Shown piece after piece: positions 1-27,923 of a DNA stretch of 27,923 nucleotides. This DNA comes from a virus. The notes below the pieces were generated by a model that searched no databases, was not told where the DNA came from, and saw nothing but the letters and a program-made list of their open reading frames with translations. Where the stretch lies: positions 1 through 27,923 of IMG/VR virus record IMGVR_UViG_3300035698_009791; one strand, given 5' to 3'. Within the stretch, counting starts at the first letter, position 1, and each line of letters opens with the position of its first letter. The translations under genes and the position numbers were made by a program.

Positions 1-16
1 CCTTTCATTTTATTAT

Positions 17-86
17 ATCCATTATCCAATCATTAATAGAAACTGTGCAAGAAACTATTATAGACTGGACAATGGATTGCACAGTT
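17..86 (-). ncRNA. H-type RNA pseudoknot downstream of truncated glycosyltransferase ORF
   Basis: Read on the minus strand, two long interleaved helices can form. Stem 1 is a perfect 10-bp inverted repeat (plus 77-86 with 41-50, AACTGTGCAA/TTGCACAGTT). Stem 2 is 11 bp with one G-U pair (plus 67-77 with 17-27, ATCCATTGTCC/GGATAATGGAT). The order S1-S2-S1'-S2' makes an H-type pseudoknot with connecting segments of about 16 and 13 nt. It starts 11 nt after the stop codon of the upstream ORF. No U-tract follows, so it is not an ordinary terminator. Its role is unknown; part of an intron, a ribozyme or a regulatory element are possibilities. Confidence 0.6.
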
Positions 87-97
87 ATTTAATTACT

Positions 98-340
98 TTA
101 ATTATAACATAATTTATTATCTACTCTAAGCACTAATTTTTTTCCTGCATTAACTACTTCATGTATTTCTCCTTTGTTAATTGTAGTAATACCAAATATA
201 AATATTATATCACAATCTCTCCAATTATTTACAAATTCTACTTTATCTTTTAATCCTAAATGTAGATTTTTTAAAAATGTAAATCCTCCTCCAATTTTTT
301 GTAAATTATTTTCTAAATTAGGAATGTAAATTTTTAACAT
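98..340 (-). CDS. Truncated glycosyltransferase N-terminus
   Basis: An 80-residue ORF. The stretch with GGGFTFLKNL, then CDIIFIFGITTINKGEI, then GKKLVLRVDN resembles the N-terminal Rossmann half of GT4-like sugar transferases from phages and uncultivated bacteria, which normally continue for several hundred residues after the LRVDN motif. Here similarity ends exactly at VDN; five unrelated residues and TAA follow, then a second in-frame TAA. So this is either a broken gene or a 5' exon whose remainder lies left of the window. The pseudoknot at 17-86 directly follows. The acceptor or donor sugar cannot be inferred. The family call is from memory of the motif pattern. Confidence 0.55.
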   Translation of the reverse strand: MLKIYIPNLENNLQKIGGGFTFLKNLHLGLKDKVEFVNNWRDCDIIFIFGITTINKGEIHEVVNAGKKLVLRVDNKLCYN

Positions 341-369
341 AGTGATTTAATTGTTTTAAATTATTATTT

Positions 370-471
370 TTAAATATTAGCTAAAATTGTTATACCTAAT
401 GGTATTAATAAAATAAATATAAAAACGAATATTAAAATAAATATTAAGATATCAACATTTTGCATTTTCAT
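370..471 (-). CDS. Single-pass membrane microprotein, 33 aa
   Basis: An ORF beginning MKMQNVDIL followed by a run of about 25 Ile/Leu/Phe/Val residues forming one transmembrane helix and ending ILANI. Its ATG overlaps the TGA of the upstream gene (468-668) in an ATGA junction, which suggests translational coupling. Function unknown. Hydrophobic microproteins recur at 3275, 4287, 8632 and 9753. Confidence 0.6.
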   Translation of the reverse strand: MKMQNVDILIFILIFVFIFILLIPLGITILANI

Positions 472-668
472 ATTTTGCTTTTAACAGATGCCCCATTTTT
501 TTCTTGTGATTCAATATATACGATATCACTATCATCAAATAAATGTGTTGATGAAATATTTGGCATCAATGTTCTAATTGAACTAATAAAATCTTGATAA
601 TGTTCATTAATAAATTTTTCATTTGTTAATTTTGAATCATCAAAATCAAATATTAAAGCTATTTTCAT
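468..668 (-). CDS. Hypothetical protein, 66 aa
   Basis: A small acidic protein starting MKIALIFDFDDSK with no recognisable domain. The FDFDD pattern recalls the first strand of HAD-type folds, but the protein is far too short for that family and I do not assign it. The start is preceded by TTTATATG, the usual SD-less context here. The stop overlaps the next gene as ATGA. A perfect 18-bp inverted repeat arm (676-693) sits just upstream. Confidence 0.6.
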   Translation of the reverse strand: MKIALIFDFDDSKLTNEKFINEHYQDFISSIRTLMPNISSTHLFDDSDIVYIESQEKNGASVKSKI

Positions 669-675
669 ATAAATT

Positions 676-693
676 ATAGTTTAGTAAAGTCAA
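676..693. repeat. Left arm of 18-bp perfect inverted repeat
   Basis: ATAGTTTAGTAAAGTCAA on the plus strand is the exact reverse complement of 1035-1052. The pair flanks the ORF at 708-1025, leaving 14 bp beyond its stop and 9 bp before its start. On the minus strand this arm contains TTGACT and TATAAT, but only 9 bp apart, so it is not a normal sigma70 promoter. Confidence 0.85.
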
Positions 694-707
694 ATAGTAG
701 TTGTTAA

Positions 708-1025
708 TTATTTATAATTTAATAAATCTCCTGCTGGTACTCCATCATATTTCATTGGATGAGAACTATCACATCCTTCTTTAATTTCATTATCTTCAAA
801 CCATAGTAACCATTTTGCTATATTGAGTTCTGTATATTCATTACTCCATACAGCATTATTAATTAAATCTTTTACACTTTTGTTTTGATTTTTATCTGTA
901 ATTACAGCATCTATAATCGTTAATATTTTTCCAAGAGTTTTACTTCTATATGAAATAAATTCTTGAAGTACACCATTCCATACTGGTTGTAATGTGCTTT
1001 GTTTTTCACTTGATATAATTTTAAT
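708..1025 (-). CDS. Hypothetical protein, 105 aa, no ATG start (AUU proposed)
   Basis: An open frame of about 105 codons with protein-like composition (tryptophans in QPVWNGVL, NNAVW and KWLLWF; ending DLLNYK) between inverted-repeat arms. No ATG, GTG or TTG occurs near its 5' end. The frame opens after an in-frame TAG at 1029-1031, and the first plausible initiator is ATT at 1023-1025, giving an N-terminus I(M)KIISSEKQ. Alternatives are that the gene lost its start through rearrangement at the inverted repeat, or that it is a remnant. No family recognised. Upstream neighbour is the SpoVG-like gene; downstream is the 66-aa ORF. Confidence 0.5.
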   Translation of the reverse strand: MKIISSEKQSTLQPVWNGVLQEFISYRSKTLGKILTIIDAVITDKNQNKSVKDLINNAVWSNEYTELNIAKWLLWFEDNEIKEGCDSSHPMKYDGVPAGDLLNYK

Positions 1026-1034
1026 GAACTAAAC

Positions 1035-1052
1035 TTGACTTTACTAAACTAT
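1035..1052. repeat. Right arm of 18-bp perfect inverted repeat
   Basis: TTGACTTTACTAAACTAT is the exact reverse complement of 676-693. It occupies most of the short gap between the SpoVG-like stop (1056) and the ATG-less ORF. Confidence 0.85.
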
Positions 1053-1055
1053 ATA

Positions 1056-1337
1056 TTAAATATCTAAACTTATTAAATCCTCATATTCTTTTACTATTTC
1101 TTCTTCTATTGCATCACCTAATTCTTTTGCGATAGGATGAAATATATTAATAACACTACTCCCTGATTTTTTATTTGGATATGTTAATCTATATCCTCCT
1201 TTTAATTTTGTATATATACCTATTGAACCTAAATAAAATTCATTATTTATAACACAACTTGCTATTGCTACCAATCCATCTTTTGGTTTAATAGGAATAA
1301 TATTTACTTCTGTAATTTTACTTTTCTTTTTTGACAT
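1056..1337 (-). CDS. spoVG: SpoVG-family nucleic-acid-binding protein
   Basis: 93 residues with the SpoVG layout: a first strand KITEVNIIPIKPKDGLVAIA, a middle part NNEFYLGSIGIYTK, then GGYRLTYPNKK, and the C-terminal helix region with FHPIAKELGDAIEEEIVKEYE, matching the family's HPI...I..AV..EY ending. SpoVG proteins are small DNA/RNA-binding regulators in Firmicutes, spirochaetes and others, and are carried by many mobile elements. Here it may regulate phage or host transcripts. The basic N-terminus MSKKKSK could aid nucleic-acid contact. The start is preceded by AAAAAATATG without SD. Family assignment is fairly sure; its role in this phage is inference. Confidence 0.82.
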   Translation of the reverse strand: MSKKKSKITEVNIIPIKPKDGLVAIASCVINNEFYLGSIGIYTKLKGGYRLTYPNKKSGSSVINIFHPIAKELGDAIEEEIVKEYEDLISLDI

Positions 1338-1420
1338 ATTTTTTAAATAAGACTTATTATTAATCGCTTGTTATTCTTAAAATTTGCGGTGTTAACGGCG
1401 TTTTTATGTAAAAGAAAAAA

Positions 1421-1513
1421 TTATATATAGATATAATAATACTCAATAAATTTATTATCACCAATTGTATTTATATATTTTAATTTTGTATTATTTAATG
1501 TTGTTGTTTCCAT
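1421..1513 (-). CDS. Possible 30-aa microprotein
   Basis: A short ORF beginning METTTLNNTKL and ending EYYYIYI*, whose ATG lies 4 nt after the stop of the 160-aa gene upstream, in the TATATG context typical of starts here. There is no homology to judge by and it is AT-rich, so chance is possible. The rest of the 1338-1517 gap shows nothing else clear apart from a GC-richer patch GCGGTGTTAACGGCG at 1386-1400. Confidence 0.35.
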   Translation of the reverse strand: METTTLNNTKLKYINTIGDNKFIEYYYIYI

Positions 1514-1517
1514 ATAA

Positions 1518-2000
1518 TTAATCCCATAAGTTGTTAAAATATTTTATAAGTAATTTTGCATTCTTTTGTGTTTCTTTATGTTGTATCTTATATTCTTTAT
1601 AATATTCATCTTTTGTTATTTCATGCCTCTCATAATATTTTTTCCATAATTCTGTATCATATTGTTCAATATGTAAAAATTCAAATCCATCTATCATCTT
1701 ATCTATTGTTTTATGCCAATCTTCTATGCTTTTAAAATCAAAAGGATAACCATGTTCATTTTCTTTTTTAAATGCTTTTAAACATTTTAAAATGTGATTT
1801 CCTAAATGAGTATTTAATCTCCATATATCTCTATCACTATAGCCTCTAAATATTCTTTGTATAAACCATTTTATTTCTCTATACCAATCTACCATATTAA
1901 AAGCTCTTAAAAACCAATAATAGATTCTTTCAATTCTATATAATATTCTATTATCTTTTATCCATTCTTGTCTTTCTTTTTGTAAATCTTCAAAGTTCAT
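1518..2000 (-). CDS. Hypothetical phage protein, 160 aa, Trp-rich
   Basis: Contains FRGYSDRDIWRLNTHLGNHILKCLKAF, then HGYPFDFKSIEDWHKTIDKMIDGFEF, ending NNLWD. The pattern RGYSDxDxW.L, then HGYP, then W...I..M..GFE recurs in hypothetical proteins of many unrelated phages; no function is known to me. It is predicted helical with no signal peptide. Its ATG overlaps the TGA of the upstream Cys-rich gene (1997-2164) as ATGA, so the two are probably translated in a coupled way. Real gene with high confidence; function unassigned. Confidence 0.75.
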   Translation of the reverse strand: MNFEDLQKERQEWIKDNRILYRIERIYYWFLRAFNMVDWYREIKWFIQRIFRGYSDRDIWRLNTHLGNHILKCLKAFKKENEHGYPFDFKSIEDWHKTIDKMIDGFEFLHIEQYDTELWKKYYERHEITKDEYYKEYKIQHKETQKNAKLLIKYFNNLWD

Positions 2001-2164
2001 ATATTTTTTAATGACTTATTAATCATTTTAATTATTTCAATCATTGGGTCTTTATATTTTAATTTAAAAAATTGTTTTTCACAATATTTATCATCATTCC
2101 AATCAAACCATAATTTACCTCTGTACTTACTACATGTTTTCTTTTTACAATTATTACAATCCAT
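1997..2164 (-). CDS. Small Cys-rich protein, 55 aa
   Basis: Begins MDCNNCKKKTCSKYRG, with a further Cys at residue 28 (KYCEKQF): CxxC-x4-C-x16-C, compatible with one zinc or structural metal site. The rest is basic and helical (PMIEIIKMINKSLKNI). The start overlaps the end of the 2154-2297 gene, and the TGA stop overlaps the following ATG. Function unknown. Confidence 0.6.
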   Translation of the reverse strand: MDCNNCKKKTCSKYRGKLWFDWNDDKYCEKQFFKLKYKDPMIEIIKMINKSLKNI

Positions 2165-2297
2165 CTTTTTTATTAGCTTCTTTTTCTGCTAAATCAGCAA
2201 CTCTACGTAATTCCTTTGATATTATATTTACATCTGATTCAATAAATATATCCTTTATTGTAAACCATCTATAAATTTTATGTTTTTTAATCTTCAT
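2154..2297 (-). CDS. Hypothetical protein, 47 aa
   Basis: Starts MKIKKHKIYRWFTIKDIF and ends in a charged helix (ELRRVADLAEKEANKKDGL). The ATG follows the deacetylase stop by one base, and the last 11 nt overlap the next gene. No domain is recognised. Placement in a tight coupled series supports a real gene. Confidence 0.55.
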   Translation of the reverse strand: MKIKKHKIYRWFTIKDIFIESDVNIISKELRRVADLAEKEANKKDGL

Positions 2298-2298
2298 A

Positions 2299-2976
2299 TT
2301 AAGATAATACTACCTTTAAATTTTTTATTACTTTATCTTCTTTATATCTTTTAAAATATTCCTCTGGTGATTCTTGTTTTTTTGTATATGTAAATATATA
2401 TTTAAATAATTCTTCTAACTCATCCCACATTTTAAATTTTTCAATTTCTTCTGAATGCCCCCATATATGATAGTAACCATTATTATTAAAAGCTTCTTTA
2501 AATAATCTTTTTCCTTCTTTTAAAAAATTTGGTTTATTATATTCTTTATTTTCTGGATAAATATGAATAGATGTTTTCATTCTAAATATATCTATTGGTT
2601 TATCAATTGAATTTTGTATTGTTGTTCTAGCTTCTTTATATCCTACTTTCTTTACTTGTTCAATTGTTATTTCATTATATCTACCTCTAGGATAACAAAA
2701 CGAATTTATTTTCCTACCAATTAATTGTTCTAAGTAATCTTTATTATCTTTAATTTCATTATATTGGTCTATCTCTGATAATAATTTCATATCTCTAGGA
2801 TGTGTTGTTGTGTGACCACCTATTTCAAAATCATTACTCATTGTTATTATTTCTGGTTCAGATAAATCATTTATTGTTGGTATATAAAATGTTCCTGATA
2901 AATTATATTTTTTTAGTAATTCACATATCTTATAATCATATACTCCACCATCATCAAAACTTGTTTCTAATCTCAT
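2299..2976 (-). CDS. Polysaccharide deacetylase (NodB/CE4 domain)
   Basis: 225 residues with the NodB-domain motif series: motif 1 TSFDDGG (Asp8, Asp9; catalytic base and metal ligand), motif 2 GGHTTTH (His55, His59; metal ligands), motif 3 CYPRGRYN (94-101, with the usual Pro and Arg), and a late His in IWGHSEE (His174) where CE4 enzymes place motif 5. CE4 enzymes remove N- or O-acetyl groups from peptidoglycan, chitin-like or capsular sugars using a divalent metal. No signal peptide is visible, so it acts in the cytoplasm, on a virion, or after lysis. The partial glycosyltransferase at 98 suggests a surface-sugar theme. The substrate is unknown. Confidence 0.85.
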   Translation of the reverse strand: MRLETSFDDGGVYDYKICELLKKYNLSGTFYIPTINDLSEPEIITMSNDFEIGGHTTTHPRDMKLLSEIDQYNEIKDNKDYLEQLIGRKINSFCYPRGRYNEITIEQVKKVGYKEARTTIQNSIDKPIDIFRMKTSIHIYPENKEYNKPNFLKEGKRLFKEAFNNNGYYHIWGHSEEIEKFKMWDELEELFKYIFTYTKKQESPEEYFKRYKEDKVIKNLKVVLS

Positions 2977-3284
2977 CTTTTATATTTATTTTTTAGTTCT
3001 ATATAATATTTTATTTTATTGTCTATTTCTATTATTGTTAAATTTTTATCTTTTTCAATTAAACTATTAATAGTAATATTAAGTTTTACTATTTCCCATA
3101 CCTTATCTTCTAATTCTTTTTTGTTTAATTCATATTTATCAAATTTTCTATCTATTAATAATCCTTTAATCTCAAATCCATTATCAATCAATACTTCTCT
3201 TATCTTATCTGCATCATCATATAATTTTAATTCAATTAATTCTTTTCTAATATTATTTAATTTTATACCATTATCTAATTGCAT
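2973..3284 (-). CDS. Hypothetical helical protein, 103 aa
   Basis: Contains an N-terminal segment RKELIELKLYDDADKIREVLIDNGFEI and a charged, probably coiled-coil C-terminus. The ADKIREVL..NGFEI stretch resembles the short ADxIRdxLxxxGI motif at the C-terminus of cysteinyl-tRNA synthetases, but the motif is common and nothing else of that enzyme is present. ATG and TGA overlaps exist on both sides (3275-3284 and 2973-2976). Function unknown. Confidence 0.6.
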   Translation of the reverse strand: MQLDNGIKLNNIRKELIELKLYDDADKIREVLIDNGFEIKGLLIDRKFDKYELNKKELEDKVWEIVKLNITINSLIEKDKNLTIIEIDNKIKYYIELKNKYKR

Positions 3285-3499
3285 TTTATTAAAAAATTAT
3301 AAATGATATATATTATACTTGATAATAAAAAAGATAATATCAAAAAACATATAACACTTTTCTTATCTTCAGTTAAAAAAGTCTTTAAATCATCATTAAA
3401 TCTATATTTATACTTACTTCTTTTATAATGTCTATAATATTCATATTCTATTGATAAGAATACTAAAAAAAATATTATTAAACCTAGAAAAAATATCAT
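3275..3499 (-). CDS. Two-helix membrane protein, 74 aa
   Basis: An N-terminal transmembrane helix (residues 1-17, MIFFLGLIIFFLVFLSI), a basic loop (HYKRSKYKYRF) and a second helix (about 49-70, VICFLILSFLLSSIIYIIY). Its end overlaps the next gene by 10 nt. It could be a holin-like or other membrane factor, but with no lysis genes nearby I leave it unassigned. It lies directly after the structured RNA candidate at 3519-3663. Confidence 0.6.
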   Translation of the reverse strand: MIFFLGLIIFFLVFLSIEYEYYRHYKRSKYKYRFNDDLKTFLTEDKKSVICFLILSFLLSSIIYIIYNFLIKCN

Positions 3500-3518
3500 A
3501 TGATTATTTACTAAAGGC

Positions 3519-3663
3519 TGATGTTCTGAGATTGAAATTAACTTACGAAGTCGAAGTACTCAGACACTACATTCCAGAGGTGAGATGTTACACTCGAGAG
3601 TTAAAACTCACTTAACTTCGTTGTTATGACCCCTCGTCAGGTTGAATGGCACATCAGCTTTTA
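3519..3663. ncRNA. Structured RNA candidate, about 145 nt, GC-rich island
   Basis: The gap 3500-3671 has no ORF and is clearly richer in G+C than the genes around it. On the minus strand, its ends pair through GCTGATGT/ACATCAGC (8 bp), extended by AAA/TTT past a bulged C. Inside, TCTGAG/CTCAGA closes one arm, CATTC/GAATG another, and GTGAG/CTCAC a third; a further ACGAAGT/ACTTCGT pairing is possible. This gives a multi-branched fold closed by a terminal helix. The helices work nearly as well on the plus strand, so orientation is uncertain; co-transcription with neighbours favours minus. I recognise no known RNA class. It could be a cis-regulator, a packaging-type RNA or a trans-acting RNA. 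Confidence 0.6.
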
Positions 3664-3671
3664 AAAAACAA

Positions 3672-3821
3672 TTATGACATCCCCATATTTTTCATTAAAT
3701 CTTCAAATTGTCCCTCTTTGATATTATCTTTTTTATCAAATTTAATTAATCCTTTATATAAACTATTTAGAGTAGATATTTTATCACTTACTTGTAGATT
3801 TGTATATTGTTCTAATTTCAT
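3672..3821 (-). CDS. Hypothetical protein, 49 aa
   Basis: Starts MKLEQYTNLQVSDKIS and ends EDLMKNMGMS*. The ATG overlaps the upstream TGA in the arrangement TTATGA, so translation is probably coupled to the 80-aa gene. Charged and soluble, no domain recognised. Confidence 0.6.
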   Translation of the reverse strand: MKLEQYTNLQVSDKISTLNSLYKGLIKFDKKDNIKEGQFEDLMKNMGMS

Positions 3822-4060
3822 AATTTCATTTCATCATTAAATATTTTCCATATATATTGTTTCCATTCTTCGACTGGTCTACCTAATTGGTCTTCTAATA
3901 TCTTTGCTAATTTTTCAAATCTTATATATCTTATTTCTGGTGCAGTCCATCTTGTTGTTGACATCATTGTTTCTAATGAATCAAAAAAGTATATTCTCAT
4001 ATCCCATTTCTTAGGAACTTCTTTTTTAATCCTTTCTATTACTTGTTCTATATCTCTCAT
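3818..4060 (-). CDS. Hypothetical protein, 80 aa
   Basis: Contains KKWDMRIYFFDSLETMMSTTRWTAPEIRYIRFEKLAKILEDQLGR and a C-terminal WKQYIWKIFNDEMKL. Aromatic-rich and soluble, with no recognised family. The TGA overlaps the following ATG. A 25-codon ATG frame (4026-4103) overlaps its 5' end in another frame and is probably not a gene. Confidence 0.6.
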   Translation of the reverse strand: MRDIEQVIERIKKEVPKKWDMRIYFFDSLETMMSTTRWTAPEIRYIRFEKLAKILEDQLGRPVEEWKQYIWKIFNDEMKL

Positions 4061-4099
4061 CGTTTTTTAATTTATTTTTAGAATATTTAGTAAATGTTT

Positions 4100-4285
4100 T
4101 CATATAATATGGTCCTTCTTTTTTTTCAATCTATTATATTTATAATCTATTATTCTTATTAATAAATCTTTATATAATAATTTTAATTTATATTTAATAA
4201 TAGTTATTCTTAGTTTAATTCCAGCTAAAAAAGAATAGTATTTAAATGATTTCTTTTGTTTTGCTTCTTTCATTGCATCTATCAT
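4100..4285 (-). CDS. Hypothetical basic protein, 61 aa
   Basis: Strongly basic (KEAKQKK, KLRITIIKYKLKLLYK, YKYNRLKKKK) with mixed hydrophobic segments. It may bind nucleic acid or sit at the membrane surface. It starts 1 nt after the stop of the membrane protein upstream. No family recognised. Confidence 0.5.
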   Translation of the reverse strand: MIDAMKEAKQKKSFKYYSFLAGIKLRITIIKYKLKLLYKDLLIRIIDYKYNRLKKKKDHII

Positions 4286-4286
4286 A

Positions 4287-4451
4287 CTATTTAATAAATA
4301 AATTACTAAAAGAATATACGACCCCTATTGTAGCTGCAAATATTAATAAATATTTACCCTGTATATCTAATCTATCCTTACATAAATCAACCATTAATAA
4401 AATCCACCCTAAACTTGAAAATGCTATAATTATTAAAAAAAGTATATTCAT
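4287..4451 (-). CDS. Two-helix membrane protein, 54 aa
   Basis: I place the start at ATG 4449-4451 (MNILFLIIIAFSSLGWILL), not at the upstream ATG near 4487, because that longer frame would run through the tRNA gene. There are two transmembrane segments (residues 2-20 and about 35-52) around a short charged loop LCKDRLDIQGK. It begins 9 nt after the tRNA 3' end. Function unknown. Confidence 0.6.
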   Translation of the reverse strand: MNILFLIIIAFSSLGWILLMVDLCKDRLDIQGKYLLIFAATIGVVYSFSNLFIK

Positions 4452-4460
4452 ATTATTTTG

Positions 4461-4532
4461 CACGATGAGTAGGAATCGAACCCACATCCTCGGGTTTGGA
4501 ATCCAATGTAATAACCATTATACCATCAAAGT
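4461..4532 (-). tRNA. trnW: tRNA-Trp (anticodon CCA)
   Basis: A 72-nt cloverleaf on the minus strand: acceptor strands ACTTTGA and TCATCGT, D-arm GTA/TAC with an AATGG-type loop, anticodon arm with loop TTCCAAA (anticodon CCA), 4-nt variable loop, T-arm GTGGG-TTCGATT-CCTAC, and discriminator G as usual for bacterial tRNA-Trp. CCA is not encoded. Oddities: two mismatches in the middle of the acceptor stem (T-C and T-T) and an A-C at the base of the anticodon loop, so it may be decayed, edited or tolerant. It starts right after the stop codon of the upstream gene. Confidence 0.82.
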
Positions 4533-5096
4533 TTAATAATCTAATAATATTAATCCATCTTTTTTAATTTCCCATCCATTCATACGTTCTGGATTAAATG
4601 GTTCAGTAATTAAATGATGCCCATTTTTAGTTTTATATTTAAAAACATTTCTCGTAATTGTTGATAATACTGTTATTGCTTCTTTTAGATTATCTCCCTC
4701 GTCTATATCAATTAAAAAATTAGATTCTGCTTTTGATTGTGGTTGCATTAATGCACTTATCCATCTATTCTTTATATCTGAATAAAAATGATTTCTATTT
4801 TCTTCATTATCATAATCTGCATTTAATTGATTTTGTTTAAATATTCTAATTGCTTTTTTTATATTTCTTGAATTTACTGATGAATATATCCTATATGGTA
4901 AATGTGATTCATGTTTAATTATTAATAATTCGTTTAATAGTTTTTTAAAATCATCTGAATTTGTGGATATTCTTTTTATTACTTTTCTATCTTTATCACT
5001 CACACCATCTTTACTTCTATGAGTAAGCATTAATAATCTATAACCATTAGTAAAATCACCAAATCGTTCTATTATTTTGTCTAGTTTATTATTCAT
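4533..5096 (-). CDS. Putative archaeo-eukaryotic-type primase (AEP-like), 187 aa
   Basis: I see FLIDID (Asp130, Asp132), then YKTKNGHHLITEPF (His160/161), then a terminal LILLDY (Asp186). This order (hhDhD, then a small residue-x-His, then hhD) is the catalytic signature of AEP/PrimPol folds. Upstream, LPYRIYSSVNSRNIKKAIRIFK looks like a preceding strand-helix unit. No other primase is visible in the window although a polymerase and helicase are, which makes the role attractive. It is shorter than most AEPs, so it could be a minimal or derived member. A TTG four codons upstream is possible, but the ATG after the upstream TAA fits local practice. Function is inference. Confidence 0.45.
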   Translation of the reverse strand: MNNKLDKIIERFGDFTNGYRLLMLTHRSKDGVSDKDRKVIKRISTNSDDFKKLLNELLIIKHESHLPYRIYSSVNSRNIKKAIRIFKQNQLNADYDNEENRNHFYSDIKNRWISALMQPQSKAESNFLIDIDEGDNLKEAITVLSTITRNVFKYKTKNGHHLITEPFNPERMNGWEIKKDGLILLDY

Positions 5097-5098
5097 AT

Positions 5099-5245
5099 TT
5101 ATTGCCAATCATTACATTCTTCTATTTGACCACATTGTTCACATTGACCTAAACTTCTAATAAAAGAAATATAACCGATGAATTCTTTTTCTTCATCTTT
5201 TAATTTTTGTCTTGTTCTTTCTAAACAATTATCACATATAAACAT
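5099..5245 (-). CDS. Small zinc-finger-like protein, 48 aa
   Basis: MFICDNCLERTRQKLKDEE, then a helix, then GQCEQCGQIEECNDWQ*: two CxxC pairs plus an extra Cys, a typical zinc-ribbon microprotein of phages. Its TAA ends 2 nt before the ATG of the primase-like gene. It may bind nucleic acid or a protein partner. Confidence 0.65.
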   Translation of the reverse strand: MFICDNCLERTRQKLKDEEKEFIGYISFIRSLGQCEQCGQIEECNDWQ

Positions 5246-5260
5246 AATATTTTATTTATA

Positions 5261-5461
5261 TTAATATTTATTACGATTAAGAACTTCATCTATAGCCTTT
5301 TCCTCCCATTGAAATTTACCTCTATTTTTATTAAATGCTATCCGACATTCATCTAAAAGTTCATCTTTTATATTTATTGGTTTTTTCATTGTTCCTAAAA
5401 AATATAAACAAATACGTGCACCATCAGTTTTATTTTTACTCATATCATATTGTATTATCAT
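5261..5461 (-). CDS. Hypothetical protein, 66 aa; first gene after a promoter
   Basis: MIIQYDMSKNKTDGARICLYFLGTM, then KDELLDECRIAFNKNRGKFQWEEKAIDEVL. No domain recognised. It lies 8 nt after the -10 box of a canonical promoter (5470-5498), so its message would have a leader of 0-2 nt, and no SD is present. It heads the transcription unit carrying the primase-like gene and the tRNA. Confidence 0.65.
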   Translation of the reverse strand: MIIQYDMSKNKTDGARICLYFLGTMKKPINIKDELLDECRIAFNKNRGKFQWEEKAIDEVLNRNKY

Positions 5462-5469
5462 ATATTAAT

Positions 5470-5498
5470 ATTATATAATACTTAATAGAAAAGGTCAA
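5470..5498 (-). promoter_or_regulatory. Sigma70 promoter, leaderless arrangement
   Basis: TTGACC (5493-5498), 17 bp, TATAAT (5470-5475), pointing left. The -10 box ends 8 nt before the ATG at 5461, so transcription should start within about 2 nt of the start codon. The -35 overlaps the stop of the upstream gene (TATTGACC contains the TGA). Confidence 0.85.
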
Positions 5499-5770
5499 TA
5501 GGTTTTTTGCTTCCATCCATATTCTAAAGTAAAGATACCTGCAAAATTATTAAGGTCTTTTATCCTTTTAGTGGGAAAGTTCATTAATTTATTTCTAGCT
5601 TCTTTATTATCCTTTAAGTATTTTACTAACCATTCTATATATTGTTTTTCTTCATTATCTGTCCATTCATATTCTAAATACCAATTATCCTTTTTAAAAT
5701 CAATATCTTTAAAATTAACATCGACTCTTTTGCACATTTCTTTTAATATTTCTTTTAGATATTTGTTCAT
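5495..5770 (-). CDS. Hypothetical phage protein, 91 aa
   Basis: Start chosen at 5770 (MNKYLKEILKEMCKRV), 4 nt after the upstream TAA in TATATG context; an ATG at 5806 would overlap the previous gene by 32 nt. Contains WYLEYEWTDNEEKQYIEWLVKYLKDNKEARNKLM and ends TLEYGWKQKTY. The YEWT.EE...IEWL pattern occurs in uncharacterised phage proteins as I remember. No function known. Its TGA lies inside the -35 box of the next promoter. Confidence 0.65.
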   Translation of the reverse strand: MNKYLKEILKEMCKRVDVNFKDIDFKKDNWYLEYEWTDNEEKQYIEWLVKYLKDNKEARNKLMNFPTKRIKDLNNFAGIFTLEYGWKQKTY

Positions 5771-5774
5771 ATAA

Positions 5775-6071
5775 TTATCTTCGTTCTGTATGTATTTCAC
5801 ATTCAAAACAAACTTTATATTTTTTTATTTGCCAGCAATTGCAATATTTACCACATAAGGGGCATTTAAGTAATAATCCCTTTTCAATTGCTTCTTCATA
5901 TGTACATAGATATATATTACTTTTATTATCTTCATAATAATTTCTTTTATCTACATAATTACAATTATTACAAACTCTAGCCCATAATGCTGAACTAGGT
6001 GCATCATAACATTCTAATGATTTTTCTCCACATTTAGGACAATTATCTATCCATTGTATTCTATCTTCCAT
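5775..6071 (-). CDS. Zinc-ribbon protein, 98 aa
   Basis: Start set at MEDRIQW (6071) because a coupled gene (6061-6201) in another frame covers the longer version's N-terminus. It has CPKCGEKSLEC, VCNNCNY, LKCPLCGKYCNCW and VCFEC: at least two zinc ribbons of CxxC...CxxC type. Such proteins are usually nucleic-acid or protein-binding adaptors. No specific family recognised. Confidence 0.65.
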   Translation of the reverse strand: MEDRIQWIDNCPKCGEKSLECYDAPSSALWARVCNNCNYVDKRNYYEDNKSNIYLCTYEEAIEKGLLLKCPLCGKYCNCWQIKKYKVCFECEIHTERR

Positions 6072-6201
6072 ATGATTTACTGCATTCCTCACAATAAGCT
6101 GAACAATGTCTTCTGTTATTTTTACAGTCTTTATTCTTACATTTTTGTTCTTTATTAAATGCTTCAAATAATGGTTTTAGTATATTTAGTTTATTTTTCA
6201 T
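6061..6201 (-). CDS. Cys/His-rich microprotein, 46 aa
   Basis: MKNKLNILKPLFEAFNKEQ followed by CKNKDCKNNRRHCSAYCEECSKSYGR*: six Cys and one His in 22 residues, a compact metal-binding knuckle. Its ATG overlaps the TGA of the upstream 23-aa ORF, and its TAG overlaps the ATG of the downstream zinc-ribbon gene. That continuity is why I prefer it to the alternative long frame starting at 6167. Confidence 0.6.
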   Translation of the reverse strand: MKNKLNILKPLFEAFNKEQKCKNKDCKNNRRHCSAYCEECSKSYGR

Positions 6202-6269
6202 ATAAATTTCTCTAAGTATTTTATAGAGTCTTTTTCTATCGCTTTTTTCAATATTTCTTCGTTAGTCAT
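6198..6269 (-). CDS. Microprotein, 23 aa
   Basis: MTNEEILKKAIEKDSIKYLEKFI*: a short charged helix. MTNEEILKKAIEKA-like openings are common in small phage proteins. It sits between the large terminase stop and the next ATG (ATGA overlap), so it may serve mainly for translational coupling. Confidence 0.45.
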   Translation of the reverse strand: MTNEEILKKAIEKDSIKYLEKFI

Positions 6270-6273
6270 AATT

Positions 6274-7905
6274 TTATAATGAAAATATTTCTGGAACTCC
6301 ACCTAGATTAAATATCTCTTTTGCTAAGTTTGCATAATTGTAAGCATGTCTATAATGGTCAGGACCAGTCTTTAAATATTGTGCTACTATATCTCCTTTC
6401 TTATTTTCATTCTGAACTCTAGTTAAGTTCTTCATTTGTTTTTTAAAGTCTACATATACATCAATATTCTTTGGTATCTTTATATTTTGTTTTTTAATTT
6501 CATTAGTTGATTTATCTAAACTCATTGTTCTCCCTGTCGTTACTTTAAGTTCTTCTGTTCTAAACCATTGTCCTTTAGTAAATCCACTTGTATCGACATA
6601 CCAACACATATGGTTATTTCCTTGAGCTCTTTTACAAAATTCTTCAGCTGCTCTTCCTTCGGGATTACCATCAATAACTGCACATTTACTTTTATATTGT
6701 TCTGCTAATCCTACTAATTCATCTACTGTTCTACATTCACCAGTATATAATAATTTTTCTTTATCTATTATTACTATATGAAATATTTTACCTACATCAA
6801 CCCCCATGAATGCATGGTCACTTAATTGTGGAATAGTATAATCTCTTTTACATGCATCTATATCATGTTCAGTAAGTTTACCACCTTTAGGTTCATATGT
6901 TAATCCTAATGATTGATTCATGAATTGCATTACTTCCCATTCTGTTTCTTTTTCACTCTCTTCTATTAATTCATCAAGGTCTAATAAAGGACTATATAAT
7001 TGACTTATTTGATATCCTCTTTTACTTTTATCGGGATATTTAGGAACCCATTCTATTTGGCATGTATAAGGAACTATTTTCTTTTTACATTTTTTACAAA
7101 TTACTTGTTTATTTTCTTTATCTATATTCTCCCAAAAATCTAATTCTTGCCATTCATTACAATGAGGACATTTCAATTGTAAATGATGTTGGTCTGATTC
7201 ATTAAATTTATTATCTATTCCAAAGTTAGGTATCGTTGGTGTGCTTCTCCATCTCATCCATTTCCTCTTACTATGCATTGTTCTTTTCTTTAGAAAAGGA
7301 ATGCTTTCAATTAACATTCTATCTAACTCATCTACGAATACTGCATCTGCTGAAACTGATGTTATTTGTGTTGGTCTATTTGCTCCCCTAAAATAAATAA
7401 ATCCTTTACTCATTCTTTTCAATCCTACCTTATCCGTTTGTTTCTTCATTATCTTTTTCACCCTACCGGATACCATTGATAAATATTTACTATTATTAAT
7501 GGGCTCATCTATTCTTTCTTGTACTAAATCAGATACTGTTCCACTAGTAGGAAATACATATAATGAATTTTCTCTATATTGGTCGGGCAACCATAATGCT
7601 TCAGTTATCATTCTTTCGGTAATACCTGCCTGGGCTGACTTTTTGAATGTTATATCTGGATGTTGGTCTTCATATAGTTTTTCTACATAAGTATGATTAC
7701 CATTATTGTATTTACCTAAGTCTAATGGTTTATCTCTTACTGACCAATATTTCTCTACCCAATGAAGATAACTTTCTGTTTTATCCTTTTTGTTGTTCGT
7801 TAGTTTCTGGATTATCTGTATTTTGTTTTCCCTCTCCTTGAGTTTCTGCAATTTTTTTAATTCGTTGTTTAAGTTCTTCAATGTGTCTATCGAGTTGTTC
7901 TCCAT
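6274..7905 (-). CDS. terL: Terminase large subunit (GpA-type)
   Basis: The DNA-packaging motor ATPase and nuclease. Numbering from the ATG at 7905 (543 aa): Walker A-like KSAQAGITE (89-97), Walker B AVFVDELD (188-195), a zinc ribbon CPHC...CKKC (246-273) as in lambda GpA-like terminases, then an RNase H-like nuclease with GVDVG (Asp370), AVIDGNPEGR (Asp412) and a late GPDHYRHAYNYA segment. The complex binds the small subunit, cuts concatemers and pumps DNA into proheads. The reading frame has several ATGs between 7905 and 7944, all inside the small-subunit gene, so the true start is uncertain but overlaps that gene by at least 125 nt. A coiled N-terminus (about 1-45) falls in the overlap. Confidence 0.9.
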   Translation of the reverse strand: MENNSIDTLKNLNNELKKLQKLKERENKIQIIQKLTNNKKDKTESYLHWVEKYWSVRDKPLDLGKYNNGNHTYVEKLYEDQHPDITFKKSAQAGITERMITEALWLPDQYRENSLYVFPTSGTVSDLVQERIDEPINNSKYLSMVSGRVKKIMKKQTDKVGLKRMSKGFIYFRGANRPTQITSVSADAVFVDELDRMLIESIPFLKKRTMHSKRKWMRWRSTPTIPNFGIDNKFNESDQHHLQLKCPHCNEWQELDFWENIDKENKQVICKKCKKKIVPYTCQIEWVPKYPDKSKRGYQISQLYSPLLDLDELIEESEKETEWEVMQFMNQSLGLTYEPKGGKLTEHDIDACKRDYTIPQLSDHAFMGVDVGKIFHIVIIDKEKLLYTGECRTVDELVGLAEQYKSKCAVIDGNPEGRAAEEFCKRAQGNNHMCWYVDTSGFTKGQWFRTEELKVTTGRTMSLDKSTNEIKKQNIKIPKNIDVYVDFKKQMKNLTRVQNENKKGDIVAQYLKTGPDHYRHAYNYANLAKEIFNLGGVPEIFSL

Positions 7906-8419
7906 TGAGTTGTTCATAATTTCCATTTTCATTATCACCATCATCGGTGCTTACATATTGTGTTGATTTACCAAATACTCTATCAAATAATGATTCAATA
8001 GCTCTCCAGTCTGCTTCCCTTGTTTTTATGTAATAATATTTTTTACTTTTTAAATCATCTTCCATTTCTCCAGTTTCTTCATTCAGGTTCTTTTCAAATA
8101 CTTCACCACTTAATCCATCTAAATCATCTTGGTCATCTACTGATTGAGCACATTCATCAAAAAACTTTTTAATCTCTCTCCAATCAGTAACCATTACATG
8201 CTCTCTAATTTTTTTACCATTTTTATTTTCTGTTTCATCTATTCTAAATAAAAACATTTCTCCTTCTGCTTGTGCCATCATTATCTTTAATAGTCTATTA
8301 GCTTTATTCATTATGGCTTGATGTAAAGCTTTTTCTACTTTTCTTCTTTCTAATGTTGCTTTATTATATCCACCTAATTTTCTTCCTGCGTTTGGTTGTG
8401 AGCCTCCCCATGTTCCCAT
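7781..8419 (-). CDS. terS: Terminase small subunit-like protein
   Basis: 212 residues beginning MGTWGGSQPNAGRKLGGYNKATLERR, the GGxxPGAGRK-type N-terminal arm typical of small terminases, followed by helices and DWRAIESLFDRVFGKSTQ. The C-terminus is acidic, then basic/Gln-rich (EELKQRIKKIAETQGEG) and probably coiled. It sits directly upstream of, and overlaps, the large subunit gene, as usual for terminase pairs. It would recognise packaging sites and form a ring with TerL. Upstream is a terminator (8494-8518), so it heads a new unit; only a weak TATAAC-like -10 without a good -35 is visible. Confidence 0.78.
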   Translation of the reverse strand: MGTWGGSQPNAGRKLGGYNKATLERRKVEKALHQAIMNKANRLLKIMMAQAEGEMFLFRIDETENKNGKKIREHVMVTDWREIKKFFDECAQSVDDQDDLDGLSGEVFEKNLNEETGEMEDDLKSKKYYYIKTREADWRAIESLFDRVFGKSTQYVSTDDGDNENGNYEQLNGEQLDRHIEELKQRIKKIAETQGEGKQNTDNPETNEQQKG

Positions 8420-8493
8420 ATAGTTATTTGTAAAGATTATTTTTCTTATTTATCTAATGTTATATAATGTTTATTATTCCTTTAATATTAAAC

Positions 8494-8518
8494 AAAAAAC
8501 CCACCTAAAAAAGTGGAT
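8494..8518 (-). terminator. Rho-independent terminator
   Basis: On the minus strand TCCAC, an 8-nt loop TTTTTTAG, GTGGG (5-bp stem including one T-G pair), followed by TTTTTTGTTT. It lies a few bases after the last microprotein of the unit that begins at the 11.2-kb promoter and just before the terminase genes. Confidence 0.75.
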
Positions 8519-8522
8519 ATTG

Positions 8523-8588
8523 TTATATACCATTATATTTACATATATATTGATTATTACTTAGTTCTTTTACTCCTTTAACAAGCAT
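8523..8588 (-). CDS. Possible 21-aa peptide
   Basis: MLVKGVKELSNNQYICKYNGI*: a short ORF immediately before the terminator. Its composition is protein-like, but the length gives no statistical support. Confidence 0.3.
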   Translation of the reverse strand: MLVKGVKELSNNQYICKYNGI

Positions 8589-8616
8589 TTATATTTATTT
8601 TATTTTTGTTTTAGTT

Positions 8617-8640
8617 ACTTTTTTTATTACTTTACTCTAT
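8617..8640. repeat. Imperfect direct repeat with 8772-8796
   Basis: ACTTTTTTTATTACTTTA then CTCTAT here, against the same with one extra T and one C-to-T change at 8772-8796. A second shared word, TTTGTTTTAGTTA, occurs at 8605-8617 and 8802-8814. They flank the 45-aa ORF (8632-8769), suggesting a local duplication in this otherwise gene-poor 8420-8875 gap. Confidence 0.6.
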
Positions 8641-8769
8641 ATAATTTTTATAATAATTATCTTGTTTTTCTCTTAATCTCTTTTCTTCTTCATCTGAAAT
8701 ATCCTCATCCATTATTATTAATAATGGGGATAGGGCTATAGTTAATAGTATTATAAATAATAATATCAT
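8632..8769 (-). CDS. Membrane-anchored acidic microprotein, 45 aa
   Basis: MILLFIILLTIALSPLLIIMDEDISDEEEKR... with one N-terminal transmembrane helix (residues 1-20) and a charged tail ending NYYKNYIE*. TATATG start context. Function unknown. Confidence 0.5.
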   Translation of the reverse strand: MILLFIILLTIALSPLLIIMDEDISDEEEKRLREKQDNYYKNYIE

Positions 8770-8875
8770 ATACTTTTTTTTATTACTTTATTCTATTCCT
8801 CTTTGTTTTAGTTATTTTATGATTATTATCTTCTTTATGTAATATTGTAGTTTTATTAAATCACATTTAATTTAT

Positions 8876-9067
8876 TTAATATTCTTCTACTTCTGCTGGG
8901 GTATATTTGGCTTCTTCAATTATTAATTTTTTTTTATCTAGCTCTTTATTTCTTTGATTGAATGTTTCAGTTTCCCTAATCCTCATATTTTCAAGTTTAG
9001 ATAGTCTATTTATTTTCCATTCTTTTAAATTTTCTTCTCTAAGTTTTTTTACTTCTTCATTATACAT
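8876..9067 (-). CDS. Hypothetical charged protein, 63 aa
   Basis: MYNEEVKKLREENLKEWKINRLSKLENMRIRETETFNQRNKELDKKK, then EEAKYTPAEVEEY*. Predicted almost entirely helical or coiled coil. No family recognised. The start follows the upstream stop closely. Confidence 0.6.
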   Translation of the reverse strand: MYNEEVKKLREENLKEWKINRLSKLENMRIRETETFNQRNKELDKKKLIIEEAKYTPAEVEEY

Positions 9068-9071
9068 ATAT

Positions 9072-9254
9072 TTATTCTATTAATAAATTACCATTATTTA
9101 TTTTATTTAATACCCAATCATATATTGGAGTTACTTTAATTATTTCGTCTTTCATTTTTGGATTAATTGGATTTGTTTTTTGCCACCCGCCATTATCTTT
9201 GAACCCAATGTTAATAAACCCGCTTTCATATTCTAATACTTCTTGCTCCATCAT
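9072..9254 (-). CDS. Hypothetical protein, 60 aa
   Basis: MMEQEVLEYESGFINIGFKDNGGWQKTNPINPKMKDEIIKVTPIYDW. No domain recognised. The start overlaps the upstream TGA (ATGATG), indicating coupling. Confidence 0.6.
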   Translation of the reverse strand: MMEQEVLEYESGFINIGFKDNGGWQKTNPINPKMKDEIIKVTPIYDWVLNKINNGNLLIE

Positions 9255-9487
9255 ATAGTTATTTTAGGTATTTTTAAATCTTTAAACCAATAATTTTTTA
9301 GATTTTGACTATCTATTAACATTACCTCATATTTTCTATGCCAACCAAATTTATTCATCATTTTAGTAAACCAAGGTAAATCTTTATATCCTCCTTCTTC
9401 CTTTTTATCTATATGTATAGAAATCTTTTTTAAATCTTTTATAGTAAGTGTTTTTTCTATTTTATTACTATATGTACTTTTATTCAT
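9251..9487 (-). CDS. Hypothetical protein, 78 aa
   Basis: Contains KDLKKISIHIDKKEEGG, DLPWFTKMMNKFGWHRKYEVMLIDSQNLKNYWF and ends KIPKITI*. Mixed alpha/beta composition, aromatic-rich middle. No family recognised; coupled to the next gene by overlap. Confidence 0.6.
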   Translation of the reverse strand: MNKSTYSNKIEKTLTIKDLKKISIHIDKKEEGGYKDLPWFTKMMNKFGWHRKYEVMLIDSQNLKNYWFKDLKIPKITI

Positions 9488-9532
9488 ATATCTTTATTCT
9501 TTATTATATCATATTTTTTTATTATTTAATTA

Positions 9533-9673
9533 TTATAAATCTGCACCAGCTTTATCTTGTGCATTTTTTATCGCTTCAAATTCTTGACCTCTTTTAAATG
9601 CTTCTATTAATGCATCATCTTGATTATCCCAATCTCTTAAATCTTCTAACATTTTTTTTATCTCTTTTTCCAT
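9533..9673 (-). CDS. Small acidic helical protein, 46 aa
   Basis: MEKEIKKMLEDLRDWDNQDDALIEAFKRGQEFEAIKNAQDKAGADL*: amphipathic helices, soluble. Protein-like codon structure and an isolated position. The following stretch to 9752 shows only a 7-bp hairpin (GTTATTA/TAATAAC). Confidence 0.55.
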   Translation of the reverse strand: MEKEIKKMLEDLRDWDNQDDALIEAFKRGQEFEAIKNAQDKAGADL

Positions 9674-9752
9674 AATTTTACAATAATTTAGTTATTATTA
9701 TATATATTAATAACTCCATTTATATTTGGTGATAAAAAACATAATGATACAT

Positions 9753-9851
9753 TTAATGCAAAAGAGTGGTTAATATATATAATAGTATATAGCCCATTAA
9801 TATATTTATAAAAAATAGTGCTATTAAAAATATTAAATAAGCTTTTATCAT
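9753..9851 (-). CDS. Single-pass membrane microprotein, 32 aa
   Basis: MIKAYLIFLIALFFINILM followed by more hydrophobic residues, ending TTLLH*. The ATG lies next to the stop of the upstream gene (9853). One transmembrane helix; function unknown. Confidence 0.5.
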   Translation of the reverse strand: MIKAYLIFLIALFFINILMGYILLYILTTLLH

Positions 9852-9852
9852 G

Positions 9853-10203
9853 TTATTTTTTAAATATTGAATTAATAGTATCCCATAAATCTTCTAGGCT
9901 ATCAAATGATTCTAATTCATCTTCCAATTCTTTTTTATAATCATCTATTGATTTATGTTTATCTTCTTCTATTGTTTTATTATTTATATTAAACATTCTT
10001 TGTTCTATATCATTTGATTCTCTATCTTTGACAATACTAAATTCATTCCTTAATCTATCTATTTCTTTTAAATCTCCTGCTTGTTTTTTATTATGTTTAT
10101 ATCCTCTATGATAACAATAATTTAAACAAGTCTTTATTGTATCAATATCTTTGTCTTCTAATGTATATATTGTTTCTTGTTTCATTTTTAAATTTTTTAT
10201 CAT
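9853..10203 (-). CDS. Hypothetical protein, 116 aa
   Basis: Contains YTLEDKDIDTIKTCLNYCYHRGYKH, a basic middle and an acidic C-terminus (KKELEDELESFDSLEDLWDTINSIF). Largely helical. No family recognised. Part of the operon downstream of the large RNA. Confidence 0.6.
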   Translation of the reverse strand: MIKNLKMKQETIYTLEDKDIDTIKTCLNYCYHRGYKHNKKQAGDLKEIDRLRNEFSIVKDRESNDIEQRMFNINNKTIEEDKHKSIDDYKKELEDELESFDSLEDLWDTINSIFKK

Positions 10204-10220
10204 ATTACTTTATTTAATAT

Positions 10221-10445
10221 TTATTTTATCCAAAATTTATACCATTTTCTTTTATAATCTTTACAATCACCATCTATATTGAATTCATCACAATCTCCTC
10301 TATTTCCTCTAGTGTAATTATTAAGAGTACAATAATTTTCTATATTGTATTCATCTATCACTATCACTATTTCATATTTACAATTCTTACAATATACTTT
10401 CTTTTTATTCATTTCATCTATTACTTTATTTTGTGTTTTACTCAT
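10221..10445 (-). CDS. Small Cys-rich protein, 74 aa
   Basis: MSKTQNKVIDEMNKKKVYCKNCKYE, then NYCTLNNYTRG, then GDCDEFNIDGDCKDYKRKWYKFWIK. The CxxC...C...C...C spacing with a terminal C..Y.RKWY is a recurrent layout of small phage proteins of unknown function (possible zinc site). It is the first ORF after the large structured RNA. Confidence 0.65.
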   Translation of the reverse strand: MSKTQNKVIDEMNKKKVYCKNCKYEIVIVIDEYNIENYCTLNNYTRGNRGDCDEFNIDGDCKDYKRKWYKFWIK

Positions 10446-10817
10446 ATTTTTTTTAATATATAATATATAGGGAGGAAGATTAGGTTTTCTTCCAATATGG
10501 GTCTTTATTCATCTTTTATTTTTGCAAACTAGTAAAGCCCACTCTACTAATTAGGAGCTATTCCCAAAGACAGGAAACTGTTGCTCTAAATTATACAATC
10601 TATATACCAAACCTAGGAGATAGCATATAAATAACTTAACGCATAATTGGCTCATTTAAGTTTATTTGGAGCCTCTCGGTAGTGATACCTTTTTATTTAA
10701 TGTAATCATTACACATATACCAACTACTAACCGACATCCTATTCAGCTTTCATTGTGCTTTATTCACTCACTTATGAATTATTCAGCCACCCCTAAATAT
10801 TATATATTAATAATTCT

Positions 10818-10907
10818 TATAGCCTCCACTTAATAAAAAGTGAAAGCCTGAAAAAAATACCTATTCTTCGCTTAATTTTGTCCCCATGCAATTAAGGTGA
10901 AGCTATA
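10818..10907 (-). repeat. RNA module B (related to module A)
   Basis: Closed by TATAGC/GCTATA. It starts GCTTCACCTTAATTG, folds through CTTAATT/AATTAAG, has a CACTT/AAGTG hairpin and ends GAGGCTATA. It shares 14 of 15 positions with the 5' part of module A and the GAGGCT end. Confidence 0.65.
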
Positions 10908-10942
10908 AAAATCATTATTTTTAATGAACTATATTACTTATC

Positions 10943-11022
10943 TAGAGCCTCAATATAATTTCTTATATTAAGACCTAATTAACTAACTCATTTTAATTTA
11001 TGACAATTAAGATGAAGCTCTA
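10943..11022 (-). repeat. RNA module A (related to module B)
   Basis: Closed by TAGAGC/GCTCTA. It starts GCTTCATCTTAATTG, folds through CATcTTAATT/AATTAAaATG, and ends GAGGCTCTA. Against module B the closing helix differs by a compensatory G-C to T-A change, which supports the pairing. Confidence 0.65.
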
Positions 11023-11209
11023 AATAACTAATGAATCAGATTACGGAGATGGATAGCTTCAATATTTCCGCTATCTAATAAGTTTGAAAATACTCCCTTA
11101 TTATACACCTCTACTGGGATAATTATATTTTGAAAATTATGTAAAATATTTATCAAGAGATTTTATTATTTTCAATATAATTATTCTGATTCTTATTACT
11201 TATATTAAT

Positions 11210-11238
11210 ATTATATATTATTTAAAGAAATAAGTCAA
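11210..11238 (-). promoter_or_regulatory. Sigma70 promoter of the large RNA
   Basis: TTGACT (11233-11238), 17 bp, TATAAT (11210-11215), pointing left. Expected transcription start near 11203. ACCTATTGAC around the -35 is shared with the 5.5-kb promoter. Confidence 0.85.
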
Positions 11239-11261
11239 TAGGTTTTTTTTAATTAATTTTA

Positions 11262-11274
11262 TTTAATATTAGTG
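11262..11274. promoter_or_regulatory. Shared upstream element, copy 1
   Basis: TTTAATATTAGTG lies about 24 bp upstream of the -35 box of the RNA promoter. The identical 13-mer, within a longer similar stretch, lies about 25 bp upstream of the 19.4-kb promoter. It may be a regulator site or an UP-type element. Confidence 0.45.
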
Positions 11275-11324
11275 ATTTTATATTAATAACTATTATAAAT
11301 AATATAAAACATTTTAAAATAATT

Positions 11325-11621
11325 TTAATTGCTTATTTTGTCTCTTATTTCAATATGTATTTTATTACCAAATTCTGGTTTTATTTTTTTAATATCTATT
11401 AAATTATCTTTGTTTATTCTTCTTTTTAATTCTTTAATTATATTTTCATTAGTTGGTTCTATATCCATATAATTATTAATATATTTATCTCTTAATATAT
11501 TTAGTTCATTTTCTATTAATTCTTTATTACATTTACCATTAAAATTTAATAACAAACTAATTTCTTCTATATCAATATTATATAGATTTCTTTTACATTT
11601 TAAAGTTGTTGTATAATTCAT
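11325..11621 (-). CDS. Hypothetical protein, 98 aa
   Basis: MNYTTTLKCKRNLYNIDIEEISLLLNF, then a helical middle and IKKIKPEFGNKIHIEIRDKISN. It follows the cytosine methyltransferase by 5 nt in the same operon and is the last gene before the large RNA's promoter. No family recognised. Confidence 0.6.
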   Translation of the reverse strand: MNYTTTLKCKRNLYNIDIEEISLLLNFNGKCNKELIENELNILRDKYINNYMDIEPTNENIIKELKRRINKDNLIDIKKIKPEFGNKIHIEIRDKISN

Positions 11622-11626
11622 ATTTT

Positions 11627-12727
11627 TTAATTTATTTTATCAAGCCAATATTCTTGTATTCTTTTAGATATTTGTGCAATCATTATTGGAGGAACTGACA
11701 TACCAATTAAATAACCAATTTTACCATTTCCATTTTCTTTATCAATTGGGACTAAAAAATTATAATCTAATGGAAATGTTCCAGCTTTTATTATTTCTCT
11801 ACTACTAATACAATATGGAATTTCTGATAAATGCATTGTTCTATGACATTCACTTTGTAATGTTGGTAATACCAAATCATTACTTAGTTTATAATAATTA
11901 AAAAAACTACCTTTTGGATGAACGCTAGATATTTGTATGCCTGATTTACATTTTTTCCATAAGTTTAAAAAATCATCATTAAATACTTTTCTTCTATATT
12001 TTTTATCAGTATTATCTTTTATTTTACTAAATACAATTTCATCTTCATTAAATGTTAAATTTAAAAATGGCATTTTTGTTAATAAATGTTGTTTTGGTCC
12101 TTCAATTTTTTCTGCTATATCTTTTCTTATACTTATAAAAAATACTCTTTGTCTTCTTTGTGGTACTCCCATTTTACTAGCATCTAATAACCAATGATGT
12201 GTATAATATCCTGCTTTTTCTGATTCTTGTATTATTTTTTGTGAATATTTCATTGCATTACCTAATAAAATTCCCTTTACGTTTTCTGTTATAATTACTT
12301 TTGGTTGAAGTCTTTTTGCTAAATCAATAAAATCAAAAAATAATGTATCTAATACTTGTTTAGTTTGCCCTTCCTTAAATTTCTTTTCTTTGCCCCAATC
12401 CTTTTCTCTATTGCCACTCATACTGAAATTTGAACATGGTGGCGAACCATCTAAAATATCTAAATTATAAAGTTCTTTTGGTAAATCCATTGTTATCATT
12501 TTTCTTATATCACAATCATATACTAATTTAGGATTATGATTAACTTTATAAACTTCTACTAATTTTTTATCAATTTCATTCATTCCAATAACATCATATC
12601 CTGCTAATTTATATCCCATAGTCGACCCACCACCGCATGCAAAAGTAGAAAATACTTTATATCCATTTTTATTTACTTTCTTTAAATCTTCTAATTTCCA
12701 TTTATAATTAAATTTATGATTATTCAT
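11627..12727 (-). CDS. DNA cytosine-C5 methyltransferase
   Basis: 366 aa with motifs in order: I, STFACGGGSTMGYKLAG (27-43, SAM binding); IV, GSPPCSNFS (94-102, catalytic Cys98); VI, TENVKG (147-152); VIII, QRRQR (190-194); and a late motif X region near GYLIGMSVPP, with a target-recognition domain in the middle. It transfers a methyl group from SAM to C5 of cytosine in a target that cannot be predicted. No partner restriction enzyme lies next to it, so it is probably an orphan methylase protecting phage DNA from host restriction or marking its own DNA. Start ATG follows the Trx-like gene by 2 nt. Confidence 0.92.
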   Translation of the reverse strand: MNNHKFNYKWKLEDLKKVNKNGYKVFSTFACGGGSTMGYKLAGYDVIGMNEIDKKLVEVYKVNHNPKLVYDCDIRKMITMDLPKELYNLDILDGSPPCSNFSMSGNREKDWGKEKKFKEGQTKQVLDTLFFDFIDLAKRLQPKVIITENVKGILLGNAMKYSQKIIQESEKAGYYTHHWLLDASKMGVPQRRQRVFFISIRKDIAEKIEGPKQHLLTKMPFLNLTFNEDEIVFSKIKDNTDKKYRRKVFNDDFLNLWKKCKSGIQISSVHPKGSFFNYYKLSNDLVLPTLQSECHRTMHLSEIPYCISSREIIKAGTFPLDYNFLVPIDKENGNGKIGYLIGMSVPPIMIAQISKRIQEYWLDKIN

Positions 12728-12729
12728 AG

Positions 12730-12954
12730 CTATCTTCTTAAGAATTGAATAATTGTTTCTTTTGATTTAACTCCTGATAATCTTCTTTCTCCTTTTGATA
12801 ATGTTGGTAAAGACATTATTTCAAAATTTTTAATTAATGTTTTATGTTCATTTATATCCATAATGGTAATATCAAATTGTTTTTGTAAATCATCTATTAT
12901 TGGTTTCATTAATCTACATTTAGTATCTTTTTTTGATGTGAAATAGTAAATCAT
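12730..12954 (-). CDS. Thioredoxin-like protein with a single active-site Cys
   Basis: 74 residues with a minimal thioredoxin/glutaredoxin fold: strand MIYYFTSK, active-site region TKCRLMKP (Cys13; the second Cys of CxxC is replaced by Met16), central strand ITIMDI, and the cis-Pro motif SLPTL (Pro50). Phages often carry small thioredoxin-like proteins to support ribonucleotide reductase, or as polymerase clamps in T7. A one-Cys site implies a monothiol mechanism or a structural role. No ribonucleotide reductase is visible nearby. Confidence 0.7.
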   Translation of the reverse strand: MIYYFTSKKDTKCRLMKPIIDDLQKQFDITIMDINEHKTLIKNFEIMSLPTLSKGERRLSGVKSKETIIQFLRR

Positions 12955-12967
12955 AATTTTATTTTAG

Positions 12968-13570
12968 TTAATTAATACTTTCTATATCTTCTTCACCTTT
13001 ATCTAATTGGTCTGATTCCCATTTTAAGAATCTAAATGATTTTAATTTAAATGCATCAAATCCAAATAATGTTTCTTTTCTTATTACAATTCCTTCTTCT
13101 GGTACTTTATTTTTACACATAAAGCAATCCTTATCATTATATTTTTTTTCTAATCCTTTAATAAATAATTCTTCCCAATTTTGCTCTAAAATATTAAACA
13201 TATCTTTTGCTTTACCCTGATAAAATACATATACATATTCTAATTCATATCTATCACAAAATTCTTTTATTTGTTCTGATGATAATTCATTTACTATACC
13301 ATCATAATTTGTAAATGTAATTCTATAAATTTGTAATCTCTTTTCTCCTTCATTACATCCATAATCATATTCTCCCTGAATTGCTTTGCCACTTTTTGTA
13401 TATCCTAAACATTCTCCATATATCGTGTATCCTTTTGGTATAAATTCTTTTATTTCATCTTTTATTTCTCCCCATAAATCACTTCCATAGAAATCTTGTT
13501 TGTATTGTGTTTCATATTCATTCTTTACTACTTTTCTTGATAATTTTTTTAATAATTTTAATATTTTCAT
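12968..13570 (-). CDS. RNA ligase, C-terminal half of a split gene
   Basis: 200 aa carrying the later nucleotidyltransferase motifs of a DraRnl/Rnl2-like RNA ligase: SRKVVKNEYE (11-20, end of motif III), YTIYGECLGYT (48-58, motif IIIa area), EEGIVIRKE (158-166, motif IV) and FKLKSFRFL (174-182, motif V). It lacks the nucleophilic Lys, which is in the ORF at 14388-15137. A GIY-YIG gene lies between and its stop overlaps this ATG by 4 nt. The first ten residues (MKILKLLKKL) look like new coding added to provide a start. The two halves could assemble into one enzyme. Confidence 0.78.
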   Translation of the reverse strand: MKILKLLKKLSRKVVKNEYETQYKQDFYGSDLWGEIKDEIKEFIPKGYTIYGECLGYTKSGKAIQGEYDYGCNEGEKRLQIYRITFTNYDGIVNELSSEQIKEFCDRYELEYVYVFYQGKAKDMFNILEQNWEELFIKGLEKKYNDKDCFMCKNKVPEEGIVIRKETLFGFDAFKLKSFRFLKWESDQLDKGEEDIESIN

Positions 13571-14328
13571 ATATTTTTATATTTTACTTTATGTCCATAA
13601 AATATTTTTAGATTGTTTTTGTTTTTCAATACACTTGTTAAATGAGATGAGTTTTTGCCAAAATATTCATTTGTCGATTTAATCGAATCAAATTCTTTTA
13701 TTAATTTTCCATTTAAATCATATAATAATACTGCTTTTTTTGTTTTACTTCTATCTTTTCTCTTTGGATGGTCTTTCCATTTATTTCCATAATATTTATA
13801 TGACCAACAATACCCATAATTACACCATCTTTTCTTTATTGCTGACCTAATATTTGCCGAATCGAATCCTACTTCTCTTTTTATATCTGCACCACTGTAC
13901 CATTTTTTCATAAAAATACCTTCACCGCTATATTGATATATAATTCTAGATGATGGGTTATCCTTTCCTTTTTTACCTCGTCTAAAATGATTTAATGATT
14001 TTTTCAAATTACCTTCTTTTGTACCTTTAATTCCTATTGTACTTCCAGCTATTTTGCATATATTATATTTTGGTTTTAATTTATCAATATAGTATTGCTC
14101 CCTTTTAATTAACTTATCTATTTTACAAATTTCTATAATTATAAATTTTAATTTTTCTTTACCAACTTTATTATATGCTCGTTGTAATATTATAGAATGG
14201 TGATATTGTTTTTTAAGTCTACTAAAATGTGTTCTCTTTCTCCCATCTAAGTTAATAGCACTTCCAATATAAATATTACCATTTGTTAAATTTTCTATTT
14301 TATATATTCCTGATATTGTATTTTTCAT
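13567..14328 (-). CDS. GIY-YIG homing endonuclease with NUMOD-type DNA-binding repeats
   Basis: 253 aa. N-terminal GIY-YIG nuclease: GIY (7-9), YIG (20-22), catalytic Arg in LDGRKRTHF (28-35) and Glu77 in LIKREQYYID. A linker follows (about 95-125), then two NUMOD1/IENR1-like units, about 130-180 (IIYQYSGEGIFMKKWYSG...) and 195-250 (AVLLYDLNGKLIKEFDS...), which bind target DNA. It sits exactly between the halves of the RNA ligase gene, so it is probably the mobile invader that split it. Its own promoter (14342-14370) lies just upstream with a leader of only a few nt. Confidence 0.9.
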   Translation of the reverse strand: MKNTISGIYKIENLTNGNIYIGSAINLDGRKRTHFSRLKKQYHHSIILQRAYNKVGKEKLKFIIIEICKIDKLIKREQYYIDKLKPKYNICKIAGSTIGIKGTKEGNLKKSLNHFRRGKKGKDNPSSRIIYQYSGEGIFMKKWYSGADIKREVGFDSANIRSAIKKRWCNYGYCWSYKYYGNKWKDHPKRKDRSKTKKAVLLYDLNGKLIKEFDSIKSTNEYFGKNSSHLTSVLKNKNNLKIFYGHKVKYKNI

Positions 14329-14341
14329 ATAATTATTAATA

Positions 14342-14370
14342 CTTATATACTATATAAAAAATAAAGTCAA
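14342..14370 (-). promoter_or_regulatory. Sigma70 promoter of the homing endonuclease
   Basis: TTGACT (14365-14370), 17 bp, TATAAG (14342-14347), pointing left, in the 59-bp gap between the RNA ligase N-half and the GIY-YIG gene. Start codon 13 nt past the -10 box. It allows the endonuclease and ligase C-half to be expressed separately from the N-half. Confidence 0.75.
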
Positions 14371-14387
14371 GTAGTTAAAAACTAATA

Positions 14388-15137
14388 TTACAAATCACTA
14401 TTTTTTATAACTTTTCGACTGCCATATACATAATCATATTCTTTATCATTAATTTTTACTCTAATTAATTTTAGAAATTTTTCTAATATATTAAGTTTTC
14501 TTTTTACTAATAAATTTGCTACCCACCAACTCGTTCCATGAGTTTTATATGTTATTGTAATATTATCTTCTGGTTTTATTTTATGTGCATTTTTTCTTAA
14601 ATTTTCTGTTTCAATATGAAATCTAACTTGTCCATCAACTAATCTTGATATTCTAGCTTTTTTACCTTGCTTTCCTTGTCCTTCTTGATTTCTGGTTTTT
14701 ACAATATACTTTTTTACCATTAAATAATCTCCAATAGTATCAAATTCTTTATTAGTATAATCACTTAAATCATATTGATTTCCTAAAAAATCTTCTAATT
14801 CTTTTATTGGTATAATATATCCCATTGATTTCTCTCCTCTTAATTTCATTGCTTTTACTCTACAATTATCTTCAAAAAATCCAATCTTTTCTTTATCTTG
14901 ATTTAATTCTTTATGTCTAAATGAATTTGTAAATGATAAAAATTCTTTATTTATTTGACACTCTAATGGGAAAAAACAATATATATCACCATCTTTTGCT
15001 TCAAGTCCTGTAATTACATTCTGAAAATCAATACTAACAATTTGTAATCTATCAGCATTTTCGTGTTTTCGTAATCCTTTTAATTTTACTATTTTTGCCA
15101 AATAATTTACATTGGCATTTTTAGATGTACATATCAT
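14388..15137 (-). CDS. RNA ligase, N-terminal half of a split gene
   Basis: 249 aa. Residues about 10-60 (AKIVKLKGLRKHENADRLQIVSI... and TGLEAKDGDIYCFFPLECQ) form an OB-fold/tRNA-binding-like domain seen at the start of DraRnl-type ligases. The ligase domain begins near 170, with the nucleophile motif I YKTHGTSWW (Lys198) and motif III YDYVYGSRKVIKN (234-246), then stops after SDL. Motifs IIIa, IV and V are in 12968-13570. RNA ligases of this kind seal nicked or broken RNA, for example tRNAs cleaved by host defence. The family is assigned from motifs; the substrate is inferred. Confidence 0.78.
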   Translation of the reverse strand: MICTSKNANVNYLAKIVKLKGLRKHENADRLQIVSIDFQNVITGLEAKDGDIYCFFPLECQINKEFLSFTNSFRHKELNQDKEKIGFFEDNCRVKAMKLRGEKSMGYIIPIKELEDFLGNQYDLSDYTNKEFDTIGDYLMVKKYIVKTRNQEGQGKQGKKARISRLVDGQVRFHIETENLRKNAHKIKPEDNITITYKTHGTSWWVANLLVKRKLNILEKFLKLIRVKINDKEYDYVYGSRKVIKNSDL

Positions 15138-15146
15138 ATTTTTATT

Positions 15147-15326
15147 TTAGTTAAATAGATTATCTTGACATTTTTGACATATTCCAGATATTTTAAATTC
15201 TTTAATACTTAAATCATCTTTAAATTCATCAATATTAATATTATTATTACATATTGGACATTTATTATTTTCTACTCTTTTTACTTCTTTACTAAATCCT
15301 GCTTTTTTTAATATTTCTTTATTCAT
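15147..15326 (-). CDS. Small zinc-finger protein, 59 aa
   Basis: Start chosen at MNKEILKKAGF (15326), just after the upstream stop; an ATG five codons earlier is possible. Contains KCPICNNNINIDEFKDDLSIKEFKISGICQKCQDNLFN: two CxxC pairs separated by the EFKDxLSIKEFxISG segment, a layout I remember from many small phage proteins. Likely a treble-clef or ribbon zinc fold; function unknown. Confidence 0.65.
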   Translation of the reverse strand: MNKEILKKAGFSKEVKRVENNKCPICNNNINIDEFKDDLSIKEFKISGICQKCQDNLFN

Positions 15327-15327
15327 A

Positions 15328-15510
15328 TTATTTTTTATCATATATCATATTTTTTATACTCTCACCAAATTCATCTATACATATATCTCTTGTTTCTATA
15401 AAAAACATATTGATTACTTTTTTTATATTTGGATTATCTTTTTTATATTCATCTTCTAATCTATTATTATAATAATTAATTAAATTATTTTTTTTTCTTT
15501 GGTTAATCAT
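15328..15510 (-). CDS. Hypothetical protein, 60 aa
   Basis: Start at MINQRKKNNLINYYNNRLEDEYKK (15510), 1 nt after the upstream stop; an earlier ATG at 15522 would overlap that gene. Charged helical protein ending IDEFGESIKNMIYDKK*. No family recognised. Confidence 0.55.
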   Translation of the reverse strand: MINQRKKNNLINYYNNRLEDEYKKDNPNIKKVINMFFIETRDICIDEFGESIKNMIYDKK

Positions 15511-15511
15511 A

Positions 15512-16108
15512 TTATTCTTCAATTAATTTTAAACAATCTTTTATAATTGATTTTGCTCTTTTTAAATATTCATTACCATTCATCATATCATATTCCCCGT
15601 CTTTCATCATTTTTGTTCTTCCTAAATCTATTATATTAAGGCAATTATTTAATTTATTTTCTAAACTTTTAAATTTCCATTTTTCACTTTTATCAATTTG
15701 TTCTTCTAAATGTTTTAAATTGTCATTTAATTCACAATTATCTTTTGCTAAATCTAAAAAGGTTTCTAAATAAATAACTGCTTTTGTATCAAAGTATTTT
15801 TCTCCCCCTAATTTATATACCAATACTGGTATTCTATTTGAGTCTCCTACTTCTAATTTTTTTGTTTGTTCCCACCAATCTCTTATATGAGGAGTTTTAT
15901 GATTTTTACACTCAATACCTAATCCTCTTTTTTCTTTAGTTTCTCTTTCATAGATTATTACTGAATTAACAATGTCTGCCTTTTCTCTTGTTCCTGAACC
16001 ACTGCCAGGGGATTTAATTGCTATTCCTAATCCTCTTTCCATCATTCTATCTGATACCCAATTTTCAAGTGCATTCCCTTTCGCTTTTCTACTTTTTATT
16101 GTTGACAT
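15512..16108 (-). CDS. Holliday-junction-resolvase-like PD-(D/E)XK nuclease
   Basis: 198 aa. The N-terminal 115 residues show KGNALENWVSDRM (Glu15), GSGSGTREKADIV (Asp45), GIECKNHK (Glu66, Lys68) and DWWEQTKKL, then PVLVYK. This E...D...ExK layout is that of Hjc-like/VRR-type resolvases. The C-terminal 80 residues are helical (EEQIDKSEKWKFKSLENKLNNC) and specific to this protein. It probably resolves branched DNA before packaging. It overlaps the phosphoesterase by 20 nt. Confidence 0.75.
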   Translation of the reverse strand: MSTIKSRKAKGNALENWVSDRMMERGLGIAIKSPGSGSGTREKADIVNSVIIYERETKEKRGLGIECKNHKTPHIRDWWEQTKKLEVGDSNRIPVLVYKLGGEKYFDTKAVIYLETFLDLAKDNCELNDNLKHLEEQIDKSEKWKFKSLENKLNNCLNIIDLGRTKMMKDGEYDMMNGNEYLKRAKSIIKDCLKLIEE

Positions 16109-16613
16109 ACTTTTCTATTATAGTTCTTAGGAGTAATGGTTGATAATTTGTATTTTCCATTGCTATTAATACTTGTTTATCATTCATTGTGGGCTCATAC
16201 TCTTTTTTTCTTAAAGCATTATGACAGTGCCCATGAATATTTATATCATAACCAATATCTTCATGTGGTATATGACTAAATAATATATTTTGCCCAAAGT
16301 ATTTATCTGTAAAAGTATAACATACAAAATCCCATCCATTTTCTAAATACCAATTATTACTTTTATGGTCATGATTTCCTCTAACTAATATTTTTTTACA
16401 TTTTAATAATCCACTCAAATGATAATGAACTTCTTTATCTCTCCCTATACAAATATCCCCTAGGTGAATTAATATATCATCATCTTTTATTTGTTCTAAT
16501 CCCATCCATAATCTCTCATTAAAGTCTTTTGGTCTATCACAATATTCAATCATCTTATCATGGAAGAAATGAGTATCACTTGTAATCCATATTCTATTTT
16601 TTTGATTCTCCAT
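16089..16613 (-). CDS. Calcineurin-like metallophosphoesterase
   Basis: 174 aa with the complete metal-binding series: SDTHFFH (Asp13, His15), HLGDI (Asp53), RGNHDH (Asn80, His81), FSHIP (His114) and HGHCH (128-131). It belongs to the compact YfcE/phage-type phosphoesterases, which hydrolyse phosphodiesters or phosphomonoesters, sometimes 2',3'-cyclic phosphates. Next to an RNA ligase it could clean RNA ends before sealing, though that is inference. Start 1 nt after the Fic gene's end. Confidence 0.88.
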   Translation of the reverse strand: MENQKNRIWITSDTHFFHDKMIEYCDRPKDFNERLWMGLEQIKDDDILIHLGDICIGRDKEVHYHLSGLLKCKKILVRGNHDHKSNNWYLENGWDFVCYTFTDKYFGQNILFSHIPHEDIGYDINIHGHCHNALRKKEYEPTMNDKQVLIAMENTNYQPLLLRTIIEKYVNNKK

Positions 16614-17138
16614 TTATTTAAACCACTGATAGTACAAAAATTGCTCCTCACCTTCATGAATTATATGTATTGGTAAATTTAATAATAATCTATGTATATT
16701 CATTAAAATTCTTCCTACTCTCCCATTACCATCTTCAAATGGGTGTAATCCTTCAAATCCAATATGCCAATCTTTTACATTTTGTTCTTTTTGTTTTTTT
16801 GATAATTTATTGACTTCATTTATATTAATAGTTTTTAACCATCCTTTCATTACTTCTTTTGAAAAATCATCGCTTATAAATCTTTTGACTTCACCACCAA
16901 TATAAACATCACATTGCTTAAATTTACCTGCTATATCTGGTCTTAGTCTTTTTTGTAAATGTTTATGAATGTTTAAAATATAATTAATTGAAATTCCTCT
17001 CCCATTAATAAAACCATTTTTAAATTTCATAGCATATACCCATGCTTTTTCTGCATCTTGTAATGCTTCACTGCTATATTCTTTTTCAATATAATTGGAT
17101 TCTTTTAAAAATTCAATTAAGTCTTTTCTATAATCCAT
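16614..17138 (-). CDS. Fic-domain protein
   Basis: 174 aa. The Fic signature is intact, HPFEDGNGRVGR (His132 catalytic, Asp136 metal-binding, Arg140 phosphate-binding), preceded by WHIGFEGL. The N-terminus has the usual Fic helices (DAEKAWVYAM, ILNIHKHLQKRL) and the IAGKFK...VYIGG flap region. Fic enzymes transfer AMP (or a phosphate, in Doc) from nucleotides to hydroxyl groups on target proteins. I do not see the inhibitory (S/T)xxxE(G/N) helix, so it may be constitutively active or controlled by a partner. It could modify host proteins. Its ATG overlaps the stop of the upstream membrane protein. Confidence 0.9.
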   Translation of the reverse strand: MDYRKDLIEFLKESNYIEKEYSSEALQDAEKAWVYAMKFKNGFINGRGISINYILNIHKHLQKRLRPDIAGKFKQCDVYIGGEVKRFISDDFSKEVMKGWLKTININEVNKLSKKQKEQNVKDWHIGFEGLHPFEDGNGRVGRILMNIHRLLLNLPIHIIHEGEEQFLYYQWFK

Positions 17139-17520
17139 TTAATTCTAATTTTAATTTATTTTTTTGAATACCAAACTTATTTAATTGTTTTGTAATTTTA
17201 TCTATATTTTCTGAACTTTTTAACATACCATAATCATCATGATTATATACATTAATTAATGAATTTGTTAATTCAGTTGTAATTTCAGATGCTTTGATAA
17301 ATGCTTTATCATCAATATCCATTATTTGTTTTTGAATTGAAATTTGTTTTTTTAGTTTATTAATTTCATCTTGATTAATTGGGATTTCTTTTATTACTTC
17401 TTTAGTAATTGTTTCATATTCACATACTGGGCATGTTTTTTCTGTTGGTGTAATTATACCAATTACAATGAATATAAATAATATGATTAAAATCCATTGC
17501 CAAATTTTTAATTTTTTCAT
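17128..17520 (-). CDS. N-terminally anchored membrane protein, 130 aa
   Basis: One transmembrane helix (residues 6-24), then a short CPVC pair (about 30-33), and a charged coiled-coil-like region (KEIPINQDEINKLKKQISIQKQ), with the rest soluble and probably outside the cytoplasm. It overlaps the Fic start by 11 nt. It could be a spanin-like or Fic-associated factor; no family recognised. Confidence 0.65.
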   Translation of the reverse strand: MKKLKIWQWILIILFIFIVIGIITPTEKTCPVCEYETITKEVIKEIPINQDEINKLKKQISIQKQIMDIDDKAFIKASEITTELTNSLINVYNHDDYGMLKSSENIDKITKQLNKFGIQKNKLKLELNGL

Positions 17521-17527
17521 AATTTTT

Positions 17528-17971
17528 TTACTTATTTTCTTTATATATTAATAAATATTTTTCATCAAAGTTACCATTGTTATATAATTTGCAACATTTA
17601 TGACAAGCTACTCTTCGTCTTCTATGTATTTTGATTTCCATTTTACAATTAGGACATATTCCAATATATTTATATGGTATAATTGCTTCATAATTTAATC
17701 TACTGGGATTGCATCCTATCTCTTTACATTTTAATTTCCATTTTCTATCATGCCCACTTTTAGTTAAAGAATGTGCTATTTCATGTAATATTGTATTTCT
17801 AATTAATGGTTCGGAATTATTTTTAATATATGGAATTGATAATTCAATTATTTCTTTGGTATAATTACATATTCCAGTCATTGATTTCCTATTATTAAAT
17901 CCTAATTTATAATTACAATTATAAATTTTTGCTAATTCTTTATAAAGTTTTATTACATCTTTTTTATACAT
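17528..17971 (-). CDS. SprT-like zinc metallopeptidase
   Basis: 147 aa. HEIAHS (63-68) is the HExxH zinc site, followed by SGHDRKWKLKCKEIGCNP (third ligand His74), typical of SprT/Spartan-like families. A C-terminal zinc ribbon has CPNC (106-109) and CHKC (123-126). SprT-like proteins degrade DNA-crosslinked or DNA-bound proteins; phage copies are common, with unknown targets. Length is usual for the bacterial/phage group. Confidence 0.88.
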   Translation of the reverse strand: MYKKDVIKLYKELAKIYNCNYKLGFNNRKSMTGICNYTKEIIELSIPYIKNNSEPLIRNTILHEIAHSLTKSGHDRKWKLKCKEIGCNPSRLNYEAIIPYKYIGICPNCKMEIKIHRRRRVACHKCCKLYNNGNFDEKYLLIYKENK

Positions 17972-17980
17972 GAAATTATT

Positions 17981-18097
17981 TTATAATAAATAATCTTCTA
18001 ATTGTCTTTCTGCTTCATCTTCAGTCATTCCTAAATCCATCATAGCTGATATTGCTTGTTCTTCAAATTCTTCATCTAATATATTTTCATCATTCAT
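17981..18097 (-). CDS. Acidic microprotein, 38 aa
   Basis: MNDENILDEEFEEQAISAMMDLGMTEDEAERQLEDYLL*: the MMDLGMTEDEAERQL segment resembles a UBA-like helix-turn (MxxLGMxxxEAxxxL). Very acidic, possibly a protein-interaction module. It ends 9 nt before the SprT-like start. Confidence 0.5.
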   Translation of the reverse strand: MNDENILDEEFEEQAISAMMDLGMTEDEAERQLEDYLL

Positions 18098-18102
18098 ATA
18101 TT

Positions 18103-18288
18103 TTATTTAAAATATTCTTCTTTATACTTACTATAATTTTTCATTATATCTTGCACTTCATCTCTAGTTAATTCTACATTATAGCATTCATCTGCTAAAT
18201 TAATTACCATTTTAATATCAAACATATTTGTTTGTCCATCTTCTCTAACTGATTCATATGTTAAAAATTTTTCTTTTGAAATTGTCAT
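18103..18288 (-). CDS. Hypothetical protein, 61 aa (DUF5049-like)
   Basis: MTISKEKFLTYESVREDGQTNMFDIKMVINLADE...LTRDEVQDIMKNYSKYKEEYFK. The VRxxGxTNMFD...V pattern with a C-terminal IMxxYxxYKExY matches a small protein family frequent in phages (as remembered, DUF5049-like); function unknown. Soluble and helical. Confidence 0.65.
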   Translation of the reverse strand: MTISKEKFLTYESVREDGQTNMFDIKMVINLADECYNVELTRDEVQDIMKNYSKYKEEYFK

Positions 18289-18297
18289 AATTTTAAT

Positions 18298-18456
18298 TTA
18301 TAGATAGTTTAAATTTTTGATAAATTGGTCTTTATTATAATTTTTAAAATTTTCAAAATATCTAAAATCACCTTTACTCTTATCATTAAATATTCTATGT
18401 ATTTTAAAATAAAATCCAACACCGTCTACCGTAGGATTAATTGATAATATTTTTAT
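18298..18456 (-). CDS. Hypothetical protein, 52 aa, AUA start proposed
   Basis: An open frame with convincing protein character (KILSINPTVDGVGFYFKI..., ending KNLNYL*) but no ATG, GTG or TTG at its start. The first sense position after the in-frame TAA that gives a natural N-terminus is ATA at 18454-18456. Just upstream stands GGGGAGGA, almost the only strong Shine-Dalgarno-like sequence in the window, inside the end of the upstream gene. A strong SD would compensate for a weak start codon. Alternatively the frame is a remnant. Confidence 0.45.
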   Translation of the reverse strand: MKILSINPTVDGVGFYFKIHRIFNDKSKGDFRYFENFKNYNKDQFIKNLNYL

Positions 18457-18631
18457 ATTTCCTCCCCTTTAAATCACCCTTTATTTTTTTAATTAATTGT
18501 TCATTTTTAATATTATTTATTTTTCTTTTTTTTCTAGATTCTTTAGACTTATTTCTTTCAAACTTTAAATGGGTTTCTATTTGTTCATCTGTATAATTTT
18601 GCGTTTTCCAATTTTCTTGTCTTTTACTCAT
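18437..18631 (-). CDS. Small basic protein, 64 aa
   Basis: MSKRQENWKTQNYTDEQIETHLKFERNKSKESRKKRKINNIKNEQLIKKIKGDLKGRKYKNIIN*. The W...NYTDEQIETHLKFERxKSKESRKKR layout recalls small basic proteins found near HNH or recombination genes in phages. Likely nucleic-acid binding. Follows the DUF3560 gene by 9 nt. Confidence 0.6.
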   Translation of the reverse strand: MSKRQENWKTQNYTDEQIETHLKFERNKSKESRKKRKINNIKNEQLIKKIKGDLKGRKYKNIIN

Positions 18632-18640
18632 AAATTTAAT

Positions 18641-19342
18641 TTATTTTAATAAATTAATTACTCTTTTTGTTGCATATCTTCCATTATTGTTTAACATTCT
18701 CTGCCAAGCCTTATTATATGGAGACCAACGAAATCCGTTTGATTTTAATATAGTTCTCACTTCTTCTTCTGGTTTACCATCAAATATAAATCTTATTCTA
18801 TTATCTTCTTTATTTTCCGTAAGAACAAACCCATCTACTTTTATATCTTCTCGCTCTTCCATATTATATTGTTTTGATAATCGTTTTATTCTTAATTTAA
18901 TAGTCCTAATATTAGCATTGTTGTTTGATAGTTGATAAGTTTCAAATGGCTTTTCAGTTTTCAAAGCTCTGGCTTCTGCATTTTGCTCTTTCATATCTTT
19001 CTGCGAATCTTCACGCTGTGCTAATTTTATTTTTAATTTAGCTATTGCTTCTGGGTCATCTGAACTAATACCACCTTTACCAATGTTTTCTGCCTTGCTT
19101 TCATAATAGTCTGCTTTATTTCTTTCTTCAACTGATTTGTCAATTTTACCTGTTGCCCTACTTCTATAAGCTCTATCCCTTTTTTCAGAGTGATGACCGA
19201 CTAGAATTGGTTGACCAAATGGAATAGCATTTAAACTTTCCCAACCCTCTTTTGATAATCTATTGGCTCTGGCTTTGCAAACGTCTGATATTGCTTCATA
19301 TCGTTCTTTTTTTGCTTCTTGTTTTTGTTTATAATTATTCAT
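18641..19342 (-). CDS. DUF3560-family protein
   Basis: 233 aa. The N-terminal half has ANRLSKEGWESL, IPFGQPILVGHHSEKRDRAYRSRA (41-64), the hallmark of DUF3560 proteins, then long helices rich in Ala/Glu/Lys. The C-terminal part GFRWSPYNKAWQRMLNNNGRYA (about 203-224) is a GF.WSP...AWQR...GR module common in plasmid and phage proteins next to methylase or antirestriction domains. Biochemical role unknown. First gene downstream of the 19.4-kb promoter, with a leader of roughly 45 nt. Confidence 0.78.
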   Translation of the reverse strand: MNNYKQKQEAKKERYEAISDVCKARANRLSKEGWESLNAIPFGQPILVGHHSEKRDRAYRSRATGKIDKSVEERNKADYYESKAENIGKGGISSDDPEAIAKLKIKLAQREDSQKDMKEQNAEARALKTEKPFETYQLSNNNANIRTIKLRIKRLSKQYNMEEREDIKVDGFVLTENKEDNRIRFIFDGKPEEEVRTILKSNGFRWSPYNKAWQRMLNNNGRYATKRVINLLK

Positions 19343-19395
19343 AAATTTTGATTTAATTAATTAATATTATATAGTGTTTATTAACTTATATATAT

Positions 19396-19424
19396 ATTAT
19401 ATAGTATTAATTAAAATAAATCAA
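19396..19424 (-). promoter_or_regulatory. Sigma70 promoter of the DUF3560 operon
   Basis: TTGATT (19419-19424), 17 bp, TATAAT (19396-19401), pointing left in the 159-bp gap downstream of the polymerase gene. Expected start near 19389. Confidence 0.8.
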
Positions 19425-19448
19425 GTGTTTTATGGCTATTTAATTTCG

Positions 19449-19461
19449 TTTAATATTAGTG
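19449..19461. promoter_or_regulatory. Shared upstream element, copy 2
   Basis: TTTAATATTAGTG, identical to 11262-11274 and at nearly the same distance (about 25 bp) upstream of a -35 box. The flanks also match (TTAATTT..TTTAATATTAGTG.TTTT). Confidence 0.45.
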
Positions 19462-19483
19462 GTTTTTTAAGGTTCTCAAAAAG

Positions 19484-19492
19484 TTATCCACA
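19484..19492 (+). promoter_or_regulatory. Perfect DnaA box (TTATCCACA)
   Basis: TTATCCACA matches the strongest bacterial DnaA-box consensus and lies in an AT-rich intergenic gap. Only one perfect box is present here, so an origin is possible but not shown; it could also recruit host DnaA to the nearby promoter. Confidence 0.5.
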
Positions 19493-19501
19493 CTTTTTTA
19501 T

Positions 19502-21703
19502 TTAAAAATTTAAAAATAATTGATTTTCTTCTTTTTGTTTTCGTGTATTTTGCCGTATTCTTTTCATATAAAATCGTTCCCAATCTTCATTTGGAAATGC
19601 TACTTTTATAATTCTCTTTAATATATTATAGATTCTATTATTCCAATAAAAATATTCATCATATTTCCCCTCATATTCATCTACCATTATGTAATCTTTT
19701 GATATACTATCTTTAACAATATATTCCACTTCATAGCTTTGTAAATATCCTGTTTTTTCAATCATTCTTTCTGCTACCATTACATGCGGTAATTTTGATT
19801 GATATTCATATGGTGGTTTTGTAATTTTCATTCGTATAATTAAATCTTCTATATCTAATTTACCATCTATTACTTTTCTTTGGCTTTCTTCAATAAAAAA
19901 TACACAATCCTCTATATTATAATTATCAAATAAAATATGTTTAATTAATTCTTCTTGTTTTTCACTAGCATATTTAATTGTATTTCTTTTAATATAATCA
20001 AGTCCTTTTGTATAAAGCTCATTTGTTTTTTTACCATTTAAGCTTGATGCAATTCCAGTATAATTTTTTTTATCTATTAATAAAAATCTACTAAATGTTT
20101 TATCATCTTCTAAATTAATTTTTGAATCTACTATTCCATATCTTTTTAATTCATCTTCTAATACTATATGGTATTCTTTTAAAATATTATCTATATTATT
20201 TTTAATTTTATTTTCCTTATCACTTAGAAATAAACTATCTGTATCCCCATAAATTACATCTAATCCAATAGTATTAAAATAATCTTTAGTAAATGTTATT
20301 AGCCATTGCCCCATTTTAGTAATTGATTCTGCTATCTCAACTGAATACCATCTACTTTGTTGCATTCCCATTATACCATAAATAGAATTAGTAAGTGCTT
20401 TAACTACATACTCATTACTTTCAATTGTATCATATTCTGCTCCTTTATTTTTTCCGTCTTCTATCATTTTAAGTTTTTGGTCTTTATATAATTTTCTTTT
20501 ACCAATCATTCCTTCAATCGTTTCTTTTACTATTGATTTCTTTTTATTTGTAAATTTAAAACCTGAACCTGGATTTTTTATTTCACCATCTTTACTTAAT
20601 GTATCAAACCCAATATTTGAAGTCATTATTATACTAGGATATAAACTAGAAAAATCAAAAACATATACATTATCATATAATCCTCTTTCTGGGTCTAAAA
20701 CAATTGCCCCTGCATATTTTGCCTTTCCTGTAAATTCTTTTTTAGAGGGGCATATAATATTTTTTTCTTTTGCATTTTTTAATAAATAATTATCTAATAA
20801 TTCTGATACATAAAATTGACCAATAAAAGTATTACACCATTTTGCTTCTTTAATTATTAATTTAAAACAATCTGTTTTTTCATCTAAGTCTTTTAATAAT
20901 TGAACATCTTGAATATTATATTCTTTTAATAATTCAGGTTCTTTATTATACATATCAATAATTCTTTTTCCACTATGACTTATTTTTCCCTTTCCTAAAA
21001 AATGATTACTAACATATTCTAATGAATTTTTGGGTAAATTAAATAATGAAATAAATCTTTTCATCATATCAATATGTGCTACCTGTCTCCAATTAAATTT
21101 TAATTTATATAATTTCATTCTTTCCCTAATATATGGTAAATCAAATCCACCTGAATTCCAACCAGTAATTATATCATATCGTTTAAAAAGATTTAAGCAA
21201 TTTTGTAAAAGAACCTTTTCATTTTTATCATCAAAATAAAATTTATTTCCAGAACTATCAATTCCTGCCATAGTGAGCATGGGGTATGCACCAATATTTA
21301 TTCCTATATGACTATCATCTGTTTCAATATCAAAATATAAAATATCATAATTATCATCTACCTCTATTTTATTATCAATACAATATCTTTTTAAACTATC
21401 AAAATCAGATTCATATGTTTCAATATTTTCTTTTTTTAAATATTCTAATACTGCTTGTTTAGCATCTTGTTCATATTTACTATTTAAGTTCTGGGAATAT
21501 AATCTTACATATTCATTTCCAATAATATAATCATCTATCATTTCAGATTCTTTCATCTTATCTAGATTTATTTTTATCAAATCTATTTTTTTAATATAAA
21601 AATACCATTTAAAATCTAATATCTCTTTTTGTTTTTTTGTATTATCTTCTTTGTATTCTAATATTATTTTATCTTTATATGTATATCCATTTATATATTT
21701 CAT
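19502..21703 (-). CDS. polB: Family B DNA polymerase with 3'-5' exonuclease
   Basis: 733 aa. Exonuclease motifs: ExoI YFDIETD (123-129, Asp125/Glu127), ExoII TGWNSGGFDLPYI (180-192), ExoIII YNIQDVQLL (262-270). Polymerase motifs: A, VFDFSSLYPSI (348-358, Asp350); B, KALTNSIYG (435-443); C, YGDTDS (485-490). No TPR insertions of protein-primed polymerases are evident, so it is a replicase of the RNA/DNA-primed kind. The last residues ENQLFLNF form a hexapeptide-type clamp-binding motif, fitting the DnaN-like gene two genes upstream. Starts 3 nt after the helicase-methylase stop. Confidence 0.95.
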   Translation of the reverse strand: MKYINGYTYKDKIILEYKEDNTKKQKEILDFKWYFYIKKIDLIKINLDKMKESEMIDDYIIGNEYVRLYSQNLNSKYEQDAKQAVLEYLKKENIETYESDFDSLKRYCIDNKIEVDDNYDILYFDIETDDSHIGINIGAYPMLTMAGIDSSGNKFYFDDKNEKVLLQNCLNLFKRYDIITGWNSGGFDLPYIRERMKLYKLKFNWRQVAHIDMMKRFISLFNLPKNSLEYVSNHFLGKGKISHSGKRIIDMYNKEPELLKEYNIQDVQLLKDLDEKTDCFKLIIKEAKWCNTFIGQFYVSELLDNYLLKNAKEKNIICPSKKEFTGKAKYAGAIVLDPERGLYDNVYVFDFSSLYPSIIMTSNIGFDTLSKDGEIKNPGSGFKFTNKKKSIVKETIEGMIGKRKLYKDQKLKMIEDGKNKGAEYDTIESNEYVVKALTNSIYGIMGMQQSRWYSVEIAESITKMGQWLITFTKDYFNTIGLDVIYGDTDSLFLSDKENKIKNNIDNILKEYHIVLEDELKRYGIVDSKINLEDDKTFSRFLLIDKKNYTGIASSLNGKKTNELYTKGLDYIKRNTIKYASEKQEELIKHILFDNYNIEDCVFFIEESQRKVIDGKLDIEDLIIRMKITKPPYEYQSKLPHVMVAERMIEKTGYLQSYEVEYIVKDSISKDYIMVDEYEGKYDEYFYWNNRIYNILKRIIKVAFPNEDWERFYMKRIRQNTRKQKEENQLFLNF

Positions 21704-21705
21704 AA

Positions 21706-23895
21706 TTAAAATAATGTTTGTTGTTTTTTAATATTATTGGCAGCTTCTAAATTAAGTTTAGCTTGATTATAATAACTTTGCTTTAATTCAATTCCTATAA
21801 ATTTTCTATCTGCTTTCAATGATTCATATCCTTCACTACCAATTCCCATAAACGGACTAAAAACTAAATCGCCTGGATTAGTCCATAAATATAAACATCT
21901 TTTTATTACTTCTAATTGTAATGGACATATATGTTTTTCATCTTTTTCTTCTCTAGCACTTGTCTTTTGTAATGTTTCTCCCTGTTTAATATCTGTCCAT
22001 ATTGGACTTGCTATTTTTTGCCAATAACTTACTGGATAACTTTCTGGAGTATGTGTAATTGGTTCTAAATTTTCTCCAGGTTTTCTCATTGTAATTAGAT
22101 AATCAGCAATCCCCTGTCTACACATTGAACTATCCTTTTTTATTTGTTTATGTAATAATCCTAATGCTTTTGTTCTTTGCATTGCAACTACTGGGTCTTT
22201 CCAAATAACTACTTCACTTTGAAATATCCATCCTTCATCTTGATACATTCTAATTAAATCACCTCTAAAATCTTTTATGCCAATATATCCCTCAACACTT
22301 TTCCTTGTTGGTAAAAGCATACAATGAAAACTTAATAATCTTCCTGGCTTTGTTATTCTAAGTTGTTCTTTTATCAAAAATTTATAATGTTCATAAAATT
22401 CATTATCATTTTTGCAATTACCCATATCTCTTTCACTATCAGAATAAGTATAAAGACTTGAAAATGGTGGACTAAATATTGAATAATGAATACTATTGTC
22501 TTCTATTTTTTTTGATTGTTCTACACAATCTCCTAACATTATTTTATAATCTTTTCCTTCAATTATTTCTTCATTATATTTTTTTTCTTTTTTCATAAAA
22601 GTAAAATAAGTTTTAACATTATTAATTATATTATCATTCATTTGAATATGTCTTTTTCTTTTTTGTTTTATTGAATTTAAAACTTTAATTTCTTTTTCAC
22701 TTAATACAATATATACATTAACATTATTTTTTTGACCAAATCTCCAACATCTTCGTATTGCTTGATAATATGCTTCATATGAATATGATAATCCACAAAA
22801 AATAACATTACTACAATTTTGCCAGTTCATACCGAATCCAGCTATCTTTGGTTTAGTTATTAGAATATTTACATTACCTTTAGCAAAATCAAGCATTGTT
22901 TTTGCTTTAAATTCATTTGTATTTTTCCCACTTAATTGAGTACTATTTTTTATTTTTTTTTCTAATAAATCACCTTCAATATTATAATCGCACCAAATAA
23001 TAAATTGTTTATTTGGATTATTATTTATTATTTTTTCAACTTCATTAACTCTATTATTTAAACTTTCTTTTCTTGCTCCACGAATTTCATTAAATCCTTG
23101 TGCTGGCATAGTAAATAATTGTCCTTCTGTTCTTTTACTTTTTAATAATATTTCATTTTCAATTAACTTTGGTATTTTATATTTTTCATTATCAAACCCA
23201 ATATCTCCTGGGTCTGTTAACATTACTGACCATGTTCCTATAAATTTCCAAAATTCAGATTCCGCATGTCCCTTTAATCTCCATGTCTTTGAATGTGAAA
23301 CATCATTTATAAAATACATTGCTAACATTTCTACTCTACTTGTAACATTTAAAAATTCACAATGATTACCTAATTCCATAAAATCATTAGGGCTAGGTGT
23401 AGCAGTACATGCAAGTTTATATTTAGTAAACTGAAAATCATCTATTAATTTATTTCTAAATTTACCAGTATATGATTTTAAAATTGAACTTTCATCTAAC
23501 ACTATTCCTACAAAATCATCTGCATTAAATTTATGAAGTTTTTCATAATTAGTAATATTAATACCATTTATTATGTCTGATTGTTCTTCAACTATTTTAA
23601 CATCAATTCCAAACTTCCCTCCCTCTTCTTTTGTTTGTTGACTAACTGCTAATGGTGCTAAGATTAATATTGGTTTATTTTCTTTTTTATTAATTTGATT
23701 AGCCCATTCAAGTTGCATTATTGTTTTACCAAGTCCACAATCTGCAAAAATAGCACTTCTTCCTTTTTTTAATGACCATTTAACAATAGCTTTTTGAAAA
23801 TCAAATAAATGTTTATTTAATTTATTTTCATCAATATCAAATCCACTATTTTCAATTTTTAATATTTTTTTATCTAAAAACTTATTATAACTCAT
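21706..23895 (-). CDS. SNF2-type helicase fused to DNA methyltransferase
   Basis: 729 aa. N-terminal SF2/SNF2-like ATPase: Walker A ADCGLGKT (51-58), LDESS box (133-137), TATPSP (164-169), and motif VI QAIRRCWRFGQ (378-388). C-terminal amino-methyltransferase from about 450: MLGDCVE, catalytic SPPF (475-478, typical of N4-cytosine/N6-adenine enzymes with motif IV first), and SAM motif SPFMGIGSEGYESL (680-693), with GIEL after it. It may translocate on DNA while methylating, or read host marks. No nuclease is fused. The terminal KKQQTLF matches the QxxLF clamp-binding pentapeptide. Start ATG is 4 nt past the clamp gene. Confidence 0.9.
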   Translation of the reverse strand: MSYNKFLDKKILKIENSGFDIDENKLNKHLFDFQKAIVKWSLKKGRSAIFADCGLGKTIMQLEWANQINKKENKPILILAPLAVSQQTKEEGGKFGIDVKIVEEQSDIINGINITNYEKLHKFNADDFVGIVLDESSILKSYTGKFRNKLIDDFQFTKYKLACTATPSPNDFMELGNHCEFLNVTSRVEMLAMYFINDVSHSKTWRLKGHAESEFWKFIGTWSVMLTDPGDIGFDNEKYKIPKLIENEILLKSKRTEGQLFTMPAQGFNEIRGARKESLNNRVNEVEKIINNNPNKQFIIWCDYNIEGDLLEKKIKNSTQLSGKNTNEFKAKTMLDFAKGNVNILITKPKIAGFGMNWQNCSNVIFCGLSYSYEAYYQAIRRCWRFGQKNNVNVYIVLSEKEIKVLNSIKQKRKRHIQMNDNIINNVKTYFTFMKKEKKYNEEIIEGKDYKIMLGDCVEQSKKIEDNSIHYSIFSPPFSSLYTYSDSERDMGNCKNDNEFYEHYKFLIKEQLRITKPGRLLSFHCMLLPTRKSVEGYIGIKDFRGDLIRMYQDEGWIFQSEVVIWKDPVVAMQRTKALGLLHKQIKKDSSMCRQGIADYLITMRKPGENLEPITHTPESYPVSYWQKIASPIWTDIKQGETLQKTSAREEKDEKHICPLQLEVIKRCLYLWTNPGDLVFSPFMGIGSEGYESLKADRKFIGIELKQSYYNQAKLNLEAANNIKKQQTLF

Positions 23896-23898
23896 AAT

Positions 23899-24963
23899 TT
23901 AATTATTTAATGGCATTAATATGCAAATATAATTATTATCTATTTCTGCTTTAATTATTGATGGTGATTTATTATCATTAATTCCTATTTTTATTTTATC
24001 ACTATTAATATTTTCAATGATTTCTAATAAATATAAATAATTAAATTTTATATTATTATCATCTCCTTTCTTTTCTATATTTAATTCACTTTTATTATCT
24101 CCTTTTTGTGATTCAGTATTAATAATTAATTTATCATTTATTTCTAAACTAATACTATCATCTAATGCAAATATAGAATTGGTTTTAATAGCATTAATTA
24201 ATTCATTTTTATTTATTAATATTTCTGTTTTTACTTCATTGGGAATTAATTGAGTATATTCTGGGAAACTACCCTCTATTAATCTAGATAATAAATTAAT
24301 ATTTTTTGTTTTGAATAATATATTATTATCATTAACTACTATTTTTATTTTTTCATCATTTATCTTTGATAAAACATTTATAAGTATATTTAAAATTTTT
24401 GATGGAACAATTAATTTTCTTTCTTCACCGTTTATTTTAATTTTTTTCTCAGCTAATCTCATACCATCACTTGATGCTAAAATTAACTCTTTACCAAATG
24501 AAAATAATATTCCTGATAATTCAATTCTAATATCACTTGTCGATGAAGCAAATAAAATTTGTGATAATGATTCTTTTAATTCTTTTACATCCACTTCATA
24601 TTCAAATCCATCATTCTGTTCTGGTAAAGTTGGATATTCTTCTTTATTTTGTAAATTAATATTAGTCTTATGTGTTTTACTTTTTATTGAACATTTTTTA
24701 TTAAAATTTAATTCAATATCTTCACTTGTAATTAAATTAATATAATCTTGTAGTGTTTTTGAATTTATTAAATATTCATTTTCCTCATATTCACCATCTT
24801 GTTTATATTCAATAACATTTTCCATATCGGTAGTGATAAATTTTACATTATCTTTTTCTACTTTAATAAATAGATTACTTAAAATTGGTAAAATATTATT
24901 CTTATTAGCTAATGGACAAACTATTGATAAAATGTTTTTTAATTCTTGTTGTTTAAATTTCAT
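23899..24963 (-). CDS. dnaN: DNA polymerase III beta-type sliding clamp
   Basis: 354 aa, the usual length of a bacterial three-domain clamp. Recognisable blocks: ILSIVCPLANKNNILPILSN (N-terminal helix), EYPTLPE (106-113 region), ASSDGMRLAEKKI (domain 2), RLIEGSFPEYTQLIP (the classic (R)LI(E)G.FP.Y..(V)IP block), and the C-terminal YICILMPLNN, equivalent to the Y..MPM.. ending that lines the hydrophobic peptide pocket. It forms a ring that tethers polymerase and other proteins. A bacterial clamp paired with a family B polymerase is unusual but seen in some phages. It needs a clamp loader; none is visible here, so the host's may serve. Confidence 0.93.
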   Translation of the reverse strand: MKFKQQELKNILSIVCPLANKNNILPILSNLFIKVEKDNVKFITTDMENVIEYKQDGEYEENEYLINSKTLQDYINLITSEDIELNFNKKCSIKSKTHKTNINLQNKEEYPTLPEQNDGFEYEVDVKELKESLSQILFASSTSDIRIELSGILFSFGKELILASSDGMRLAEKKIKINGEERKLIVPSKILNILINVLSKINDEKIKIVVNDNNILFKTKNINLLSRLIEGSFPEYTQLIPNEVKTEILINKNELINAIKTNSIFALDDSISLEINDKLIINTESQKGDNKSELNIEKKGDDNNIKFNYLYLLEIIENINSDKIKIGINDNKSPSIIKAEIDNNYICILMPLNN

Positions 24964-24974
24964 AGTTTTTATTA

Positions 24975-26219
24975 TTATTCTTTATTAATTATTTTACCAT
25001 CTTCAATATATATCCCAACTGCTTCTTCTTGATTATTAACTACTCTTTCTAAGAATAATGTTAATTCATCATATCCATTAACTATTTCAGCAAGTAGTTT
25101 TATATTTTCATCATCGAAATCATTACCATTTTTTATATTAGCTAATTTTAATTCAACTCCCTCTCTAATACAAGTTTCAACATACATCGCAATTGCAATT
25201 TTTAATCCTTCACTAGTTGATAATTGTTTAATGGGGATATTTTTATATAATATTTTTTCTTCTGTAACCTCTAATCCATCTAATGGTAATTTCATAGCAG
25301 ATAATAATTGTTGTCTTTGGTGTTGACCATCTTTGTATTGTTGGTCTAATTCATTCCATTCAGTTTTCTTTTCTACAACTTTATTATTACTATCTAATAC
25401 TTGATGTGCTTGTCTTATTTTTTTATTTACATTATCAGCATCATCTAAATCACATTTAATAGAATCTAAATTACTTTCTGGTTTTTTAATTTCTTCTAAT
25501 TCTTTATTTAATATTTCTAAATTTTTTATTTCTTTTTTTAGATGTTCAATTTCTTCATTATTACTTTTAATATCATCTTGTGAACCATTATATTTTCTAT
25601 GATTATTCCCCTCATCTTCATATTTTTGAGTTAATCCAATAATATCAATTTCTTCTTTATCTTGATATTTTTTAGCATCATTAATTTCATCATCATTATA
25701 TTGTGCTAATGCTTTTCCTTCAATACCAGTTTGATGTCTTTTATTATAAATTTCTTGTAATTTAGTATCTTCTTGTTCTAAATCAACTCCTGAAAATTTA
25801 ATTAAATCTTCTCGTTGTTCTTTTTCTGATTTATTTAGAAATTCATTTGGGTCAAAACTTTTACCCCCAGTTAATTTATTTAAAAACCCCTGAGGACTAG
25901 GATATTTCATCCCATCATTATTTATAACTTGTAAAGTTTCTCCATTTTCTGTAATTACTTTTTTAATTTTATATTTAACTTCTTCTCCTTTATTATTTTT
26001 ACCCTCAACCTCTAATTCTAATTGTGCTTTATCCTCTCCTTCTCTTATTGGTTGTTTTGTAATTTTATCTTTTCCTGCTAAAATATTTTTAATACCATCT
26101 AATGTAGATGATTTCCCTGCCCCATTTTTACCAGAAACGATTACTAAATTTCCCTCTGGTATAATTTCAAGTTCTTTTATACCTTTATAATTGATTGCTT
26201 TGTATTTTACTATTTTCAT
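24975..26219 (-). CDS. SbcC/RecF-like SMC ATPase
   Basis: 414 aa. Walker A SGKNGAGKSS (29-38) after an N-terminal IVKYKAINYKGIKELEI strand pair, the common start of RecF/SbcC/Rad50 ATPases. A short coiled coil lies at about 200-310 (NNEEIEHLKKEIKNLEILNKELEEIKK), without a clear zinc hook. The ABC-type signature region LSTSEGLKIAIAM follows, then KLANIKNGNDFDDENIKLLAEI where Walker B and D-loop should lie, in the degenerate form common for small phage versions. It probably works with the adjacent nuclease on DNA ends in recombination-dependent replication. Confidence 0.85.
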   Translation of the reverse strand: MKIVKYKAINYKGIKELEIIPEGNLVIVSGKNGAGKSSTLDGIKNILAGKDKITKQPIREGEDKAQLELEVEGKNNKGEEVKYKIKKVITENGETLQVINNDGMKYPSPQGFLNKLTGGKSFDPNEFLNKSEKEQREDLIKFSGVDLEQEDTKLQEIYNKRHQTGIEGKALAQYNDDEINDAKKYQDKEEIDIIGLTQKYEDEGNNHRKYNGSQDDIKSNNEEIEHLKKEIKNLEILNKELEEIKKPESNLDSIKCDLDDADNVNKKIRQAHQVLDSNNKVVEKKTEWNELDQQYKDGQHQRQQLLSAMKLPLDGLEVTEEKILYKNIPIKQLSTSEGLKIAIAMYVETCIREGVELKLANIKNGNDFDDENIKLLAEIVNGYDELTLFLERVVNNQEEAVGIYIEDGKIINKE

Positions 26220-26228
26220 ACTTTTTTA

Positions 26229-27167
26229 TTAATATTTTTTAAACCAAGTTGTATATCCTTTAGTTTCACTATTTATAAAATTTAATTCCTGTTCATTATA
26301 TCCTAATTCACTTCCCTCTTTTTTTATAATCATATCTTTCCAATCTGAATAAATAATTTGCCAATCACCAACTACTGCTTTATTTCCTCTTGCATTACTT
26401 ATTTTAGCCTTTGGTAAACTTTTCCAATCAATAGATTCTAATGGGTATTTATATTTAAATTCTGATGGTGGTTCAATATCTTTTTGGATATAATCATTCC
26501 AAATTCTTTCATATCTTTTATAAACATCTTCATATAAATCAAATTCAATACCACCACATTTAAATTTATTACCATTTCTAATTAAAACAAATTGATAAAA
26601 ATCTTCAGGGATAAATCCATTATTACTAAAATGTAATTGGAATAAATATCCTTTATCAACATTCATAAAATCCATATATTGAGCAAGTTGTTTTAAATAT
26701 GTTAATTTTGGTTCACATCTTTTTAATTCAGCACCTGCATACGGACCATAAGATGTTTTTATTTCGACTGGAATTTCTATCCAATTTCCTTGCAATATTT
26801 CACCTTCTTTTCTTTCTTTAATAATTGCATCCATATATCCAGTAATGGGAACACCTAATCTTTCCATCTCTACTCTATGCTGTTCTGGTTTTTCAATCAT
26901 CTTACCATCTCTATCTTTATATGGTATTGGTTCAATAATAATATCTTCTAAATAACTTAAAATAACATCTTCAACTTTCTTTCTTATATTTAATCCAAAT
27001 TGAGTTTCAGGGGTCATTGGATTAGTGGGTTTAATTCCTTTAAATTTATAAAAAATTTCTAATTGGTTTGTTTCTGATTCTGTGCACCAGAATGATTTTT
27101 TTTCTCTATCTCTTTCTTCTCTTAAATCAAAAATCTTCTCTTTAATTATAGTTCTTAAAGTCTTCAT
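26229..27167 (-). CDS. RecB/Cas4-like PD-(D/E)XK exonuclease
   Basis: 312 aa. Core motifs: VPITGYMDAII (Asp113), WIEIPVEIKTSYG (Glu135, Lys137) and YLKQLAQYMDF (Gln160/Gln163), the D-ExK-QxxxY order of the RecB-type superfamily. Upstream is a helix with an NQLEIFYKFKG segment. No iron-sulphur Cys cluster as in Cas4/AddB is evident. It resembles phage recombination exonucleases that sit next to SbcC-like ATPases, degrading one strand to prepare ends. It has its own promoter upstream (27200-27228). Confidence 0.82.
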   Translation of the reverse strand: MKTLRTIIKEKIFDLREERDREKKSFWCTESETNQLEIFYKFKGIKPTNPMTPETQFGLNIRKKVEDVILSYLEDIIIEPIPYKDRDGKMIEKPEQHRVEMERLGVPITGYMDAIIKERKEGEILQGNWIEIPVEIKTSYGPYAGAELKRCEPKLTYLKQLAQYMDFMNVDKGYLFQLHFSNNGFIPEDFYQFVLIRNGNKFKCGGIEFDLYEDVYKRYERIWNDYIQKDIEPPSEFKYKYPLESIDWKSLPKAKISNARGNKAVVGDWQIIYSDWKDMIIKKEGSELGYNEQELNFINSETKGYTTWFKKY

Positions 27168-27199
27168 ACTTTTTTGTTTAATTTATTATTTATAATTAG

Positions 27200-27228
27200 A
27201 TTATATATTATTATATAAAATTAGTCAA
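27200..27228 (-). promoter_or_regulatory. Sigma70 promoter of the replication operon
   Basis: TTGACT (27223-27228), 17 bp, TATAAT (27200-27205), pointing left. The -35 overlaps the helicase stop codon. The expected start near 27193 gives a leader of about 25 nt before the exonuclease ATG. Confidence 0.85.
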
Positions 27229-27923
27229 TACTTTCATCTAATTCAAATTTCTTTTTAAATCTACTATTTACTAAATGACATAATATTTTAGGTGTCATTC
27301 CTGTTAATCTATTCTTAACAAGTGAAATCATAGTATCATTTGAATATATTTCAGTTGCTCCTGTTTTTTGATTTGCTAATTGTCTTTCTAAAATAAATAC
27401 TTGGTCTGCTTCTTGTGCTATTCCACTTGAATCTCTTATATCATTAATAGTTGGTTTATCTGTTTTTCTAGTATGAACCAAAAGCATTATCATTATTTTA
27501 TTTTTTATTGCTAATGTTTTTAAATCTCTACATACATTTCCTAAAAAAGCAGAATAGTTAGCATTCAATTGGGAATCATATCCAGTCTTGCGAGGAAGTA
27601 AAAATCCTAAATGGTCTACAACGATAAATTTTGTTCCATATTTTTTTATTCCATCTAATATTTTTTTCTCTAACCACTCTATTGTCCCTGAAGATGTTTT
27701 AAATGGTGAGAAAATTAAATAATCATTAGTGGCTCCCATTTCTTGAAATTTTTTCCATATATTTTCAATTATAACTTCATAGGAAAAGAATAAGCAAGGG
27801 ATACCATTACTGGACATATTATATGTTATTGATTGAGCATATGTTGTATTATGAGTTACTGTAAAATCACCTAACATAAATAATTTATTTTTATCAATCT
27901 CAAATCCATAATAATCACCAACG
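27221..27923 (-). CDS. dnaB: DnaB-like replicative helicase, C-terminal part with intein tail (partial)
   Basis: The frame is open to the window edge, so the ATG at 27877 is internal. The first residues, VGDYYGFEIDKNKLF then MLGDFTVTHN, are the C-terminal splicing motif of inteins (DYYGFEID...LGDFTVTHN with the penultimate His and final Asn), followed by extein TTYAQ. TTYAQ corresponds to the residues after GK in the Walker A loop, so the intein sits in the ATP-binding site. The extein continues with Walker B KFIVVDHLGFLLP, VHTRK, the DnaB motif DIRDSSGIAQEADQVFIL, and VKNRLTG. After splicing this would be the phage replicative helicase. The intein N-part and extein N-terminus lie beyond 27923. 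Confidence 0.9.
   Translation of the reverse strand, partial: VGDYYGFEIDKNKLFMLGDFTVTHNTTYAQSITYNMSSNGIPCLFFSYEVIIENIWKKFQEMGATNDYLIFSPFKTSSGTIEWLEKKILDGIKKYGTKFIVVDHLGFLLPRKTGYDSQLNANYSAFLGNVCRDLKTLAIKNKIMIMLLVHTRKTDKPTINDIRDSSGIAQEADQVFILERQLANQKTGATEIYSNDTMISLVKNRLTGMTPKILCHLVNSRFKKKFELDESID

Follow-up and report, generated by a model that had tools for sequence, protein, structure and literature searches.

The window analysed here, a 27,923-nt (27.9-kb) viral contig, carries on its minus strand (11203-10455) the locus of a non-coding RNA of ~750 nt, the 3' domain of which is an enlarged relative of manA RNA and a member of the manA-core group. Our preferred reading, to which a probability of roughly 0.55 is given, is of a phage RNA that has a strong promoter of its own, is made as a ~750-nt precursor and acts in trans as a scaffold, with a conserved 5' domain, a variable middle and an enlarged manA-core 3' domain.

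Promoter, fold and homologues of the RNA

An initial inspection of this DNA (the sequence-only reading) had described a large structured RNA behind a strong promoter, and this observation was confirmed. The following features were assigned.

11210-11238, minus strand: sigma-70-type promoter, TTGACT-N17-TATAAT; same layout upstream of both homologues (L077 and G001)
11033-11192, minus strand: 5' domain with a UCAGA/UCUGA closing helix, a long hairpin (AAUAAUU..AAUUAU), UCCCAG and a second hairpin; kept in L077 and G001
10938-11027, minus strand: module 1 (AGCUUC..GAGGCU) with a 15-bp closing helix; homologous module in G001
about 10809-10916, minus strand: module 2, paralogous to module 1 and resembling the module of L077
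10455-10808, minus strand: 3' domain with a 16-bp closing helix and a multiloop of manA topology, arm P4 enlarged; from the three-sequence fold and covariation
10751-10794, minus strand: manA-type core, GGUGGCUGAAUAA-hairpin-UAAAGC; matched by model R1 (27.9 bits, E=8.9e-7)
10470-10493 (end points approximate), minus strand: terminal hairpin GGAAG-AAAACCUAAU-CUUCC beside the closing helix; manA has counterparts
10221-10445, minus strand: 74-aa Cys-rich ORF starting 10 nt past the RNA, no Shine-Dalgarno sequence; G001 has a similar ORF ahead of its 3' domain

The promoter claimed for the RNA is present at 11238-11210, scores 11/12 against the consensus and is the top candidate in the region; its layout is kept in both homologues (TTGACT-N17-TATAAT in L077 and TTGACA-N17-TATAAT in G001). 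Transcription probably starts near 11203. A second copy (88%) of the promoter region was observed at 5453-5508 (minus strand), ahead of a 66-aa ORF (5261-5461), and copies also occur in L077, L078 and L076. The RNA region had been said to lack an ORF, which held on examination: the longest ATG frame on the transcribed strand is only 34 aa, with no plausible ORF, and the opposite strand has only a 55-aa TTG frame. Dense folding on the transcribed strand was likewise borne out, the whole RNA having a predicted energy of -186.8 kcal/mol versus -147 +/- 5.4 for dinucleotide shuffles (z -7.4). Folded separately, the 3' domain and the 5' half gave z values of -3.6 and -4.6, and both halves fold well in the window, L077 and G001.

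Relatives were obtained using terminase and DNA-polymerase searches, which returned four related contigs. Distant relatives of these two proteins were confined to the same few viral contigs, with none in bacterial genomes, and no known phage of note was found by DNA similarity to the window. The RNA is present in two of the four contigs, L077 and the 81-kb G001, in the syntenic position ahead of the terminase gene (83% identity to the window over the 3' 370 nt for L077; 77% for G001); the RNA query gave only a promoter-like match in the other two. The promoter, the small 5' domain and the ~350-nt 3' domain are kept in all three genomes, and the middle is variable. At this position L077 has a tRNA-Leu(UAA), inside the RNA, and one module; in G001 a single module is accompanied by other hairpins and by a 75-aa ORF that precedes the 3' domain and resembles the ORF that follows the RNA in the window. 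An additional candidate search marker, TTTGCAAAAATAAAAGATGA, matched only the RNA's own family and chance sequences and was rejected.

The long helix proposed near the 5' end is real and is kept in both homologues; in the consensus of the 5' domain, derived from three sequences, two of 20 pairs exhibit double, compensatory changes. Two modules sharing GCTTCAyCTTAATTG and GAGGCT had been described downstream, and both were found (11027-10938 and about 10916-10809), each shut by a helix of 15-18 bp. The compensatory difference between their closing helices (G-C to U-A) can be read directly off the sequence. Module 1 has a counterpart with 73% identity in G001 (G001:57276-57376), and single related modules were located in L077 (360-445) and G001 (L168:1284-1372). 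The duplicated modules are a variable middle and not the defining part of the RNA, because the relatives have a tRNA in their place or an ORF after them. GCTTCAyCTTAATTG was also tried as a family marker and rejected, since all of its 72 matches in viral contigs were due to chance.

Covariation in homologues had been proposed as a test of the fold, and the outcome was supportive. RNAalifold of the three 3' domains gave 105 base pairs, with 97% of alignment cells paired and with changes on both sides in 24 of the 105 pairs, a count that comes from three close sequences and a structure derived from the same alignment. Shuffled controls contained 10 +/- 2.3 such pairs (0/500 reaching 24) and slid controls 0-4. 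These data strongly support the 3' fold as a whole; they say little about single pairs because there are only three sequences.

Other features of the window were recorded. An RNA ligase gene (phrog_968; 12968-15137, minus strand) is split in two around a homing-endonuclease gene (13567-14328), and no group I intron was called by Rfam; the RNA ligase of G001 is a single 429-aa ORF (46141-47430). The N-terminal half of a 729-aa protein (21706-23895, minus strand) matches helicase families, and its C-terminal half matches DNA methyltransferases. Minus-strand genes have A/T-rich leaders without Shine-Dalgarno sequences (no match in 17 of 27, the best match being 4 nt) as in Bacteroidota, yet the promoters look like those of sigma-70.

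The manA-type core and its distribution

Cmscan of L077 gave manA RNA (20 bits, E=0.004) as the sole notable match besides the tRNA, and this match preceded any pattern-making. Alignment of L077 with manA placed an exact block, GUGACUGAAUAA-hairpin-UAAGGU, straight after the closing helix. The 3' domain of the window opens in the same manner with GGUG[A/G]CUGAAUAA-hairpin-UAA[A/G]G[U/C], a sequence characteristic of manA RNA (RF01745). A search with RF01745 detected L077 (E 2e-5 in its record) and G001 (13 bits, E 0.02) and gave no match on the window; the curated cut-off of 55.2 bits was not reached by the window, L077 or G001. A covariance model (R1) was built from 16 other manA cores, with no member of the window's family included. 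This model matched the window RNA with 27.9 bits (E=8.9e-7) and L077 and G001 with 45-47 bits, and these were the sole matches in those records.

The core contains a 2-bp helix that reads A-U/C-G in every one of the 16 model RNAs; the window has G-C/C-G, so that pairing is kept by a compensatory change. As the window was not used in building the patterns, its change from A-U to G-C is independent evidence; the scan patterns fix the core bases, and alternation between A-U and G-C among scan matches is not by itself independent. The order of the arms, compared by eye between the RNAalifold three-sequence structure and the Rfam manA structure line, is the same in manA and the window family (i.e. 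closing helix, core hairpin, P3, P4, terminal hairpin, closing helix). The extra ~210 nt of the window family are situated in P4.

A pattern derived from the block shared by L077 and manA identified 45 viral stretches, nearly all manA-like, and a scan with the G-C form of the core identified at least 119, the majority with a well-formed hairpin. The core had 18 matches in bacterial genomes, none with a hairpin. Among 48 records (the window, its two homologues, L186 and 44 others), RF01745 gave a manA match at E<=0.1 in 41, only 4 of which pass the Rfam cut-off. After removal of near-duplicates, core plus hairpin was present at 77 or more loci (i.e. at least 77, the window and its two homologues included). 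Among the matches listed, a heuristic search found a confident closing helix at 54 of 77 loci, with 114-473 nt (median 163) from the core to the closing strand; 12 of these 54 span 261-400 nt, the range of the window, where the distance is 317 nt.

A same-strand tRNA lies within 200 nt upstream or 300 nt downstream of 17 of the 77 core loci among the matches listed, and several contigs have the core RNA between tRNA genes. For the 49 group members with enough sequence, again among the matches listed, the next feature was a tRNA within 150 nt in 8, an ORF in 28 and neither in 13. The 28 ORFs included only two related pairs. Collectively, the shared short core indicates a class of phage RNAs that is widespread and lacks a functional explanation. 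The core was also looked for in the ~800-nt non-coding RNA of ICP1 and was absent.

Contigs with manA-like RNAs had other RNA features. A permuted tmRNA was observed in a phage contig that also carries manA RNA (L175:3101-3415, minus strand), and ARAGORN calls a tmRNA in seven further manA contigs. Two Hammerhead_II ribozyme matches (L198:5296-5358 and 6231-6294, minus strand) occur in a phage contig with a manA-like RNA, and another contig has a tandem pair of manA-like matches (L229; G012:4583-4966).

Proposed function and alternatives

In the preferred reading, the RNA's own strong promoter would yield a ~750-nt precursor transcript, the middle of which would be a variable linker or cargo (i.e. 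hairpin modules in the window, tRNA-Leu in L077, an ORF in G001). Together with the closing helix, the GUG[R]CUGAAUAA core would form a compact multiloop, a scaffold on which the linked cargo is carried or displayed in trans. Such a scaffold would probably work as an RNA-only oligomer or in association with the translation machinery, in line with proposals for GOLLD and ROOL; oligomer formation and tRNA or ribosome partners are speculative, and analogy with these RNAs also suggests the scaffold with a variable cargo region. Transcription in the window phage and action in trans are likely. Downstream genes are not conserved, making a shared metabolite-controlled regulon unlikely and therefore favouring a role in trans. 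Points against the scaffold are that the covariation comes from three close homologues, that an ORF follows at 10-15 nt in all three, as it would for a cis-regulator, that a same-strand tRNA is nearby in only 17 of the 77 core loci among the matches listed, and that the 5' and 3' parts, being separated by an ORF in G001, need not form one fold.

The spacing of this ORF bears on an alternative that we judge unlikely, in which the RNA is a riboswitch or other cis-regulatory leader controlling the ORF that follows, in keeping with the Rfam class of manA. The closing helix ends 10-15 nt before the ATG in the window, L077 and G001 and overlaps the ORF leader, a terminator looked for between the RNA and the ORF was not found, and manA has been described mostly in potential 5' UTRs (PMC2864571). 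The downstream ORFs, however, are unlike among the three homologues, with only an N-terminal stretch shared between the window and G001, and there is no common downstream gene across the core group, in which some members lie between tRNA genes and 13 of 49 among the matches listed have no ORF within 150 nt. This phage does not rely on Shine-Dalgarno sequences, so a start codon 10-15 nt beyond the RNA would fit simple co-transcription as well as cis control.

Of similarly low probability is a unit of several independent RNAs (i.e. a 5' RNA, modules or tRNA and a manA-type 3' RNA) that are cut apart, such that no single 730-nt RNA exists. The ORF of G001 and the tRNA of L077 lie between the parts, and tRNA processing would split them; each half folds well alone; and manA, L186 and the Staphylococcus phage K RNA exist without the 5' domain of the window. 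Against this, one promoter serves all parts, the 5' and 3' parts occur together in all three genomes and the full-length fold is significant.

The sequence-only reading had likened the RNA to GOLLD and ROOL. The similarities in size, setting and architecture stand, as does the lack of a match to either model, but the 3' domain is not an orphan and belongs to the manA-core group. Cmscan of the window RNA against all Rfam families (E<=10) gave chance matches only, with none to GOLLD, ROOL or OLE RNA. The GOLLD model (RF02032) had no cmscan match at E<=10 in the window RNA or its homologues and was also negative in a further search, in which no positive control fired. The ROOL model (RF03087) had no match at E<=0.1 in G000, G001 and G002 and detected the control, plasmid pMP118 (130 bits, above the cut-off). 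The core (E 7e-8) also stands at the 5' end of an RNA in another contig (L288:3733-4243), which lies a short way past a tRNA and is matched by the ROOL model at 86.5 bits (E 6e-16), short of the cut-off; this RNA is a possible bridge between ROOL and manA. The suggestion from this match that ROOL contains the core was withdrawn for ROOL proper, as the core is absent from the canonical ROOL of pMP118. That the window RNA is a divergent true GOLLD or ROOL is highly improbable: its size, its phage setting, the conserved 3' region, variable 5' part and linker tRNA (PMC12286853), and the coincidence of core and ROOL-model match in L288 favour such an assignment, and the absence of GOLLD or ROOL matches from the window and its homologues and of the core from the pMP118 ROOL argues against it.

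A functionless AT-rich spacer, for which the composition and the ready folding of AT-rich DNA might speak, has a negligible probability and was refuted by covariation, with the z of -7.4 versus dinucleotide shuffles, the conservation and the core match (E 9e-7) also opposing it.

Comparison with known RNAs

manA has been an unsolved riboswitch candidate since 2010. It shares with the window RNA the core (GUG[R]CUGAAUAA-hairpin-UAA[R]G[Y]), its 2-bp helix and its place just inside the closing helix, the order of the multiloop arms, a terminal hairpin with a CCUAAU-type loop by the closing helix, and a phage setting. The distance from core to closing strand is ~140 nt in manA whereas that of the window RNA is about twice as long (317 nt) with P4 enlarged. 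The window RNA also differs in lacking the 5' GACG hairpin, in having an extra 5' domain and modules, and in being missed by the Rfam manA model.

A long non-coding RNA of Staphylococcus phage K (37679-38832; L371 = 37400-39200, minus strand) contains the core (29.6 bits, E 5.6e-9), has a TTGACA-N17-TATAAT promoter and is shut by a 21-bp helix around 530 nt. The phage K transcriptome has its highest read number in this gp191-gt004 interval, which has its own early promoter (PMC9241854); the RNA is termed lnc001 in the text and lnc002 in a table of that study, and coordinates are used here. It resembles the window RNA in core, promoter type, long closing helix, large domain and phage origin. 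Differences are the 530 nt from core to closing strand and the tRNA genes downstream; no 5' module region was seen and no similarity to the window RNA was found beyond the core.

ROOL is an octameric RNA-only cage. It is of the same size class as the window RNA and has a phage or plasmid setting, but the window RNA has no ROOL-model match and the canonical pMP118 ROOL is without the core motif. GOLLD has a conserved 3' region, a less conserved 5' part and sometimes a tRNA in the linker; ribosome binding has been reported for GOLLD and cages for ROOL (PMC12286853). The window family has the same arrangement, with a linker tRNA in L077, a likeness only and not membership, as there is no model match and no common sequence was found.

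A broader proposal, which we hold to be evenly balanced, is that manA has been mis-filed as a riboswitch candidate and that the core inside a closing helix defines a group of trans-acting phage RNAs, ranging from the ~150-nt manA to ornate RNAs of >500 nt, some of them co-transcribed with tRNAs. The window RNA would be an enlarged member with a cargo region and, as part of the same proposal, would stand with the phage K RNA and the ROOL-like RNA at the ornate end. No paper naming ROOL and manA together was found in the literature searched, and we know of no function for the RNA-only cages of ROOL and GOLLD. A common core in manA, the phage K RNA, the ROOL-like RNA and the window RNA would join these separate puzzles, and phage K is a cultured system in which the core can be mutated.
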